Assembly (NCBI RefSeq): GCF_900112975.1
Contig: NZ_FONQ01000011.1
Span: forward strand, 1-64,000
From: Flavobacterium xueshanense
GTDB taxonomy: Bacteria > Bacteroidota > Bacteroidia > Flavobacteriales > Flavobacteriaceae
Length of the DNA stretch: 64,000 bases
Reading direction: 5' to 3'
The position numbers and the translations under genes are program-made. Positions 1 through 64,000 of the stretch are shown piece by piece. Position 1 is the stretch's first letter; each line of letters begins with the position of its first letter. The notes under the pieces were generated by a model, which saw only the letters and a program-made list of their open reading frames with translations, was not told the origin of the DNA and did no database searches.

Positions 1-2
1 CC

Positions 3-65
3 TTAGATTACAAAACAATAGAAGAATTCTGGAAACAGAAAAATAATTTTAAAAATGTTGCTTAA
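3..65 (+). CDS. C-terminal tail of an interrupted or off-window gene, possibly an IS3-type transposase
   Basis: The reading frame is open from the window edge and ends with TAA at 63-65, giving about 20 residues. The tail contains a Tyr-Lys-Thr-Ile-Glu-Glu-Phe-Trp stretch, which resembles the 'xY-x-TP-x-E-F' tail seen at the end of many IS3-family OrfB integrases. That is a weak match to a short motif, so the identity is only a suggestion. If correct, an insertion sequence ends just upstream of the metal-efflux operon. No inverted repeat could be assigned because the left part of the element lies outside the window. Confidence 0.3.
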   Translation, partial: LDYKTIEEFWKQKNNFKNVA

Positions 66-484
66 CTAATACTGCGGGTTTTATTTGCATATCCACCATG
101 AATTTTTAATTTTTTTATTTCCCTAAATAAGATGCATCATGTTACAGGAATGATTAATGTCATCAAACCAGTACAGTTTTATCACTTTTTCATTCCGTCC
201 ATATAACGATCACCATTCCTACTAATATTTTACCGATCTTTTTAAAAATACAAGCCAAATTATTTAGTGCTGGCAGCTTCAGATTACAATTTGAAAGAAA
301 AGATATTCTTATTTATAATTGATTGAAAATTAGCTTAATGTGAAATAACGAAATATAATATATCTGTTTATTCTTTGACAGAAAACAGTATAATCTAAAA
401 GTCAGCAAAATTGATTCGCTATTATCAAAATTAGCTCACAGTTTCGGGATGTTAAGATTCATATAATATTTATTTTACAAATTA
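66..484. other. Intergenic stretch, no gene seen
   Basis: About 420 AT-rich bases between the partial gene at the left edge and the promoter of the efflux operon. Stops occur frequently in all frames and I see no tRNA fold, strong terminator or recognisable repeat. If the left partial gene is a transposase, the element's right end should lie in the first 100 bases or so, but I could not identify it. Confidence 0.5.
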
Positions 485-513
485 TTGGCAATCAATAAAA
501 TTTATTACTTTTA
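485..513 (+). promoter_or_regulatory. Bacteroidota-type promoter of the metal-efflux operon
   Basis: TTG at 485-487, an 18-base spacer, then TACTTTTA at 506-513. This fits the Bacteroidota consensus (TTG near -33, TAnnTTTG near -7) apart from the last base. Transcription would start near 519-520, essentially on the TTG start codon of the next gene, so that mRNA would be leaderless or nearly so. Confidence 0.5.
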
Positions 514-518
514 CAATC

Positions 519-908
519 TTGAAAAAAATAATTGCCATATCATACCTTTTTGTTTTTTTGTGTGCTAACACAGAGATGGGACAATTATTGAAATTACCCA
601 ACTTTATACAACACTTTTCAAATCATCAAAAGGACTACAATAGCCAGAATATTTCATTACTTGATTTCATAGTTATTCATTACAATGATACTCAACATCA
701 TTCTGATCAGGAAAAAGATAATCATCAAAATTTACCTTTTAAGACTATTAACCAATCTGTTAGTACTGTTCTTGCTTTTGAAAACATAACCGAATTTTCA
801 TTTCGCAAACCAATTACTATTTCTGTAAATAGTACTGTTCCGTTTGCTCCGGAATTTTACAATTCGGATTTTTTTTCATACATCTGGCTTCCTCCCAAAT
901 TAAGTTAA
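519..908 (+). CDS. Small His-rich exported protein at the head of the metal-efflux operon
   Basis: 129 residues starting at TTG. An N-terminal hydrophobic stretch (about residues 3-17) looks like a signal peptide. The mature part has a Leu-Leu-Lys-Leu-Pro segment near 23-27 and His32/His36. A polar His/Asp-rich section follows (His54, His60, His61, His69), then a Leu-Pro-Phe-Lys motif (about 72-75) and a C-terminal Trp-Leu-Pro-Pro-Lys. I recall similar small unnamed proteins before CusA/CzcA-type pumps in Bacteroidota, but no biochemical role that I know of. The histidines and the position upstream of the pump suggest periplasmic metal binding or sensing; this is inference. No ATG lies in frame before residue 20, and the signal peptide supports the TTG start. 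Confidence 0.6.
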   Translation: MKKIIAISYLFVFLCANTEMGQLLKLPNFIQHFSNHQKDYNSQNISLLDFIVIHYNDTQHHSDQEKDNHQNLPFKTINQSVSTVLAFENITEFSFRKPITISVNSTVPFAPEFYNSDFFSYIWLPPKLS

Positions 909-1115
909 ATTAATTTTTCAATGCTTAATGAATGATATTGTGAATATTTCTAATTAAGTATTAAAAAGTACTTTGCTATATAATTGTAGCAAATCTTTCT
1001 TTGCATGAATTTCACTAATATTATGTATTAAAAAATAAGTTTTTTAGTGAATTAATGCATATGAATAACTAGAATCATTTTTTAGCCGCATACGCTATGA
1101 ATTGACTTTTTAGGA
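909..1115. other. AT-rich gap inside the efflux operon, no gene seen
   Basis: Roughly 200 bases of AT-rich sequence between the His-rich protein gene and the frameshifted small gene. No terminator hairpin with a T-tract was seen, so read-through into the pump gene is possible. Confidence 0.4.
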
Positions 1116-1536
1116 ATGTCAAAGACATGCTCAATTATTTTTAACACTAAAACATCAGAAATCAAAACAATTGAATCAATCGCATTAGTCATATTTTTGT
1201 TAGTTGTATCAACAACAATTTCGCATGAACAAGTAAGTATCAATACTGTTAAAACGTCACATGGTGTAATAATACAAAATTCAGGCGAATACAAAATTGA
1301 AATGGTCGCAAGAGAAAACAATATTAGTTTTTACGTACTGAATGCGAAAGGAAAAATGGTTTCAAATAAAAAAATTACCGGCTCGGCTGTTTTTACATTT
1401 TTTAATAAAACAAAAGCAACAAATCCAGTTTCTTAAGACATGGTTGTTTTTCAGAAATAATGAAAAGACAGCCAGTACAGTTACAATAAAGTTTAAAGGC
1501 CAGTATACATTATACGCAATGAACATTCATTTATAA
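1116..1536 (+). pseudogene. Frameshifted small exported protein of the metal-efflux operon
   Basis: The first frame gives a hydrophobic leader (about residues 22-36), then a Thr-Ser-His-Gly-Val-Ile-Ile-Gln segment and 'EYKIEMV...ISFYVLNAKGK', ending at TAA 1434-1436. The other frame continues past this point with 'FFRNNEKTASTVTIKFKGQ', which is the type of Val-Thr-Ile-Lys ending expected for the same protein, and stops at 1536. The simplest reading is one roughly 130-residue periplasmic protein broken by a single frameshift between about 1400 and 1435. Small exported proteins of this form accompany CusA-type pumps in Bacteroidota (recalled, not checked). The N-terminal start is uncertain; Ile-Lys-Thr-Ile near 1161 looks like the original beginning. 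Real mutation and sequencing error cannot be told apart here. Confidence 0.6.
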
Positions 1537-1544
1537 AACAAATT

Positions 1545-4500
1545 ATGCTAAATAAAATTATTGAGTTTTCAATCAAAAACAAACTCATTATTGGACTGTT
1601 TATTTTTGCGCTCATCGGATATGGGAGTTATCAATTTACCAAATTACCAATTGATGCCGTCCCTGATATTACAGATAATCAAGTTCAGGTAATTACTTCA
1701 GCGCCATCACTAGGTGCGACCGATATTGAACGACTGATTACTTTTCCAATTGAACAAGCCAACAGTAATATTCCTGGACTGAAAGAAATTCGTAGTTTTT
1801 CTCGTTTTGGTTTATCAGTGGTTACCATTGTTTTTAATGATGCAACCGATGTGTACTGGTCAAGACAGCAAGTAACAGAACGATTAAGTGCTGTTAAAGA
1901 CCAAATTCCCAACGGTATTGGAAATCCAGTTCTTGCACCGGTGACAACAGGTCTAGGCGAAATTTATCAATATGTTGTACGAACTAAACCCGGTTACGAA
2001 AAAAAATACGATATAACTGAATTAAGAACCATTCAGGATTGGATTGTTCGCCGGCAGTTATTGAGCGTTGAGGGTGTGGCGGAAGTAAGTAGTTTTGGTG
2101 GAAAATTGAAACAATTTGAAATAGCGATTGATCCCAATAAATTGCAATCCTATGATATCACTATTACTGATGTTTTTACGGCTTTAGAAAAAAACAATCA
2201 AAATACAGGCGGCGCTTATATTGAAAAAGGGCCTAAAGTTTTATACATCCGCAGTGAAGGATTAATTAATACTATCGAAAATATAAAAGAGATTTCCATT
2301 AAAAACACTAGTAACGGAAGCCCCTTATTCATCCGTGATGTCGCTGATGTTCGTATTGGTAGTGCTATTCGTTACGGAGCAATGACTTTCAATAAAAAAG
2401 GAGTGCAATCCGGCGAAGTTTCAGGTGCAGTAGTAATGATGTTAAAAGGAGCCAATAGCAATGTGGTTATTAAAAACATAAAGGATCGTATTGCACAAAT
2501 CGAAAAAACACTACCCGAAGGCGTTATTCTGGAACCTTTTATAGACCGTACTAAAATGGTGAATAATTCTATTTCGACTGTCGAAAAAAATTTATTGGAA
2601 GGTGCATTAATCGTTCTCTTTGTTCTTATTTTCTTTTTAGGAAACATACGAGCAGGATTAATTGTGGCTTCAGTTATCCCTTTGGCTATGTTGATAGCGG
2701 TCATATTGATGAACATGTTTGGGGTGAGCGGTAATTTAATGAGTTTAGGAGCATTAGATTTTGGATTGATTGTGGATGGTGCCGTTATTATTGTCGAAGC
2801 GTGTTTGTTTAGTTTACACAGCAGAAAAACTGCTCAAATTTCACAACAAGAAATGGACAACACCGTATTAAAAACGTCAATAAAAATGCGTAATGTATCC
2901 GTTTTTGGGGAATTGATTATATTAATTGTATACATTCCCATTTTTACTTTACGCGGTATTGAAGGGAAAATGTTTTTACCTATGGCGCAAACCATTGCAT
3001 TTGCTCTGTTTGGTGCTTTTGTTTTGTCGCTGACTTATGTTCCGATGATGACTGCTTTATTTTTAAATAAAAAAATATCTCATAAAAAAACTTTTTCAGA
3101 CAGAATGATGGAAAAACTAGAAAATTTCTATCAACCCCTTCTGAACAAAGCATTGGGAATTCCACGAACAATTATTGGCGCAACTTTGGGTTTATTTGTT
3201 TTAGCGCTGATTATACTTTCGTTTATGGGTGGCGAATTTATGCCCTCATTGGAAGAAGGAGATTTTGCTGTAGAAACAAGAGTTTTGCCGGGTAGTAATT
3301 TGCAAACTTCAATGACTGCGATTTCACAGGGTGCAAAAATACTAATAGAGAAATTTCCCGAAGTAGAGAAAATTGTAGGCAAAACAGGAAGTAGCGAAGT
3401 TCCTACCGATCCAATGCCCATTGATGCAAGCGATATGATGATCATTTTAAAGAACAAAAGAGAATGGACTTCTGCCAAAACTTTTGATGAACTGTCAGAA
3501 AAAATGGCAAAGGAATTGGAAGCTGTTCCTGGGGTTTCCTTTGGTTTTCAATATCCGGTTCAAATGCGTTTTAATGAATTGATGACAGGTGCCAGGCAAG
3601 ATGTAGTTTGTAAAATATTTGGAGAAAACTTAGATACGTTGGCTTTGTACGCCAATAAATTAGGTAAAATTGTAAATACCGTAAAAGGAACTTCTGATCT
3701 TTATGTAGAAACCGTCACCGGAATGCCACAAGTTGTAATTGATTATAATAGAGCTTCGATTGCTCAGTATGGCTTAAACATTCAGGATATTAATCGAATA
3801 GTAAATACCGCATTTGCAGGACAAAGCACTGGGGTTGTTTATGAAGACGAAAAACGATTTGATTTAGTGGTTCGCTTAGAAGGAGAAAAACGGCAGGATT
3901 TGGCAGATGTTCAAAATTTATTAATACCAACGTCCACGGGTTCGCAAATTCCTTTATCACAATTAGCAAAAGTTGAAATTACTGAAGGCCCAAATCAGAT
4001 ACAAAGAGAAGATGCCAAACGTAGAATTGTAGTTGGTTTTAATGTGCGGGGACGTGATGTGCAAAGTATTGTAAAAGAACTGCAAGGTAAAGTTGAAACT
4101 CAAATAAAATTTCCTGCGGGTTACTATGCAACGTATGGCGGTGCTTTTGAAAACTTAAATGAGGCCAAAAACCGTTTGATGATCGCTGTTCCGGTTTCAC
4201 TACTATTAATATTTATTTTGCTTTATTTTGCATTCAATTCCGTAAGACAAGGACTGTTGATTTATTCGGCAATTCCACTTTCGGCAATTGGAGGTATTTT
4301 CTTTTTAGCGATGCGGGGAATGCCATTTAGCATCAGTGCCGGAGTTGGTTTTATAGCGTTATTTGGTGTAGCGGTTCTGAATGGCTTGGTATTAATTGCA
4401 GAATTCAACAATATTCGAAAATCAGGTGAAACCGATTTAAAAGCGATTGTCCTGCAAGGAACCAAAATACGATTACGCCCCGTTTTAATGACTGCATTTG

Positions 4501-5885
4501 TAGCATCATTGGGGTTTTTACCGATGGCATTGAGCAATGGTTCTGGTGCAGAAGTACAAAAGCCATTGGCAACTGTCGTAATCGGAGGTCTGTTGGTTGC
4601 AACATTTTTAACTTTATTTGTTTTACCAATTTTATATATCATGTTTGAAAAAGGAATTAAATTAAAACCAAAAAAGATAAAATCAATTACAACAGTTCTG
4701 TTACTAGGATTGTTTTTTTCTTTTCAAAATGCAGCTGCTCAAGAAAAAATTTCAATAGAAAGAGCGATTGAAACGGCTCTTTCAAATAATATTAAAATTA
4801 AAAACGAAAAACTAAATTCAGAGTACTTGCAAAAAATGACCAAAACGGGTTATGATATTTCCAACACGGGAATTATAAGCGAATATGGTCAGTTTAACAG
4901 CAATGCAAATGATATGAAAATTGGTATTTCGCAAAGCATAAAATTTCCGACCGTCTACAAAAGGCAACAACAACTCTTAATAGAAGAAGCCAAAAAGGGG
5001 CAGTGGAACGAAGCTTTGCAAAAAAAGGATCTAATCAGACAAGTAACAGTTGTGTTTTACGAAATGTTGTATTTAAAAGAAAAGGAAAAGCTGTTGCTTA
5101 AAAGCGATAGTATATATTCTGATTTTTTAAGAATCTCAGCTCTTCGTTTTGACAAAGGTGAAAGCAATATTTTAGAAAAAGCAACCGCTGAAAACCAATC
5201 CGGACAAATAAAAATTCAGCTTTTGGGATTACAAAGTGATTACAAAATAATTCAATATCAATTCAAGTATCTACTTAATTCTGATAAAGACTTTATTCCG
5301 ATATCAGATAAATTTAAAATGGAATTTACCGAAAATTTAAATAAAAATGTTATTAGCAATCAACCCATTATAAAACTATTTGAGCAAGAAATAAATAGCA
5401 GCAAAGCGGAAATTGCTCTTGAAAAATCAAAAAAATTGCCTGAATTAATCGGCGGTGTATATTGGCAGACTTTGAAAACAAATGTGGAGTTTCAAGACAG
5501 TTTTAATGGTATTTACGGACAATTTGGAGTGGCGCTTCCATTATTCAATACAGCGATAAACAACAGGAAAAAAGCTTTAGAGATAAACACTCAAATAGCT
5601 GAAAATAATTTAAATAATGAAAAACTAAAACTAGAAAGCAAGAATCAGGAATTACTTCAGGAATTTAAAAAACACAAAGAAACTATTGCTTATTACGAGA
5701 GTCAAGCTTTGAAAAATGTTAATTTAGTAACGAGAGCTGCTAATGATAAATTTTTTAATGGTGACATTAATTATCTGGAATGGGTAATGCTAATTAATCA
5801 AGGTACCGAAATTCAAAGTAATTATATTGACGCGGTTAAAAAATTAAATATAAGTGTTGTTGAACTTAATTATCTTTCTAATTAA
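1545..5885 (+). CDS. Heavy-metal efflux RND pump fused to a TolC-like outer-membrane factor (CusA/CzcA type)
   Basis: 1446 residues. Residues 1 to about 1040 form an HME-RND proton/metal antiporter of the inner membrane: N-terminal 'KLPIDAVPDITDNQVQV', the TM4 proton-relay motif with Asp405, Asp411 and Glu418 (matching the conserved D-x5-D-x6-E of CzcA), and the second six-helix bundle near 850-1035. Then follows a hydrophobic signal-like stretch (about 1046-1066, ending Ala-Ala-Ala-Gln). The rest, about 1067-1446, is an outer-membrane efflux protein domain ('ISIERAIETALSNN', helical repeats). Usual CusA proteins have about 1040 residues, so this is a fusion of inner- and outer-membrane components, a layout known in Bacteroidota. 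The adaptor gene follows. The substrate is probably a divalent or monovalent metal (Cu, Ag, Zn, Co, Cd); sequence alone does not settle which. Confidence 0.9.
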   Translation: MLNKIIEFSIKNKLIIGLFIFALIGYGSYQFTKLPIDAVPDITDNQVQVITSAPSLGATDIERLITFPIEQANSNIPGLKEIRSFSRFGLSVVTIVFNDATDVYWSRQQVTERLSAVKDQIPNGIGNPVLAPVTTGLGEIYQYVVRTKPGYEKKYDITELRTIQDWIVRRQLLSVEGVAEVSSFGGKLKQFEIAIDPNKLQSYDITITDVFTALEKNNQNTGGAYIEKGPKVLYIRSEGLINTIENIKEISIKNTSNGSPLFIRDVADVRIGSAIRYGAMTFNKKGVQSGEVSGAVVMMLKGANSNVVIKNIKDRIAQIEKTLPEGVILEPFIDRTKMVNNSISTVEKNLLEGALIVLFVLIFFLGNIRAGLIVASVIPLAMLIAVILMNMFGVSGNLMSLGALDFGLIVDGAVIIVEACLFSLHSRKTAQISQQEMDNTVLKTSIKMRNVSVFGELIILIVYIPIFTLRGIEGKMFLPMAQTIAFALFGAFVLSLTYVPMMTALFLNKKISHKKTFSDRMMEKLENFYQPLLNKALGIPRTIIGATLGLFVLALIILSFMGGEFMPSLEEGDFAVETRVLPGSNLQTSMTAISQGAKILIEKFPEVEKIVGKTGSSEVPTDPMPIDASDMMIILKNKREWTSAKTFDELSEKMAKELEAVPGVSFGFQYPVQMRFNELMTGARQDVVCKIFGENLDTLALYANKLGKIVNTVKGTSDLYVETVTGMPQVVIDYNRASIAQYGLNIQDINRIVNTAFAGQSTGVVYEDEKRFDLVVRLEGEKRQDLADVQNLLIPTSTGSQIPLSQLAKVEITEGPNQIQREDAKRRIVVGFNVRGRDVQSIVKELQGKVETQIKFPAGYYATYGGAFENLNEAKNRLMIAVPVSLLLIFILLYFAFNSVRQGLLIYSAIPLSAIGGIFFLAMRGMPFSISAGVGFIALFGVAVLNGLVLIAEFNNIRKSGETDLKAIVLQGTKIRLRPVLMTAFVASLGFLPMALSNGSGAEVQKPLATVVIGGLLVATFLTLFVLPILYIMFEKGIKLKPKKIKSITTVLLLGLFFSFQNAAAQEKISIERAIETALSNNIKIKNEKLNSEYLQKMTKTGYDISNTGIISEYGQFNSNANDMKIGISQSIKFPTVYKRQQQLLIEEAKKGQWNEALQKKDLIRQVTVVFYEMLYLKEKEKLLLKSDSIYSDFLRISALRFDKGESNILEKATAENQSGQIKIQLLGLQSDYKIIQYQFKYLLNSDKDFIPISDKFKMEFTENLNKNVISNQPIIKLFEQEINSSKAEIALEKSKKLPELIGGVYWQTLKTNVEFQDSFNGIYGQFGVALPLFNTAINNRKKALEINTQIAENNLNNEKLKLESKNQELLQEFKKHKETIAYYESQALKNVNLVTRAANDKFFNGDINYLEWVMLINQGTEIQSNYIDAVKKLNISVVELNYLSN

Positions 5886-6096
5886 TAATGATTTTAAAAC
5901 AAATATTGATTGAACCTTTTAAACTATTAGAAAGCAAAACCTTTGCAAAGTTTTAGATGGCACAAACGATCAGTGGGGAAAAAGTGTATAATTCACACTT
6001 TGCATTTTCACGTTATTATTTTTAAGCCAAATATTAATTTTCAAAATAAATATAATAAAATCGCAAATTTGCAAACACCAAAATATAAATACTATC

Positions 6097-7224
6097 ATGA
6101 GTAAAAACATAATCATTATAATACTGGCAATAGTATTTCTTTCTTCCTGTCGAAACAAGAAAACGGAAAGCGAAACGGAAGCCACTTCAACTGTCGGAAA
6201 TATTACAACTCTTACTGATGCACAAATAAAAAATGCAGGTATTGTAACGGGAAAAATTGAGCAAAAAGAAGTATCATCTACCTTAAAATTAAATGGTGCG
6301 ATAGATGTACCGCCTCAAAGCTTAGTGTCTATAAGTGTGCCGATGGGTGGTTATTTAAAATATACCAAACTTTTAGAGGGAATGTATGTAACCAAAAGAC
6401 AAGTTTTGTGTGTTGTAGAAGATCAACAATACATTCAACTGCAGGAAGATTACCTTTTGGCGAAAGCAAAAATAGGGTACGCAAAAGCCGAATTCGAAAG
6501 ACAAAGAGAACTCAACCGAAGCAAAGCCAGCAGCGACAAAGTGTATCAACAAGCACAATCAGAATACAACTCACTATCGGTAATGGTGCAATCGTATGGA
6601 GAGAAATTAAAATTTGCAGGGATTAATCCAAATAATGTTTCTACAAAGAACATTTCAAAAAGCATCAATATATATTCGCCAATAAGCGGTTATGTATCTA
6701 AAGTAAATGTAAATATTGGCAAATATGTAAACCCAAGTGATATCTTATTTGAAATTGTTAATCCATCTGATATTCATTTGGCATTAACCGTATTTGAAAA
6801 AGACATCAATAAATTGGCTATTGGTCAATCGGTATTGGCATATACTAACACTAATCCCGACAAAAAATATCATTGCAAAATTATTCTAATCGGCAAAGAT
6901 TTTACCGAAAACAGAAGCACCGAGATGCATTGCCATTTTACAAACTTTGACAAATCGCTTTTACCTGGAATGTATATGAATGCAGAAATTGAATTAAAAA
7001 GTCAGCAGTCAAATGTATTGCCATCTGATGCTATTGTGAATTATGAAAACAAGAATTATGTTTTTATTGCCAAAAAAAACAAACAATTTGAAATGAAAGA
7101 AGTTACAGTAGGAATTATAGAAAATGAATTTACTGAAATTATTTCAGAAGATTTGAATGAAGCAACTATTGTGATTAAAGGTTCATATTCACTCTTAATG
7201 AAAATGAAAAATGTAGAAGAATAA
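6097..7224 (+). CDS. RND efflux periplasmic adaptor lipoprotein (CusB/CzcB type)
   Basis: 375 residues. The N-terminus has a lipoprotein signal with Leu-Ser-Ser-Cys at about 15-18. Then come a barrel-sandwich (lipoyl-like) half 'VSISVPMGGYLKYTKLLEGMYVTKRQVL', a helical hairpin (about 110-180), the second lipoyl half ('INIYSPISGYVSKVNVNIGKYV'), and beta-barrel and membrane-proximal domains to the end. This is the membrane-fusion protein that couples the RND pump to the outer-membrane channel. It lies 211 bases downstream of the RND-OMF fusion on the same strand and completes the tripartite system. No separate TolC gene is nearby, consistent with the channel being fused to the pump. No metal-binding Met-rich N-terminus as in E. 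coli CusB is visible. Confidence 0.88.
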   Translation: MSKNIIIIILAIVFLSSCRNKKTESETEATSTVGNITTLTDAQIKNAGIVTGKIEQKEVSSTLKLNGAIDVPPQSLVSISVPMGGYLKYTKLLEGMYVTKRQVLCVVEDQQYIQLQEDYLLAKAKIGYAKAEFERQRELNRSKASSDKVYQQAQSEYNSLSVMVQSYGEKLKFAGINPNNVSTKNISKSINIYSPISGYVSKVNVNIGKYVNPSDILFEIVNPSDIHLALTVFEKDINKLAIGQSVLAYTNTNPDKKYHCKIILIGKDFTENRSTEMHCHFTNFDKSLLPGMYMNAEIELKSQQSNVLPSDAIVNYENKNYVFIAKKNKQFEMKEVTVGIIENEFTEIISEDLNEATIVIKGSYSLLMKMKNVEE

Positions 7225-7318
7225 AAATGCTGGATTCAAGTTGCAAATGCAACTCTTTGATTCAACATATAATTTGAAATCCCTTTTATTATTCTATTTT
7301 TATAAAAAAATAGCAGTT

Positions 7319-7978
7319 ATGACTTCTTATTTTAAATCTCTTTTATTACTTTGTTTACTTTTTTGTGTTTTTTCCTGTACATCACAAATCATCATTTTTG
7401 ATGTACAAGAAAAAAATGCTCCAATTATCAATGATACTGTATTTGTAAATTTAAAAGAGTACAGCCAAGATTTTGTCTATGATATGAAGTATGCCACAAA
7501 TGATAATTTTTTAAAAGCAAAAGTGTATGATTGCGCCGAATGTTTTTTACGTTTGAAAACCGTGAAAGCACTCTTGGAAGCCAACATAAAATTCATGAAA
7601 AACGGATATAAAATCAAAATTTTTGATTGTTATCGCCCTTTGGATATTCAAAAAAAAATGTGGAAAATTGTCTCTAACCCGAAATATGTTGCCAATCCGG
7701 CCAAAGGTTCCATTCATAATAGAGGCGGAGCGGTAGATATTACGCTCGTTGACAGCAAGGGAAAAGAATTGCCGATGGGAACAGATTTCGATTTTTTTGG
7801 AATAGAAGCAAGTCACAATTATCCGAATGTTTCAGCAAAAGTAGAACAAAACAGATTATTATTGAAAACAATTATGACCAGCAGTGGATTTAATTCTTTC
7901 GATTCAGAATGGTGGCATTACAATTTGAAATCCGGTTTATATGATAAGGTTTCAAATGTTAAATGGGATTGCAAATAG
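7319..7978 (+). CDS. D-alanyl-D-alanine dipeptidase family lipoprotein (VanX/DdpX type, M15D)
   Basis: 219 residues from the ATG at 7319. A longer frame opens at 7241, but its extra 26 residues precede a clear lipoprotein signal (Met-Thr-Ser ... Val-Phe-Ser-Cys), so the later start is preferred. Zinc ligands match VanX spacing: His133 and Asp140 in 'SIHNRGGAVDI', His200 with catalytic Glu197 in 'SEWWHY'. The enzyme hydrolyses D-Ala-D-Ala dipeptide. The Cys-anchored form would act outside the cytoplasm, probably in recycling of wall peptides rather than vancomycin resistance, since no vanH or vanA ligase genes are near. It is convergent with the next gene, with only three bases between them. 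Confidence 0.85.
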   Translation: MTSYFKSLLLLCLLFCVFSCTSQIIIFDVQEKNAPIINDTVFVNLKEYSQDFVYDMKYATNDNFLKAKVYDCAECFLRLKTVKALLEANIKFMKNGYKIKIFDCYRPLDIQKKMWKIVSNPKYVANPAKGSIHNRGGAVDITLVDSKGKELPMGTDFDFFGIEASHNYPNVSAKVEQNRLLLKTIMTSSGFNSFDSEWWHYNLKSGLYDKVSNVKWDCK

Positions 7979-7981
7979 TTT

Positions 7982-8548
7982 TTATTCAATACATTTTAAG
8001 TTGTCAATGAAATAGTTTTCCGGAAAGTAAATTTCATTTGTTAATTCAGATTTGAACTCTTTTTTGAAGACGTAATCTTCTGTATCAGTCAAATATTTAA
8101 TTCGCATCATGAATACGGGCGAGTTTTTTAATTCTTCAAAACTACCCTTCACAAACATAAAAATTCCGGAATTAACTCTATTATCAAATCCTTTCTCATC
8201 GCGTATCATGGTGCCGCAATTTTCTTGATCGATGTGAATTAGCGTAATTATTTTTCCATTGTTTAACTGTAAAAACAATTTAGAATTTTTATCAAAACAA
8301 TTGGCTTTCAAAAAGTCTTTACTTTTATTGATACTCTGAACGTTCAATGTTGGTAAGCCATCTGTTAATGCCAAAGAATAAAAAATATAACTCGAATTCC
8401 CTGCAAAATTCTTCTCGCTAATCATGTATTCTTTGGTTGATTTATAAGTCCCAATGGAATCATTTACGTTAGCGCTGTAATCACATGGTTTTTGAGCGAA
8501 TAAATTAAAACTGAAAAGAAATAAAGTCAGTGCAATCAGATGTTTCAT
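7982..8548 (-). CDS. Exported protein of unknown function
   Basis: 188 residues from the ATG at 8548. A frame opens seven codons earlier, but that overlaps the preceding gene, and the signal peptide 'MKHLIALTLFLFSFNLFAQ' begins at this Met. The mature protein has Cys22-region 'KPCDYSANVNDSIGTYKSTKEYM', and two further Cys at about 86 and 112. No known domain is recognised. The polar, beta-rich composition suggests a soluble periplasmic or secreted protein. It lies two bases after the methyltransferase gene and probably shares its transcript. Confidence 0.6.
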   Translation of the reverse strand: MKHLIALTLFLFSFNLFAQKPCDYSANVNDSIGTYKSTKEYMISEKNFAGNSSYIFYSLALTDGLPTLNVQSINKSKDFLKANCFDKNSKLFLQLNNGKIITLIHIDQENCGTMIRDEKGFDNRVNSGIFMFVKGSFEELKNSPVFMMRIKYLTDTEDYVFKKEFKSELTNEIYFPENYFIDNLKCIE

Positions 8549-8550
8549 TT

Positions 8551-9732
8551 TTATGATATTTTGGTGCAAATTAAAACAATTTTATGATTATTTATATCGG
8601 TTGTGAAAAAACAATACACATTTCCACCGTCTTTTATTTTCCATTTTTTTCGAATAATTTCAACACTGTCGGGGAAATTTCGGATGGTTATATTTGCTTG
8701 TGTTTTTTCTAAATAAGTTTTCATTTCCGTTTTATTATAAGTAATTGTATTCTGAATTTCAAAAATGCGTCCTGGGAAGGGTATAAGATCTTTCAAAGTG
8801 TATAAATGGGAATGTTTGTGTAGTTTATTTAAGTTGTAAAAGGAACCTACTTCATCAAATCCACCTGATTTCATAATGGAGCTGTTAGGCTCGTAAAGAT
8901 ATTTTTGAGGTAAACTGAAGTTTGGTAACGTAAAATTATCGTTCAAATTAAAATGAAATGTTTCCATTTTATCTTTTACAATATTAACGGTTTTGATGTT
9001 TACATTTCCAAAATAATCTTTGTGCAATTCCCACATTAATTCTTTTACTTCATTTTCTAAAGCTACTATGTGAATCGTTTTAACGTGTTTCAATTCGGAT
9101 AAACCCGCGGTAATATCAAGAAGTGGTGCAGTTTTTATTAGAATGGCATCTGAATTTCGAAAATAAAAATCAAGATTTTCAGGAACATTTGGTAAACAAT
9201 CCTTCAATATGAATACTTTCCCTTTGGCATCATTTCGTCTGGAAGGATCAATATAAATCCAATCCCATTTTGTATTTAAAGTGTTTAAAGTATCTAAACT
9301 ATCTCCTGAATAACAAGTGATATTTGTAACATTTAATTGTTCAAAATTGTGTTTTACAAGATTAGAAAGAACTGGATTAATTTCGCAATGGGCTACCTTT
9401 TTTATTTTTTTTGCAAAATAATAATCGTCGACACCAAAACCTCCCGTTAAATCGATTAGAGATTCACCGGATATTATGGAAGTTTTGTATGAAGCTGTTT
9501 TTTCGGATGATGTTTGTTCTATCGAAATTTTACTTGGATAAATAATATTTTTAGTCGAAAACCAATTTGGCAATTTATCTTTTGCTTTTGTTTTGGCTTC
9601 TATTTGATTCAAAACAGAAATCCAATCCAAATCTTCAAAGGGATTTTTTTGAAGTGCTAGCTTCGATATACTTTTTCCAATATTGTCATTGATATACGCC
9701 TGTATTTTGGCATTTAAAATCCTTGAATCCAA
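8551..9732 (-). CDS. THUMP-like class I SAM-dependent methyltransferase
   Basis: 393 residues. The N-terminal 90 residues are helical. A Rossmann methyltransferase core follows, with motif I 'LIDLTGGFGVDDYYFA' (about 93-107), the motif II acid in 'AHCEINP', and 'WIYIDPSRR' (about 160-168), which is characteristic of this Bacteroidota family. The C-terminal part (about 320-393, 'ANITIRNFPDSVEIIRKKWKIKDGG') corresponds to the THUMP-like domain described for these proteins. Family members are predicted nucleic-acid methyltransferases, but the exact substrate is not known to me. It is followed by a small exported protein and preceded by an AI-2E-type permease; close spacing suggests one transcript of three genes. 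Confidence 0.75.
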   Translation of the reverse strand: MDSRILNAKIQAYINDNIGKSISKLALQKNPFEDLDWISVLNQIEAKTKAKDKLPNWFSTKNIIYPSKISIEQTSSEKTASYKTSIISGESLIDLTGGFGVDDYYFAKKIKKVAHCEINPVLSNLVKHNFEQLNVTNITCYSGDSLDTLNTLNTKWDWIYIDPSRRNDAKGKVFILKDCLPNVPENLDFYFRNSDAILIKTAPLLDITAGLSELKHVKTIHIVALENEVKELMWELHKDYFGNVNIKTVNIVKDKMETFHFNLNDNFTLPNFSLPQKYLYEPNSSIMKSGGFDEVGSFYNLNKLHKHSHLYTLKDLIPFPGRIFEIQNTITYNKTEMKTYLEKTQANITIRNFPDSVEIIRKKWKIKDGGNVYCFFTTDINNHKIVLICTKIS

Positions 9733-9734
9733 AA

Positions 9735-10826
9735 TTAAATATCTTTAGTTAATAGCATGATAATTTTGTTTTCCGGGAAGAATTCTTTACCCATAACTTT
9801 TATTATTGTGTAAAGCGGCACTGCCACTATCATTCCTAATATTCCAAAAAGGAAACCTGCAATTAAGATTACAAGAAATATTTCCAGCGGATGTGATCTT
9901 ACGCTTTGAGAAAAAATAAATGGCTGAGATAAATTGTTATCAATTATTTGAACAATCCAAAAACCTATTAAAACATAAATGGTGGTCGGCAAAATTTCAG
10001 ATTGGAAATCACTTCCTAAATTGCTCAACATGGTTAGAATTGCAGCTAAAAAAGATGCTATAAGTGGACCAATGTATGGGATAATGTTTAGTACTGCACA
10101 TAAAAATGCTATCACAAGGGAATTAGGAACTCCAAAAATGAATAATACAATTAGGTATAATAGGAATACAATGAATAATTGAAGTAATAATCCAATGAAA
10201 TAACGCGATAACAAGCGGTTTATTTTTCCCAAAGAATGTAATATTTGTTCTTCATGGCTGTTTGGAATTAGTTTTTTTACTCCTAAAATGAACATTAGTC
10301 GGTCTTTTAAAAAGAAAAAAGTAATAAATAGTACGGAACCTAATCCTACACCCAAACTACTAATTGTGCCTAAAATTGTATTTAAGAAGTTAGGAATGAA
10401 ATTAAAATTTATTTTAGAGGTAATGTTGGCATCTTTTAAAACCTGTGCAGAATCAATTTGGTGATTGTCTAAAAACACAGTGATTTGATTGATTAACTGG
10501 ACTATGTTTTTTTCAATTTCAGCAGTGTTAAGAAGTGACAGGTTTTGCCCTTGAGATAAAATCAAAGGAACGAACATCATTATAAACCCGGATATGATTA
10601 ATACGAAAATAATCAAAGTTGCTATGGTCGCAAAAATATGATTGAACTTTAACCGCTTTTTAAAAAAGTCTAAAATAGGATTTCCTACTAATGTAAGTAT
10701 GAACGATACAACAAGGTAAATCAATACGGATTGAATTTGATAAAAAAAGAACAAGATTATACCACATAAAGTTAGTGTCATTAATGCTCTAAGAATCCCA
10801 TTTGAAATGGTTTTTGATGTAATCAT
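9735..10826 (-). CDS. AI-2E family transporter (PF01594-type permease)
   Basis: 363 residues with about eight predicted membrane segments. There are hydrophobic helices at about 12-50 and 60-90, a soluble loop (about 95-145), then a block of helices from 150 to the C-terminus containing 'LIAGFLFGILGMIVAVPLYTIIK', a hallmark of the family. Members include TqsA (autoinducer-2 export) and Na+/H+ or ion exchangers, so the substrate cannot be named. No luxS is visible. It is two bases upstream of the methyltransferase gene. Confidence 0.82.
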   Translation of the reverse strand: MITSKTISNGILRALMTLTLCGIILFFFYQIQSVLIYLVVSFILTLVGNPILDFFKKRLKFNHIFATIATLIIFVLIISGFIMMFVPLILSQGQNLSLLNTAEIEKNIVQLINQITVFLDNHQIDSAQVLKDANITSKINFNFIPNFLNTILGTISSLGVGLGSVLFITFFFLKDRLMFILGVKKLIPNSHEEQILHSLGKINRLLSRYFIGLLLQLFIVFLLYLIVLFIFGVPNSLVIAFLCAVLNIIPYIGPLIASFLAAILTMLSNLGSDFQSEILPTTIYVLIGFWIVQIIDNNLSQPFIFSQSVRSHPLEIFLVILIAGFLFGILGMIVAVPLYTIIKVMGKEFFPENKIIMLLTKDI

Positions 10827-10852
10827 GTTTCTATTTTAGATTGTAAATATAA

Positions 10853-10880
10853 AAAAACTCGCTAACAAGTAGCGAGTTTT
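10853..10880 (-). terminator. Intrinsic terminator after the first M43 protease gene
   Basis: AAAACTCGCT / AGCGAGTTTT arms around a seven-base loop, with an A-run before it that becomes a U-run on the minus-strand transcript. It closes the gene ending at 10905. Confidence 0.75.
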
Positions 10881-10904
10881 AAATTCTAAAAAACTAAAAA
10901 AAAA

Positions 10905-11849
10905 TTATATTCCGAAACTTGCTCTTGCTCCACCTGAAACAAATATAGCAGCCATTCTTGATTTTTGTCCGTTAGAGAACATATACATTCCTCTATCATC
11001 CGTGTAATCCATGTAGTTCATTGTCATTTCTACCGGAGTTCCAGTACAAGTGCTGTAGTGAGGATAAGCTGGAACACCATAGTTCGAAGTGTTGTGCGTA
11101 GGTGTATCAGAAACATAATCACTTCCACAAGTTGCATCACCCCAAATGTGACGTAAATTCATCCAGTGACCTACTTCGTGAGTAGCTGTTCTTCCTAGAT
11201 TAAATGGCGCTGTTACCGTCCCGGTAGTCCCGAATGCATTGCTATCCATTACTACCCCATCGGTCGACGATGCACCTCCGGGAAATTGTGCGTAGCCAAG
11301 AATACCACCACCCATATTACAAGACCACATGTTTAATACAGTTGTTGGTGTAGTAGGAACGATTCCAAGTGCTGATTTTTTCATCGAATCGTCTGTGGAC
11401 CAAGATGTTGTAGTAGTAGATCTTCTCTTTACACTTTGTAATACAAATGTAATTCCAACATTTGCTTTTACTCCTGAAAATGCTGCTGGAACTGAATTAT
11501 AATCAGAATTTGCAGCATTAAAATCTTTATTCAATACGTCAATTTGGGATTGGATTTGTGCCAGCGAAATATTTTCAGCTGTAGTTCTATACAATACATT
11601 TACTACAACTGGAATTTCTACTTTACCGTTCACTAAACGTCCAGATAACATTGCTTTTTCAGTAAAAGCTTCAATTTTATTCATTCTTAAAACTAATGAT
11701 GGATCAGCTTTCATTTGAGCAGTCAATACTTCATGAGAAGCACAACCGCGACGTAATGTTGCACTTGCTTCCGGAGCAGTTTCTGTCGCATCATTTTGAC
11801 AAGAGAAAAGCATTAAAAATGCAGCGGCAGATAAAAAAATTTTTTTCAT
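10905..11849 (-). CDS. M43 (pappalysin-type) zinc metalloprotease lipoprotein, copy 1
   Basis: 314 residues. The signal ends in Leu-Phe-Ser-Cys (about 14-17), giving an exported lipoprotein. The catalytic zinc motif is HEVGHWMNLRH with His224, Glu225, His228 and His234. Downstream are 'DTPTHNT' and the Met-turn region 'VEMTMNYMDYTDD', typical of M43 (cytophagalysin-like) proteases. The enzyme is expected to cleave proteins or peptides outside the cell or at the surface. A close paralogue (12109-13056) lies immediately upstream with the same length, motifs and 5' flank, so this is a tandem duplication. The segment between about 140 and 215 differs most between the two copies, which may give different substrates. 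Confidence 0.85.
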   Translation of the reverse strand: MKKIFLSAAAFLMLFSCQNDATETAPEASATLRRGCASHEVLTAQMKADPSLVLRMNKIEAFTEKAMLSGRLVNGKVEIPVVVNVLYRTTAENISLAQIQSQIDVLNKDFNAANSDYNSVPAAFSGVKANVGITFVLQSVKRRSTTTTSWSTDDSMKKSALGIVPTTPTTVLNMWSCNMGGGILGYAQFPGGASSTDGVVMDSNAFGTTGTVTAPFNLGRTATHEVGHWMNLRHIWGDATCGSDYVSDTPTHNTSNYGVPAYPHYSTCTGTPVEMTMNYMDYTDDRGMYMFSNGQKSRMAAIFVSGGARASFGI

Positions 11850-11925
11850 AATGAATTTGTTATAAATTAATAGTTTTGGTTAATTATGTTACAATTTTAT
11901 AACAATTTTTCTTAAAAAAAAATTT
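11850..11925 (-). repeat. Upstream block shared by the two M43 genes
   Basis: The sequence before copy 1 closely matches that before copy 2 (13057-13130). Both contain ttgttataaattaatag, a ggttaattat stretch and acaatt-tataacaattttt in the same order. Conservation in non-coding DNA suggests that the duplication included the promoter, so both copies are probably controlled alike. A precise -33/-7 pair could not be fixed. Confidence 0.55.
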
Positions 11926-12063
11926 TATTATTACTTATTTATAAAATAGTTTAAATTATGCTTTTTGGATAAGAACAGTATATATGTTTAAAAAAAATTT
12001 GTGCTGTTAATAGGTTATTTATCGTAATGAAGAAAAATAAAGTCATTGTTCTTATAAATAAAA

Positions 12064-12088
12064 ATAGGCGACTTTTTAGGTCGCCTAT
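12064..12088 (-). terminator. Intrinsic terminator after the second M43 protease gene
   Basis: ATAGGCGAC / GTCGCCTAT perfect nine-base arms around a seven-base loop. The A-rich left flank gives a U-rich tail on the minus strand. It follows the stop codon at 12109. Confidence 0.8.
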
Positions 12089-12108
12089 ATTATAAGTTTA
12101 TTTAGGAA

Positions 12109-13056
12109 TTATACTCCAAAACCTGCTCTTGCTCCACCTGCAACAAAAATTGCAGCCATTCTTGATTTTTGGCCGTTAGAGAACATGTACATACCTCTAT
12201 CATCTGTGTAATCCATGTAATTCATAGTCATTTCTACTGGAGTTCCAGTACAAGTGCTGTAATGTGGGTATGCTGGAACACCATAGTTTGCAGTATTGTG
12301 TGTAGGAGTGTCAGAAACTAAATCACTTCCACAAGTTGCATCACCCCAAATATGACGTAAATTCATCCAGTGACCAACTTCATGAGTAGCTGTTCTTCCT
12401 AAGTTATAAGGATAAGCACCTGATCCGGATAATCCAAAATATTTTGAATCAACTACAACACCATCAGTAGTTGTTGATCCTCCAGGAAATTGCGCATAAC
12501 CTAAGATTCCGCCACCAATAGTACAAGCCCACATATTAAGCGTTGTTGTTGGTGAAGTGGGGTCTAAACCGCCTTGTTTTGTTTTTTTCATAGCATCTCT
12601 TGTGCCCCATGAAGTTTTAGTAGTAGATTTTCTGTTTATTGTTTCCAAAACGAAAGTAATTCCAACATTTGCAGCAACTCCGGAGAATAAAGCTGGTGTA
12701 CTGCTAAAATCTGAATTAGTAGCATTAAAATCGTTGTTTAATACATCGATTTGAGATTGAATTTGAGCATCAGATATGTTTTCTGCCGCTGTTTTGTACA
12801 GTACATTCACTACAACAGGAATTTCAACTTTCCCATTTACTAAACGACCAGTTAGCATTGCTTTTTGAGTAAATGCTTCTATTTCGTTCATTCTTAAGGC
12901 TAAAGTAGGGTCAGCTTTCATTTGTGCTACAAGAACGTCTTGAGAGGCACAACCACGTTGAGTTAAAGCATTAGTTTCTGGTGCTGTTTCTGTAGTGTCA
13001 TTTTGACAAGAAAAAAGCATTAGTAATGCGGCAGCAGATAAAAGAATTTTTTTCAT
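12109..13056 (-). CDS. M43 (pappalysin-type) zinc metalloprotease lipoprotein, copy 2
   Basis: 315 residues, very similar to copy 1 along the whole length, including the near-identical signal ending Leu-Phe-Ser-Cys and the C-terminal 'GQKSRMAAIFVAGGARAGFGV'. Zinc motif residues are His225, Glu226, His229 and His235. As in copy 1, an N-terminal pro-region (about 20-75) with 'RGCASQDVLVAQMKADP' precedes the protease domain. Each copy has its own terminator and a conserved upstream block, so they are probably transcribed separately. The two proteins differ in the loop near residues 145-215. Confidence 0.85.
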   Translation of the reverse strand: MKKILLSAAALLMLFSCQNDTTETAPETNALTQRGCASQDVLVAQMKADPTLALRMNEIEAFTQKAMLTGRLVNGKVEIPVVVNVLYKTAAENISDAQIQSQIDVLNNDFNATNSDFSSTPALFSGVAANVGITFVLETINRKSTTKTSWGTRDAMKKTKQGGLDPTSPTTTLNMWACTIGGGILGYAQFPGGSTTTDGVVVDSKYFGLSGSGAYPYNLGRTATHEVGHWMNLRHIWGDATCGSDLVSDTPTHNTANYGVPAYPHYSTCTGTPVEMTMNYMDYTDDRGMYMFSNGQKSRMAAIFVAGGARAGFGV

Positions 13057-13130
13057 AAAAGTTTTGTTATAAATTAATAGATATGGTTAATTATTTCACA
13101 ATTCTATAACAATTTTTTCAAAAAAAAAAT
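13057..13130 (-). repeat. Upstream block of M43 copy 2, duplicate of 11850-11925
   Basis: Partner of the block before copy 1; the same order of short AT-rich words is kept up to a poly-A stretch. It probably holds the promoter and any operator of this gene. Confidence 0.55.
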
Positions 13131-13491
13131 TTATATTATAAAAAAAAACAAAAAAAATCATTTTAGTGGTTTAACTGCTTTTAATTAATTGCTGGCATCT
13201 TTAATTTACAAGTACTTTCATACAAAAAATTTAATGCAAATCCTCTTGCTGGAAATGATAGTTATAATGAGGTCAATTAAGATATATTTTATCATCAAAT
13301 AAATAGGTGTCATAAATATCTATCAAATTAATTTTTTTGATTTTGCCGGACACAAACTTCAGTAAGTTGTTGTTTCTATTTTTAAGTATTTACAAGTGTA
13401 AAATCTGCTTATTGAAATGTTTTAATTTTCATCCGAATTCTTCTTTTTCTTAAATTATTTATATTGAACAAATACGAAAATATTTAAATGG
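13131..13491. other. AT-rich intergenic stretch, no gene seen
   Basis: About 360 bases between the M43 copy 2 promoter region and the terminator of the DUF4159 gene. No open frame with plausible codon use, RNA fold or repeat was found on either strand. Confidence 0.5.
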
Positions 13492-13528
13492 AAACGGCCT
13501 ATTCAAATTTAAATTGAATAGGCCGTTT
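13492..13528 (-). terminator. Strong hairpin terminator of the tsaD-rsmE-DUF4159 operon
   Basis: Perfect 15-base arms (AAACGGCCTATTCAA and its complement) around a seven-base loop, located 29 bases beyond the stop of the DUF4159 gene. A/T runs on both ends could let it act in either direction. Confidence 0.8.
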
Positions 13529-13556
13529 TAAATTGAAACCCTGAAAATGCAACTCT

Positions 13557-14195
13557 TTAATTATTAAAAATATAATTTAGGATATTGGCACCCATTTTTA
13601 GTGCTTTTTCACGAACTTCAATCGGATCATTGTTGACTTCTGGATCTTCCCAGCCGTCACCTAAATCGCATTCGTACGTGTAAAGCAAGACTAATTTGTT
13701 TTCTATAAAAATTCCGAAAGCTTGTGGTCGTTTGCCATCATGTTCATGTATTTTGGGTAAGCCATTTGGAAAAGAATACGGTTTTTGAAAAATCGCATGA
13801 CTGGCAGGAATTTCTACTAAGTTATTTTTTGGGAATATTTTTTTTATTTCTTTTTGTATGTATTGATCCATACCATAATTATCGTCAATATGGAGAAATC
13901 CTCCGGCCAGTAAATAGTTTTTAAGATTACTTACTTCCGTATCATTAAAAACAACATTTCCATGTCCTGTCATGTGAACGTAAGGGTATGAAAATAAATC
14001 AGGACTTCCTGGTTCAACTGTTGCTGGCTTGGTTTTTATTCGGGTGTTGATATTAGCATTACAATATTTTATTAAGTTTGGCAGTGATGTCGGATTTGCA
14101 TACCAATCGCCACCGCCACTGTATTTTACCAATGCAATCTCTTGAGAAAACAAGTGTGTTGAAAGGATTAACAAAAGATAAAATAGTTGCCTCAT
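13557..14195 (-). CDS. DUF4159 domain exported protein
   Basis: 212 residues with a signal peptide (about 1-17, ending Leu-Phe-Ser-Gln). The mature protein has 'LVKYSGGGDWYANPTSLPNLIKYCN', 'YPYVHMTGHGNVVF', 'LLAGGFLHIDDNYGMDQYI' and 'TYECDLGDGWEDPEVN'. These are hallmarks of DUF4159, which has a glutamine-amidotransferase-like alpha/beta fold. The biochemical function is not known to me. It is the last gene of an operon behind tsaD and rsmE, 11 bases after rsmE. The periplasmic location makes a direct role in tRNA or rRNA modification unlikely. Confidence 0.8.
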   Translation of the reverse strand: MRQLFYLLLILSTHLFSQEIALVKYSGGGDWYANPTSLPNLIKYCNANINTRIKTKPATVEPGSPDLFSYPYVHMTGHGNVVFNDTEVSNLKNYLLAGGFLHIDDNYGMDQYIQKEIKKIFPKNNLVEIPASHAIFQKPYSFPNGLPKIHEHDGKRPQAFGIFIENKLVLLYTYECDLGDGWEDPEVNNDPIEVREKALKMGANILNYIFNN

Positions 14196-14206
14196 AATTG
14201 AATCAG

Positions 14207-14914
14207 TTATTCCTCATTGACAAATACTACACTGTGACAGGCAACTATTGCAGCAGTTTCTGTTCGTAATCTTGTGTTCCCCAATGAAACTGCTGTGAAG
14301 TTATTTTCTAGAGCCAATGCAATTTCTTTTTCGGAAAAATCCCCTTCAGGACCTATCAATATTGTAATATCTTCATTTGGTTTCAAAATTGATTTCAGTG
14401 TTATTTTATCCATTTCTTCACAATGAGCAATCAATTTAACGCCTTCATTCTTTAGTTTTATAAATTCTTTAAAAGTAGTGGCCGGATTCAATTTAGGAAG
14501 ATATAATTCATTGGATTGCTTCATGGCGGTCAATAGAATTTTATCAAAACGCTCGTTATTAATGACTTTTCGTTCCGAGTGATCGCAGATAATTGGTGTG
14601 ATTTCATGTACACCTATTTCGGTTGCTTTCTCCAAAAACCATTCGTAACGATCATTCATTTTAGTTGGCGCAACAGCCAGATGCAACTTGAATTTTGAAG
14701 GAGCTGCTTTTTCAAAAGAAATAATTCTAACCGTGCATTTACTGTCGGAAGCTAATGTGATTTCAGTTTTAAATAAAAGGCCTAAACCATTGGTCACATA
14801 TAAGAGGTCAGTATCTTTTTTGCGCAATACTTTGATGATATGTTTGCTTTCTTCTTTATCGAAAGAAAAAACTTCAGTGGATTCCGTAATAGTTGGATTG
14901 TAAAATAATTGCAT
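14207..14914 (-). CDS. rsmE: 16S rRNA m3U1498 methyltransferase RsmE
   Basis: 235 residues. An N-terminal PUA-like domain (about 1-70, with 'SKHIIKVLRKK') is followed by a SPOUT (trefoil knot) methyltransferase domain. Conserved parts are 'DRYEWFLEKATEIGVHEITPIICDHSER', 'ITILIGPEGDFSEKEI' and the C-terminal 'SLGNTRLRTETAAIVA', the SAM-binding knot. The enzyme methylates N3 of U1498 in 16S rRNA in the 30S subunit. It lies three bases after tsaD, so the two translation-related genes share a transcript. Confidence 0.92.
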   Translation of the reverse strand: MQLFYNPTITESTEVFSFDKEESKHIIKVLRKKDTDLLYVTNGLGLLFKTEITLASDSKCTVRIISFEKAAPSKFKLHLAVAPTKMNDRYEWFLEKATEIGVHEITPIICDHSERKVINNERFDKILLTAMKQSNELYLPKLNPATTFKEFIKLKNEGVKLIAHCEEMDKITLKSILKPNEDITILIGPEGDFSEKEIALALENNFTAVSLGNTRLRTETAAIVACHSVVFVNEE

Positions 14915-14917
14915 AAT

Positions 14918-15940
14918 TTATAATTGTATTCTTGCTTTAGAAACTACAGCGGAAGTTTCAAATGTTTGTGTTAAAAATTTTTGATAACCCACAATCCCAA
15001 TCATTGCAGCATTATCAGTTGTATATTCAAATTTTGGGATAAAGGTTTTCCAACCGTATTTGTTCTCCGTTTCTTTCAATGTACTTCTAATTCCGGAATT
15101 GGCGGAAACGCCGCCGCCAATGGCAATTTGTTTTATTCCCGTTTCTTTTACAGCTAATTTTAACTTGTCCATTAAAATTTCAATAATTGTATGTTGAATT
15201 GAGGCGCAAATATCATTTAGGTTTTCTTCAACGAAACTTGGATTTTCTAATTTTTTCTTTTGAATAAAATATAAAATAGCTGTTTTTAGGCCCGAAAAAC
15301 TAAAATCCAAACCGGGAACTTTAGGTTTTGTAAATGCAAATGCTTTTGGATTTCCCAGTTGCGCATATTTATCAATCAAAGGACCTCCGGGATAAGGAAG
15401 ACCTAAAATTTTTGCGCTTTTATCAAATGCTTCTCCAACCGCATCATCAGTAGTTTCGCCAATCACCGTCATATCAAAAAAGTCGTCCACTTTAATAATT
15501 TGAGTATGTCCACCACTTATGGTCAGCGCCAAAAACGGAAAACTAGGCTTTTCAAAACCATCTTCATCGATAAAATGAGCTAAAACATGGGCTTGCATGT
15601 GGTTTACGGCAATCAGTGGAATTTGTAGCGCAACAGCCATTGATTTAGCAAAAGAACTTCCCACCAAAAGCGAACCCATAAGTCCTGGACCTTGCGTGAA
15701 TGCAATTGCGGAGAGTTGTTCTTTTTGTATCTTTGCTTTACGTAACGCTGCATCGACTACGGGAACTATATTTTGTTGGTGCGCACGAGAGGCGAGTTCC
15801 GGGACCACGCCTCCATATTGACTATGAATGAGCTGGTTTGCCACAACATTTGACAACACTTTGTCGTTTTGTAAAATGGCAGCAGCAGTATCGTCACAGG
15901 AACTTTCGATAGCAAGAATAAAAACCTCAGGATTTTGCAT
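14918..15940 (-). CDS. tsaD: tRNA N6-threonylcarbamoyladenosine transferase TsaD
   Basis: 340 residues from the ATG at 15940; a TTG four codons upstream is possible but adds nothing conserved. It belongs to the ASKHA family: 'ILAIESSCDDTAAAI' phosphate-binding N-terminus, metal ligands in 'HMQAHVLAHF', 'LTISGGHTQII', 'FDKSAKILGLPYPGG', and 'AIGGGVSANSGIR' with 'TDNAAMIG' near the end. TsaD transfers the threonylcarbamoyl group to A37 of ANN-decoding tRNAs, working with TsaB/TsaE/TsaC encoded elsewhere. It is the first gene of the tsaD-rsmE-DUF4159 operon and diverges from tamB. Confidence 0.95.
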   Translation of the reverse strand: MQNPEVFILAIESSCDDTAAAILQNDKVLSNVVANQLIHSQYGGVVPELASRAHQQNIVPVVDAALRKAKIQKEQLSAIAFTQGPGLMGSLLVGSSFAKSMAVALQIPLIAVNHMQAHVLAHFIDEDGFEKPSFPFLALTISGGHTQIIKVDDFFDMTVIGETTDDAVGEAFDKSAKILGLPYPGGPLIDKYAQLGNPKAFAFTKPKVPGLDFSFSGLKTAILYFIQKKKLENPSFVEENLNDICASIQHTIIEILMDKLKLAVKETGIKQIAIGGGVSANSGIRSTLKETENKYGWKTFIPKFEYTTDNAAMIGIVGYQKFLTQTFETSAVVSKARIQL

Positions 15941-16115
15941 AAAAAGGCACAAATTTTGAATTACATTTGACGGGTCAATTATAGAAAAATTTTTTTGTCA
16001 AAAACCAAAATTAAAAAATTTTTATCAAAAGCACCCAGTTTCTCATGGCAAAATCAAATTTTCGAACATTAAATAGTAAATAGGTATCAAAAAAGTTATA
16101 AAAATAGCGCTGCGC

Positions 16116-19100
16116 TTGTTGCTGGGACTAATCCTGCTTTTGTTGGTACTTGCTATTGCGCTTACTATGCCAGTTGTTCAGACGAAAATTGCACACTACT
16201 TCATGAACAGCATCAATAAAGATTTTGGAACTAATATTGCTATTGACGGAGTTGCCGTTTCCGTTTTTGGAGGCGTGAAATTTAAGAAAGTCTTGATTCG
16301 TGATCATCACCAAGACACTTTAATTTATTCAGAGAGAATTGCTACCACAATTTTAGAAAGTACAAAATTACTTGATGGCGATTTGATTTTTGATGGATTA
16401 GATTTGCATGGATTGCTTTTAGATTTGAAAACGTATAAAAACGAAAAAGAATCTAATCTTGATAAATTTATTAAAGCTTTTGAAACCGGTAAAACTTCCA
16501 CTAGAAAATTCTTGCTCAAAGCAAATAAGTTGCAAATTTACAATGGACGTTTTATTGTAACGGACCAAAATCGCGAAAATCCAAAAGACTTAGATTTTAC
16601 GAAACTGAATGCCTCCGTAACCGATTTTTTGATATATGGTCCGGACGTGACTACCAATATAAATAAAATGTCTTTTCTTGACTTTCGCGGATTATATGTT
16701 AAAAATTTGAAATCAAAATTCACATATTCCAAGAAAAATTTAAAGCTTGAAAATCTTGATTTATTGACCAAGGAATCAACGCTGGTTGGAACTGTTTTAT
16801 TGAATTATAAAATTGAAGATTTTTCTAATTTTACTGATAAAGTACTGTTTGATATCCAATTGAATTCGGCTTCTGTAGCATCAAATGATATTCGTTATTT
16901 TTATAAAGAAATTGGTAAAAACCAACATTTTTACACAAAGGCAATTATTAAAGGTACACTAAACGACTTGAAATTTAAAAACTTGGAGTTAGTTGATGAC
17001 CGCAAAACACAAATCAACGGAGATATTAATTTTAAGAATCTGTTTGCCAAAAAAGGTCAAAAATTCTCCATGTATGCTAAGTTTGATAAGTTAACGTCCA
17101 CTTACGGAGATTTAGTGGTTATTCTGCCGAATATTCTGGGAACTAAATTACCTACTTCATTAAAAAAATTAGGACGATTTTCAGCATCGGGAACTGCGAC
17201 TGTTTCAACCACTGCCGTAGAAGCTGATTTTTCTATGATTACTGCACTTGGAAGAGTCACTTCAAATTTAGAGATACAAAACATCAATGAAATTGATAAG
17301 GCTTCTTATTTAGGAAATGTAATTCTAGAAAATTTTGACATTGCGACTTTATTAGATCAAAAAGCATTGGGCAGGGTAAGTTTGAATATTGATGTGGACG
17401 GAAAAGGTTTTAAACAAAAATATTTAAACACAGCTATCAAAGGAGACATTAGTCAAATAGAGTATAAAAGTTATAATTACACCAATATTGTTGTCGACGG
17501 TACGCTTAAAAGTCCTCATTACAAAGGTCAAATTTCTGTTAATGACCCCAATTTGAGTATGATTTTTGACGGTTTATTGGATTTAAGCAAGAAAGACAGT
17601 CGTTACGATTTTCATATTAATGTTGAAAATGCCGATTTGAATAAATTGAAACTGATAAAAGATTCCGTTTCTGTATTTAGAGGAGATGTTGTGGTTCAGG
17701 CTTCAGGAAATAATATTGAGAATTTTCAAGGAAATGTGTATATCAATAAAACGTCTTATCAAAATGCGAAAGACACTTATAATTTTGATGATTTTGCCAT
17801 AAATTCAACTTTTGATAATAACAGAATTCGAACGATAACTGTAAATTCGCCAGATATTGTTCAGGGTGAAATTGTGGGTAAATATGAATTTAATCAATTG
17901 GAGAATTTGGTTAAGAATTCTCTGGGAAGTCTTTACACCAATTTCAAACCGAGTAAGGTAAAGAAAGGACAGTTTTTGAAATTTAATTTTTCTATTTACA
18001 ATAAAATTATTGAAATATTTTATCCGGAAATTTCAATTGGTTCCAATACTATTGTCAAAGGAAATATCAGTTCCGATAATCAGGAGTTTAAACTCAACTT
18101 TAATTCTCCGCAAATTGTGGCTTCCAGCAATACATTTGACAATATCAGAATTTCGGTTGATAATAAAAATCCACTTTATAATGCTTTTATAGAATTGGAT
18201 AGCATCAAAACAAAATACTATAAAATACGTGACTTTAGTTTGATAAATGTTACGATGAAAGATACCTTATTCTTTCGATCAGAATTTAAAGGAGGTCCAA
18301 ACGCAGAGGATTATTTTAATCTGAATTTATACCATACTATAAATAAGGATAATAACAATGTGGTAGGAATTAGTAAATCGGAGGTGAAATTCAAGGATTA
18401 TCTTTGGTTTTTAAACGAAATTGAAACACCAGACAACCAGATTGTTTTTGATAAATCATTTAAGAATTTTGACATCGATAATATCATATTATCGCATGAA
18501 GATCAGTCGATTTCGTTAGATGGAATTTTTAAGGACACAACCATTAAGGATATAAAGCTGAGTTTTAAGGATGTTGATTTAAATCAGATTACGCCTGCCA
18601 ATAACAAGTTTGTCGTACATGGAAATATAAATGGAGAAGTCAATTTCAAGCAAAATAAGGACGTTTATCAACCTACAGCTTCAATAATAATTGATAAGCT
18701 AAACGTGAATAAAACCGATTTGGGGACTTTGAATTTTGATATTGAAGGAGATGAAAGCCTGAGAAAGTTTACTATAAATTCGGATTTAGAAAATGAAAAT
18801 CTAGAATCATTTAATGCTGACGGAAGTTTTGAAATCGTTAACAAAGAAACTATTCTTGATTTGAAACTTAAATTTGACAAATTTAATATCGCCACATTAA
18901 ACTCGCTTGGTGGAGAAGTATTGTCTAATATTAGAGGTTCTATTTCAGGGAATTCTACCATTGAAGGTAATCTTAAAAAACCAAATATTAACGGACGACT
19001 TTATTTAGACAATGCAGGTATTACAATTCCGTATCTAAATGTTGATTATGAATTAAGTGACAACACCATTATTGATTTAACAGATGAGAAATTTCTATTC

Positions 19101-20573
19101 AGAAACAATACGTTGAAGGATACAAAGTACGGAACAGTAGGAAACTTAAACGGTAGTATTGAACACAATAATTTTACGGATTGGAAATTAGATTTAGCGA
19201 TTAGTTCAAAAAGATTATTAGCGTTAGATACTAAAGATAGCGAAGATGCAGCCTATTATGGTACTGCATTTATTGATGGTAGAGCAACAATTAAAGGTCC
19301 AACTAATGCCTTGTTTATAAAAGTAGAGGCTAAATCCGAGAAAGGAACTGCTGTTAAAATACCAATTAATAATGCCGAGAGTGTGAGTGATAATATCTTC
19401 ATTCATTTTGTCACAGCTCAGGAAAAATATAACGTAAAGAATGGTATCGTTGGAAATGCAAGGAATTATAACGGACTGGAATTAGAATTTGATTTTGATA
19501 TTACACCGGATGCCGAAGTGGAGGTTATTTTGGATCGAAATACTGGTCACGGAATGAAAGGAAAAGGGTTTGGATCGTTATTGTTTAAAATCAACACTTT
19601 AGGACGATTCAACATGTGGGGTGATTTCCAGGCGTATGAAGGAACTTATAATTTCAAATACGGTGGACTTATTGATAAGAAATTTGAGGTTAAAAAAGGA
19701 GGTTCAATCACATGGGAAGGTAACCCTATGAAAGCGCAGCTCAACCTAGAAGCGATATACAAAACATCGGCAAATCCAGCGGTTTTATTAGATAATTCTT
19801 CTTTTAATACTAAAGTCCCAGTTGAAGTTGTGATAGGCCTTCGAGGCGATTTGACTAGTCCGGAACCTGATTTTAATATTGAATTCCCAACCGTCAGTAA
19901 TGTATTAAAATCGGAAATTCAATATAAATTAAATGATAAAGATGTTCGTCAAACGCAGGCATTATATTTGCTCTCTTCTGGTGGATTTTTAAGTCCGGAA
20001 GGAGTTAGTCAGTCTGATTTTTCCGGAAGTTTATTTGAAACTGCTTCGAGTATTTTAGGTGGAATCATTCAATCAGATGATGAGAAATTTAAAGTAGGAC
20101 TTAATTTTATTGGCGCTGATAGAAGAATAGGAAAAGAAACTGATGGACGATTTATTGCCACAATTTCGTCAAAAATTAATGAAAGAGTTACTATTAATGG
20201 TAAGCTGGGAGTTCCTTTTGGAGGGATAAATGAATCGGCTATTGTGGGCGATGTTGAAGTTTTATATAGAGTGAACGCGGACGGAACACTTAATTTACGC
20301 CTGTTTAATAAAGAAAATGACATTAATTACGTTGGTCAAGGAATTGGATATACACAAGGTTTAGGGGTTTCATACGAGGTTGATTTTGAAACTTTTAAAG
20401 AGTTTGTCAATAAGATTTTCAAAAATCTTAAATTTGATGATCTTCCCGCTCGTGTTTCTGAAGATCAAGATTCGAATTTATCTCCGGCGTATATTAATTT
20501 TTCTAAATCAAAAAAAACAAATACTGAAAAAATCAAAAAAAATCAGGAAGGATTACCTCCTGAAGAAAACTAA
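16116..20573 (+). CDS. tamB: TamB-like translocation/assembly module protein (DUF490)
   Basis: 1485 residues from the TTG at 16116. One N-terminal membrane anchor (about 1-20) is followed by a very long series of beta-rich AsmA/TamB repeats and the C-terminal TamB domain (about 1030-1460, with 'YEGTYNFKYGGLIDKKFEVKKGGSITWEGNP' and 'LLSSGGF'). TamB-type proteins bridge the periplasm and are implicated in phospholipid transport and outer-membrane protein assembly. The start is odd. The expected basic N-terminus, 'KKVIKIALRLLLG', begins upstream at about 16089. That frame runs back to a stop at 16077 without any ATG, GTG or TTG before 16116 (only one CTG, at 16110, lies between). An ATC at 16086 sits where Met is expected. 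It is transcribed away from tsaD. Confidence 0.85.
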   Translation: MLLGLILLLLVLAIALTMPVVQTKIAHYFMNSINKDFGTNIAIDGVAVSVFGGVKFKKVLIRDHHQDTLIYSERIATTILESTKLLDGDLIFDGLDLHGLLLDLKTYKNEKESNLDKFIKAFETGKTSTRKFLLKANKLQIYNGRFIVTDQNRENPKDLDFTKLNASVTDFLIYGPDVTTNINKMSFLDFRGLYVKNLKSKFTYSKKNLKLENLDLLTKESTLVGTVLLNYKIEDFSNFTDKVLFDIQLNSASVASNDIRYFYKEIGKNQHFYTKAIIKGTLNDLKFKNLELVDDRKTQINGDINFKNLFAKKGQKFSMYAKFDKLTSTYGDLVVILPNILGTKLPTSLKKLGRFSASGTATVSTTAVEADFSMITALGRVTSNLEIQNINEIDKASYLGNVILENFDIATLLDQKALGRVSLNIDVDGKGFKQKYLNTAIKGDISQIEYKSYNYTNIVVDGTLKSPHYKGQISVNDPNLSMIFDGLLDLSKKDSRYDFHINVENADLNKLKLIKDSVSVFRGDVVVQASGNNIENFQGNVYINKTSYQNAKDTYNFDDFAINSTFDNNRIRTITVNSPDIVQGEIVGKYEFNQLENLVKNSLGSLYTNFKPSKVKKGQFLKFNFSIYNKIIEIFYPEISIGSNTIVKGNISSDNQEFKLNFNSPQIVASSNTFDNIRISVDNKNPLYNAFIELDSIKTKYYKIRDFSLINVTMKDTLFFRSEFKGGPNAEDYFNLNLYHTINKDNNNVVGISKSEVKFKDYLWFLNEIETPDNQIVFDKSFKNFDIDNIILSHEDQSISLDGIFKDTTIKDIKLSFKDVDLNQITPANNKFVVHGNINGEVNFKQNKDVYQPTASIIIDKLNVNKTDLGTLNFDIEGDESLRKFTINSDLENENLESFNADGSFEIVNKETILDLKLKFDKFNIATLNSLGGEVLSNIRGSISGNSTIEGNLKKPNINGRLYLDNAGITIPYLNVDYELSDNTIIDLTDEKFLFRNNTLKDTKYGTVGNLNGSIEHNNFTDWKLDLAISSKRLLALDTKDSEDAAYYGTAFIDGRATIKGPTNALFIKVEAKSEKGTAVKIPINNAESVSDNIFIHFVTAQEKYNVKNGIVGNARNYNGLELEFDFDITPDAEVEVILDRNTGHGMKGKGFGSLLFKINTLGRFNMWGDFQAYEGTYNFKYGGLIDKKFEVKKGGSITWEGNPMKAQLNLEAIYKTSANPAVLLDNSSFNTKVPVEVVIGLRGDLTSPEPDFNIEFPTVSNVLKSEIQYKLNDKDVRQTQALYLLSSGGFLSPEGVSQSDFSGSLFETASSILGGIIQSDDEKFKVGLNFIGADRRIGKETDGRFIATISSKINERVTINGKLGVPFGGINESAIVGDVEVLYRVNADGTLNLRLFNKENDINYVGQGIGYTQGLGVSYEVDFETFKEFVNKIFKNLKFDDLPARVSEDQDSNLSPAYINFSKSKKTNTEKIKKNQEGLPPEEN

Positions 20574-20645
20574 TTACAATACTTATTATAATTAAGTCTT
20601 TACAATTTTGTTTACCTAAAGGCATTTAGAAAAAGGTTTATTTAG

Positions 20646-20684
20646 AAAAAAGCTTTGGAATTAATTTTATTCCAAAGCTTTTTT
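20646..20684 (+). terminator. Intrinsic terminator after tamB
   Basis: AAAGCTTTGGAAT / ATTCCAAAGCTTT arms with a seven-base loop, followed by a T-run. About 70 bases past the tamB stop. Confidence 0.85.
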
Positions 20685-20910
20685 TATTATGTTGTTTCCT
20701 GTTGTTCTTTACCTGATTTAGTATCCAGAAATAATACAGTGAATGCACTTTTTTAACAATTAAAAAACAACCAAATTGTTAATTGTTAAATAAAAGTTGC
20801 TTATTTTTTAATTTTGTTAAATAAAACTCAATTTATTTTTGTTTTCCAAAAACTTATCAACGAAAACGTTTGAATTCATATAGTTATACTAATTTATTGA
20901 AAACACAGTC
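20685..20910. other. Gap between tamB terminator and pfkA promoter, nothing further seen
   Basis: AT-rich, stop-dense sequence with several short aattgtta words near 20756-20785. No gene or RNA structure was recognised. Confidence 0.45.
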
Positions 20911-20939
20911 TTGAAAGTGGTTAATGTTTGTTAATTTTA
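20911..20939 (+). promoter_or_regulatory. Probable promoter of pfkA-gapA
   Basis: TTG at 20911-20913, an 18-base spacer, then TAATTTTA at 20932-20939, close to TAnnTTTG. The predicted start of transcription near 20946 leaves a leader of about a dozen bases before the pfkA ATG. Confidence 0.45.
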
Positions 20940-20957
20940 CACTTTAATACTTAAATA

Positions 20958-21944
20958 ATGCCAAAAACAATAAAAAAAGTTGGTGTTCTGACTTCGGGCG
21001 GAGACTCGCCGGGAATGAACGCAGCAATTCGATCAGTTGTTCGTACTTGTGCTTATCATAACATAGAATGTATAGGAATTTACAGAGGGTATCAGGGAAT
21101 GATTGAAGGTGACTTTAAAGAAATGGGGCCTCGAAGTGTAAACAACATTGTAAATAAAGGAGGGACCATTTTAAAATCGGCTCGATCTTTAGAGTTTAAA
21201 ACTCCAGAAGGAAGAAAAAAAGCATACGAAAACCTTACTAAAGCAGGAATTGATGCTTTAGTGGTAATAGGAGGCGACGGAACTTTTACCGGTGGTTTGT
21301 TATTCAATACTGAATTTAATTTTCCAGTAATGGGAATTCCGGGAACTATAGACAATGATATTTTTGGAACAAGTCATACTTTAGGGTACGATACCGCATT
21401 GAATACTGTCGTGGATGTAATTGATAAAATTAGAGATACTGCCAGTTCGCACAACAGATTGTTCTTTGTAGAGGTTATGGGTAGAGATGCCGGTCATATT
21501 GCATTAAATGCAGGTATTGGAGCAGGAGCAGAGGAAATCCTAATCCCTGAAGAAAATTTAGGTTTAGACCGATTATTAGAATCTTTACAAAAGAGTAAGG
21601 CTTCTGGTAAATCATCCAGCATAGTAGTCATAGCGGAAGGCGATAAAATAGGTAAAAATGTATTCGAATTGAAAGATTATGTAGAAGCGAATTTGCCTGA
21701 ATATGACGTGCGAGTTTCGGTTTTAGGTCACATGCAACGTGGCGGTTCACCTTCCTGTTTTGATCGAGTTTTAGCCAGTAGATTAGGTGTGAAAGCCGTT
21801 GAGTCATTGATAGAAGGAAAATCAAATTATATGGTTGGATTGCAAAATGATAAAGTAACGTTAACTCCTTTGGAACAAGCAATCAAAGGAAAAACGGAAA
21901 TTGACAGAGAATTATTAAGAGTTTCAGACATTATGTCTACATAA
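20958..21944 (+). CDS. pfkA: ATP-dependent 6-phosphofructokinase
   Basis: 328 residues. 'VLTSGGDSPGMNAAIR' (about 9-24) is the ATP-binding glycine-rich start and 'VVIGGDGTFTGG' the nucleotide-binding site. 'GIPGTIDNDIFGTSHTLGYDTA' contains the catalytic Thr-Ile-Asp and fructose-6-phosphate contacts. 'VEVMGRDAGHIA', 'GHMQRGGSPSCFDR' and 'ASRLGVKAVE' complete the family pattern. Gly rather than Lys at the Gly-Gly-Asp-Gly-Thr site marks the ATP-dependent rather than the PPi-dependent form. It catalyses the committed step of glycolysis in the cytosol. It precedes gapA by 75 bases and probably shares its transcript, as no terminator lies between. Confidence 0.95.
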   Translation: MPKTIKKVGVLTSGGDSPGMNAAIRSVVRTCAYHNIECIGIYRGYQGMIEGDFKEMGPRSVNNIVNKGGTILKSARSLEFKTPEGRKKAYENLTKAGIDALVVIGGDGTFTGGLLFNTEFNFPVMGIPGTIDNDIFGTSHTLGYDTALNTVVDVIDKIRDTASSHNRLFFVEVMGRDAGHIALNAGIGAGAEEILIPEENLGLDRLLESLQKSKASGKSSSIVVIAEGDKIGKNVFELKDYVEANLPEYDVRVSVLGHMQRGGSPSCFDRVLASRLGVKAVESLIEGKSNYMVGLQNDKVTLTPLEQAIKGKTEIDRELLRVSDIMST

Positions 21945-22013
21945 ATGGTTAAAGTTTATTGTGAGGAAATTAGACTTTATATTGAGTTAATATAAAATAA
22001 ACAAAAAAATTAA

Positions 22014-23024
<1,011 letters not shown>

Positions 23025-23038
23025 TTTTTTACATTTAC

Positions 23039-23069
23039 AGATCCCGTTATCTTTGTTTTAACGGGATCT
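23039..23069 (+). terminator. Intrinsic terminator after gapA
   Basis: AGATCCCGTTA / TAACGGGATCT perfect 11-base arms with a nine-base loop and a following T-rich tract. Confidence 0.88.
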
Positions 23070-23156
23070 TATTTTTTGTTACTTTTTTAAAATAGATGTT
23101 TTCTGTTAAACTCCATTTAAATTCAGTTAACCCCGAAACCAAAAAACCAAAAAAAG

Positions 23157-24008
23157 ATGAGATTAATAGTTGACAGTGGTTCTACAAAAGCTGATTGGAT
23201 TTCAATAGATGACAATGGCAAAGTATTATTTACAACACAAACTTTAGGATTAAATCCTGAAGTTCTTGAAGCAGATGAAATTATTGAACGTCTAAACGAT
23301 CGTTTTGATATTTTACAAAATAAAAAAAATGCAACCCATTTATTTTTTTATGGAGCAGGTTGTGGTACCGATAGAATGAAAATTACACTTTCACAAGTTT
23401 TTCAAACGTATTTTCCTAATGCGATTATTGACGTGAAAGAAGATACGTATGCAGCAGTTTATGCAACAACTCCAAAAGGTGAGAAAGCAATTGTATCCAT
23501 TTTAGGAACAGGATCAAACTGTAGCTATTTTGACGGTAAAGAGTTGCACCAAAAAGTACAATCTTTAGGTTACATCGCCATGGATGATTGCAGTGGAAAT
23601 GTTTTTGGAAAAGAATTAATCAGAAAGTATTATTTTAATAAAATGCCAAAAGAACTGGCCGTTGAATTTGAAAAACAATACGATTTAGATCCGGATGCTA
23701 TTAAAAGCAAATTGTATAAAGAACCAAATCCAAATGCTTATTTAGCAACTTTTGCCAAGTTCTTGATTCAACATAAAGAAACAGAGTTTTGCAGAAAAAT
23801 TATTTTCAAAGGAATGAAATCTTTTGTAAAAAATTATATCAAACAATACGATAATTGTAAAGAGGTTCCTGTACATTTTGTAGGTTCTATTGCTTTTTAT
23901 CTAAAAGAAGAACTACAAGAAACATTCGAAAAATACGAATTACAATTAGGGAATGTTTTAAGAAGACCTATTGACGGTTTGATTGCTTATCATATTGCCA
24001 ATAAATAG
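23157..24008 (+). CDS. N-acetylglucosamine kinase-like ASKHA ATPase (BadF/BadG/BcrA/BcrD family)
   Basis: 283 residues. N-terminal phosphate loop 'MRLIVDSGSTKADWISID' and a second phosphate motif 'AIVSILGTGSNCSYFDG' (about 104-120). 'LGYIAMDDCSGNVFGKELIRKYYFNKMP' is the substrate/metal region, and 'VHFVGSIAFYLKEELQETF' is the adenosine-binding part. Bacteroidota homologues are annotated as N-acetylglucosamine kinases that phosphorylate free amino sugar to GlcNAc-6-P in cell-wall recycling. Substrate specificity is inferred from the family. The position behind the glycolytic genes pfkA and gapA, and the wall enzymes elsewhere in the window, fit a role in feeding amino sugars into metabolism. 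Confidence 0.78.
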   Translation: MRLIVDSGSTKADWISIDDNGKVLFTTQTLGLNPEVLEADEIIERLNDRFDILQNKKNATHLFFYGAGCGTDRMKITLSQVFQTYFPNAIIDVKEDTYAAVYATTPKGEKAIVSILGTGSNCSYFDGKELHQKVQSLGYIAMDDCSGNVFGKELIRKYYFNKMPKELAVEFEKQYDLDPDAIKSKLYKEPNPNAYLATFAKFLIQHKETEFCRKIIFKGMKSFVKNYIKQYDNCKEVPVHFVGSIAFYLKEELQETFEKYELQLGNVLRRPIDGLIAYHIANK

Positions 24009-24031
24009 TTTTTTAAAGCTTACTTTAAATT

Positions 24032-24080
24032 AAAAATCACTACCAGTTTACTTTAAGCAAGTAAATTAGCAGTGATTTTT
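24032..24080. terminator. Bidirectional hairpin between the N-acetylglucosamine kinase and ridA
   Basis: AAAAATCACT ... AGTGATTTTT outer arms and AGTTTACTT / AAGTAAATT inner arms with a small interior mismatch and a five-base loop. A/T runs on both sides allow termination of both convergent genes. Confidence 0.75.
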
Positions 24081-24135
24081 TTTATGGAAAAAAAAGTAGC
24101 TTTTACTTTTATATTGTAATGACGAATATTGTTTG

Positions 24136-24516
24136 CTACAGAATTGCGATCATCGAAATTTCGACATTTACGTTTTTTGGCAAACAAGCAACTTGAACCG
24201 TTTCTCGCGCCGGAGCAATTGTTTCATTAAAATAAGAACCGTAAACAGTGTTTATTTTGGCAAAATCGTTCATATCCATTATAAAGATTGTTGTTTTTAC
24301 CACATTATCAAATGTCATTCCAGCTGCTTCTAGTACCGCTTTCATGTTTTGCATCACTTGTTTCGTTTCGGTTTCAATAGTAGTTGTAACTAATTCTCCC
24401 GTTGTGGGATTAATAGCAATCTGTCCCGAAGTATAAAGTGTATTTCCATAAAGAACCGCTTGATTGTATGGTCCTATTGGTGCTGGAGCATTTTCTGTGA
24501 AAATTATCTTTTTCAT
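24136..24516 (-). CDS. ridA: RidA family enamine/imine deaminase
   Basis: 126 residues, the usual length. Conserved parts are 'APAPIGPYNQAVLYGNTLYTSGQIAINPTTGEL' with the Tyr and Gly of the trimer cleft. 'VVKTTIFIMDMNDFAKINTVYGSYF' and 'PARETVQVACLPKNVNVEISMIAI' complete the pattern; the Arg in 'PARE' corresponds to the substrate-carboxylate-binding Arg105 of Salmonella RidA, and the terminal Glu is present. RidA removes reactive 2-aminoacrylate and related imines in the cytosol. It lies 57 bases after lptD on the same strand. Confidence 0.92.
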   Translation of the reverse strand: MKKIIFTENAPAPIGPYNQAVLYGNTLYTSGQIAINPTTGELVTTTIETETKQVMQNMKAVLEAAGMTFDNVVKTTIFIMDMNDFAKINTVYGSYFNETIAPARETVQVACLPKNVNVEISMIAIL

Positions 24517-24573
24517 ATGAAGGAGTTTTTTTTAGAACTAATAAGGTAGGAAATTATTATTTAATATTTAGAA

Positions 24574-27273
24574 TTATCGGTTAATGGTGCTTCTTTTGTC
24601 CCATTTGATGTCGCTCAATACACCAGATTTTATTCCAATGAAGAAACCCCAGTTGGCATTGGTACCAAAAGGAGACCAGTTAAAATCCATTCTCCAGCTT
24701 AACAAATCTCTTTCAAAACGAAGTTGTGTGAAAGTTACCCCTTTTTGAACAAAATCGTAACCGGTAGAAACCCCCGCTTTCCATTTTGGAGTTATGTCCG
24801 CATTAGCAGATATCATAATCGAATTGCCTATGATTTTATTTTCTCTATTATTGTTCCCGTACGTTAATGAATAGGCAAAAGTCATGTCCCACGGTAATTT
24901 TGAGTTGAAAAACTCTGAAATTTTATCTTCGTCTTCAGTCTCTTCTTCATCTTCAAACTGGCTTCTTCTGCTGTCGCCTAAGTCAGTATTTGTTCCAAAT
25001 AAATCATCTTCACGACCACCATTTCGTTGACTTTGAACATTTTTATCTTTTTTATCGTCGTCTTTTCCTTGGCTCGAAATAGAATAATTTAACGTCATAT
25101 TAGAACTGGTCATTCTAAAAAGACTTCCGCCATTATCAATATTAAAAACATTAATTCGGTTTCCGGAATTGTCAATCGCATACGGATCTAAGGTAGCTCC
25201 AAAATTGACATTCATTTTATTATCCAACAATGTTGTCCCACCGCTAACTCTAATAGGAGAAAACGCAAGAGTAGTGACACCGTCCGCATCCAGATTATAG
25301 GAAGTGGAAAGGTTTAAATTATTAAGCAGCATTATTTTTTTAGGCTCTACTTTCGTACTGTCCTTATCGGTTACTTTGGCTTCAAAAGTATTACTCAAAA
25401 GAAAGCCTAACGTATTGGAATTATTTAAACCCGGAGCACCAAAAATTCCATTTTCAAATCGGGAATATTGTTTAATCATCGATCCGCTGGCGTCAGCTGC
25501 GTATGTATCATAATATTTTTCGAAACTAGGCGTGTAACCGTATGATGCAGAAGGCCTCATGACGTGTCTTATCGATTTTATTTTTTTATCATCACCAAAA
25601 TTAAAAGTTCCATAAATAGTTGTTCCTACGCTAGAGGAGAAGGAATAGGTTCTAAAAGCGTCAAATCCGTTAATGGTTTTATCAACTACTTTGCTTTGGT
25701 CAACATCATAACTTCTTTCGATTGTTTTCGTATACCAAATTTCCTCATAATTCATAGATGATGAAGCACTGAAATATTTGAATATTTTAAAATTGGTACT
25801 TAATGGAATGCTATGTTGGAAACCAACTTTTGCATCTCTGAACATTTGCGGTTTGAAAAATAAAGAATCAGAGGTAACAATGCTGTTTCTTCCGTTTAAA
25901 TTATATTGTAAGTTGATGTTCTTGAAAAATCCTTTTTTAACTCCGTCTTTCCCAACAAATGGATAAATCCGGTCAACGCTCAATTGTAAAGTTGGCAAAG
26001 TCATGTTGATTTCCTCAGTTTGTGTATTTTGTGAGTGAGTTGCCGTCAGCGACATTCTAACTTGCGGCACGGAAGTGAATGTCTTAGAATACGAAACCGA
26101 TGAGCTTAATGTGTTATTAAGATTTGAACCAATATTCACCTGATTGATGGATTGCTGGAAATATTTACTGCTTCCAAGATTCACGGATGCTGAAAAACTG
26201 GAATTCGGATTTGATTTAGAGTCTTTGGAATGTGACCATTGGATGTTATAAATGTTTTGTTTTAAATAATCCGGATAACCTCTTTCGCTGCTTATTAAAT
26301 TTTCAAATCGAACGTTTAGGTTTCCTCTATACGAATACCGTTTAGCATAACTGGATTCAAAACGCAATCCATAACTCCCATTGGTGTAATAATCCCCCAA
26401 AACGGTTAAATCATAATTATCGCTCAGCGCAAAATAATAACCTAAATTTTGAAGTGAAAATCCTCTGTTATTGGAATCGTTATAGCTGGGTAATATCAAA
26501 CCGGAGATGCTGGTTTCTTTACTCATTGGAAAAAAAGCAAACGGTAAAGCTATCGGCGTTGGCACGTTAGCGATAACCATATTAGTTAATCCGGTCACTA
26601 CTTTTTTACCGGGAATAAATTTTACTTTGTTAGTCTGAAAATAATATTCGGGATTATCTACGTCTTTTGAAGTAGTAAAACGAGCTCCTTTTAAGAAATA
26701 AACTGAATCATTTTCTTTTTTGGTGATCGCCGCTTTTATTTTAAATTCTCCTTGATCGGATCTTGAATTCCAAATCAAAGCCTTTTTCGTTTTAAAATTA
26801 AAACGAATAGAGTCAGGTTCAATTACATTTGCACCTTGCTTGAAATTTGGATATTGAGTATAAGTGCCCGTTGAATCCTTGATACGTCCGGCATAGACTT
26901 CATTTTTTTCATAATCCATGACAATTATGCCAGCCTTCAGTTCAACGTCCTGATAGTATAATTCCGCTTGGTCGTAAAGAGTAATAATTTTTTTATTCTG
27001 GTCAATTTTAGCATAATTATCTGCTTTGTATCTTACTTTCCCGTCCAGAAATGCTTTTTTAGGTTTAATACTGTCCATTTTGATGGTGTCAGTTTCTTTT
27101 TCAACCGTTAAGACGGGAGTTTTGACTCTGTTTAAGTTTGGTTTAGCGCTATCTGTTTGACTCTTAACGGATACCGCAGCCTTTTTTTTTGTTATATCTT
27201 GAGAATATAATTTACCAGAACCCAGAGAAAGGAAAATTGATAATAAAACGATATTAAATAAGTTTGTATGCAA
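24574..27273 (-). CDS. lptD: Putative LPS-assembly outer-membrane protein LptD
   Basis: About 899 residues from a TTG at 27273; a longer frame to a TTG at 27324 (916 residues) exists. I prefer the shorter one because a good -7 element (TAAGTTTG, 27322-27329) would overlap the upstream TTG, and the hydrophobic signal 'NIVLLSIFLSLGSGKLYSQ' follows directly. An OstA/LptA-like jellyroll region ('LYYQDVELKAGIIVMDYEKNEVYAGRIKDSTG', about 110-160) precedes a long LptD beta-barrel with many aromatic-rich strands. An acidic Asp/Glu-rich loop lies near 770-800. In Bacteroidota this protein inserts lipopolysaccharide in the outer leaflet. ridA follows; the divergent neighbour is a wall amidase. Confidence 0.85.
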   Translation of the reverse strand: MHTNLFNIVLLSIFLSLGSGKLYSQDITKKKAAVSVKSQTDSAKPNLNRVKTPVLTVEKETDTIKMDSIKPKKAFLDGKVRYKADNYAKIDQNKKIITLYDQAELYYQDVELKAGIIVMDYEKNEVYAGRIKDSTGTYTQYPNFKQGANVIEPDSIRFNFKTKKALIWNSRSDQGEFKIKAAITKKENDSVYFLKGARFTTSKDVDNPEYYFQTNKVKFIPGKKVVTGLTNMVIANVPTPIALPFAFFPMSKETSISGLILPSYNDSNNRGFSLQNLGYYFALSDNYDLTVLGDYYTNGSYGLRFESSYAKRYSYRGNLNVRFENLISSERGYPDYLKQNIYNIQWSHSKDSKSNPNSSFSASVNLGSSKYFQQSINQVNIGSNLNNTLSSSVSYSKTFTSVPQVRMSLTATHSQNTQTEEINMTLPTLQLSVDRIYPFVGKDGVKKGFFKNINLQYNLNGRNSIVTSDSLFFKPQMFRDAKVGFQHSIPLSTNFKIFKYFSASSSMNYEEIWYTKTIERSYDVDQSKVVDKTINGFDAFRTYSFSSSVGTTIYGTFNFGDDKKIKSIRHVMRPSASYGYTPSFEKYYDTYAADASGSMIKQYSRFENGIFGAPGLNNSNTLGFLLSNTFEAKVTDKDSTKVEPKKIMLLNNLNLSTSYNLDADGVTTLAFSPIRVSGGTTLLDNKMNVNFGATLDPYAIDNSGNRINVFNIDNGGSLFRMTSSNMTLNYSISSQGKDDDKKDKNVQSQRNGGREDDLFGTNTDLGDSRRSQFEDEEETEDEDKISEFFNSKLPWDMTFAYSLTYGNNNRENKIIGNSIMISANADITPKWKAGVSTGYDFVQKGVTFTQLRFERDLLSWRMDFNWSPFGTNANWGFFIGIKSGVLSDIKWDKRSTINR

Positions 27274-27293
27274 AGGTTTAAATGCTATTTTTG
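27263..27293 (+). promoter_or_regulatory. Probable promoter of the amidase gene
   Basis: TTTG at 27263-27266, a 19-base spacer, then TATTTTTG at 27286-27293, a full match to TAnnTTTG. It would give a leader of about 108 bases before the amidase ATG and lies at or within the 5' end of lptD. Confidence 0.45.
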
Positions 27294-27321
27294 TAAAATT
27301 ATGGCCTGTTTTTTGACATGT

Positions 27322-27329
27322 CAAACTTA
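27322..27329 (-). promoter_or_regulatory. -7 element likely serving lptD
   Basis: TAAGTTTG on the minus strand matches TAnnTTTG exactly. A TTG at the usual -33 distance was not found (the nearest gives a 15-base spacer), so support is partial. Its position argues against the TTG at 27324 as the lptD start. Confidence 0.35.
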
Positions 27330-27407
27330 CATATTATTATTTGTCAAAAATAGGCAAATAAATAATTTTATAGCGGTAGTCTTTTAATTAAATTAACTTA
27401 TAGCTTT

Positions 27408-28574
27408 ATGCGTAGTACAAGTAAAATTAAAATAATTGTAACTTTTATTTTGATGCTCAATTCATTGGCTGGATACAGTCAGTCCAATAACTTTAAGGTA
27501 ACTTTAGATGCGGGCCACGGCGCACATGATTTTGGTGCTGTTTATGAAGGACGTATAGAAAAGAATATTGCTTTAGCTGTAGTTTTGAAAGTTGGAAAAA
27601 TACTTGCGGCAACACCACAAATGGAAGTCAATTACACTCGAAAAACAGATGTATTTATAGATTTAATTGAAAGAGCTAATATCGCCAACAGATTTAACGC
27701 AAATATTTTTGTTTCCATTCATTGCAATGCCAACAGAAATACTGCTGCAGATGGAACCGAAACCTATGTAATGGGTTTGAGCAAAGTGGCTTCAAACTTA
27801 GAAGCGGCCAAAAAAGAGAACTCCGTAATTACTTTGGAGAAAGATTACAAACAAAAATACGAAGGATTTGATCCTAACTCTCCGGAAACGATGATTGGAA
27901 TGACGCTGATGCAGGAAGAATATTTGGATAACAGTATTTCGCTGGCCAGTAAAGTAGAAGATGCTTTTGAAGACTTGGGTAAAAAAATAAGAGGAGGCGG
28001 AGTGAAACAAGCTCCGTTTATGGTACTTCACAAAGCATATATGCCCAGAGTGCTGATAGAAATGGGTTTTATATCTAATACAATCGAAGGGAATAAATTA
28101 AATACCGAAGAAGGCCAAGACGAAATTGCTAAAGCGATTGCCGATGCTGTCATCAGTTATAAAAAAGAATATTATGGCAGTGGCGAAGTGGAGCTTTTTG
28201 AGGAAAGACCTTCCCAAAAAATTAATGAAAAACCATTACGTGATACTGTTATTCCTGCGAAACCAAAGATGATTTCTCAATCAGCAGAATCAATTCAGTC
28301 AAAAAAAGTGGTTGAGAATTCTAAACCTGTTTTCAAAGTGCAACTTTCAGCCAGTAGTAAAAGATTAGAATTACTTCCAAAAAATTTTAATGGACTTAAA
28401 AATATTTCTGTAGCTTATGAAAATAGAGTTTACAAATATATGTATGGAGAAACCGCTGATTATGATGAAGCAAAAAAGCAATTAAGAGAGGCAAAAGAAA
28501 AAGGTTATAATTCTGCATTTTTGATAGCATTTAAAAATGGAACGAAAATCAATATTCAAGACGTTATTAAATAG
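27408..28574 (+). CDS. N-acetylmuramoyl-L-alanine amidase (Amidase_3) with C-terminal SPOR-like domain
   Basis: 388 residues. A signal peptide ends about Ser24. The Amidase_3 domain covers about 28-250. Zinc ligands are His37 ('DAGHGAHDFGA'), Glu51 ('GRIEKN') and His105 ('VSIHCNANR'), with catalytic Glu218 in 'VLIEMGFISN'. A polar linker (about 255-305) leads to a C-terminal domain (about 308-388: 'PVFKVQLSASSKRLEL...GLKNISVAYENRVYKYMYGETADYDEAKKQLREAKEKGYNSAFLIAF'). This has the SPOR pattern that binds denuded glycan strands at division sites. The enzyme cleaves the peptide from MurNAc and should act in daughter-cell separation. A degraded second copy follows directly. Confidence 0.9.
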   Translation: MRSTSKIKIIVTFILMLNSLAGYSQSNNFKVTLDAGHGAHDFGAVYEGRIEKNIALAVVLKVGKILAATPQMEVNYTRKTDVFIDLIERANIANRFNANIFVSIHCNANRNTAADGTETYVMGLSKVASNLEAAKKENSVITLEKDYKQKYEGFDPNSPETMIGMTLMQEEYLDNSISLASKVEDAFEDLGKKIRGGGVKQAPFMVLHKAYMPRVLIEMGFISNTIEGNKLNTEEGQDEIAKAIADAVISYKKEYYGSGEVELFEERPSQKINEKPLRDTVIPAKPKMISQSAESIQSKKVVENSKPVFKVQLSASSKRLELLPKNFNGLKNISVAYENRVYKYMYGETADYDEAKKQLREAKEKGYNSAFLIAFKNGTKINIQDVIK

Positions 28575-28619
28575 TATTAAGACATCCGTTTGCTATTAAA
28601 TTAAAAAAAAACTCATATT

Positions 28620-29786
28620 TTGAATATTTCCAAAAAATTAAAAACCACTATTATTGCTTCATTTTTATTATTTTGATGGAATACTTTTTCTAAATCTAAT
28701 CAAAAAATTACTGTTATTTTAGATGCAGTTCATGAAGGTAGAGAGCCCGGTAATTTGTATCATGGTTTTGTCAAAAAGGAAATTGCATTAAAAACGACGT
28801 TAACATTAGAAAAATATCTGTCTAAAGACAATGATATTAAAGTGGTTTACACCAGAAAATCAGATGTTTTTAGAGAATTAAAAGACAGACCTAAAAAAGC
28901 AAATTCTATCGATTCTAATTTATTTGTTTCTGTACATTGTAATTCAATAAAAATTCAGTTTCCTGCGACACAGAAACTTTTGTAGTGTGTTTGGCAAGAA
29001 GTAAAGGAAACTTAGAAATTGTTAAATGAGAAAAATCAGTACTACAACTCGAAAAACATTACAATCAAACCTACAAAGGATTTGACCCAAAAAATCCTGA
29101 AACTTTGAGAGGTTTAAAAATCCTACAAGAAGATTATTTGGATAAAAGTATAAATATGGCTGCAAAAATTGAAAATAATTTTAGAAATAAATTACATCGA
29201 AAATCTAGGGGTTTTAAGCAGACTACATTATGGGTTTTGGATGCTGCTTATATGTCCAGTGTCTTGATTGAATGTGTTTTTTATCTAATAACGAAGAAGG
29301 ACTTTATCTCAATTGAAAAGACGGACAAAACAATATGGCATCAGCTATTTCATCAGCTATTATTGTTTACAAAAAGGAATATTTTAGAACACAATCCAAT
29401 GGAATTCTGATGAGCTACCATCAAGAAAAACAACTGAAAATGGAATAAAAGATTCTTCAAAGAACTCTAAATTAAAACGTATTGTTGAAAAACAACCTGC
29501 CCAAAAAGGCGAGCTGAGAAGACAAAATTCCGATGTGGTTTTCAAAGTTCAATTTGAAGCCGGGAATAAAAACAATAAACTAAATCCACCTAATTTTAGA
29601 GGATTAAAAAATGTTGCTCTTGAGATAAATGATGGTTATTTTTACAAATATCCATATAGTTCAACATTAGATTATAATAGTGCAAAAGAAGATTTGAAAG
29701 AGGTTAAATCCAAAGGATATTCTTTTGCGTAAATAATCGAATTTAGACACGTAAAAAACATTAGTGTTAAAGAAGCGGTGAAATAA
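28620..29786 (+). pseudogene. Decayed tandem copy of the amidase gene
   Basis: Fragments in several frames line up end to end with the amidase just upstream. An N-terminal leader is cut by TGA at 28674-28676. Then 'ITVILDAVHEG' and 'VKKEIALK', then 'NLFVSVHCN'. A frameshift near 28960 shifts to 'TETFVVCLARSKGNLEIVK', which stops at TGA. Next come 'GFDPKNPETLRGLKILQEDYLDKSI', 'VLIECVFYL', another shift, and a SPOR-like tail beginning 'VVFKVQFEAG' interrupted by TAA at 29730-29732 before a final TAA at 29784-29786. At least five disabling changes make it clearly a pseudogene. Positions of the zinc ligands and catalytic Glu (DAVH, KKE, VHC, LIE) are still readable, so it diverged under selection before inactivation. 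The flanking gene (MCE) is intact. Confidence 0.9.
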
Positions 29787-29836
29787 TTATAACAAGTCAA
29801 ATATTTTATATTAAATTTGTACAAAATACTTAAATT

Positions 29837-30802
29837 TTGAAAATAACACGAGAAATTAAAACTGCCATCTTAGTAATTGCATCTATTTTATTATTTATTT
29901 GGGGCTACAGTTTTTTAAAAGGAAGAGATCTTTTTACCAATTACAAAACTTTTTTTGTAGAGTATAAAAGTGTTGAAGGTTTAGCAACATCAGCGCCAGT
30001 AACCCTTAACGGTTTAGTTATAGGTAAGGTGAGTAGTATTGCCATAAATGAAAATACGGGCGTATTGTTAGTTGAATTGCAATTAAAAACTGATTTTCCA
30101 ATTTCTAAATCCAGTATCGCTTCTATTTATGAGCCAGGATTTATTGGAGGAAAACAAATTGCGATTATCCCTAATTTCAATGATAAAACCTTAGCTGTTG
30201 ACGGTCAGAAATTGCAAGGTGGTATAAAAATGGGTCTAACGGATAAAGTAGGAGACCAATTGGCACCTCTTCAAGAGAAATTGGAAAAATTATTGGGAAG
30301 TACTGAAAAATTAATTTCAGGATTTAACAATGTTTTGGATCAAAAGGGGCAACAGGATTTAAAACTCACATTGTTTGAATTAAGTAGGACTGTTGAGCAA
30401 TTCCATAAAGTATCCATGAGCGTTAACGATTTATTGAGTACCAATAAAAGTCAAATAAACGGAGTGGTTACTAATTTTAATAAAATATCAGGAAATTTTT
30501 CTAAAATTTCAGATTCGTTGGATAAAGCTGATTTAGGCAAAACAGCCAGAAATTTGAATGCATCTTTAGCCAGAGTCGATGGTATTGTGAGCGGTTTGGA
30601 ATCTGGTAAAGGTTCTATGGGCAAATTGTTAAACGATGAAGCTTTCTACCAAAACATTAGAAGTTCTACAAAAGAATTAGAATTATTATTGCAAGATATT
30701 AGACTTTATCCAACTAGATATGTTAACATTTCTGTGTTTGGAAAAAAAAATAAACCGTATACGGGTCCTGTAAATGATTCTGTATCTAATCAAATTAAAT
30801 AG
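29837..30802 (+). CDS. MlaD family protein (MCE domain), inner-membrane anchored
   Basis: 321 residues starting at TTG 29837. One N-terminal transmembrane helix (about 7-24, 'TAILVIASILLFIWGYSFL') is followed by the MCE domain (about 38-115). Conserved parts are 'YKSVEGLATSAPVTLNGLVIGKVSSIAI' and 'SIASIYEPGFIGGKQIAIIP'. The rest is coiled-coil/helical (about 130-290), as in proteins that shield lipids across the periplasm. It is the substrate-binding part of an Mla-like lipid transport system; the ATPase and permease (MlaF/MlaE) are not in this window. Five bases separate it from the Fe-S protein gene, suggesting co-transcription. Confidence 0.85.
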   Translation: MKITREIKTAILVIASILLFIWGYSFLKGRDLFTNYKTFFVEYKSVEGLATSAPVTLNGLVIGKVSSIAINENTGVLLVELQLKTDFPISKSSIASIYEPGFIGGKQIAIIPNFNDKTLAVDGQKLQGGIKMGLTDKVGDQLAPLQEKLEKLLGSTEKLISGFNNVLDQKGQQDLKLTLFELSRTVEQFHKVSMSVNDLLSTNKSQINGVVTNFNKISGNFSKISDSLDKADLGKTARNLNASLARVDGIVSGLESGKGSMGKLLNDEAFYQNIRSSTKELELLLQDIRLYPTRYVNISVFGKKNKPYTGPVNDSVSNQIK

Positions 30803-30807
30803 CAAAT

Positions 30808-32139
30808 ATGAGCTACTTAGACAATATTTTATTTGCCATTCTACTGGTAATTGGTTTTGGATATTTTTTTACAAGTGTTAAAAAAATCAGACGAAACATC
30901 AATCTTGGAACTGATGTAAATCGTTCCGACAATCCAAAAGCCCGCTGGACCAATATGGCCATGATTGCTCTTGGTCAGTCAAAAATGGTAAAACGGCCTA
31001 TTGCGGGAATGCTTCATATTATAGTTTATGTTGGTTTTGTAATTATAAACATTGAATTACTAGAAATTATAATTGACGGACTTTTTGGTACACATCGTGT
31101 TTTTGCTTTTTTAGGAACTACGTATGATGTGCTGATTGCTTCTTTCGAAATTTTAGCACTCTTAGTTTTAGTTGCTGTTGTTGCTTTTTGGAGCCGAAGA
31201 AATGCAATCAAATTAAAAAGATTTGTAAGTTCGGACTTAAAAGGTTGGCCAAAAAGTGATGCAAATTATATCTTGTATTTCGAGGTAGTTTTGATGACTT
31301 TATTTTTATTGATGAATGCATCTGATTTGCATTTGCAAAATGTATCTGGAGGTTTTTCTCATTTTATAAAAGCAGGTTTTTTTCCGGTAAGTCAATTTAT
31401 TGAACCCATTTTCAATGGAATGTCAAATGAGTTGGTAATGTTGCTTTCAGAAATATTTTGGTGGTTGCACATTGTGGGGATTTTGATTTTTATGAATTAC
31501 CTTTATTTTTCAAAACACCTACACATACTGTTAGCTTTTCCAAATACCTATTTTGCAAATCTGAATCCTCAAGGTCAATTTGATAATTTGGAGTCAGTCA
31601 CTAAAGAAGTGAAGTTAATGATGGATCCTAATGCTGATCCTTTCGCCGCAGCACCAGTGGATGAAAATGCGGTTCCAAGCAAGTTTGGCGCCAGTGATAT
31701 TCAGGATTTAAACTGGGTACAATTATTGAACGCTTACACTTGTACAGAATGTGGTCGTTGTACTTCATCTTGTCCGGCGAATATTACAGGTAAAAAATTG
31801 TCTCCGCGTAAAATCATGATGGATACCAGAGATAGGATGGAAGAAGTGGGTAGAAATATAGATGCTAATAAAGGTATTTTTATTCCGGACAACAAAACAT
31901 TATTAAACGATTATATCACACCAGAAGAACTTTGGGCTTGTACCTCCTGTAATGCTTGTGTGGAGGAATGCCCTGTAAACATTAGTCCGCTTTCTATCAT
32001 TATGGATATGCGTCGCTATTTAGTTATGGAAAAAAGTGCGGCTCCAATGCCTTTGAATGCCATGATGACCAATATAGAAAATAATGGAGCACCTTGGCAA
32101 TACAATCAACAAGATCGATTGAATTGGAAAAATGAATAA
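30808..32139 (+). CDS. Membrane-bound (Fe-S) protein with two 4Fe-4S sites (heterodisulfide-reductase related)
   Basis: 443 residues. The N-terminal 260 residues contain about five membrane helices (for example about 5-22, 68-90, 104-130, 160-178 and 220-245). The C-terminal part carries two 4Fe-4S motifs: 'CTECGRCTSSCP' beginning at Cys312 and 'CTSCNACVEECP' beginning at Cys378. This arrangement resembles membrane electron-transfer subunits related to HdrE/DsrM plus HdrC-like modules. With the CCG-domain protein encoded next, it should form an electron-transfer complex between the quinone pool and a soluble partner. The exact substrate is unknown. Confidence 0.82.
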   Translation: MSYLDNILFAILLVIGFGYFFTSVKKIRRNINLGTDVNRSDNPKARWTNMAMIALGQSKMVKRPIAGMLHIIVYVGFVIINIELLEIIIDGLFGTHRVFAFLGTTYDVLIASFEILALLVLVAVVAFWSRRNAIKLKRFVSSDLKGWPKSDANYILYFEVVLMTLFLLMNASDLHLQNVSGGFSHFIKAGFFPVSQFIEPIFNGMSNELVMLLSEIFWWLHIVGILIFMNYLYFSKHLHILLAFPNTYFANLNPQGQFDNLESVTKEVKLMMDPNADPFAAAPVDENAVPSKFGASDIQDLNWVQLLNAYTCTECGRCTSSCPANITGKKLSPRKIMMDTRDRMEEVGRNIDANKGIFIPDNKTLLNDYITPEELWACTSCNACVEECPVNISPLSIIMDMRRYLVMEKSAAPMPLNAMMTNIENNGAPWQYNQQDRLNWKNE

Positions 32140-32234
32140 TTGTTTATTTGTTTAAATTTCATTTAGTAAAGTGAAATAACAATTTTCCGTTTGCTCGAAT
32201 AATCAAATTAACGAATAACCGAATCACAAATAGT
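32140..32234 (+). repeat. Short AT-rich gap with repeated aataac/gaataa words
   Basis: The 95-base gap between the two Fe-S genes contains words such as aatcaaattaacgaataaccgaatc. They resemble the aatt/ggttaat repeats found between arg genes later in the window. No terminator was seen. Confidence 0.3.
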
Positions 32235-33026
32235 ATGTCAGAGAATTTAATAGTGCCAACAATGGCCGAAATGTTAGCTCAAGGGAAACAGCCAGAAGTT
32301 TTATTTTGGGTAGGTTGTGCAGGAAGTTTTGACGATAGAGCAAAGAAAATAACTAAGGCATTTGTTCGTATTTTGAATCGTGCCAACGTTTCTTTTGCCG
32401 TTTTAGGGACTGAAGAAAGTTGTACCGGTGATCCTGCAAAAAGAGCTGGAAATGAGTTTTTATTTCAAATGCAGGCCATGATGAATATTGAGGTTTTGAA
32501 TGCATACGAGGCAAAAAAAATTGTTACAGCTTGTCCGCATTGTTTCAATACTTTAAAAAATGAATATCCGGAATTAGGCGGGAAATATGAAGTAGTTCAC
32601 CATACGGAATTTCTAAAATCGTTGTTAGATGATGGAAGATTGACTATTGAAGGAGGACAATTCAAAGGAAAGCGAATTACTTTTCACGATCCTTGTTATT
32701 TAGGCAGAGCCAATAATGTCTATGAAGCACCTAGAGATTTGATTCTAAAGTTGGATGCTGAATTAGTGGAAATGAAACGTTCCAAAGCAAACGGTTTGTG
32801 CTGTGGTGCCGGTGGTGCACAAATGTTTAAAGATGCTGAGCCAGGGAACAAGGAAATCAACGTTGAAAGAACCGAAGACGCATTAGAAACAAAACCAGAA
32901 ATAATTGCCGCGGGTTGTCCTTTTTGTAACACTATGATGACTGACGGTATTAAAAATAAAGAAAAGGAAGGCGAAGTGAAAGTCATGGATATTGCGGAAT
33001 TGATCGCCAATGCTCAAGATTTATAA
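32235..33026 (+). CDS. CCG-domain (Fe-S) protein, HdrB/GlpC/LutA-like
   Basis: 263 residues, with two CCG-type cysteine regions. The first has 'LFWVGCAGSFDDRA', 'ESCTGDPAKRAG' and 'ACPHCFNTLKNEYP'; the second has 'HDPCYLGR', 'GLCCGAGGAQMF' and 'AAGCPFCNTMM'. These cysteines bind Fe-S clusters in heterodisulfide reductase HdrB, GlpC and the LutA family. It pairs with the membrane Fe-S protein just upstream (gap of 95 bases). The physiological donor and acceptor are not apparent, and neighbours give no clear catabolic substrate. Confidence 0.85.
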   Translation: MSENLIVPTMAEMLAQGKQPEVLFWVGCAGSFDDRAKKITKAFVRILNRANVSFAVLGTEESCTGDPAKRAGNEFLFQMQAMMNIEVLNAYEAKKIVTACPHCFNTLKNEYPELGGKYEVVHHTEFLKSLLDDGRLTIEGGQFKGKRITFHDPCYLGRANNVYEAPRDLILKLDAELVEMKRSKANGLCCGAGGAQMFKDAEPGNKEINVERTEDALETKPEIIAAGCPFCNTMMTDGIKNKEKEGEVKVMDIAELIANAQDL

Positions 33027-33091
33027 TCAATTAAAAATTACGAATTTTGATTTTCTAAATCAAAATTTATAACTCATAACTCATACTTAAG

Positions 33092-33574
33092 ATGTACGTT
33101 CCTTTTGAAAATTTACCCGAAGAATCTAAAATCTGGATTTATCAATCGAACAGAAAGTTTTCGGATGCGGAATTTTCTGAAATAGAAACTGCTTTACAAA
33201 GCTTTCTGGAAAGTTGGGCTGCGCATGGTACCAGTTTAGAATCATCGTATCAATTGAAATACAACCGATTTATAATTATTGCCGTTAATCAAGATGTTCA
33301 AGCTGCAACAGGGTGCTCGATTGATTCCTCAGTAGAATTTATTCAAAGCCTGGAACAAAAATATACCGTTGATTTATTGGATAAAATGAATGTCACTTTC
33401 AAACTTGGGGAGCATATTGCACACAAGCCATTGATTGATTTCAAGAAAATGGTGAAAGATAAAGCTGTTACTGAAAATACTATAGTTTTCAATAATTTAG
33501 TTAATAATATAGAAGAATATAATGAATCTTGGGAAGTTCCGGCTATTGATAGCTGGCATAGCCGCTTTTTTTAA
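33092..33574 (+). CDS. Small conserved protein of unknown function (often mislabelled 'ABC transporter ATPase')
   Basis: 160 residues without Walker A, Walker B or ABC signature. Conserved-looking parts are 'MYVPFENLPEESKIWIYQSNRKFSDAEFSEIETALQSFLESWAAHG' and 'FIIIAVNQDVQAATGCSIDSSVEFIQSLEQKY', and a C-terminal 'WHSRFF'. I recall closely similar proteins in Flavobacteriia carrying the label 'ABC transporter ATPase', which this sequence does not support. It lies between the Fe-S pair and the GH3-serine hydrolase fusion (13-base gap to the next start), so it is likely co-transcribed. No function can be assigned. Confidence 0.7.
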   Translation: MYVPFENLPEESKIWIYQSNRKFSDAEFSEIETALQSFLESWAAHGTSLESSYQLKYNRFIIIAVNQDVQAATGCSIDSSVEFIQSLEQKYTVDLLDKMNVTFKLGEHIAHKPLIDFKKMVKDKAVTENTIVFNNLVNNIEEYNESWEVPAIDSWHSRFF

Positions 33575-33587
33575 ACAAAATAGTTCA

Positions 33588-36584
33588 ATGAAAAAAATAG
33601 GAATTAAAATTGTTTTTTTTTATGTCTTATTTATTTTTGTTGCTGCGGGTTGTGTTGGTACAAAAGTGAATAAGAATAAAACAATTGTAACCAATATTCC
33701 GTCCAAAATAGAAAATTTCGACAGTATAAATTCTACTAATATTCCGCATCTTTTTGAATTATCTCCGCAAGGCAACAGATGGGTGGATAGTGTTTACAAT
33801 GCAATGACTTTAGAGGAAAAATTAGGGCAATTATTTATGGTTGCTGCTTATTCCAATAAAGATTCAGCGCATATTAAAGCTATTGATAAACTTATATTAG
33901 ATCATAAAATTGGCGGATTAATTTTCTTTCAAGGCGGTCCGCAACGCCAAGCAAAATTGACCAATCGTTATCAATCCAAATCAAAAATTCCATTATTTAT
34001 TGGTAATGATGCAGAATGGGGCTTGGGTATGCGACTGGATTCGACCTACAGTTATCCTTGGAATATGACACTTGGAGCCATCCAAAATATGCAACTTTTG
34101 GAGAAAGTAGGTGTTCAAATGGGACAACAAAGCAAACGAATGGGATTGCAATTTAACTTTGCCCCAGTGTTGGATATCAATTCAAATCCCGATAATCCGA
34201 TTATAGGTTTTCGTTCTTTTGGCGAAGATAAATTTAAAGTTACCGAGCGCGCCATTGCCATAATGAAAGGCGTTCAGAGCCAAGGTGTGTTTTCTACCGG
34301 TAAACATTTTCCGGGTCATGGAGATACGGAAACGGATTCTCATAAAAGATTACCAACTATAAATTCCTCAAAAGAAAAATTATCGGATGTAGAGTTTTAT
34401 CCCTATAAAAAAATGTTTCATGAAGGACTCTCGTCTGTTATGGTGGCACATTTAAACGTTCCCAGTTTAGAATCAAGACCTAATTTTCCTTCTTCGATTT
34501 CTTATAATATAGTTACTAATATTCTCCAAAAAAAATTGGGTTTCAAAGGGCTTATTTTTACAGATGCCCTAAATATGAGAAGTGTAAGTGATTTCAATTT
34601 ACCAAGCGAAATAAACTTTGAAGCTTTTATGGCCGGAAATGACGTGCTGTTGTTTCCTGAAAATGTTCCAGCTGCGATTGATAAATTTAAACTCGCGTAT
34701 TCTCTGAATTTATTTACTGATGAACGATTGGCTTTTTCCGTAAAGAAAATTCTAAAGTTTAAGTACAAAGCTGGTTTGAACAGTTACAAACCAATTGTGA
34801 CTGAAAGTTTATACAAAGATTTAAATTCAGTTGAAAATAATGCTTTAGAGTATGAATTGTATGAAAATGCGATTACTGTTCTAAAAAATACGGGAACTGT
34901 TTTACCAATTAAAAATTTGGACAAACAAAAAATCGCTTATGTCAAAATAGGAGAAGACAATAATGATGCATTTGTTTCGACTTTGAAAAAATATGCCGAA
35001 GTTACGGTGATTTCAGACACGAATCTGGACAGTCTTCAGGTAAAGTTGCAAGCTTTTACAACAGTGATTATTGGCTATCACAAATCGGATGTAGCTTTCA
35101 AAAACGACGATTTAAAATCGGATGAAGTATTTAAAATCAATTTTTTAGTCAAGAATAATAATGTAATTCTCAATATTTTTGCAAAACCATACGCTTTATT
35201 ACCTATTACAAATTTCGATGATGTCGAAGGATTGGTCGTTTCTTATCAAAATAGTACCATTGCTCAAATCGTTTCGGCGGAACTAATTTTTGGTTCGATT
35301 GCAGCCAAAGGGAAATTGCCGGTTTCTATTAATAACAGTTTTAAGATAAATGACGGTTTGTCTACGGAAAAATTGAATCGTTTAGGATTCACGATTCCGG
35401 AGAATGTTGGTATGAATTCAGCTATTTTATCAAAAATTGATGCTATTGTTAACAAAGCTATTAGCGCAAAAATGACACCGGGAATTCAGGTTCTTGTAGC
35501 CCGAAAAGGGAAAGTCATTTATCAAAAATCATTCGGACATCATACCTATGATGAAACGATTAAAGTTCAAGATTCAGATATATACGACGTAGCATCTTTA
35601 ACAAAAATTTTAGCAACATTGCCCAATGTTATGTTGCAGTACGATCAGCAAAATATAAATTTGGAAACAGCATTAGGAACAATGTCTCCAATTTTCAAAA
35701 ATTCGAATAAGGCAAATATTAATTTTAAGGATTTATTGTCTCATTATGCGGGACTTGCTGCCGGGATTCCATTTTACAAAGCGGCAATGGATAAATCCAA
35801 ATTACCTTCGGATATTTATTTTAGAAAAGTAGCTGAACAGGAGTTTTCTAAAAAACTGGGCGACAGTCTTTTTATCAGAAATAATTTTAGTGATACGATT
35901 ATGAAAATGATTGTTGAAAGTAAAATTGCAGTAAAAAAAGAATACAAATACAGTGATCTTACTTTCATGATCTTGAAGGATTATTTGGAAAAAACTACAG
36001 GTAAAACATTAGATGTTTTAATTCAAGAGAATTTTTATCGTTCGCTTGGTATGAATAATTCAAGTTTTAATCCGTTGACGAAATTTGATAAAAACAGAAT
36101 TCCTCCAACAGAAACGGATACTTATTTCCGTCGTCAACTTCTACAAGGCTATGTCAATGATTTGTCAGCTGCTTTAGAAGGTGGAGTTTCGGGTCATGCA
36201 GGTGTTTTTTCGAATGCAATGGATGTGGCTAAAATAATGGAACTTTATTTACAAAAAGGAAATTATGGCAATCAGCAGTATTTTTCTGAAAAGACATTTG
36301 AAGATTTCAATACCTGCTATTTTTGTGCGGTAGGAAATAGGAGAGGTGTTGGCTTTGATAAACCTCAATTGGGTTCCGAAGGCCCAACATGCGGTTGTGC
36401 TTCTATGACCAGTTTTGGACATACCGGCTACACAGGAACGATGGCTTGGGCCGATCCTGAAACACAGATTGTTTATGTGTTTTTATCCAATAGAACTTTT
36501 CCGGTAGCTGCTGAAAATAGATTATCCAAAGCAAACATTCGGGAAGACATCCAGAAGATAATTTATGAAGCGATTACAGATTAA
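33588..36584 (+). CDS. Glycoside hydrolase family 3 (NagZ-like) fused to a serine hydrolase (beta-lactamase-like) domain, lipoprotein
   Basis: 998 residues from the ATG at 33588. A frame opens 22 codons earlier within the previous gene, but the lipoprotein signal (about 1-25, ending Ala-Ala-Gly-Cys) starts here. The GH3 domain (about 60-400) has the NagZ pattern: 'GKHFPGHGDTETDSHKRLP' with the Asp-Ser-His dyad, and 'IFTDALNM' with the catalytic Asp. An alpha/beta C-domain follows (about 420-590). The second enzyme domain (about 610-990) is a class C beta-lactamase/penicillin-binding fold with Ser-Leu-Thr-Lys in 'VASLTKIL', a Tyr-Ser-Asp motif ('YKYSDLTF') and 'GHTGYTG'. A periplasmic role in cutting GlcNAc-anhydroMurNAc glycans and then processing stem peptides or a linked acyl group is inferred. 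It is followed, after the P-type ATPase, by bshA. Confidence 0.85.
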   Translation: MKKIGIKIVFFYVLFIFVAAGCVGTKVNKNKTIVTNIPSKIENFDSINSTNIPHLFELSPQGNRWVDSVYNAMTLEEKLGQLFMVAAYSNKDSAHIKAIDKLILDHKIGGLIFFQGGPQRQAKLTNRYQSKSKIPLFIGNDAEWGLGMRLDSTYSYPWNMTLGAIQNMQLLEKVGVQMGQQSKRMGLQFNFAPVLDINSNPDNPIIGFRSFGEDKFKVTERAIAIMKGVQSQGVFSTGKHFPGHGDTETDSHKRLPTINSSKEKLSDVEFYPYKKMFHEGLSSVMVAHLNVPSLESRPNFPSSISYNIVTNILQKKLGFKGLIFTDALNMRSVSDFNLPSEINFEAFMAGNDVLLFPENVPAAIDKFKLAYSLNLFTDERLAFSVKKILKFKYKAGLNSYKPIVTESLYKDLNSVENNALEYELYENAITVLKNTGTVLPIKNLDKQKIAYVKIGEDNNDAFVSTLKKYAEVTVISDTNLDSLQVKLQAFTTVIIGYHKSDVAFKNDDLKSDEVFKINFLVKNNNVILNIFAKPYALLPITNFDDVEGLVVSYQNSTIAQIVSAELIFGSIAAKGKLPVSINNSFKINDGLSTEKLNRLGFTIPENVGMNSAILSKIDAIVNKAISAKMTPGIQVLVARKGKVIYQKSFGHHTYDETIKVQDSDIYDVASLTKILATLPNVMLQYDQQNINLETALGTMSPIFKNSNKANINFKDLLSHYAGLAAGIPFYKAAMDKSKLPSDIYFRKVAEQEFSKKLGDSLFIRNNFSDTIMKMIVESKIAVKKEYKYSDLTFMILKDYLEKTTGKTLDVLIQENFYRSLGMNNSSFNPLTKFDKNRIPPTETDTYFRRQLLQGYVNDLSAALEGGVSGHAGVFSNAMDVAKIMELYLQKGNYGNQQYFSEKTFEDFNTCYFCAVGNRRGVGFDKPQLGSEGPTCGCASMTSFGHTGYTGTMAWADPETQIVYVFLSNRTFPVAAENRLSKANIREDIQKIIYEAITD

Positions 36585-36685
36585 AAGACACATTAGTTTA
36601 GCATTATCCAGGTTAAGAAACAGTTGAACTTCTCTCTTTCTGGAAGTAAATTTTGTACTTTTAGAATTCTTAATCTATTCTAATC

Positions 36686-38704
36686 ATGGCACACAAACAT
36701 AAAAATAACGCTAATCATCAAACTGCTTGTTGCGCAATGGAACAAAACAAACAGGAATCAGATAATGATCAAAATGGATGTTGTACCGCAGATAATGATG
36801 CTGAAAATTACGACGGACACGATGATGATGATAGAAACGGAAGCGAAAGTGTCTTCAGATTATTTTCGCCCTCTTTAATCAGTTTTGTATTATTAATAGT
36901 GGCGTTGTTATTTGATAATTACTTTCCGCAATCGTGGTTCAACGGCTGGGTTCGAATTGCATGGTATGTTGTAGCCTATCTTCCCGTAGGTTTTCCAGTT
37001 CTGAAAGATGCTTTTCAAAGTATCATAAAAGGAGCTTTTTTTTCCGAATTTTTTTTAATGAGTGTTGCTACAATTGGTGCTTTTGGAATTGGTCAATACG
37101 CGGAGGGCGTTACTGTAATGCTTTTTTACGCAATTGGAGAACTGTTTCAAATGATGGCTGTACAAAAAGCCAAATCAAATATCAAATCATTATTAGACCA
37201 AAGACCTGATACAGCAAATGTATTATACGGCGCGAATGTTGTTTCCAAAAAAGCTTCGGAAGTAACTATTGGAGAAATAATAGAATTAAAACCGGGAGAG
37301 AAGTTAGCATTAGATGGAAAATTACTTTCGGATCATGCGACTTTCAATACTGCCGCATTAACCGGAGAGAGCAAACCAGATTCTAAATTAAAAGGGGATA
37401 TTATTCTTGCCGGAATGATTAATCTGAATTCTATTGCGCAAATAGAAGTAACTACCGCATTTACCGACAGTAAATTATCTAAAATTCTTGAAATGGTGCA
37501 AGAAGCTACGGCCAAGAAAGCACCAACAGAGTTGTTTATCAGAAAGTTTGCTAAAATTTACACGCCAATAGTTGTTTATTTGGCTATCGGAATTTGTTTG
37601 ATTCCACTGTTATTTGTCGATAATTATGTTTTTAAAGAGTGGCTGTACCGTGCTCTGATATTTTTGGTAATTTCATGTCCATGTGCTTTAGTTATTTCTA
37701 TACCGTTGGGTTATTTTGGCGGAATTGGGGCAGCTAGTAAAAACGGAATCTTATTTAAAGGATCTACATTTTTAGATACTATGGCAGCTATTCAAGTTGT
37801 AGTTTTGGACAAAACAGGAACGCTGACCAAAGGAGTTTTTAGAGTTCAAAAAGTAGTTGCTATAGAGATTTCAGAGACCGATTTAGTTAATTATACCGCA
37901 GCGATTGAAGCTAAATCTACACATCCTGTGGGTTCAGCAATAGTAGAATTCGCCAATAATGCTAAAAACGAAACTGTTGTTACCGGAGTTACCGAAATCG
38001 CTGGTCACGGAATAAAAGGTTTTGTAAATGGAAACGAAATCTTGGTAGGAAGCCCTAAATTGATGAAAAAATTCAATATCGATTATGACACGAAACTTGA
38101 TTCGATTCCGTACACTATTATTGTCGTTGCCATCAATCAAAAATATGCAGGTTATTTTCTAATAGCTGACGAAATAAAAGAAGATGCAAAATCGGCCATT
38201 GAAAGTTTACATAAAATAAATATTAAAACAATATTGCTTTCCGGAGATAATGAAGCTGTAGTTATGGCTGTAGCCAAAGAATTGAATATCGATGAAGCAT
38301 TTGGGAATTTATTGCCGGAAAATAAAGTCGAAAAAGTGGAAGCGCTATTGCGACAAAAGTTAAAAGTTGCATTTGCTGGAGATGGAGTCAATGATGCTCC
38401 GGTAGTCGCTTTGGCGGATGTCGGAATTGCAATGGGTGGCTTAGGAAGCGATGCTACTATTGAAACCGCTGATGTTGTAATTCAAAATGACCAACCCACT
38501 AAAATTTTCACCGCTGTCACCATTGGGAGAAAAACAAAACAAATCGTTTGGCAAAATATCGGATTGGCTTTTTCAGTAAAACTAATAGTTCTGATTCTGG
38601 GAGCTGGCGGACTGGCATCGATGTGGGAGGCTGTTTTTGCAGATGTGGGCGTTGCCTTGTTAGCAATATTGAATGCGGTACGAATCCAGCGGATGAAATT
38701 TTAA
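36686..38704 (+). CDS. Zn2+/Cd2+/Pb2+-type P1B ATPase
   Basis: 672 residues. The first 55 residues form a Cys/His/Asp-rich tail (several Cys-Cys pairs and a His-Asp-Asp-Asp-Asp run) instead of the usual HMA domain. Membrane helices, then actuator 'TGESKP', the CPC ion site Cys331-Pro332-Cys333, the phosphorylated Asp375 in 'DKTGTLTKG', the His-Pro motif in 'STHPVGSAIV' and 'AGDGVNDAPV' follow. TM7 carries Lys in 'FSVKLIVLILG' and TM8 carries 'FADVGVALLA' (Asp-x-Gly), the signature of the Zn/Cd/Pb group (P1B-2). It exports divalent heavy metals across the inner membrane with ATP. It stands between the GH3 fusion and bshA; bacillithiol is known to buffer zinc in some bacteria. Confidence 0.88.
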   Translation: MAHKHKNNANHQTACCAMEQNKQESDNDQNGCCTADNDAENYDGHDDDDRNGSESVFRLFSPSLISFVLLIVALLFDNYFPQSWFNGWVRIAWYVVAYLPVGFPVLKDAFQSIIKGAFFSEFFLMSVATIGAFGIGQYAEGVTVMLFYAIGELFQMMAVQKAKSNIKSLLDQRPDTANVLYGANVVSKKASEVTIGEIIELKPGEKLALDGKLLSDHATFNTAALTGESKPDSKLKGDIILAGMINLNSIAQIEVTTAFTDSKLSKILEMVQEATAKKAPTELFIRKFAKIYTPIVVYLAIGICLIPLLFVDNYVFKEWLYRALIFLVISCPCALVISIPLGYFGGIGAASKNGILFKGSTFLDTMAAIQVVVLDKTGTLTKGVFRVQKVVAIEISETDLVNYTAAIEAKSTHPVGSAIVEFANNAKNETVVTGVTEIAGHGIKGFVNGNEILVGSPKLMKKFNIDYDTKLDSIPYTIIVVAINQKYAGYFLIADEIKEDAKSAIESLHKINIKTILLSGDNEAVVMAVAKELNIDEAFGNLLPENKVEKVEALLRQKLKVAFAGDGVNDAPVVALADVGIAMGGLGSDATIETADVVIQNDQPTKIFTAVTIGRKTKQIVWQNIGLAFSVKLIVLILGAGGLASMWEAVFADVGVALLAILNAVRIQRMKF

Positions 38705-38781
38705 AATCCGATGGTATTTAACTTAAAATTCCATAAAACCCATTCCTATTTTTCTTAATTTCGTTTTATTAAATTACATAC

Positions 38782-39915
38782 ATGAAAATTGCAATAGTTT
38801 GTTATCCTACCTTTGGAGGTAGTGGTGTTGTCGCTACAGAACTGGGACTGGAATTGGCTCGTCGAGGTCATGAAATACATTTTATAACCTACAGTCAGCC
38901 TGTGCGTTTGGCGCTTTTGAACCCCAATGTGCATTACCATGAAGTGAATGTTCCAGAATATCCATTGTTCCATTATCAACCGTATGAATTGGCTTTATCG
39001 AGCAAATTGGTCGATATGGTAAAATTATATAAAATAGAATTGCTTCACGTTCATTATGCTATTCCACATGCGTATGCGGGATATATGGCAAAACAAATGT
39101 TGAAAGATGAAGGAATTAATATACCAATGGTCACAACGCTGCATGGAACTGATATTACATTGGTAGGAAATCACCCTTTTTATAAACCAGCGGTAACTTT
39201 TAGTATCAACAAATCAGATTTTGTTACTTCGGTTTCCCAAAGTTTGAAAGACGATACCTTAAAATTATTTAATATAAAAAATGAAATTGAGGTGATTCCA
39301 AATTTTATCGAATTGAATAAAAATAGTAACGACCCGAGTATTCCTTGTCAACGTTCGGTTATGGCGAAGGAAAATGAGCGAATCATAACGCACATCAGTA
39401 ATTTTAGAAAAGTAAAACGAATTCCTGATGTCATTAAAATTTTCTATAACATTCAGAAGGAGATTCCTGCGAAATTGATGATGGTCGGAGATGGTCCTGA
39501 AAAAGAAAAAGCGGAATATTTATGTCAGGAATTGGGGATTTTAGACAAGGTGATTTTCTTTGGTAACAGTAATGAAATTGATAAAATACTGTGCTTGACA
39601 GATTTGTTTTTGCTTCCTTCAGAAACAGAAAGTTTTGGACTTGCTGCTTTGGAAGCTATGGCTTGTAAAGTTCCAGTTATTTCCAGTAATTCCGGAGGTT
39701 TGCCAGAGGTGAATCATGATGGTATTTCCGGTTACTTAAGTGATGTTGGAAACATAGAAGAAATGGCTCAAAATGCCCTGAAAATCCTGAAGGATGATGC
39801 GGTTCTTCAACAATTTAAAGAAAACGCTTTGACAGTTGCAAAACAATTTGATATTAAAAACATTTTGCCACTTTACGAAGAGTTGTATAAAAAAGCCCTT
39901 AATAAATTTTTATAA
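38782..39915 (+). CDS. bshA: N-acetyl-alpha-D-glucosaminyl L-malate synthase BshA
   Basis: 377 residues, GT4 glycosyltransferase with two Rossmann domains. The N-terminus 'MKIAIVCYPTFGGSGVVATELGLELARRGHEIHFITY' is the BshA type, with the malate/UDP-GlcNAc-binding 'GGSG'. 'LHVHYAIPHAYAGYMAK' and 'TLHGTDITLVG' follow. The UDP-binding 'LPSETESFGLAALEAMAC' with the Glu-x7-Glu motif is near 290-308. It joins UDP-GlcNAc to L-malate in the first step of bacillithiol synthesis. bshB and bshC are not in this window. The bacillithiol pathway is known in Bacteroidota. Confidence 0.92.
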   Translation: MKIAIVCYPTFGGSGVVATELGLELARRGHEIHFITYSQPVRLALLNPNVHYHEVNVPEYPLFHYQPYELALSSKLVDMVKLYKIELLHVHYAIPHAYAGYMAKQMLKDEGINIPMVTTLHGTDITLVGNHPFYKPAVTFSINKSDFVTSVSQSLKDDTLKLFNIKNEIEVIPNFIELNKNSNDPSIPCQRSVMAKENERIITHISNFRKVKRIPDVIKIFYNIQKEIPAKLMMVGDGPEKEKAEYLCQELGILDKVIFFGNSNEIDKILCLTDLFLLPSETESFGLAALEAMACKVPVISSNSGGLPEVNHDGISGYLSDVGNIEEMAQNALKILKDDAVLQQFKENALTVAKQFDIKNILPLYEELYKKALNKFL

Positions 39916-39986
39916 ATTTTAGAATTTGTAAATTTAAATGAGAATGAGTTTTAGAATCTATTCCATTTAATTAAAAAATATAAAAA

Positions 39987-40415
39987 ATGAAAAAAGTAAT
40001 TCTATCAGTATTTGCTATAGCTCTGGCATCTTGCGGTGCTACTTCTTCGAAAAGTTCAGGTACAAATAAGTTGTATGAAGTTTTGACACAACAAACGACT
40101 GGCGGTGCTAATATTCGCTTTTTTGAGATTCTTTCGGAACCAAACGAAATTAAAATGTTGCAGAATGATGAAAATTTAAAAAATAAAATTAGTGCTAATG
40201 ATGTTCAGAAATCTAATTTCATTGTTTTGAATATGGGAGAGAAATCAACCGGCGGTTACAATATAGGTATTGATAATATAGTTGAAACCGATAAAAATAT
40301 AATCATAACGGTGAAGGAAACAAATCCTGAACCGGGAAGTATGGTTACACAAGCGTTTACTACTCCTTTTTGTGTAGTAAAAATAAATTCTAAAAAAGAA
40401 ATTATAATTAAATAA
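39987..40415 (+). CDS. PrcB-like lipoprotein (PrcB_C domain)
   Basis: 142 residues. The lipoprotein signal ends Leu-Ala-Ser-Cys (about 13-16). The mature part includes 'KSNFIVLNMGEKSTGGYNIGIDNIVE', where Ser-Thr-Gly-Gly-Tyr is characteristic of the PrcB C-terminal domain. It ends 'QAFTTPFCVVKI'. PrcB was described as a partner of the PrtP/dentilisin surface protease in Treponema, but in Bacteroidota the domain occurs without that protease, so the role is unknown. Possibly it assists an exported enzyme. Confidence 0.75.
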   Translation: MKKVILSVFAIALASCGATSSKSSGTNKLYEVLTQQTTGGANIRFFEILSEPNEIKMLQNDENLKNKISANDVQKSNFIVLNMGEKSTGGYNIGIDNIVETDKNIIITVKETNPEPGSMVTQAFTTPFCVVKINSKKEIIIK

Positions 40416-40433
40416 TAAGAAGATTAATTAAAC

Positions 40434-40466
40434 AAAAAAAAGCCACTATTTCTAGTGGCTTTTTTA
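40434..40466. terminator. Bidirectional terminator between the PrcB-like gene and the OmpW/beta-barrel gene
   Basis: AGCCACTA / TAGTGGCT arms with a four-base loop, flanked by a run of A on the left and T on the right. It serves the convergent genes ending at 40415 and 40485. Confidence 0.8.
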
Positions 40467-40484
40467 ATGTATTACATGGTAATA

Positions 40485-40988
40485 CTAGAATTGATATCTT
40501 AGCGCTAAAGCTACATCAGAACCATAGTTATTTTTGTAGTATCCACTTCCACCAAATTCAGGTCTGAAATCTAAAGACACTAATAAAGGAAAGTCAAAGT
40601 TGTATTCAATACCGATATCTCCAGCAGCAAATGCAAAAGTATCATTGTATGAAGTATTGTTGTTATCATAGCTGTAGTTACCTACACCACCACCAATACC
40701 TGCATACCAGTTGAAACCACCATCAATGTTCCATACCCATTGGTATAAACCTGTAAGTTTGATAGCACTATCATCGTAGTTATTGTCGTTGAAGTTAGTT
40801 CTGTTTCTCCAACCTAAATCAAGTTCAAGTCTATTGTTGCTTCCTAATGCTCTTTGGTAAGAAAGTTCAGCACCAAAACCACCGCTATCCCCAAAACGAA
40901 GACCTAATGCGTTTTTTGAAATATCCTGAGCTTGTGCGGTAAATGCTAATCCAATTAACATGATTGCCGATAAAATAATTTTTTTCAT
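40485..40988 (-). CDS. Small outer-membrane beta-barrel protein
   Basis: 167 residues from the ATG at 40988. A frame opens 21 codons earlier, but the signal peptide (Met-Lys-Lys-Ile-Ile-Leu-Ser to Ala-Gln-Ala-Gln) begins here and a -7 element lies between the two. The mature part shows alternating hydrophobic strands with Gly and aromatic residues ('LGLRFGDSGGFGAELSYQRAL', 'WYAGIGGGVGNYSYD') and a C-terminal Tyr-Gln-Phe typical of outer-membrane assembly signals. About eight strands are expected. The function is unknown; small barrels of this kind can be structural or stress-related. Confidence 0.75.
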   Translation of the reverse strand: MKKIILSAIMLIGLAFTAQAQDISKNALGLRFGDSGGFGAELSYQRALGSNNRLELDLGWRNRTNFNDNNYDDSAIKLTGLYQWVWNIDGGFNWYAGIGGGVGNYSYDNNNTSYNDTFAFAAGDIGIEYNFDFPLLVSLDFRPEFGGSGYYKNNYGSDVALALRYQF

Positions 40989-41008
40989 AAGTAAGTTTTT
41001 TATTGTTA

Positions 41009-41016
41009 CAAATGTA
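41009..41016 (-). promoter_or_regulatory. -7 element of the small beta-barrel gene
   Basis: TACATTTG on the minus strand fits TAnnTTTG exactly, 20 bases before the ATG at 40988. No good TTG was found at the -33 distance. It supports the shorter start. Confidence 0.45.
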
Positions 41017-41104
41017 TAATTTAGTTGGACATGATTTTTATAAAATTTCAATGAAAAGTTATATAATTTACTTATTTCGGAATTGGAAAGCTTAAAATAG
41101 AGAA

Positions 41105-41944
41105 TTACATTAAAATGTTTTGTTTTGAAAATAGTACAGAAGCTATGATTTGATTGCTCAAAATATCTTCCATTTCAAAAAAATTATCTTCTTCTACGTA
41201 ATTCATTTCGGAATAGCGAAATAGTTTCCAACGTTTTTTATTGTATTCTAATGCTGTTAGATTTTCTACCCAATCTCCAGAATTTAAATACAATGTGTTG
41301 CCATTTTTGGTTTCTTTTTGAATCATTTTAGGTTCGTGAATATGACCACAAATAACATAATCATATTTGTTTTCGATAGCTAATTCAGTGGCTGTTTTTT
41401 CAAAATCAGAAATGTGTTTTACGGCTTTTTTCACGCTAGCCTTTATTCTTTTGGAAAAAGAGTAGGGTTCCTTTCTTATTTTTAACAAACACCAATTTAC
41501 TAATCGGTTTAAAAGAATCAGATAATCATAACCCAAACCACCCATTTTCGCAATCCATTTAGAATGTTGTACGGAAGCATCAAAAACATCGCCGTGAAAA
41601 ATCCATGCTTTTTTATCATCTAAATGCAACACTAATTTATCCACCAATTCAAAATTACCCATGCGCATGTCGCTAAATTTTCGGAGCATTTCATCGTGAT
41701 TTCCAGTTATGTAATACACTTTTGTTCCCTTTGAAGCAAAACTGATAATTTTTTGGATGACTTTTAAATGCGTTTTTGGAAAATAGGATTTTCTAAATTG
41801 CCAGACATCAATAATATCCCCATTTAAAACTAAAGTCTTGGGTTTTATGGCTGATAGATAATTGTAAAGTTCTTTGGCATGGCTACCAAAAGTTCCAAGA
41901 TGCACATCTGAAATCACCACTAATTCGACTTTTCTTTTTTTCAA
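41105..41944 (-). CDS. Calcineurin-like phosphoesterase, UDP-2,3-diacylglucosamine hydrolase (LpxH/LpxI-like) type
   Basis: 279 residues. The metallophosphoesterase motifs appear in order: 'VISDVHLGTFGSH' (Asp-x-His), 'LVLNGDIIDVW' (Gly-Asp), 'YYITGNHDEML' (Gly-Asn-His-Asp), 'WIFHGDVFD', and 'YVICGHIHEP' (Gly-His-x-His). Together they bind two metal ions. Bacteroidota homologues are annotated as UDP-2,3-diacylglucosamine diphosphatase in lipid A synthesis. The specific substrate cannot be proven by motifs, and the length exceeds E. coli LpxH (240). Confidence 0.82.
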   Translation of the reverse strand: MKKRKVELVVISDVHLGTFGSHAKELYNYLSAIKPKTLVLNGDIIDVWQFRKSYFPKTHLKVIQKIISFASKGTKVYYITGNHDEMLRKFSDMRMGNFELVDKLVLHLDDKKAWIFHGDVFDASVQHSKWIAKMGGLGYDYLILLNRLVNWCLLKIRKEPYSFSKRIKASVKKAVKHISDFEKTATELAIENKYDYVICGHIHEPKMIQKETKNGNTLYLNSGDWVENLTALEYNKKRWKLFRYSEMNYVEEDNFFEMEDILSNQIIASVLFSKQNILM

Positions 41945-42081
41945 GGTATTTGAATTTGAAGTTTACCAAAATAATCGAAATATTAACTAACGAAATCGAA
42001 TAAAAGGTTAAGAAATGTAACACAAGATTAATTTAATAACAATAAATGTGGAATGTTGGTCAAAACTTTAAAGGCTAAAAT

Positions 42082-42111
42082 TTTGAACTTTAAACTAAAA
42101 TGGTACTTTTG
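42082..42111 (+). promoter_or_regulatory. Strong Bacteroidota promoter of aroC
   Basis: TTTG at 42082-42085, an 18-base spacer, then TACTTTTG at 42104-42111, matching the consensus in full. Transcription would start near 42118, ten bases before the aroC ATG at 42128, and excludes the upstream frame opening at 42053 as coding. Confidence 0.65.
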
Positions 42112-42127
42112 TTCAAAACTAATTATA

Positions 42128-43186
42128 ATGGCAGGAAATAGCTACGGAACACTATTTAGGATAACAACTTTTGGAGAATCTCACGGTGACGCTTTGGGCG
42201 GAATAATAGACGGTTGTCCTCCTGGAATCACAATAGATTTCGATGCAATTCAATTCGAAATGTCACGCAGAAAGCCAGGTCAATCAGCCATTGTAACCCA
42301 ACGTAAAGAACCGGACGCTGTTCAATTCCTTTCCGGGATTTTTGAAGGTAAAACCACAGGAACCCCAATCGGTTTTATTATTCCCAACACGAATCAAAAA
42401 TCTGACGATTACTCCCATATAAAAGATAATTACAGACCTAGTCATGCAGATTATGTGTATGAAAAAAAATATGGCGTTCGTGATTATCGCGGAGGCGGGC
42501 GCAGTTCAGCTCGTGAAACGGCCAGCAGAGTAGTGGCGGGAGCTATTGCAAAGCAAATGTTGCCAGAAATAAAAATTAATGCTTACGTTTCTTCAGTTGG
42601 GCCAATTTTTTTAGAAAAGCCATACCAAGATTTGGATTTTTCGAAAACAGAAAATAATCCGGTTCGTTGTCCTGATGAGGAATCAGCTGTAATCATGGAG
42701 AAGTACATACGCGATATTCGCAAGCAAGGCGATACCGTAGGTGGAACCGTAACCTGCGTGATTCAAAATGTACCTATAGGTTTAGGAGAACCTGTTTTTG
42801 ATAAACTACATGCTGAACTTGGTAAAGCAATGCTTTCTATAAATGCTGTAAAAGGTTTTGAATATGGAAGTGGTTTTTGCGGGGCAAAAATGAAAGGCAG
42901 CGATCACAATGATTTATACAATCCTGACGGAACAACCAAAACCAATCTTTCAGGTGGAATACAAGGTGGCATCAGTAACGGAATGGACATTTATTTTCGC
43001 GTCGCTTTCAAACCGGTGGCAACCATTATGCAGAAACAAGAATCATTAGACAACGAAGGTAATATTACGGAAATGACCGGAAAGGGACGTCATGATCCTT
43101 GTGTTGTACCGCGTGCTGTGCCTATCGTTGAAGCAATGGCAGCCATTGTTTTAGCTGATTTTTATTTAATAAACAAAACATATTAA
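42128..43186 (+). CDS. aroC: Chorismate synthase
   Basis: 352 residues from ATG 42128; the promoter at 42082-42111 rules out an earlier start. The conserved N-terminus is '[30 protein letters not shown]' with 'RRKPGQ' next. '[25 protein letters not shown]' is the FMN/EPSP-binding region, and '[22 protein letters not shown]' closes the enzyme. It catalyses the last shikimate-pathway step (EPSP to chorismate) with reduced FMN. It stands alone, with its own promoter and a short gap before the transporter. Confidence 0.96.
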
Positions 43187-43298
43187 TACTAATTTTGGCA
43201 CTTTTCGTATTTTTCAACATATAGTTTTTACTTGGTTGCTCTCAAAAAAAAGATATTGTTTTAATTTACGCGGGTACTAAACCTAATAACCACTTTTA

Positions 43299-44579
43299 AT
43301 GAATACCAATACAAATAAAAAGCCATCTTTTTTTTCAGGATTAACAGGACAAATATTAATAGCTATGGTTTTAGGTGCCGCTTTGGGCATTATCATACAT
43401 AACTCTATAAGTCCGGAAGCGGCTCAAAATTTTAGTAATAAAATTAAAATCCTCGCGACAATTTTCATTCGACTGGTTCAAATGATTATTTCGCCATTAG
43501 TTTTTACAACTTTAGTTGTTGGAATAGCAAAACTTGGCGATATTAAGGCAGTAGGGCGAATAGGCGGGAAGGCGATGGGGTGGTTTTTTACGGCTTCATT
43601 TATCTCATTATTATTAGGAATGTTTTTTGTAAACGTATTGGAACCTGGAGTTGGTCTTAATTTATCAAATGTTGATATGGGTTCAGTTTCGGAAGTTACT
43701 GCAAAAACACAAAACATTTCATTTGAAAACTTTATCGAACATATTGTGCCGAAAAGTATTTTTGAGGCTATGGCAACCAATGAGATTTTACAAATTGTAA
43801 TTTTTTCTATTTTCTTTGGTTTGGCAGCTGCCGCTTTGGGAGATTACGTAAAGCCAGTTATAAATGCTTTAGATAAAACATCTCACATTGTTCTTAAAAT
43901 GGTAAACTACGTGATGAAGTTTGCACCAATCGGAGTTTTTGGGGCTATAGCGGGAGTATTTGCTGTTAGAGACTTTCAGGAATTAGCCATTACGTATTTT
44001 AAGTTTTTTGGTTCTTTCTTGATCGGAATTTCGTCACTTTGGATAGTATTGATTGTTGTAGGGTATATTTTTCTAAAAAGCAGGATGACTGTTTTGCTTA
44101 AAAGAATTGTCAGTCCATTAATCATTGCTTTTGGAACAACCAGTAGTGAAGCTGTTTTTCCAAAATTGACAGAAGAATTAGAACGTTTTGGTGTAAAGGA
44201 CAGAATTGTTTCTTTCATGTTACCGCTGGGATATTCTTTCAACTTGGATGGAAGTATGATGTACATGACTTTTGCCAGTATTTTCATCGCACAAGCTTAT
44301 GGTATCGATTTAGATTTAGGAACCCAAATGACCATGCTTTTGGTTTTAATGCTTACCAGTAAAGGTATTGCAGGGGTGCCTAGAGCGAGTTTAGTTGTTG
44401 TTGCTGCAACATGTGGTATGTTTGATATTCCAATTGAAGGAATTGCTTTGATCTTGCCAATTGACCATTTTTGTGATATGTTTCGTAGTGCAACAAATGT
44501 TTTAGGAAATGCTTTAGCGACTTCAGTTGTGGGACAATGGGAAGGTGATGAAGAAACAGAAAATGTTGGTATCGAATAA
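43299..44579 (+). CDS. Dicarboxylate/amino-acid:cation symporter (DAACS, GltP/DctA type)
   Basis: 426 residues, eight membrane helices plus two re-entrant loops. The hallmark sequences are 'ARLVQMIISPLVFTTLVVGIAKLGD'-like in the N-terminal half, the serine-containing loop 'IIAFGTTSSEAVFP' (HP1) and 'SFNLDGSMMYMTFASIFIAQAYG' (the NMDGT-type TM7 motif, here Asn-Leu-Asp-Gly-Ser). 'TSKGIAGVPRASLVVVAATCGM' (HP2) and 'DHFCDMFRSATNVLGNALA' with Asp/Arg substrate contacts follow. It imports C4-dicarboxylates, glutamate or aspartate with Na+ or H+; the presence of Arg in 'FRSATNV' is compatible with acidic substrates. No neighbour reveals the exact substrate. Confidence 0.9.
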   Translation: MNTNTNKKPSFFSGLTGQILIAMVLGAALGIIIHNSISPEAAQNFSNKIKILATIFIRLVQMIISPLVFTTLVVGIAKLGDIKAVGRIGGKAMGWFFTASFISLLLGMFFVNVLEPGVGLNLSNVDMGSVSEVTAKTQNISFENFIEHIVPKSIFEAMATNEILQIVIFSIFFGLAAAALGDYVKPVINALDKTSHIVLKMVNYVMKFAPIGVFGAIAGVFAVRDFQELAITYFKFFGSFLIGISSLWIVLIVVGYIFLKSRMTVLLKRIVSPLIIAFGTTSSEAVFPKLTEELERFGVKDRIVSFMLPLGYSFNLDGSMMYMTFASIFIAQAYGIDLDLGTQMTMLLVLMLTSKGIAGVPRASLVVVAATCGMFDIPIEGIALILPIDHFCDMFRSATNVLGNALATSVVGQWEGDEETENVGIE

Positions 44580-44608
44580 TAAATTACTATTTGTTTTTAA
44601 CATAATTA

Positions 44609-44646
44609 AGAAGCCGTCCCAAAATAGAACTTGAGACGTCTTTTTT
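44609..44646 (+). terminator. Imperfect terminator after the symporter gene
   Basis: AAGCCGTC and GACGTCTT arms pair with one mismatch and enclose a 16-base interior that can extend the stem; seven T follow. 30 bases past the stop. Confidence 0.55.
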
Positions 44647-44749
44647 ATTTTAATAATAAAAAGTTTTCCCTGTTTTAAATTATTTCTATATTTTATCCTA
44701 TTTTAATACAAAATTCACTTTTTTTCCTCTTTTTTTTATTAATAAAATG

Positions 44750-44757
44750 TATATTTG
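44750..44757 (+). promoter_or_regulatory. -7 element of the hybrid histidine kinase gene
   Basis: TATATTTG fits TAnnTTTG exactly and lies 18 bases before the ATG at 44775. No TTG was found at the -33 distance. Confidence 0.4.
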
Positions 44758-44774
44758 ATAAACTATAATTGAGT

Positions 44775-46967
44775 ATGTATCAGATACGTGTAATTTTTTG
44801 GTTATTTCTGACGTTAAATTCGTTTAATAATTTATTTGCACAGACAAAGCTTTACACTAAAAAAGAACTCACCAAACTAACCAATCAGGCTTCTCAATAT
44901 TTGAATGAAGCCAATTTTGAAAAATCACTTAAAATTTCAAAATCAGCTTTGCATAAAGCAATTGTAGCTAATGACAGTTCTTCAACAACAATTTCCTACA
45001 TTACTATTGCTGCAAATTACGCTGAACTAGCTGAATTTGACAAAGCTATTTTTTTCTATAACAGAGGATTGCTCTACGCCAATAAAACGCACAACGACAC
45101 ATTAAAGAATAGGATTTTCAACAATTTGGGCAATATTTATTGTTTTGAAAAAAAGCAATATTTAAAAGGGATAAACTTTTATGAAAACGCTCTTAAATAC
45201 AGTAGTAAAATAGCGGATACCAGTCAGATTTTCATGATTAAACTGAATATAGCCTGGGCGTATTTTGACGTTGGTCATTTCGAAAAAGGGTATCCAAATC
45301 TGGAATTCATAAACAGAAATAATCTAAAGTATGGCGATAAATCAACTGAAGTTGCTATCAGCATGCTTAATGGAATGTATTATGCACACCATGGGAATGA
45401 TAAAAAAGCTACTACTTATTTTTTGAATGCAATTAAGTCCGTAAATGAAACTAATGAAAAGTCAGATTTATCATTTGCTCATTTGGAATATTCCAAATAT
45501 TTATTGAGCAAAGGCGATTATAAAAAAGCGTATGAGAATCTTTCCAAATATAATGAAATTACAGAAGTGCTTTATAATAAGGACAAACTTAAAAAAGCAA
45601 ATGTTGCCGGAATCAATGTAGAATTAGATGAGTACAAAAGAGAAATTGATAAATTTGAAAGCGAAAAAGAAGCGCAGATTCAAATAGTTCAGAAATCTAA
45701 AACGATTGTGTTTTTGTTTATGATAATATCTTTTGTAATGTTGCTGTTGCTTTACACTTTATTCAAAAATAATAATTTTAGGAAAAAATTAAATGCAGAA
45801 CTTTCCAAAACTAATAGACAGTTAACACTTGCAAAAGAAAAAGCCGAAGAAGCTTCGGTATTGAAATCTCAATTTGTCTCTACCATCAGCCATGAATTGC
45901 GAACTCCTTTGTACGGCGTAGTAGGAATTACAAATATGTTGCTTGACGAGCACAAAGAATTAGCTAACAGTCCACATTTGAGTTCACTGAAATTCTCAGC
46001 TAGGTATTTACTTTCACTCGTGAATGATATTCTCCAAATCAACAAGATTGAAGATAACAGAATGATATTAGAGAATCTGACTTTTAATATTTCAGATGAA
46101 ATTAATATGGTTAAAAATGCGCTATCGTTTTTGGCAAAAAATAATAATAATTCTATTGTAGTCAAAATTGACCCAAAAATTCCAGAATATTTAATTGGTG
46201 ACAAGTTGAGGCTTTCTCAAATCATTATGAATTTAGTTAGTAACGCGTTGAAATTTACCACAAATGGAAAAGTAACGATAAGTTTAAATTTAGAAAAAAA
46301 AGAAGATAAGTCTTATTTTATCAAGTTTAAAATTCAAGATAACGGAATAGGAATAGCGTTGGATGATCAGGAAAAAATTTTCGATAAATTTGTGCAAATT
46401 GGCAGAAAAGAAACTGATTATCAGGGAACAGGTCTTGGACTTTCGATCGTGAAACAATTGTTGGGGTTGTTCAACAGTACTATTTTAATCCAAAGCGCGA
46501 TTGGTGAAGGAACAACATTCAAATTTGTAATTGCATTCGAATATAATCCGGAGAAAACGATTGAGATTATCAATAATATTCAAGTCGATATTACTTCGCC
46601 TCAAACCATAAATGTTTTGGTAGTCGAGGACAATCATATTAATCAATTGGTTACTAAAAAAACAATAGAAAAGAACAATTATAAGTGCAGTGTAGTTGAT
46701 AACGGATATGCAGCGCTGGAAATACTTGATAAAGAATATTTTGATGTCATATTAATGGATATCAACATGCCTTTGATAAATGGTTTTGAAACTACTAGAA
46801 AGATACGGTTAATGGGAATCAAAACGCCAATTGTCGCACTTACGGCGTTCGATAAAGCTGAAATTACTGAAGAGGCGCTCTCAGCCGGAATTAATGATAT
46901 CATCATAAAACCTTTTGATTCGGTTAAATTGTTTAGTATTATTACAATTTTGATTTCTAAAAACTAG
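44775..46967 (+). CDS. Hybrid sensor histidine kinase with TPR-type sensor and receiver domain
   Basis: 730 residues from the ATG at 44775 (a TTG two codons earlier is possible). A signal-like leader ends near 'NNLFAQ'. Tetratricopeptide-like helical repeats fill about 25-290, followed by one transmembrane helix (about 312-332) and a short coiled coil. HisKA has His373 in 'FVSTISHELRTPLYG'. HATPase motifs are 'IIMNLVSNALKFT', 'DNGIGIA' and 'GTGLGLSIVKQ'. A C-terminal receiver domain (about 615-730) has phosphorylatable Asp662 in 'VILMDINMP', and Lys in 'IIKPFD'. No DNA-binding domain or adjacent response regulator is present, so the output partner is elsewhere. The TPR ligand is unknown. Confidence 0.88.
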   Translation: MYQIRVIFWLFLTLNSFNNLFAQTKLYTKKELTKLTNQASQYLNEANFEKSLKISKSALHKAIVANDSSSTTISYITIAANYAELAEFDKAIFFYNRGLLYANKTHNDTLKNRIFNNLGNIYCFEKKQYLKGINFYENALKYSSKIADTSQIFMIKLNIAWAYFDVGHFEKGYPNLEFINRNNLKYGDKSTEVAISMLNGMYYAHHGNDKKATTYFLNAIKSVNETNEKSDLSFAHLEYSKYLLSKGDYKKAYENLSKYNEITEVLYNKDKLKKANVAGINVELDEYKREIDKFESEKEAQIQIVQKSKTIVFLFMIISFVMLLLLYTLFKNNNFRKKLNAELSKTNRQLTLAKEKAEEASVLKSQFVSTISHELRTPLYGVVGITNMLLDEHKELANSPHLSSLKFSARYLLSLVNDILQINKIEDNRMILENLTFNISDEINMVKNALSFLAKNNNNSIVVKIDPKIPEYLIGDKLRLSQIIMNLVSNALKFTTNGKVTISLNLEKKEDKSYFIKFKIQDNGIGIALDDQEKIFDKFVQIGRKETDYQGTGLGLSIVKQLLGLFNSTILIQSAIGEGTTFKFVIAFEYNPEKTIEIINNIQVDITSPQTINVLVVEDNHINQLVTKKTIEKNNYKCSVVDNGYAALEILDKEYFDVILMDINMPLINGFETTRKIRLMGIKTPIVALTAFDKAEITEEALSAGINDIIIKPFDSVKLFSIITILISKN

Positions 46968-47090
46968 ATTGCATTATGATTTCAGTATGCTGCTAACTTT
47001 AAAATCGTTAAATCATTAAGCCTCTTGCAAGCCTCAATGATTTAACAATTTTAAAGTTTTGTTTACGATACTGTTATACTAAACATTTTT

Positions 47091-47547
47091 TTATTTAATG
47101 GCAATTGATTTAGGTGCTTTTTTCTCTCCATTTTCTTTTTTACCAATTGTTATATGCAGAATTCCATCTTTATAACTGGCTTCAACTTTGCTCTCATCTA
47201 CATATTCAGGCAAATAGAAAGATCTGTAGAAAGATTGATAACTAAACTCTTTTCGAACGTAATTGTCTTTTTTTTCTTGTTTCTTCTTTTTCTTCTTGTT
47301 TTTCAGAAGAAATCATAAGCATGTTGTTGTCAATTTCAACTTTAAAATCTTCTTTTTTCATACCAGGTGTAGCCAATTCAACTTCTAGCTTATTTTCTGT
47401 CTCTTTCAAGTTCACCGAAGGTAAATTAGTTCCAATACCAGAAAAATTTTTGTCAGTCCAATCGAATACATCTTTTGTGAAAAGATCATCACACATAGTA
47501 TTCATTGATGGGAAAAAGCCGTTTCTTTTAACTAAGGTTTTCGTAAT
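47091..47547 (-). pseudogene. Hsp20/alpha-crystallin chaperone with a frameshift in a poly-A run
   Basis: One frame from 47505 (or 47547) to about 47285 encodes 'MNTMCDDLFTKDVFDW', 'LPSVNLKETENKLEVELATPGMKKEDFKVEIDNNMLMISSEKQEEKEET', the N-terminal half of an alpha-crystallin domain. The reading then shifts: another frame carries 'KDNYVRKEFSYQSFYRSFYLPEYVDESKVEASYKDGILHITIGKKE' and ends 'KSIAIK' with TAA at 47091-47093. The shift falls in the ACAAG-(A)8 stretch around 47269-47277 (minus strand); one A fewer restores the frame. Upstream of the first ATG, 'KTLVKRNGFFPS' also looks like genuine Hsp20 sequence, with ATT (47547) where ATG would be expected. Whether it is a true mutation, slippage or a sequencing error is open. 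Small heat-shock proteins prevent aggregation of unfolded protein. Confidence 0.8.
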
Positions 47548-47580
47548 TTTTTGTTTAAAGATGTTTATAATATCTTAAAT

Positions 47581-47588
47581 CAAATTTA
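47581..47588 (-). promoter_or_regulatory. -7 element of the hsp20 gene
   Basis: TAAATTTG on the minus strand matches TAnnTTTG. Transcription would begin near 47574, 27 bases before the ATT at 47547 and about 70 before the first ATG. Confidence 0.35.
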
Positions 47589-47710
47589 ATGATTTTAAAA
47601 ACAGTTTTTAAAATTTAAAATATTGAAAAACAATGCATTAATGTTTAATTACTTGTTCTTATTTTTGTTAAAAGGGCAATTCTTAAAGCTAATAATTTAC
47701 ATCAAAACAA

Positions 47711-48967
47711 TTAGTACCAGCGTTTTTTATTTAGTTTTGATGCTTCTGATTTTCTTGATTTATGAGCACCACCACTTCTGTTAGAGTTCTTTTGAACTGC
47801 AGATGCTGTAGCCGTTTCCGGACTGCCCGAGTGCCAATGGTAGGGGTGATCATTTACTGTTTTAACGTCAACTTTTATTAATTTTTGTATGTCTTTCCAA
47901 TAAGTATGCTCGTCTTTACTGCAAAAAGAAATAGCAATTCCACCGTTTCCGGCACGACCGGTTCTACCAATTCTATGTACGTAGGTTTCAGGAATATTGG
48001 GTAAATCAAAATTAATTACAAACGGTAATTGATCGATATCAATTCCTCTGGCTGCTATATCAGTTGCTACTAAAATGCCGACTTCTTTGTTTTTGAAAGC
48101 ATCCAAAACACGTTGTCTTGCATTTTGTGATTTGTCACCGTGAATGGCTTCCGCGGCGATATTATTTTTTCGTAATGCCTTAACAACATTATCGGCACCG
48201 TGCTTTGTTCTGGAAAAAACCAATACATCTGTTAAATTTTCATTTTTAATCAAATGGTATAATAAGTTTCTTTTTTCGCCTTTTTCAACGAAATAAACGC
48301 GTTGTTCTACGTTTTCAGCAGTTGACGAAACAGGCGAAACGGTTACTGTTGCAGGATCTGTCAGAAAAATTTCGGCTAATTCTCTGATCGCAATCGGCAT
48401 TGTTGCAGAGAAAAATAATGTTTGTCGGTTTTTTGGCGTAAGCTTTACAATTTTTTTAACATCATTTACAAATCCCATGTCCAGCATTTGATCGGCTTCG
48501 TCAAGGACTAATGTATGCAGATGATCTAGATCGATAAAACCTTGTTTGTGTAAATCAAGAAGTCTTCCTGGCGTTGCGATCAAAATATCGACACCGTTTT
48601 TTAAGGTATCAACTTGTGGATTTTGTGAAACTCCACCAAAAATGGTAAGCTGTGTAAGGTTTGTATATTTTGCGTATGTGTCGAAACTTTGGCCAATTTG
48701 AACGGCTAATTCTCGAGTTGGAGTTACGATTAGGGACCGAATTACTTTGGCTTTTTTGGATGAACCTACAATTCGGTGTAACTGATGTATAATTGGTATT
48801 GCAAATGCGCCTGTTTTTCCTGTTCCTGTTTGCGCACAACCTATTAAATCTCGTCCCGCTAATACTAATGGAATAGATTGTTCTTGAATAGGAGTTGGGT
48901 TAAGGTAGCCTTGTTCAAATACGGCTTTTTGTATACTTTTTGAAAGTGATAAATCTTCGAATAACAT
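47711..48967 (-). CDS. rhlE: DEAD-box RNA helicase, RhlE type
   Basis: 418 residues. The motifs in order are the Q-motif 'FEDLSLSKSIQKAVFEQGYLNPTPIQEQSIP', motif I 'AQTGTGKT', Ia 'PTRELAVQ', II 'DEAD', III 'SAT', IV/V region 'ATDIAARGIDI' and VI 'HRIGRTGR'. The C-terminal 50 residues are basic (Lys/Arg/Ser-rich), typical for RNA-binding tails in RhlE-like proteins. It unwinds RNA duplexes in the cytosol, in ribosome assembly or decay. Its gene is transcribed alone and has a good -7 element. The exact orthology to RhlE versus CshA-like proteins is inferred from domain layout. Confidence 0.88.
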   Translation of the reverse strand: MLFEDLSLSKSIQKAVFEQGYLNPTPIQEQSIPLVLAGRDLIGCAQTGTGKTGAFAIPIIHQLHRIVGSSKKAKVIRSLIVTPTRELAVQIGQSFDTYAKYTNLTQLTIFGGVSQNPQVDTLKNGVDILIATPGRLLDLHKQGFIDLDHLHTLVLDEADQMLDMGFVNDVKKIVKLTPKNRQTLFFSATMPIAIRELAEIFLTDPATVTVSPVSSTAENVEQRVYFVEKGEKRNLLYHLIKNENLTDVLVFSRTKHGADNVVKALRKNNIAAEAIHGDKSQNARQRVLDAFKNKEVGILVATDIAARGIDIDQLPFVINFDLPNIPETYVHRIGRTGRAGNGGIAISFCSKDEHTYWKDIQKLIKVDVKTVNDHPYHWHSGSPETATASAVQKNSNRSGGAHKSRKSEASKLNKKRWY

Positions 48968-49012
48968 ATTTTGGATATTAAATATCTTGTATTAAGTACA
49001 TAGATAGTATCG

Positions 49013-49020
49013 CAAAGATA
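49013..49020 (-). promoter_or_regulatory. -7 element of the helicase gene
   Basis: TATCTTTG on the minus strand fits TAnnTTTG, about 46 bases before the ATG at 48967. No TTG at the usual distance. Confidence 0.35.
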
Positions 49021-49067
49021 GTATTAATATTTTTGATGGTTCTTTTTATGTTATTTGGGAGCTAAAT

Positions 49068-50138
49068 TTAGAAAGTTTTAAGGGAGGGAATTACAGTTTG
49101 AACGGGCTGAATAGTGTTGGATTTAATAAAATCAGTCACTAGATAACCTATAAGTTTACCTATAAGATGATTGTTTTTTTCTTCTGCTAAATCCGGTGCG
49201 CCTTCGCAAATATGCAAATAGGAAGCATTTTTATTTTTTCCAAAAAACGAAATAAATTGACGGAGTTGTTCAACGGAGAAACCACTCATTGTCATCGCAC
49301 TGCAGGCTATGTTTGGAATGGCATCTAAATCTATTTCAATTCCATAGAAGTCATCATTTATAAATTCTAATGCTTGTGACATTTCCTTCTCAAAATCCTT
49401 TTCTCTGCGGATACTGATACTATCATAAGTGGTATAACGCACTCGGTCTTCTATTTTTTTGATAATATCCAAAACACTTTTGGAAGTGTAATTTTCATGC
49501 AAGCCAAAAATGAAATATTTTTTCAAAAAACCTTCTTCGAAAGCATAGGAAAAACCATTACCGCTATGACGTCCTTCCAGAATTCTAAAATCCGAATGGG
49601 CATCAAAATTAATTGCATTAATAGGTTTGCCTTTTGCAAGAGCGGTTCCTTTTATGTTGCCGTAGGAGTTATTGTGTCCGCCACCAATAACAATTGGAAT
49701 TTTGCCTAATTTTATGATGTTAAAAATAATATGGGAAACATCCTTGTCAATTTTATCAACGAGCTGACTCAATTTTGAGCGATCATCAATGTCATTAAAG
49801 TCTAAATGCTCCACATTTTTCATAAGTTCAGTTACATCCAGTTGACCTAAAACAACAAGCTGAGTGCCTTTACAAAAACGATTGTGTTGAATATTTGCAA
49901 TACTTTTTATGGCACTATCCCAAGCTGATGCAGTTCCCGGTCTGCCGTAGTTGGCTCTTACGCCAATATCTTCCGGAATCCCAAACAGTACATATTTAGC
50001 ATCGCAGGTTTTTAAAAATTCAACAGGATCAGCGTCTTTTGGAACAGTTATCATTTTTTCTCCAAATTTTATTTCGCCATTTCTGTGGTTGGTTATTTTT
50101 GAGAGATCTTTAATTGTGAACGGGATAATCTTTTCCAT
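49068..50138 (-). CDS. Formimidoylglutamase-like ureohydrolase (arginase/agmatinase superfamily)
   Basis: 356 residues. The ureohydrolase metal motifs are present: 'VIGGGHNNSYGNIKG' (Gly-Gly-Gly-His), 'NFDAHSDFR' (Asp-Ala-His-x-Asp) and 'IEIDLDAIPN' (the Asp-x-Asp of motif III, where arginases have Ser-Phe-Asp-x-Asp). These bind the binuclear manganese centre. Bacteroidota homologues are labelled formimidoylglutamase (histidine degradation); an arginase-like activity cannot be excluded. No hut genes are near, and the arg synthesis cluster is on the same strand beyond 51.4 kb, so the context does not decide. It is divergent from the next gene. Confidence 0.75.
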   Translation of the reverse strand: MEKIIPFTIKDLSKITNHRNGEIKFGEKMITVPKDADPVEFLKTCDAKYVLFGIPEDIGVRANYGRPGTASAWDSAIKSIANIQHNRFCKGTQLVVLGQLDVTELMKNVEHLDFNDIDDRSKLSQLVDKIDKDVSHIIFNIIKLGKIPIVIGGGHNNSYGNIKGTALAKGKPINAINFDAHSDFRILEGRHSGNGFSYAFEEGFLKKYFIFGLHENYTSKSVLDIIKKIEDRVRYTTYDSISIRREKDFEKEMSQALEFINDDFYGIEIDLDAIPNIACSAMTMSGFSVEQLRQFISFFGKNKNASYLHICEGAPDLAEEKNNHLIGKLIGYLVTDFIKSNTIQPVQTVIPSLKTF

Positions 50139-50155
50139 TAAAAAAATATTTTTTT

Positions 50156-50163
50156 CAAAAATA
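50156..50163 (-). promoter_or_regulatory. -7 element of the ureohydrolase gene
   Basis: TATTTTTG on the minus strand matches TAnnTTTG exactly, 18 bases before the ATG at 50138. Confidence 0.4.
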
Positions 50164-50206
50164 ATATAATTGTGTCAACTTACGTTAGTAGATGGTTATA
50201 TATTGT

Positions 50207-50214
50207 TAAATTTG
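50207..50214 (+). promoter_or_regulatory. -7 element of the coiled-coil membrane protein gene
   Basis: TAAATTTG matches TAnnTTTG and lies 25 bases before the ATG at 50239. The -33 TTG is not obvious. Confidence 0.35.
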
Positions 50215-50238
50215 TAAATAAATAAAAATTAAAACTAG

Positions 50239-51123
50239 ATGGAAAATCAAAAAAGCAGTTCGAGTCTTAAAGCGGTAATAGCTGTATTAGCTATTTTATT
50301 AGTAGGTAGTTTGATATACATTTTTAAAATGACCTCCGATGCTGAAGTAGTAAAAACCGAATTAAAAAGTACTTTAACCGAGAAAGAATCGGTGATGAAA
50401 GATTTACAAGAACTAAAATCGACTTATGATGCTGCCATCGCAGAGAATACTTCCATGTCCGATGAGTTAATTTTGGAAAGAGACAAAGTAGTTAATTTAA
50501 TGTCTGATCTAAGTAAATCCAAAGGAGATGTTAATTCTTTATCAAAATACAGAACGCAATTCAATGCTTTACAGGGCAATATGAAAGTATTAATGGCTGA
50601 AAATGATGGGTTAAGAAAGCAAAACACAACTTTAACTACGCAACGTGACAGTACCGTGGTGGTATTAGGAGAGACCAAAAGGAACGTCGAAGCATTGACA
50701 GGTCAAAATGAAGAATTAGCAAAAGCAGTCGAAATTGGTTCAAAATTAACTGTTTTAAACACAAGAGGATCGGCTTTCAGATTAAGAAGTTCAGGGAAAC
50801 AAATTGAAACCGATAAAGCAAGCAGAGCTGATGTACTTAGAGTAAACTTTACAATTGCTGAAAATGCTATTGCTAAATCAGGTGATAAAACATATTACGT
50901 TCAAGTGATTGACAGTAAGAACAATGTTTTAGGAGATAAGAAATCAGAAAATTTTGGAGAAAACACTTTGACATATAGTTTTTTAACTAATGTAAAATAT
51001 GAAAATAAAACAATCCAAGTATCTGAAGATTTAAGAGGAAAAGATTTTGCTAAAGGAACTTATTACATCAATATTTTTGATAGAGATATATTGGTTTCTA
51101 AAACAAGTTTTGTACTGAGATAG
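50239..51123 (+). CDS. Membrane-anchored coiled-coil protein of unknown function
   Basis: 294 residues. One transmembrane helix near the N-terminus (about 11-31) is followed by a long coiled coil (about 35-170) rich in Lys/Glu/Leu heptads. A C-terminal beta-rich domain (about 175-294: 'LTVLNTRGSAFRLRSSGKQIETDKASRADVLRVNFTIAENAIAKSGDKTYYVQVID') follows. I recall relatives being called 'chromosome partitioning protein ParA' in databases, but there is no Walker motif, so that label is unsupported. The layout suggests a periplasmic scaffold or an envelope structural protein. Nothing in the neighbourhood (ureohydrolase, argH) points to a specific role. Confidence 0.65.
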   Translation: MENQKSSSSLKAVIAVLAILLVGSLIYIFKMTSDAEVVKTELKSTLTEKESVMKDLQELKSTYDAAIAENTSMSDELILERDKVVNLMSDLSKSKGDVNSLSKYRTQFNALQGNMKVLMAENDGLRKQNTTLTTQRDSTVVVLGETKRNVEALTGQNEELAKAVEIGSKLTVLNTRGSAFRLRSSGKQIETDKASRADVLRVNFTIAENAIAKSGDKTYYVQVIDSKNNVLGDKKSENFGENTLTYSFLTNVKYENKTIQVSEDLRGKDFAKGTYYINIFDRDILVSKTSFVLR

Positions 51124-51227
51124 ATTCAGTATTTTATGAAAAAGAGCAGCATTGATCTACCGTATGCGAACAAATATTTTAATTATAGTTGAGGAAAAGT
51201 ATAGATTAGATATTTTGAAGATTAAAT

Positions 51228-51275
51228 AACAAGCGATTGTTGAATAGATGTAATTCTATTCAACAATCGCTTGTT
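51228..51275. terminator. Very strong hairpin between the coiled-coil gene and argH
   Basis: Perfect 20-base arms beginning AACAAGCGATTG with an eight-base loop. It lies downstream of both convergent genes (50239-51123 plus and argH minus). The rest of the gap 51124-51451 holds nothing else recognisable. Confidence 0.8.
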
Positions 51276-51451
51276 TGCTATTAGTATTTATTATAAGGAA
51301 AGTTATAAGAGAATGAATCTAAATTAAAGCAATGTATCTCCTGTGAAACAAGTTTGATATTTAATAAAGTGTTTTAAATATGGCTTTAACTGTACTTTTT
51401 ATTTTTATTAATCTTACTGCATTTTTTCAGGACTAAACAAATTATTTTGAT

Positions 51452-52732
51452 TTAATAAGAATCGCTCATTTTTTTCTTAATTTGATCTAAACACAAATTA
51501 TTAATGCTTCCTTCGTGCGTATGTTTAGTTTCTTTCGGAGATTGAAATGTACCGTTTTCCAGTTGTTCGGCAACCGCTTTATAGGCATCTCTAAAAGGTA
51601 TTCCGGCAACCACCATTTCGTTTAAGGAATCTACCGTAAACAAAAAATCGTATTTTTTATCGTCTAAAATATGCTCTTTTACCTTGATGTCTTTAATCGC
51701 AAAAATCGCAATATCCAAACACGCTTTGAGGTTTTGAATCGCTGGAAACAATCCTTCTTTCAACAATTGTAAATCTCTGTGATAACCGCTTGGAAGGTTG
51801 TTGGTGATTAAAGTAATTTCATAAGGTAACGCTTGAATTTTGTTGCATTTTCCACGGATCAACTCAAAAACATCGGGGTTTTTCTTGTGAGGCATGATGC
51901 TCGAACCTGTTGTAAGATGCGAAGGCAAAGTGATAAAATCGAAATTCTGACTCATGTACAAACAAACATCCATCGAGAATTTCGATAGGGTAGCAGCCAC
52001 GCTACTCATCGCAAAAGCAACTGTTTTTTCTGATTTTCCACGGCTCATTTGAGCGGCTACCGAATTGAATTTTAAGGTTTCAAAACCTAATTCCAACGTG
52101 GTGAATGTTCTGTTGATAGGAAAAGAACTTCCGTAACCTGCGGCCGAACCTAATGGATTTTGATCCACAATTTTTAAAGCAGCATTTAACATTGTAATGT
52201 CATCAATCAAAGTTTCAGCGTAAGCAGAAAACCACATTCCGAAAGAAGATGGCATTGCAATTTGAAGGTGTGTGTATCCTGGCAACAATACATTTTGGTA
52301 TTTTTCGGCTGATTCCATTAGCAAATCGAACAAGCTTTTTACTTGCTCTTTCAATTCTTTAACGACATCTTTTAGGTATAAATTAACGTCTACCAAAACT
52401 TGGTCGTTACGGGAACGAGCGGTATGGATTTTTTTTCCAGCATCGCCTAATTTTACAGTTAACAGATATTCGATTTTGGAATGTACGTCTTCAAAGCTGT
52501 CTTCGATTTCGAATTTTCCGTTTTCAACAGCTGCAATTATTTCTTCCAAAGCCAAAACTAAAGAAACGGTTTCGGAGTCTGTTAAAAGCCCGATTTGTCC
52601 CAACATTTTTGCATGTGCAATAGAACCTAAAGCATCATATTTGGCAAGAACTAAATCCAGTTCTCTGTCGTTTCCAACGGTAAAATGTTCTATTTGTTTA
52701 TCGGTTGGTATTCCTTTTTCCCAAAGTTTCAT
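51452..52732 (-). CDS. argH: Argininosuccinate lyase
   Basis: 426 residues. Fumarase/aspartase superfamily: 'EDVHSKIEYLL', 'TARSRNDQVLVDVNLYLKD' and 'LLPGYTHLQIAMPSSFGMW' (His general-acid/base region). The signature 'GSSIMPHKKNPD' carries the catalytic Ser loop. 'PSGYHRDLQLLKEGLFP' completes it. It splits argininosuccinate into arginine and fumarate, the last step of the pathway. It is the final gene of the minus-strand arginine run; the long gap after it carries the strong terminator. A repeat-like hairpin element (52767-52843) separates it from the preceding argE-like gene. Confidence 0.95.
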   Translation of the reverse strand: MKLWEKGIPTDKQIEHFTVGNDRELDLVLAKYDALGSIAHAKMLGQIGLLTDSETVSLVLALEEIIAAVENGKFEIEDSFEDVHSKIEYLLTVKLGDAGKKIHTARSRNDQVLVDVNLYLKDVVKELKEQVKSLFDLLMESAEKYQNVLLPGYTHLQIAMPSSFGMWFSAYAETLIDDITMLNAALKIVDQNPLGSAAGYGSSFPINRTFTTLELGFETLKFNSVAAQMSRGKSEKTVAFAMSSVAATLSKFSMDVCLYMSQNFDFITLPSHLTTGSSIMPHKKNPDVFELIRGKCNKIQALPYEITLITNNLPSGYHRDLQLLKEGLFPAIQNLKACLDIAIFAIKDIKVKEHILDDKKYDFLFTVDSLNEMVVAGIPFRDAYKAVAEQLENGTFQSPKETKHTHEGSINNLCLDQIKKKMSDSY

Positions 52733-52766
52733 ATATGAATAATTAGATTTTTAGACTGTTCGATTT

Positions 52767-52843
52767 TTAGCCCCGATGGAAGCGACATCCTTTTTCTGGC
52801 TTCTTTAGCCAGGAAAAGATATAGCGGATAGCGGGATTAGCTC
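52767..52843 (-). repeat. Intergenic repeat element between argE-like and argH genes
   Basis: Contains a hairpin CTTTTTCTGGC / GCCAGGAAAAG flanked by GAAGCGACATCC on the left and AGATATAGCGGATAGCGGG on the right. A second copy with the same order of blocks lies between argC and argG (60072-60171). It looks like a dispersed intergenic element common in Flavobacterium genomes (recalled). Confidence 0.6.
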
Positions 52844-52852
52844 CAAATTATT

Positions 52853-53923
52853 TTATTGTTTGAAAAAATCAGTTAGTATTTTGACATACAATTGAATTCC
52901 TCCTTCTATTTCATTTATAAATATAAATTCGTCCGCCGAGTGTGACCGCAGGGTTTCGCCAGGTCCTAATTTCAAGGATTGACAACTCAAAACGGATTGA
53001 TCCGAAAGGGTAGGCGAGCCGTAAGTGGTTCTTCCCAGTGCGATTCCAGCTTGTACTAAACCGTGTGCAACAAGAATCGAAGACGCGTTTAAATGCATCG
53101 AACGCGGATTGACTTCAGCAGTCAGATGTTTTTTTACAATATCTAAAATTTCGGGATTGTTATAGCAATCATTTACTCTAATATCGACAACCAAATGACA
53201 TTCGGCAGGAACTACGTTGTGTTGTTTTCCCGCAGAGACTTGTGTTACTGTCATTTTTACGGGACCTAAAACCTCCGATATTTTTTCGAATCGATAGCTG
53301 TTAAACCATTCGATAACGGGTATCGCATTGTAAATAGGATTGTCTGGATTATTGTGGGCGGCGTGACTGGCAGTACCTTTAACGATGACATCCAATATCA
53401 ATAACCCTTTTTCGGCTACGGCCAATTGCATCAAAGTCGGTTCGCCAACAATGGCACATTCCAGTTCCGGTAAATGTTTTAATACGCTGTTTAATCCATT
53501 TTTTCCGCTGCTTTCTTCTTCGGCTGAAGCGACCATCACAATGTTGTAAGGCAGATTTTCATTCGAATAAAAATATACAAAAGTGGCTAAAAGTGAAACC
53601 AAACAACCTCCCGCGTCATTGCTTCCTAGTCCAAATAACTTCCCGTCTTTTACGATGGCTTCAAATGGATTGTTTGTGTAACCTTGGTTTGGTTTTACGG
53701 TATCGTGGTGTGAATTTAGTAATAGGGTTGGTTTATTCTTGTCAAAATGTTTATTGAAAGCCCAAACATTATTATTCTCTCTTTTGAAAGGGATGTTATT
53801 TTGTGTAAACCAATTTTCGATTAAAAGAGCTGTTTTATCTTCTTCACTTGAAAATGAAGGCGTTTCAATCAGTGCTTTTAATAACGCAATGGCTTCTTGT
53901 GTAAGGATTTCTATACTCTTCAT
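52853..53923 (-). CDS. argE: M20 family amidohydrolase, N-acyl-ornithine deacylase (ArgE-like)
   Basis: 356 residues, M20 metallopeptidase fold with two domains. Zinc ligands are in 'LLLNSHHDTVKP' (His and Asp), 'FGLGSNDAGG' (Asp), 'VMVASAEEESSGKNG' (catalytic Glu and Glu ligand), and a His near the C-terminus ('LRSHSADEFI'). A dimerisation domain lies at about 175-275. The position between argB and argH indicates removal of the acyl group from N-acyl-ornithine or N-acyl-citrulline. In Bacteroidota this pathway uses N-succinylated or N-acetylated intermediates and a transcarbamylase acting on them. Here argF' is present, so the deacylase should act on N-acylcitrulline. Confidence 0.85.
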   Translation of the reverse strand: MKSIEILTQEAIALLKALIETPSFSSEEDKTALLIENWFTQNNIPFKRENNNVWAFNKHFDKNKPTLLLNSHHDTVKPNQGYTNNPFEAIVKDGKLFGLGSNDAGGCLVSLLATFVYFYSNENLPYNIVMVASAEEESSGKNGLNSVLKHLPELECAIVGEPTLMQLAVAEKGLLILDVIVKGTASHAAHNNPDNPIYNAIPVIEWFNSYRFEKISEVLGPVKMTVTQVSAGKQHNVVPAECHLVVDIRVNDCYNNPEILDIVKKHLTAEVNPRSMHLNASSILVAHGLVQAGIALGRTTYGSPTLSDQSVLSCQSLKLGPGETLRSHSADEFIFINEIEGGIQLYVKILTDFFKQ

Positions 53924-53934
53924 ATTTTATTTGT

Positions 53935-54079
53935 TTTGCCACGATGGCACTATTTTTTTGCCACAAAGGCGCTAAGTCACGAAGTTTGTTATCTACTTTT
54001 TTGTCACAAAGCCATAAATTAAGAAAGTTTTAAGTGTACTTTAAATTATTTCTTTGCGTCTTCGTGCCTTTGTGGCAAA
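53935..54079. repeat. Repeat array between argB and argE-like genes
   Basis: A 14-base word TTTGCCACAAAGGC at 53957-53970 recurs inverted at 54066-54079 (GCCTTTGTGGCAAA). Degenerate direct copies (TTTTGCCACGATGGCA near 53935, TTTTGTCACAAAGCCA near 53999) lie between. Together they can form a large imperfect hairpin. It is a typical dispersed Flavobacterium intergenic repeat (recalled). Confidence 0.6.
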
Positions 54080-54083
54080 TTAA

Positions 54084-54869
54084 CTATAGTTCTATACTAG
54101 TGCAAATAGCCCTCGCGTCTTGCAACATCCTGTGATGACCAATTTTTATTTTTTGAACTCCCTTTGATAAGCTATTGAAACAGTTGTCTAATTTAGGAAT
54201 CATACCGGAATGTATGGCTTTTTCGATTTTTAATTTGGAATATAATTCTTGATTGATGTTCTCGATTACCGAAGAATCGTCTTCGGCATCATACAGAACA
54301 CCGGATTTTTCGAAGCAATAATTCAAAGTTACATCAAAAATTTCCGATAAAGCAATCGCTAATTCGCTGGCAATAGTATCGGCATTCGTATTTAATAATT
54401 GTCCTTTTCCATCGTGTGTTATCGCACAAAATACTGGAACAATACCGTTTAAAAGCAATGTTTCCAATAATTGGGTGTTCACTTTTTTCACATCGCCCAC
54501 AAAACCGTAATTGATAGTTGGGTGGTTTCTTTTATCCGATTGAATTAAATTCCCATCAGCACCAGAAAACCCCATCGCATTTGTCGAATTTGCTTGTAAT
54601 TGAGCAACAATATTTTTGTTGATTTGACCTGCATAAATCATCACAACTACATCAAGCATAGGGGCATCGGTAATGCGTCTTCCCTCAATCATTTGAGGAA
54701 CTAAACCAATGCTTTCCGCCATTTTGGTAGCTGATTTTCCACCGCCGTGAACGAGTACTTTGTAGCCTTTAATTTTAGAAAAATCAGATAAAAATTGTTT
54801 TAATTCCGTTGGATTATCAATAATGTTTCCTCCAATTTTTATTAGGGTTACCGGTTTTTTATTTTCCAT
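54084..54869 (-). CDS. argB: N-acylglutamate kinase (acetylglutamate kinase)
   Basis: 261 residues, amino-acid kinase fold. 'TLIKIGGNIIDNP' is the ATP phosphate-binding Lys/Gly loop. 'VLVHGGGKSATKMAESIGL' is the substrate/ATP site, 'GFSGADGNLIQSDKR' the Ala-Asp-Gly segment, and 'LLNTNADTIASELAIAL' the nucleotide-binding Asp. 'HSGMIPKLDNCFNSLSKGVQKIKIG' binds the transition state Lys. It phosphorylates N-acetyl- or N-succinyl-glutamate. It overlaps the end of argF' by 11 bases, so the two are translationally linked. No arginine-binding N-terminal helix, as in feedback-inhibited hexameric forms, is evident. Confidence 0.92.
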   Translation of the reverse strand: MENKKPVTLIKIGGNIIDNPTELKQFLSDFSKIKGYKVLVHGGGKSATKMAESIGLVPQMIEGRRITDAPMLDVVVMIYAGQINKNIVAQLQANSTNAMGFSGADGNLIQSDKRNHPTINYGFVGDVKKVNTQLLETLLLNGIVPVFCAITHDGKGQLLNTNADTIASELAIALSEIFDVTLNYCFEKSGVLYDAEDDSSVIENINQELYSKLKIEKAIHSGMIPKLDNCFNSLSKGVQKIKIGHHRMLQDARAICTSIEL

Positions 54870-55806
54870 TTTCCAATATTTTTTGCAACACTAATTGTGC
54901 GGCATAGGTTCTATTATTGGCTTGTTCGATAACAATTGAATTTTCACTGTCAAGCACTTCATCCGTAACAATTACATTACGTCTTACCGGCAAACAGTGC
55001 ATGAATTTAGCATTGTTGGTCAGTTTCATTTTGTCGGCAGTTACAGTCCAATTTGGGTCGGAATTTGTTATCTGACCATACTCGGTATAATTACTCCAGT
55101 TTTTGGCATAAATAAAATCGGCGTTTTCGAAAGCTTTGTCTTGGTCGTATTCAATCTTGGAGTCTTTCGTTATTTCAGGATTCAATTCGTAGCCTTCAGG
55201 ATGCGTAATGATAAAGTCTGCATCTTGTAACTGCATCATTTCCACGAAGGAATTGGGTACCGCTTGAGGTAAAGCTTTAGGATGTGGAGCCCAAGTCAAA
55301 ACTACTTTTGGACGGTGTTCTGTTTTGTGTTCGGCCATAGTTATTGCATCGGCTAGCGATTGTAATGGATGTCCGGTAGCACTTTCCATATTAACAATTG
55401 GCACAGTGGCATATTTTAAGAAACCCATAAGAACGGTTTCAGCATTATCTTTTTCTTTGTCTACCAATCCGGCAAAAGCCCTGATTGCAATAATATCGCA
55501 ATATTGAGAAACTACTGCTGCCGCTTCTTTAATATGTTCCGAAGCACCGGAATTCATAATAGCTCCGTCTTCAAATTCTAATGTCCAACCTTCGCTGGTA
55601 AAATTCATTACCATGACGTTCATTCCTAAATTTATAGCTGCTTTTTGAGTACTCAAACGCGTTCTCAAACTAGAATTAAAAAACAACATTCCCAAGGTTT
55701 TGTTTTTACCCAGTTTTTTGTTTTTAAGTGGTTTTTTCTTGATTTTCAAGGCTTGTTTCACCCATTTATCGAGTGAATCTATGTTTTGTATGGAGATGTA
55801 GTTCAT
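54859..55806 (-). CDS. argF': N-acylornithine transcarbamylase (acetyl- or succinylornithine type)
   Basis: 315 residues. The carbamoyl-phosphate motif is 'FFNSSLRTRLSTQKA' (in place of Ser-Thr-Arg-Thr-Arg) and the C-terminal motif is 'FMHCLPVRRNVIVTDEVLD' with His-Cys-Leu-Pro. 'TSEGWTLEFEDGAIMNSGASEHIKEAA' is the region that distinguishes N-acylornithine enzymes from ordinary ornithine transcarbamylase. In Bacteroides fragilis the relative uses N-succinylornithine; in Xanthomonas it uses N-acetylornithine. The acyl group here is not fixed by what I can see. The gene sits between proB and argB in the arginine run. Confidence 0.9.
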   Translation of the reverse strand: MNYISIQNIDSLDKWVKQALKIKKKPLKNKKLGKNKTLGMLFFNSSLRTRLSTQKAAINLGMNVMVMNFTSEGWTLEFEDGAIMNSGASEHIKEAAAVVSQYCDIIAIRAFAGLVDKEKDNAETVLMGFLKYATVPIVNMESATGHPLQSLADAITMAEHKTEHRPKVVLTWAPHPKALPQAVPNSFVEMMQLQDADFIITHPEGYELNPEITKDSKIEYDQDKAFENADFIYAKNWSNYTEYGQITNSDPNWTVTADKMKLTNNAKFMHCLPVRRNVIVTDEVLDSENSIVIEQANNRTYAAQLVLQKILENGK

Positions 55807-55814
55807 TGTAGTTG

Positions 55815-55841
55815 CGAATTATGAATTATGAATTATAAATT
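55815..55841. repeat. Three copies of an 8-base AT repeat between argF' and proB
   Basis: GAATTATG twice followed by GAATTATA, in the 72-base gap. Short tandem words like this recur in other gaps of the window (for example ataactc at 33068-33085). Confidence 0.55.
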
Positions 55842-55878
55842 GTCCAAAAATCTAACAATCTAAAATCCAATATTCGAA

Positions 55879-56649
55879 TTAAATTATTTTAGTAAAAGGT
55901 ATTTCGTTTTTTAAAGCTTTCAAAATAAAGTTGTCTTTCAGGCCATTGACAATCCAGGTTTCGATATTGGCGGCTTTGGCAATTGCCGATGCTTCAATTT
56001 TAGATTGCATTCCGCCAGTTCCATGAGAAGATTTAGAATCTCCAATCTCTTTTTCCAATATTTTTAAATCGGTTACCAGAGAAATGGTTTCAGGAACCAC
56101 ATTATAAATGGATGCTTTGGTGTAAATCCCGTTCGTGTTGGTTGCAATAATCAGAATGTCAACATTTAATAAAACGGCCGTTAAAGCGGCTAATTTATCA
56201 TTATCACCGAACCGAATCTCATCCGTAGCCACAGTATCATTTTCATTGATAATCGGAATGTAATTATTTTTGACTAACACATTGATGGTGTTCACAATAT
56301 TTACTTTGGATTGCTCTTTTTCGAAATCAGAGTAAGAAAGCAAACACTGCGAAATCAGTAATCCTAAATCGCTAAAATTTTCATGATAAATCCGCATCAA
56401 ATGGGGCTGACCAATAGAGGCCAATGCTTGTTTTACAAAAACATCTTTATCTTGATTTTCCAGTTTTACAAATTGTTTGGCTGCGGCAATCGCACCAGAA
56501 CTCACAATAATAAACTCGTAATCGTCTTGTAAAGCGGCTATTTGTATCCCAATATCTTCAATCTTTCCTCTTGAAATGTGATTAGTTTCCTTAGTTAAAG
56601 TATTGCTTCCTAACTTTAATAAAATTCTTTTTTTACCTGATTTGTCCAT
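55879..56649 (-). CDS. proB: Glutamate 5-kinase
   Basis: 256 residues: amino-acid kinase domain only. 'ILLKLGSNTLTKE' is the ATP loop, 'FIIVSSGAIAAAKQFV' the glutamate site, 'PIINENDTVATDEIRFGDNDKLAALTAVLL' the Asn-Glu-Asn-Asp segment, and 'GTGGMQSKIEASAIA' the nucleotide/Lys loop. The PUA domain present in E. coli ProB (367 residues) is missing, as is usual in Bacteroidota. It phosphorylates glutamate for proline synthesis. It overlaps proA by 17 bases, suggesting coupled translation. Confidence 0.92.
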   Translation of the reverse strand: MDKSGKKRILLKLGSNTLTKETNHISRGKIEDIGIQIAALQDDYEFIIVSSGAIAAAKQFVKLENQDKDVFVKQALASIGQPHLMRIYHENFSDLGLLISQCLLSYSDFEKEQSKVNIVNTINVLVKNNYIPIINENDTVATDEIRFGDNDKLAALTAVLLNVDILIIATNTNGIYTKASIYNVVPETISLVTDLKILEKEIGDSKSSHGTGGMQSKIEASAIAKAANIETWIVNGLKDNFILKALKNEIPFTKII

Positions 56650-57829
56650 TTCCGTAAATATACCACTTATTAGTAACTAAATGTTGCAAACCAATGGGTC
56701 CACGCTGGTGTAATTTGTCTGTGCTGATCGCCAATTCTCCACCTAAACCAAATTGTCCTCCATCAGTGAATCGAGTAGAGGCGTTCTGATAAACGGCTGC
56801 TGTATCTACATTTTCCATAAATTCCTGCGCAATTGCATCACTTTTTGTGATTATAGAAGCCGAATGTCCACCGCAATATTTATTTATTTTGTCAATCGCT
56901 TCCTGATCCGAATTGGTTGTTCCAATAACAATTTTATAATCTAAAAACTCTTCGTACCAAATTAACTCCGATTCGATCTGAGAAACATTTGTTACTTTTG
57001 AAATATTTTCATCTCCTAAAATGGTAACGTTTCTTTGTTGTAATTCCTCAACTATTTTGATAACAAAACCTTTCCAATTTTCAAGATTAGTATCAATTAA
57101 AACTTTATCTAAAGCATTGCAAACCGATATATTTGAGGTCTTTCCGTTAATAATAATGTTAAGCGCTTTTTTTAAATCGGCTTCTTTATTCACATAGACA
57201 AAATTATTCCCGCGACCACTAATTATTACGGGACAAGTGGCGTGTTTTTTTACAAAAGCGATTAATTTCTCTCCACCACGAGGAACGATTAAGTCCACTT
57301 TTTGTGTCGGTTTCTCCAAAAATGCCTGTGTTTCCTCCCGATTGTAATTCAAGTATTCCACCCATTTAGTTAATACATTGTTTTCTTTTAAGGCTTGATG
57401 CCACAATTTCACAATTTTCAAGTTGGATTGTAAGGATTCTTTTCCGCCTTTTAGTAGAATTTTGTTTCCGGATTTAAAAGCGATTCCACCAGCCTCAACA
57501 GTAACATCAGGTCTGGATTCATAAATAATCATTATGGTTCCAAAAGCCGCTGTTTTATTGATTATTTTCATTCCGTTTTCATGATCGAAATTAAAACGCT
57601 CCACTCCAATAGGATCTTCCTGGCTCGCTAATTGTTGCATGGATAAAATCATGCCGTCAATTTTGGCATCATCAACCAGTAAACGTTTTTCCATGGCCAA
57701 GTCATTCCCAGAATAATTATTAATATCCTGTTGATTCACCGTTTTAAGGTTGGCTCTTTCGTGTTCAAGAAGTTCGGACATGCGACTTAAAACGGCATTT
57801 CGTTTTTCTATTGGTAGTAATGCATTCAT
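56633..57829 (-). CDS. proA: Gamma-glutamyl phosphate reductase
   Basis: 398 residues, aldehyde-dehydrogenase fold. 'FGTIMIIYESRPDVTVEAGGIAFKSGNKILLKGGKES' is the cofactor/substrate region. The catalytic Cys is in 'NISVCNALDKVLID' and the C-terminal 'ASTRFTDGGQFGLGGELAISTDKLHQRGPIGL' is conserved. It reduces gamma-glutamyl phosphate to the semialdehyde with NADPH. It lies three bases after argD and overlaps proB. Proline genes inside an arginine operon make sense because both pathways start from glutamate. Confidence 0.93.
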   Translation of the reverse strand: MNALLPIEKRNAVLSRMSELLEHERANLKTVNQQDINNYSGNDLAMEKRLLVDDAKIDGMILSMQQLASQEDPIGVERFNFDHENGMKIINKTAAFGTIMIIYESRPDVTVEAGGIAFKSGNKILLKGGKESLQSNLKIVKLWHQALKENNVLTKWVEYLNYNREETQAFLEKPTQKVDLIVPRGGEKLIAFVKKHATCPVIISGRGNNFVYVNKEADLKKALNIIINGKTSNISVCNALDKVLIDTNLENWKGFVIKIVEELQQRNVTILGDENISKVTNVSQIESELIWYEEFLDYKIVIGTTNSDQEAIDKINKYCGGHSASIITKSDAIAQEFMENVDTAAVYQNASTRFTDGGQFGLGGELAISTDKLHQRGPIGLQHLVTNKWYIYGNGQIR

Positions 57830-57831
57830 AA

Positions 57832-58971
57832 TTAAGACTGTATTTCTTTCAACGATTCTTTTAATGCTATAATAAAGGTATCGATAGCTTCTTTCTTGAT
57901 TGTCAGTGGAGGAAGAATTCTTAATAAGTTTTTATTATTCGCATTTCCTGTAAAAATATGTTTGTCCATAATCATTTTTTTACGAAGATTACTTACGTCA
58001 AAATCAAATTCTACCCCTAGCATTAATCCTCTTCCTTTTACTTTGATCACTTCAGGAACTTGTTTGATTGCTTCTAAAAAATAGGCGTAAACATCATTTA
58101 CGTTATCCATTAATTTTTGACTTTCAATTATATCCAAAACTGCTATTCCGGCAGCACAAGCCAAATGGTTTCCGCCGAAAGTAGTTCCCAATAATCCATA
58201 ACTCGCTGTGAATTTTGGAGAAATCAAGATGCCTCCAATAGGAAATCCGTTACCCATTCCTTTGGCCAGACAAATAATATCTGCTTTGATGTTATGATGT
58301 TGGTGTGCAAAAAACTTTCCGCTTCTTCCGTATCCTGATTGCACTTCGTCCAAAATCAGTACGACATCGTAAGCCTCGCACATTTTTGCTAATGCCTGAA
58401 AAAATTCAGTAGTTCCTTGGTCTAAACCGCCAACGCCTTGAATTCCCTCAATGATAACAGAAGAAATATCTCCTTTTTTTAGTTCTTTTTCTACCAACTC
58501 AATATTATTCAATGGTAAAAAAGTAACTATTTGTTGTGCATTGATTGGCGCAACAATTTTTTTGTTATCTGTAACCGCAACCGCCGCCGAAGTTCTTCCG
58601 TGAAAGGAATTATCAAAAGCAATTACTCTGGTTTTATTGTTGTGAAAAGAGGCTAATTTCAAGGCGTTTTCATTGGCTTCAGCTCCGGAACTGCACAAGA
58701 ATAAAGTATACTCTTCCAATCCGGAGAGTTTCCCTAATTTTTCCGCTAATTCTACTTGCAATGGATTCTGAATCGCATTCGAATAAAAACCAATATTATC
58801 CAATTGATTTTTTAGTTTGGCAACATAATCCGGTTGGGTGTGTCCAATGGAAATTACACCATGACCGCCATATAAATCTAAATATTCCACACCTTTTTCA
58901 TCTGTAATAGTACAATCTAGTGCTTTTACAGGTGTAATGTTATATAATGGGTAAACGTCAAATAAGTTCAT
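57832..58971 (-). CDS. argD: N-acylornithine aminotransferase (class III aminotransferase)
   Basis: 379 residues from ATG 58971 (a TTG three codons earlier is possible). PLP fold type I, class III: 'YLDLYGGHGVISIGHTQPDYV', 'LFLCSSGAEANENALKLA', 'FDNSFHGRTSAAVAVTD', 'VVLILDEVQSGYGRSGKFFAHQHHNIKADIICLAKGMGNGFPIGG' with the PLP Lys near 240, and 'TTFGGNHLACAAGIAVLD'. It transaminates N-acylglutamate semialdehyde to N-acylornithine. Placed between argC and proA. Whether it handles acetyl or succinyl derivatives cannot be read from the sequence. Confidence 0.92.
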   Translation of the reverse strand: MNLFDVYPLYNITPVKALDCTITDEKGVEYLDLYGGHGVISIGHTQPDYVAKLKNQLDNIGFYSNAIQNPLQVELAEKLGKLSGLEEYTLFLCSSGAEANENALKLASFHNNKTRVIAFDNSFHGRTSAAVAVTDNKKIVAPINAQQIVTFLPLNNIELVEKELKKGDISSVIIEGIQGVGGLDQGTTEFFQALAKMCEAYDVVLILDEVQSGYGRSGKFFAHQHHNIKADIICLAKGMGNGFPIGGILISPKFTASYGLLGTTFGGNHLACAAGIAVLDIIESQKLMDNVNDVYAYFLEAIKQVPEVIKVKGRGLMLGVEFDFDVSNLRKKMIMDKHIFTGNANNKNLLRILPPLTIKKEAIDTFIIALKESLKEIQS

Positions 58972-58981
58972 GTTTTTCAAA

Positions 58982-59051
58982 TTTAATCGGTTAATGGGTT
59001 AATGGGTTATTTGTTTAATCGATTAAACGAATTAACGATTAACCAAATAAA
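58982..59051. repeat. GGTTAAT repeats and palindrome between argC and argD
   Basis: GGTTAATG occurs twice, then GGTTATTTG, with a palindrome TTTAATCGATTAAA and an inverted AATTAACGATTAACC. The whole stretch folds on itself. No coding potential. Confidence 0.55.
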
Positions 59052-59054
59052 CAT

Positions 59055-60032
59055 CTAGAATCCACTAGGTTTCAAATGTAATCCGGTGGTTTCATCCAAT
59101 CCAAATAGTAGATTCATATTTTGAATGGCTTGTCCTGAAGCTCCTTTTGTTAAATTATCAATTACTGAAGTAATCAATAGCCGGTTTCCTTTTTTCATTA
59201 AACTAATAATACATTTATTCGTTTGAACCACTTGTTTCATGTTGATTCCAGTGGTGGTAATAGTTACGAAAGGTTGATCTTTATAAAACGCCTCATATTT
59301 TGCCACTACATCTTCCAAGTTTTCTTCGATTGTTGTGTATAATGTTGCGAAAATCCCTCTGGCAAAATCTCCTCTGTTGGGTACAAAAATCAATTCGTTT
59401 TTATAATCCGCTTGCAATTGGTTGACACTTTGGTTTATTTCGCCCAAATGTTGGTGTTCAAAAGCTTTGTAATGCGACATATTATTCGATCTCCAACTAA
59501 AATGTGTTGTTTCCGTAGCAGTAACTCCGGCTCCCGTACTTCCGGTTGTGGCATTGATATGAATGTCAGTCGTAAGCATTTCGTTTTTAGCCAATGGTAA
59601 TAATGCTAGTTGAATTGCTGTGGCAAAACAACCTGGATTAGCGATAAATTGAGCGTTTTTGATGTGCGCTTTGTTTAATTCTGGCAAACCGTAAACGAAA
59701 GTTTTTCCGTTAAATTCTTTGTCTTTTGTTAATCTGAAATCATTTCCTAAATCGATGATTTTGGTATGACTCGCAAATTGATTTTGTTCTAAAAACGATT
59801 TTGATTTACCGTGTCCTAAGCACAAAAAAACTACATTCACATTTGGATTTACAGTATCGGTAAAATTCATTTCGATATCGCCCATCAAATCATGATGCGC
59901 GACATGAAGTGGTTTTCCGGCGTTTGTCGTGCTGTACACAAAATCGAGTGTTGCATTGGGATGAAACATTAATATTCTGATGAGTTCCCCCGCAGTGTAA
60001 CCTGAACCGCCAATTATTCCAATATTAATCAT
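59055..60032 (-). CDS. argC: N-acyl-gamma-glutamyl-phosphate reductase
   Basis: 325 residues. An NADP Rossmann domain opens with 'IGIIGGSGYTAGELIRIL'; 'VNVVFLCLGHGKSKSFL' follows. The catalytic Cys is in 'QFIANPGCFATAIQLALLPL' and the His region is near 'AFEHQHLGEINQ'. 'FVPNRGDFARGIFATLYT' closes the domain. It reduces N-acylglutamyl phosphate to the semialdehyde. Preceded by argG with a repeat element in between. Confidence 0.94.
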   Translation of the reverse strand: MINIGIIGGSGYTAGELIRILMFHPNATLDFVYSTTNAGKPLHVAHHDLMGDIEMNFTDTVNPNVNVVFLCLGHGKSKSFLEQNQFASHTKIIDLGNDFRLTKDKEFNGKTFVYGLPELNKAHIKNAQFIANPGCFATAIQLALLPLAKNEMLTTDIHINATTGSTGAGVTATETTHFSWRSNNMSHYKAFEHQHLGEINQSVNQLQADYKNELIFVPNRGDFARGIFATLYTTIEENLEDVVAKYEAFYKDQPFVTITTTGINMKQVVQTNKCIISLMKKGNRLLITSVIDNLTKGASGQAIQNMNLLFGLDETTGLHLKPSGF

Positions 60033-60071
60033 AATTTTAGTTTTTTGCGAAAAAGTTGTTGTCTAGTTTTT

Positions 60072-60171
60072 TAGCGTGAGGGACAGGAGCGGCATCCTTT
60101 TGTGGCGCGATAGCAGAACAAAAGATACAGCGTATAGCCCGACCCGTAGTTTTTACGGAGGGTCACGACCA
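60072..60171 (-). repeat. Intergenic repeat element between argG and argC
   Basis: Second copy of the element at 52767-52843: GGAGCGGCATCCTTTTGT, a short variable middle, ACAAAAGATACAGCGTATAGC. It is followed by ACCCGTAGTTTTTACGGAGGGT, another small hairpin. Same orientation as the first copy. Confidence 0.6.
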
Positions 60172-60181
60172 TATTATTATA

Positions 60182-61375
60182 TTAATCGTGTGTCAGTTTA
60201 TTTACAGATGAAAATATGTTTTGGGCATTCCCCAGAATTTTGATAAATCCTTTGGCGTCGTCAGAAGTCCAGGCGTTGTTCATTTCTCCGTATTGTCCAA
60301 AAGTAGTATTCATTAAATCATTTTCAGATTCAATTCCGTCCAATGTAAAGTGATATGGCTTTAGTGAAACGATAACGGTTCCGTTTACAGTGGTTTGGGT
60401 ATCTTCCAGAAAAGCCTCGATGTTTCTCATTACAGGATCCAAGAATTGTCCTTCATGAAACAACATTCCGTACCAGTTTCCTAATTGTTCTTTCCAGTAT
60501 TGTTGCCATTTACCCAGCGTATGTTTCTCTAATAAATGGTGTGCTTTGATGATGATTAAAGGCGCAGCGGCTTCAAAACCAACTCTTCCTTTTATTCCGA
60601 TTATCGTATCACCAACATGAATATCCCTACCAATTGCATACGCGCTGGCTAATTTTTCTAAAGCAACGATGTTTTTTGTTGGGGTGTCCAATGTACCATT
60701 GATTCCTACTAATTGTCCTTTTTCAAATTGTAAGGTCACTTTCTCTTCACCCGTTTTTTGCAATTGCGAAGGATACGCTTCACTTGGTAAAGTTTGATTG
60801 GACGTCAATGTCTCTTTACCACCTACGCTTGTTCCCCACAATCCTTTGTTGATGGAATATTGTGCTTTTTCCCAAGAATAATGAACTCCATGTTTAGATA
60901 AATAATCCACTTCTTCCTGTCTTGATAATTTTAAATCCCTGATCGGAGTGATGATTTCAATTTCGGGAGCAATGGTTTGGAAAATTAAATCAAAACGAAT
61001 TTGGTCATTTCCTGCACCGGTGCTTCCGTGCGCGATTGCTTCAGCACCAACAGATTTTGCATATTTAATCGCTTCGATAGCTTGAAAAACACGCTCGGCA
61101 CTTACGGATAATGGATAGGTATTATTTTTTAATACATTTCCATAAATCAAATATTTAATGGCTTTATCATAATATTTATCGACGATAGTTAAATTAACAT
61201 GCTGCGCACTTCCTAGTTCGTAAGCTCTTGCTTCAATATCCGCTAACTCCGTTTCATCAAATCCGCCTGTATTTATAAGAACGGTATGAACTTCATATCC
61301 TTTTTCGTTTTTTAAATATTTTAGGCAATAGGAGGTGTCTAATCCTCCGCTGTAAGCTAATACTACTTTTTTCAT
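60182..61375 (-). CDS. argG: Argininosuccinate synthase
   Basis: 397 residues. The PP-loop is 'VLAYSGGLDTSYC' (about 5-17). 'AIAHGSTGAGNDQIRFDLIF' binds ATP/citrulline. 'YSINKGLWGTSVGGKETLTSNQTLPSEAYP' and 'GRVGFEAAAPLIIIKAHH' match the Bacteroidota-type enzyme. It condenses citrulline with aspartate using ATP. In this pathway free citrulline must be made by the argE-like deacylase. It follows the GNAT gene with a 120-base gap that holds a repeat. Confidence 0.95.
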   Translation of the reverse strand: MKKVVLAYSGGLDTSYCLKYLKNEKGYEVHTVLINTGGFDETELADIEARAYELGSAQHVNLTIVDKYYDKAIKYLIYGNVLKNNTYPLSVSAERVFQAIEAIKYAKSVGAEAIAHGSTGAGNDQIRFDLIFQTIAPEIEIITPIRDLKLSRQEEVDYLSKHGVHYSWEKAQYSINKGLWGTSVGGKETLTSNQTLPSEAYPSQLQKTGEEKVTLQFEKGQLVGINGTLDTPTKNIVALEKLASAYAIGRDIHVGDTIIGIKGRVGFEAAAPLIIIKAHHLLEKHTLGKWQQYWKEQLGNWYGMLFHEGQFLDPVMRNIEAFLEDTQTTVNGTVIVSLKPYHFTLDGIESENDLMNTTFGQYGEMNNAWTSDDAKGFIKILGNAQNIFSSVNKLTHD

Positions 61376-61390
61376 GATATTATTTTTTTT

Positions 61391-61498
61391 CCTTCCCCCA
61401 ACCCCCTCCGAAGAAGAGGACCCGAAACCGGCAAAGGGGAATTTTTATTTATGTGTTTTTTTTTGGCTCCTTGGCTTCCTCCGCTTCGGGGAGGGGAT
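61391..61498. repeat. GC-rich inverted repeat between the GNAT gene and argG
   Basis: CCCCCTCCGAAG on the left and CTTCGGGGAGGGG on the right pair almost perfectly around an AT-rich centre. Its GC content is far above the surroundings. It looks like a dispersed intergenic element. Confidence 0.55.
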
Positions 61499-62116
61499 TT
61501 ATTTTTTTAAGAATAAGGCTTGCTTTATTGATTTTAATCGGTTTAAAATTTTGACATTAAATGGATGTTCAGGCGGGTCTTTAGGCTTTTCTTTTGGGTC
61601 ATAAAGCATTCCGGTACACAAACACATTTTGTTGTCTTTACTTTGTAAAATCTCAAAATTAGTACAGGTTTTACAACCGGCCCAAAAAGTTGGATCTGTC
61701 GTCAATTCTGAAAACGGAACCGGTTTGTATCCCAAATCAGAATTGATTTTCATTACTGCTAATCCAGTTGTAATTCCGAATATTTTAGCATCTGGGTATT
61801 TCTCCAAAGAATAGTCAAATACTTTCGATTTAATTTGTTTTGCCAATCCTAAATTTCTGTAATCAGGATGAACTATCAATCCTGAATGTGCCACATATTT
61901 ACCGTGCTGCCAACTTTCAATGTAGCAAAAACCTGTAAATTTCCCGTTGTCTAATGCAATTATGGCATCTTTACTTTCCATTTTTTTCTGGATGTATTCA
62001 GGAGTTCTCTTAGCAATTCCCGTACCTCTTAATAGTGCGGATAATTCTATGGTATCGCATATTTCCTGCGAATATTTATAATGTTCTTCCTGAGTTATAA
62101 TGATAGAAATCTTCAT
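61499..62116 (-). CDS. GNAT-family acyltransferase with C-terminal Cys cluster; candidate first enzyme of arginine synthesis
   Basis: 205 residues. The GNAT fold (about 1-135) has the acyl-CoA loop region 'SGLIVHPDYRNLGLAKQIKSKVFDYS' (the Q/R-x-x-G-x-G/A pattern, here Arg-Asn-Leu-Gly-Leu-Ala). 'IIALDNGKFTGFCYIESWQHG' and 'GITTGLAVMKINSDLGYKPVPF' follow. A C-terminal extension has Cys148, Cys151, Cys165 and Cys167 (C-x2-C-x13-C-x-C), a likely zinc or redox site. Being the first gene of the arg run, it is the natural candidate for N-acylating glutamate (acetyl- or succinyl-CoA), since no classical argA or argJ is present in the window. That role is inference from position. Confidence 0.75.
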   Translation of the reverse strand: MKISIIITQEEHYKYSQEICDTIELSALLRGTGIAKRTPEYIQKKMESKDAIIALDNGKFTGFCYIESWQHGKYVAHSGLIVHPDYRNLGLAKQIKSKVFDYSLEKYPDAKIFGITTGLAVMKINSDLGYKPVPFSELTTDPTFWAGCKTCTNFEILQSKDNKMCLCTGMLYDPKEKPKDPPEHPFNVKILNRLKSIKQALFLKK

Positions 62117-62440
62117 TTCAAAAGCTGAATTTTGAGTTATAAAATGATTTTAATATTTGTTTTTGAAATGTATTTTTACCAAATTCAAATACAATATCAA
62201 AACTGTTGATTGTTGTGCAATAAATTGAACTACAATGCGATAGCATTAAATAAGTATTAGTTTTTGGATAAATTAATCCAATGGAAAATAGCGGTGATTT
62301 CAAAACAGAGAAAATGAAAAATGAATAAAAATACGAAACAGCTTTTGGGTACTATAGTTATAGCATCCGTACTTCGGGAGAAGTGGTAAGTCTGTTTGTC
62401 CGTGACAAAGAAGTTATATGTAAACTTGATTTATTCATTG
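62117..62440 (-). promoter_or_regulatory. Long leader of the arginine operon
   Basis: The predicted mRNA start is near 62437-62440 and the first gene begins at 62116, leaving about 320 bases. No known riboswitch was recognised. It includes a small hairpin (ACTTC-TCCC-GAAGT on the minus strand near 62375) and the short reading frame listed separately. Nothing else in it looks coding. Confidence 0.4.
62358..62438 (-). CDS. Possible 26-residue leader peptide of the arginine operon
   Basis: ATG at 62438-62436, TAA at 62360-62358, right at the predicted start of transcription, so translation would be leaderless. The peptide has three Arg (two CGG, one AGA) in 26 residues, the middle and end 'SLSRTNRLTTSPEVRML'. 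Arg-rich leaders can sense charged tRNA-Arg by attenuation. This is a suggestion; no clear competing hairpins were worked out. Confidence 0.3.
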   Translation of the reverse strand: MNKSSLHITSLSRTNRLTTSPEVRML

Positions 62441-62443
62441 GTC

Positions 62444-62471
62444 CAAAAGTACACATATTTTTATAACGCAA
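62444..62471 (-). promoter_or_regulatory. Strong Bacteroidota promoter of the arginine operon
   Basis: On the minus strand TTG (62471-62469), a 17-base spacer, then TACTTTTG (62451-62444), a complete match to TAnnTTTG. It is the only full consensus promoter upstream of the GNAT gene, and no comparable one was seen inside the ten-gene run. Confidence 0.6.
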
Positions 62472-62528
62472 CACTACTTTTGTGTTTTCTAACAAAATTT
62501 TAATGTTTTGTTGATTTATTTAAATTAA

Positions 62529-62564
62529 AAAACTTCTTGATAAAAGTGATTATCAAGAAGTTTT
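62529..62564 (-). terminator. Intrinsic terminator of the 62590-63774 lipoprotein gene
   Basis: AAACTTCTTGATAA / TTATCAAGAAGTTT arms around a six-base loop, A-run on the left giving a U-tail on the minus strand. It insulates the arg promoter just downstream. Confidence 0.8.
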
Positions 62565-62589
62565 ATGAAATAGTAAAGTCTTTAAAGTA

Positions 62590-63774
62590 TTAGTTTCTAA
62601 AGCTGTTTCGGGTGATAATATCTTTAATTTTAGCTTTTAAGTCAACTCCAGTGTCATAAACCATTTGTTCAGTACTAGGAAAAGGAATTGGACTTCTGTC
62701 AAAATAGGAATAATAATTATCGTCAGCGGCGAGTCGGTCTCCTTTGTAAGTGGAATAAATATTTTCGAAAATAAACTCGCTGGTTAAAGGAAAAGATTGT
62801 AAAAGTTGATTGTTTCTGAAATTTACATAATCCACTTTAGCCGTAATTTGGCAGGATTTAAATTGTCTGAATTCATAAATTCGGGCTGTTACAGTTTTGA
62901 GATTATCTACCATAACTACTTTACCTTTTTCGTCCAGCACTTCTTTACCGTTTGCATCAATCAGTTTTTTGAAACCATCTTTGATAATTCGTTCTTTTAC
63001 AAATTCACTTTCTTTGATTTGCTCTGGCGAAATGTAAATTTCTCGAAAATTAATCATCATTCCGTAATCATAATTGATTCCTTTTTGTTTGTTGCTGTGG
63101 TAAACAGTCCATTTATCGTTTAATCCTAATGTACTAAAATCCAATAAATCATTTTGAAGATGGATCGGAATAATCATGTTGGTTTCGTTTTTGGTGTAAA
63201 CCGAAACATAATCGAAACCTCTAAATTTTGCATCGTCCGTCAATCGCGAAACATCTTTGTAATTGGGATTTATCTGATTCAAATAAGTCAAATCATCATA
63301 AGCCTTTCGGAAATTCATTTTATCAGAAGTGGCCATTAATTTTTTGGCATTAGTGTACAAATAAGCGGACAAAGCATTTTTACTGTCAATGATTTGTTCG
63401 TTATAACTATCAAACGGGAAAACGGCATTTCGTCCTTCTTTGATTAACCTTAAAGGAAGTAAAGGTTTGATTTTTTCCTGCCGATCATTCAATTGTAAAT
63501 ACGTATTGTACAATTTTTCCAATTGAGCTGGATTAGCATCTTTAGCCAATAAATTAATGGCATTCAAATCCCGATCTTTTGCTTTGGCGAAAGCCTCTTC
63601 GAGCAAGTAAACATAGTCTTGTTTGCCTTTTTTATCTTTATTGGTTCGCAAATTGGATGCTGCGTTATCAATTGCCTGATCGTAATTTCCGGAGCCTACT
63701 AAATTTTGCGTTTGCTTTACGCCGCAGGAGAAAATAATAAAAAACAAGAATAATGAAAGAGTAATTTTTTTCAT
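62590..63774 (-). CDS. Large lipoprotein of unknown function
   Basis: 394 residues. The signal ends Ile-Phe-Ser-Cys (about 14-17), giving an exported lipoprotein. Residues 20-175 are helical, with 'LVGSGNYDQAIDNAASNLRTNKDKKGKQDYVYLLEEAFAKAKDRD' looking like tetratricopeptide-type repeats. The second half is beta-rich ('YVSVYTKNETNMIIPIHLQNDLLDFSTLGLNDKWTVYHS'), with 'YYSYFDRSPIPFPSTEQMVYDTGVDLKAKIKDII' at the C-terminus. I know of no name for the family. TPR helices plus a beta domain suggest assembly with other envelope proteins. It has its own terminator. Confidence 0.65.
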   Translation of the reverse strand: MKKITLSLFLFFIIFSCGVKQTQNLVGSGNYDQAIDNAASNLRTNKDKKGKQDYVYLLEEAFAKAKDRDLNAINLLAKDANPAQLEKLYNTYLQLNDRQEKIKPLLPLRLIKEGRNAVFPFDSYNEQIIDSKNALSAYLYTNAKKLMATSDKMNFRKAYDDLTYLNQINPNYKDVSRLTDDAKFRGFDYVSVYTKNETNMIIPIHLQNDLLDFSTLGLNDKWTVYHSNKQKGINYDYGMMINFREIYISPEQIKESEFVKERIIKDGFKKLIDANGKEVLDEKGKVVMVDNLKTVTARIYEFRQFKSCQITAKVDYVNFRNNQLLQSFPLTSEFIFENIYSTYKGDRLAADDNYYSYFDRSPIPFPSTEQMVYDTGVDLKAKIKDIITRNSFRN

Positions 63775-63872
63775 AAGCGATATGATTAACGAATTGATTT
63801 TTGATGGAAATATTACTTTTTTTAAACAGATTAATTATTCTGATTTGCAAAATCCAAAAATAATGCCATAAA

Positions 63873-63909
63873 AAAAACCTAACAAAAATAGTATAGTTGT
63901 TAGGTTTTT
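63873..63909 (-). terminator. Intrinsic terminator of the gene at the right edge
   Basis: AAAAACCTAACAA / TTGTTAGGTTTTT perfect 13-base arms with an 11-base loop, 20 bases past the stop of the partial minus-strand frame. Confidence 0.75.
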
Positions 63910-63929
63910 CGAATCGATGTTTATTCTTT

Positions 63930-63998
63930 TTATTTTCTAACGAAAGGTGGCAATAGCTTACTGGAAACTTCACCGAAACCAATGCGAACATGTCCGTT
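63930..63998 (-). CDS. C-terminal end of a gene cut by the window edge
   Basis: An open frame enters from the right edge and ends with TAA at 63932-63930: 22 residues reading 'NGHVRIGFGEVSSKLLPPF' and three more. The Arg-Ile-Gly-Phe-Gly element occurs near the C-terminus of some PLP aminotransferases, where the Arg binds a substrate carboxylate, but the fragment is too short to name the protein. The terminator just downstream (63873-63909) supports this as a real gene end. Confidence 0.5.
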   Translation of the reverse strand, partial: NGHVRIGFGEVSSKLLPPFVRK

Positions 63999-64000
63999 TT

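Follow-up and report, generated by a model that had tools for sequence, protein, structure and literature searches.

What regulates the arginine and proline genes of a Flavobacterium? The question is raised by the window, a stretch of 64,000 nucleotides from Flavobacterium xueshanense (contig NZ_FONQ01000011.1, positions 1 to 64,000), in which the leader of an arginine operon lies on the minus strand and extends from a promoter-like TTG-N17-TACTTTTG (62471–62444) down to 62116, where a GNAT acetyltransferase gene starts. A preliminary description had proposed that a short frame in this leader, or the folded leader itself, senses arginine or charged tRNA-Arg and controls the whole run of genes. 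Comparison with relatives supports that proposal through conserved Arg codons, conserved folds, and recurrence across the family, and control of the operon by an Arg-codon leader peptide, taken in general, appears very probable on this comparison. The best explanation overall is probably a cis-acting arginine switch composed of two upstream frames.

Organization of the arginine operon

The ten-gene arginine/proline run that had been reported is present, as judged by NCBIfam matches, except that its first gene encodes a GNAT acetyltransferase and is not a recognized arg gene; this gene (61499–62116) matches no NCBIfam family at E up to 1e-10. The NCBIfam scores of argG, argD, and the ArgE/DapE-like deacylase fall under the curated cut-offs. 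The promoter pattern reported on the minus strand is also found. The genes and the promoter-like element are arranged as follows:

62444–62471, minus strand: promoter-like element, TTG (62471–62469), 17 nt, and TACTTTTG (62451–62444) (pattern match; box near ORF1 in the genus)
61499–62116, minus strand: first operon gene, GNAT acetyltransferase (Pfam Acetyltransf_1)
51452–61375, minus strand: remainder of the operon, argG, argC, argD, proA, proB, N-acetylornithine carbamoyltransferase, argB, ArgE/DapE-like deacylase, and argH (NCBIfam)

A 15-pair terminator-like hairpin at 62529–62564 on the minus strand separates the upstream gene from the arginine promoter. Searches of the window with Rfam yielded, at the gathering score, just two Flavo-1 motifs (RF01705; 52765–52842 and 60069–60148), which are located between operon genes on the plus strand, opposite to the operon, and no T-box or match in the leader; across 20 loci, the four matches up to E 1 are all under the gathering score, and none is in a leader.

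The arginine repressor ArgR has no match in the genome of F. xueshanense. In a set of 60 genomes, none has a match above the cut-off and one match lies below it, and none of 149 genomes of the family has a match above the cut-off. Across the phylum, ArgR is found above the cut-off in 73 of 198 genomes, including one of this family (G221), whose match is at the cut-off and lies in a 312-aa frame. Of 14 control genomes, 8 have a match above the cut-off.

A conserved Arg-codon frame near the predicted transcript start

The 26-codon frame with three Arg codons (CGG13, AGA16, and CGG24) noted in the preliminary description is present, 322 nt ahead of the first gene, and is referred to here as ORF1:

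62358–62438, minus strand: ORF1, 26 codons, MNKSSLHITSLSRTNRLTTSPEVRML*, proposed Arg-sensor leader peptide (translation; conserved in relatives)
62400–62402, minus strand: CGG codon 13 of ORF1 (conserved as codon 12/13)
62367–62369, minus strand: CGG codon 24 of ORF1 (conserved as codon 23/24)

Two sets of relatives were compared. A pattern scan of named genomes gave at least 120 stretches, which, pooled with others, constitute 140 distinct leaders. Of these stretches, at least 120 in number, 118 are titled as Flavobacterium or Flavobacteriaceae, and 118 have a GNAT gene next on the same strand, the other two having just 315 and 272 nt remaining. The contigs named as a Klebsiella pneumoniae MAG (L251) and a Lentimicrobium MAG (L318) have the same Flavobacterium-type leader and GNAT gene, and these contigs look misassigned. 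The leader is also present in Flavobacterium johnsoniae CI04 (L296). The second set, an unbiased check, comprises 36 loci picked by the downstream GNAT gene without the core pattern, in which ORF1 was found by the promoter box alone.

Among the Arg codons of ORF1, only the two CGG codons are conserved. In the 36 GNAT-chosen loci, CGG occupies codon 12/13 in 35, the remaining locus having AGG, and it occupies codon 23/24 in all 36. In the 140 pooled leaders, among the matches listed, 139 have CGG at codon 12/13 and the other has AGG, codon 16 encodes Arg in 28, and codon 23/24 is CGG in 140, the last count arising partly by construction because the search pattern includes this codon. CGG accounts for 7 of the 96 Arg codons across 12 genes of the window. 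Within the genus, the amino acid motif SPEVR hardly varies, both in the set chosen by a pattern covering part of the motif and in the GNAT-chosen loci. In one MAG (L229), the ORF1 ATG is out of frame with the CGG24 core. Two leaders (L267 and L285) have an apparent GTG start codon for ORF1 at the same place.

The position of the promoter box with respect to ORF1 is also conserved. The bare promoter pattern occurs five times in the window versus 2.77 expected, which is not significant. In the pooled genus leaders, a TAnnTTTG box lies at most 20 nt from the ORF1 ATG in 139 of 140, with a gap of 5 nt in 125 of 140 (both among the matches listed), and ORF1 in the window starts 5 nt past the −7 box. 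In Flavobacterium johnsoniae, many start sites are described 4–5 nt downstream of the −7 element (PMC6847099). This spacing and the position of the box predict an ORF1 that is leaderless or almost leaderless, an arrangement that would be unusual there.

Seventeen relatives were used to build a covariance model of the ORF1 region. It matches 57 of 121 genomes of the genus, with one match each, and all 57 matches lie, by coordinates, 188–221 nt ahead of the operon GNAT gene. A GNAT match is found in 72 of the 121 genomes, of which 15 have no leader-model match; among the 13 of these that were inspected (G003 and G384 were left out), 10 contain a different Arg-rich frame and three contain none (G032, G395, and G431). 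Many genomes of the genus (G004, G006, G015, and others) have a second GNAT copy of approximately 49–55% identity. The single match of the leader model in each genome is placed at the operon copy and not at the second copy. In F. xueshanense itself, no further copies of the leader were found: apart from one full match, a DNA search recovered just pieces no longer than 33 bases, and the leader model gave one match.

RNA helices over the Arg codons

The short frame and its folds are both conserved in relatives that keep the same operon. Two local hairpins and one proposed long-range pairing, which joins the ORF1 start to the region ahead of a second frame, ORF2, are considered:

62371–62384, minus strand: hairpin H1 (ACTTC-TCCC-GAAGT), inside ORF1 (pairs kept in relatives)
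62347–62368, minus strand: hairpin H2, from CGG24 across the ORF1 stop (pairs kept in relatives)
62430–62439, minus strand: 5′ side of P0, the proposed long-range pairing, in the ORF1 start region (pair count versus shuffles)
62320–62329, minus strand: 3′ side of P0 (TTTATTCATT), upstream of the ORF2 start (ATTCAT in 52 of 53 leaders)

Among the matches listed, all five pairs of H1 are kept in 140 of the 140 pooled leaders, with three of the pairs falling in the search pattern, and the middle pair is TA in 132, CG in seven, and TG in one. H2 retains at least six of its seven pairs in 136 of 140 when the best placement is taken; at the fourth pair, 67 leaders have TA, 27 have CG, and 43 have no pairing (again among the matches listed). 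In the first 17 sequences, H1 and H2 together have eight cells with two-sided changes versus 1.9 in shuffled sequences; further pair types show no excess (7 versus 7.6 shuffled). These conserved RNA helices overlap the Arg codons.

The long-range pairing is less well defined. When its placement is free to slide, P0 forms 9 or more of its 10 pairs in 89 of 111 leaders versus 24 of 111 shuffled, and its duplex energy in the genus is −8.1 versus −6.8 shuffled, better than the shuffle in 45 of 53 leaders. Under the same free placement, ORF1 base 3 (G) pairs with C, as in TTTATTCATT, in only 41 of 111 leaders and with T in 70, and in the 11 leaders with A at ORF1 base 6 the partner is T in five and the base is unpaired in six. 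Within the genus of the window, P0 is thus a weak candidate whose register is not fixed. The pairing, a candidate for mutually exclusive structures, is clear in relatives with two frames (41 leaders, assigned by rule), where the ORF1 start and the region before ORF2 pair with a mean energy of −12.8 versus −8.0 kcal/mol shuffled, with z < −1 in 34 of 41 and z < −2 in 23 of 41.

A second frame leading into the operon

The preliminary description overlooked a second open frame, and the leader thus holds two:

62118–62303, minus strand: ORF2, 61 codons from TTG at 62303 to TGA at 62118, touching the first operon gene as TGAAATG (open-frame test; low Arg)

The ORF2 start is located in 138 of the 140 pooled leaders among the matches listed, and in 132 of these 138 the stop falls between −13 and +9 of the gene start, at −4 in 96 (among the matches listed). 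In the remaining six of the 138 listed, the stop is outside this band, including one that is 69 nt early (L014). The mean number of stops in the ORF2 region is 0.10 for this frame versus 3.67 and 6.22 in the other frames (pooled leaders, among the matches listed). The composition of ORF2 is distinctive: Arg accounts for 15 of 3032 residues in 51 sequences, or 0.49% versus 1.91% in dinucleotide shuffles, and Met, Trp, and His are likewise low. In four divergent members of the genus (L025–L028), the frame from the matching TTG stops after 29–32 codons and ends in RP. Comparison at the sequence level shows ORF1 and ORF2 as frames, the conserved Arg codons, the hairpins H1 and H2, and the contact between the ORF2 stop and the gene start, and ArgR was not found in it.

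Were the frames incidental, a DNA-binding regulator could act at a promoter near 62116. In favor of this, 54 genus leaders contain 17 other TAnnTTTG boxes downstream of ORF1 and ahead of the gene, and 15 of these boxes lie 62–90 nt before the gene. A scan of the window leader between ORF1 codon 21 and the GNAT gene finds no such box, however, and the conservation of ORF1 and ORF2 as frames, together with the failure to find ArgR, makes this explanation extremely improbable.

Arg-rich leaders across the family

A GNAT gene is found in 98 of 149 genomes of the family. In 86 of 96 family upstream regions outside the type of the window, there is a short frame with at least three Arg codons among its last eight, versus 3.0 in shuffled sequences; a cruder count, at least four Arg in any eight codons, gives 73 of 130 upstream regions in sense versus 23 of 130 in antisense. 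The leaders come in two versions, containing either one frame that ends in RRRP or two frames, with ORF1 ending near RNRRR and ORF2 ending in PRRP. Outside the genus, the frames have Arg codons in common and little peptide sequence in common, and this recurrence with different peptides points to the Arg codons rather than to one peptide. It also bears on the idea that ORF1 encodes an arrest peptide, or that the RNA is a riboswitch, sensing free arginine directly. The near invariance of SPEVR in the genus speaks for such a sensor, but H1 and H2 are built from the same nucleotides and can account for the constraint, and with little sequence shared beyond the genus a direct sensor is highly improbable.

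The relatives outside the genus (upstream regions L040–L135) contain an additional RNA element, in which a hairpin at the end of the last frame, P1 (CGCCC-GTAA-GGGTG), is followed by a second hairpin, P2, with a GG-UGNGU-CC tip. In 79 sequences, P1-P2 has 55 cells with two-sided changes versus 17.2 shuffled. Most of these cells are in P2, where covariation is strong, and the outer pair of P1 does not hold in 24 of 78 sequences. Of 100 upstream regions, 91 are matched by a P1-P2 model for which 79 of them served as input. The model matches 91 of 149 genomes of the family, with one strong match per genome, ahead of the arginine operon. One genome (G134) has an extra weak match inside a predicted coding frame, and in another without a GNAT match (G143), P1-P2 precedes a 194-aa frame and frames that resemble ArgG and ArgC by eye. 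In an order-wide draw, 12 of 196 genomes match, all from the same family. No P1-P2 element is found in the window, where the best match has an E of 1.1, nor at three GNAT paralogues. Two of these paralogues (L136 and L138) are without an Arg-rich frame, and the third (L137) has a frame with three Arg in eight codons that are not at its end. P1-P2 is a conserved RNA element outside the genus of the window and has no Rfam match in the loci searched.

Two further readings of P2 were considered. A third frame starting from an ATG or GTG in the P2 loop was rejected: over 81 loci it has 1.23 stops, and the other two frames have 1.58 and 1.25. A Shine-Dalgarno-like role for the loop, suggested by eye, was set aside on the grounds that two-sided changes affect its GG/CC pair in 2 of 79 sequences.

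Terminator-like sites and the output of the leader

Classic transcription attenuation would place an intrinsic terminator at H2, or at P1 in the relatives. Terminator-like sites do exceed shuffles in both cases, occurring in 19 of 111 genus leaders versus 3.6 shuffled, mostly at H2, and in 42 of 84 P1-bearing leaders versus 3.0 shuffled, mostly at P1. The 8 nt past P1 are 49% T versus 37% onward to the gene, with at least five T in 27 of 84. The 8 nt past H2, however, are low in T, 31% versus 45% onward to the gene, with at least five T in 4 of 111, and no intrinsic terminator-like site (a G+C stem followed by a T run) is found in the window leader. Classic attenuation is therefore not the best fit, and we regard it as rather improbable.

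Termination could instead depend on Rho, in which case stalling in ORF1 and translation of ORF2 would shield the leader and the output would be transcription. The window leader past ORF1 is poor in G (9%) and has no intrinsic terminator-like site, as this explanation would have it, yet shielding does not require the ORF2 stop to fall at the gene start, where it is seen in 132 of 138 pooled leaders among the matches listed. Rho-dependent termination is compatible with the switch of two upstream frames, and as the explanation in its own right it is unlikely.

Proposed mechanism

In the switch of two frames favored here, transcription would begin at or just ahead of the ORF1 start codon. When charged tRNA-Arg is scarce, a ribosome would stall at the two CGG codons of ORF1, and ribosomes would queue back over the ORF1 start. 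CGG13 lies 12 codons past the start and CGG24 11 codons further, distances that we take to correspond to approximately one ribosome each and that would suit a queue covering the ORF1 start. With the queue in place, the RNA immediately ahead of ORF2 would be unable to pair with the start region of ORF1, such that initiation at ORF2 would become possible. As ORF2 is nearly free of Arg, it could be read even in starvation, and the TGAAATG contact would pass its ribosomes on to the gene that opens the operon. With abundant arginine, ribosomes would clear ORF1, H1, H2, and the long-range pairing would form, ORF2 would be poorly started, and expression of the operon would be low. We infer where transcription starts, that ribosomes stall and queue, that the long-range switch operates in this genus, that translation is coupled, and that the leader responds to arginine.

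The relay itself, from ORF1 as a sensor through ORF2 to the operon, is judged to be a plausible arrangement with slightly less than an even chance of being correct. The most complete reading is offered tentatively, as possible and somewhat short of probable: a leaderless Arg-sensing first peptide would gate an Arg-poor second one, only translation of the second would open the operon by stop-start coupling, and one- and two-frame versions ending in P1-P2 would provide ribosomal arginine sensing across the family, where other members of the phylum carry ArgR. If this is true, it would equip the Flavobacteriaceae, of which 149 genomes gave no ArgR match above the cut-off, with a means of regulating arginine synthesis.

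Comparison with known leader-peptide systems

In attenuators of the trp and his type, a biosynthetic operon is immediately preceded by a short frame that contains codons for its end product. Similar to these, the leader described here has a short frame with cognate codons directly ahead of a biosynthetic operon. The differences are that the window leader has no intrinsic terminator-like site, that a second frame leads into the operon, that the amino acid is arginine, and that the first frame is predicted to be leaderless.

Arg codons that sense arginine have been described in two other leaders. In the Salmonella orf34/speF leader, Arg codons respond to low arginine and alter RNA folding; this system differs in its target, an ornithine decarboxylase, in its two consecutive Arg codons, and in its outputs, which involve Rho, sequestration of the ribosome-binding site, and RNase G (PMC6386406). 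In Staphylococcus aureus rbfL, arginine is sensed via tRNA-Arg at rare Arg codons of a leader peptide. The differences are that starvation represses the downstream gene, whose ribosome-binding site is blocked, and that the target is a biofilm regulator (PMC13009471). As far as these accounts describe, neither leader precedes an arginine biosynthetic operon (PMC6386406, PMC13009471). Two leader peptides in one leader are also found for ermB, which is antibiotic-induced and is a resistance gene (PMC8274638).

Closer relatives provide precedents for leader peptides. In Flavobacterium psychrophilum, of the same genus, strong clues were reported for leader-peptide attenuation ahead of amino acid operons, with pheA, hisG, and others named and no arginine operon among those named (PMC9723704). 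In Bacteroides thetaiotaomicron, of the same phylum, long 5′ untranslated regions contain short frames reminiscent of attenuating leader peptides; BT_4401 is named there, and the word arginine is absent from the text (PMC7366714). A survey of actinobacteria observed no RNA element upstream of arginine operons (PMC1262725), and the account of uORF motifs in a survey of 26 bacterial genomes mentions no names beginning with Flavobacter- (PMC8632094). In the literature searched, which covers few subscription journals, no description of leader-peptide control of an arginine biosynthetic operon was found among the matches listed. The phylum naturally lacks Shine-Dalgarno sequences (PMC6847099), and the locus would therefore be a natural test of a ribosome-based switch that works without them. 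If the switch operates as proposed, the arginine biosynthetic operon would join those under leader-peptide control.
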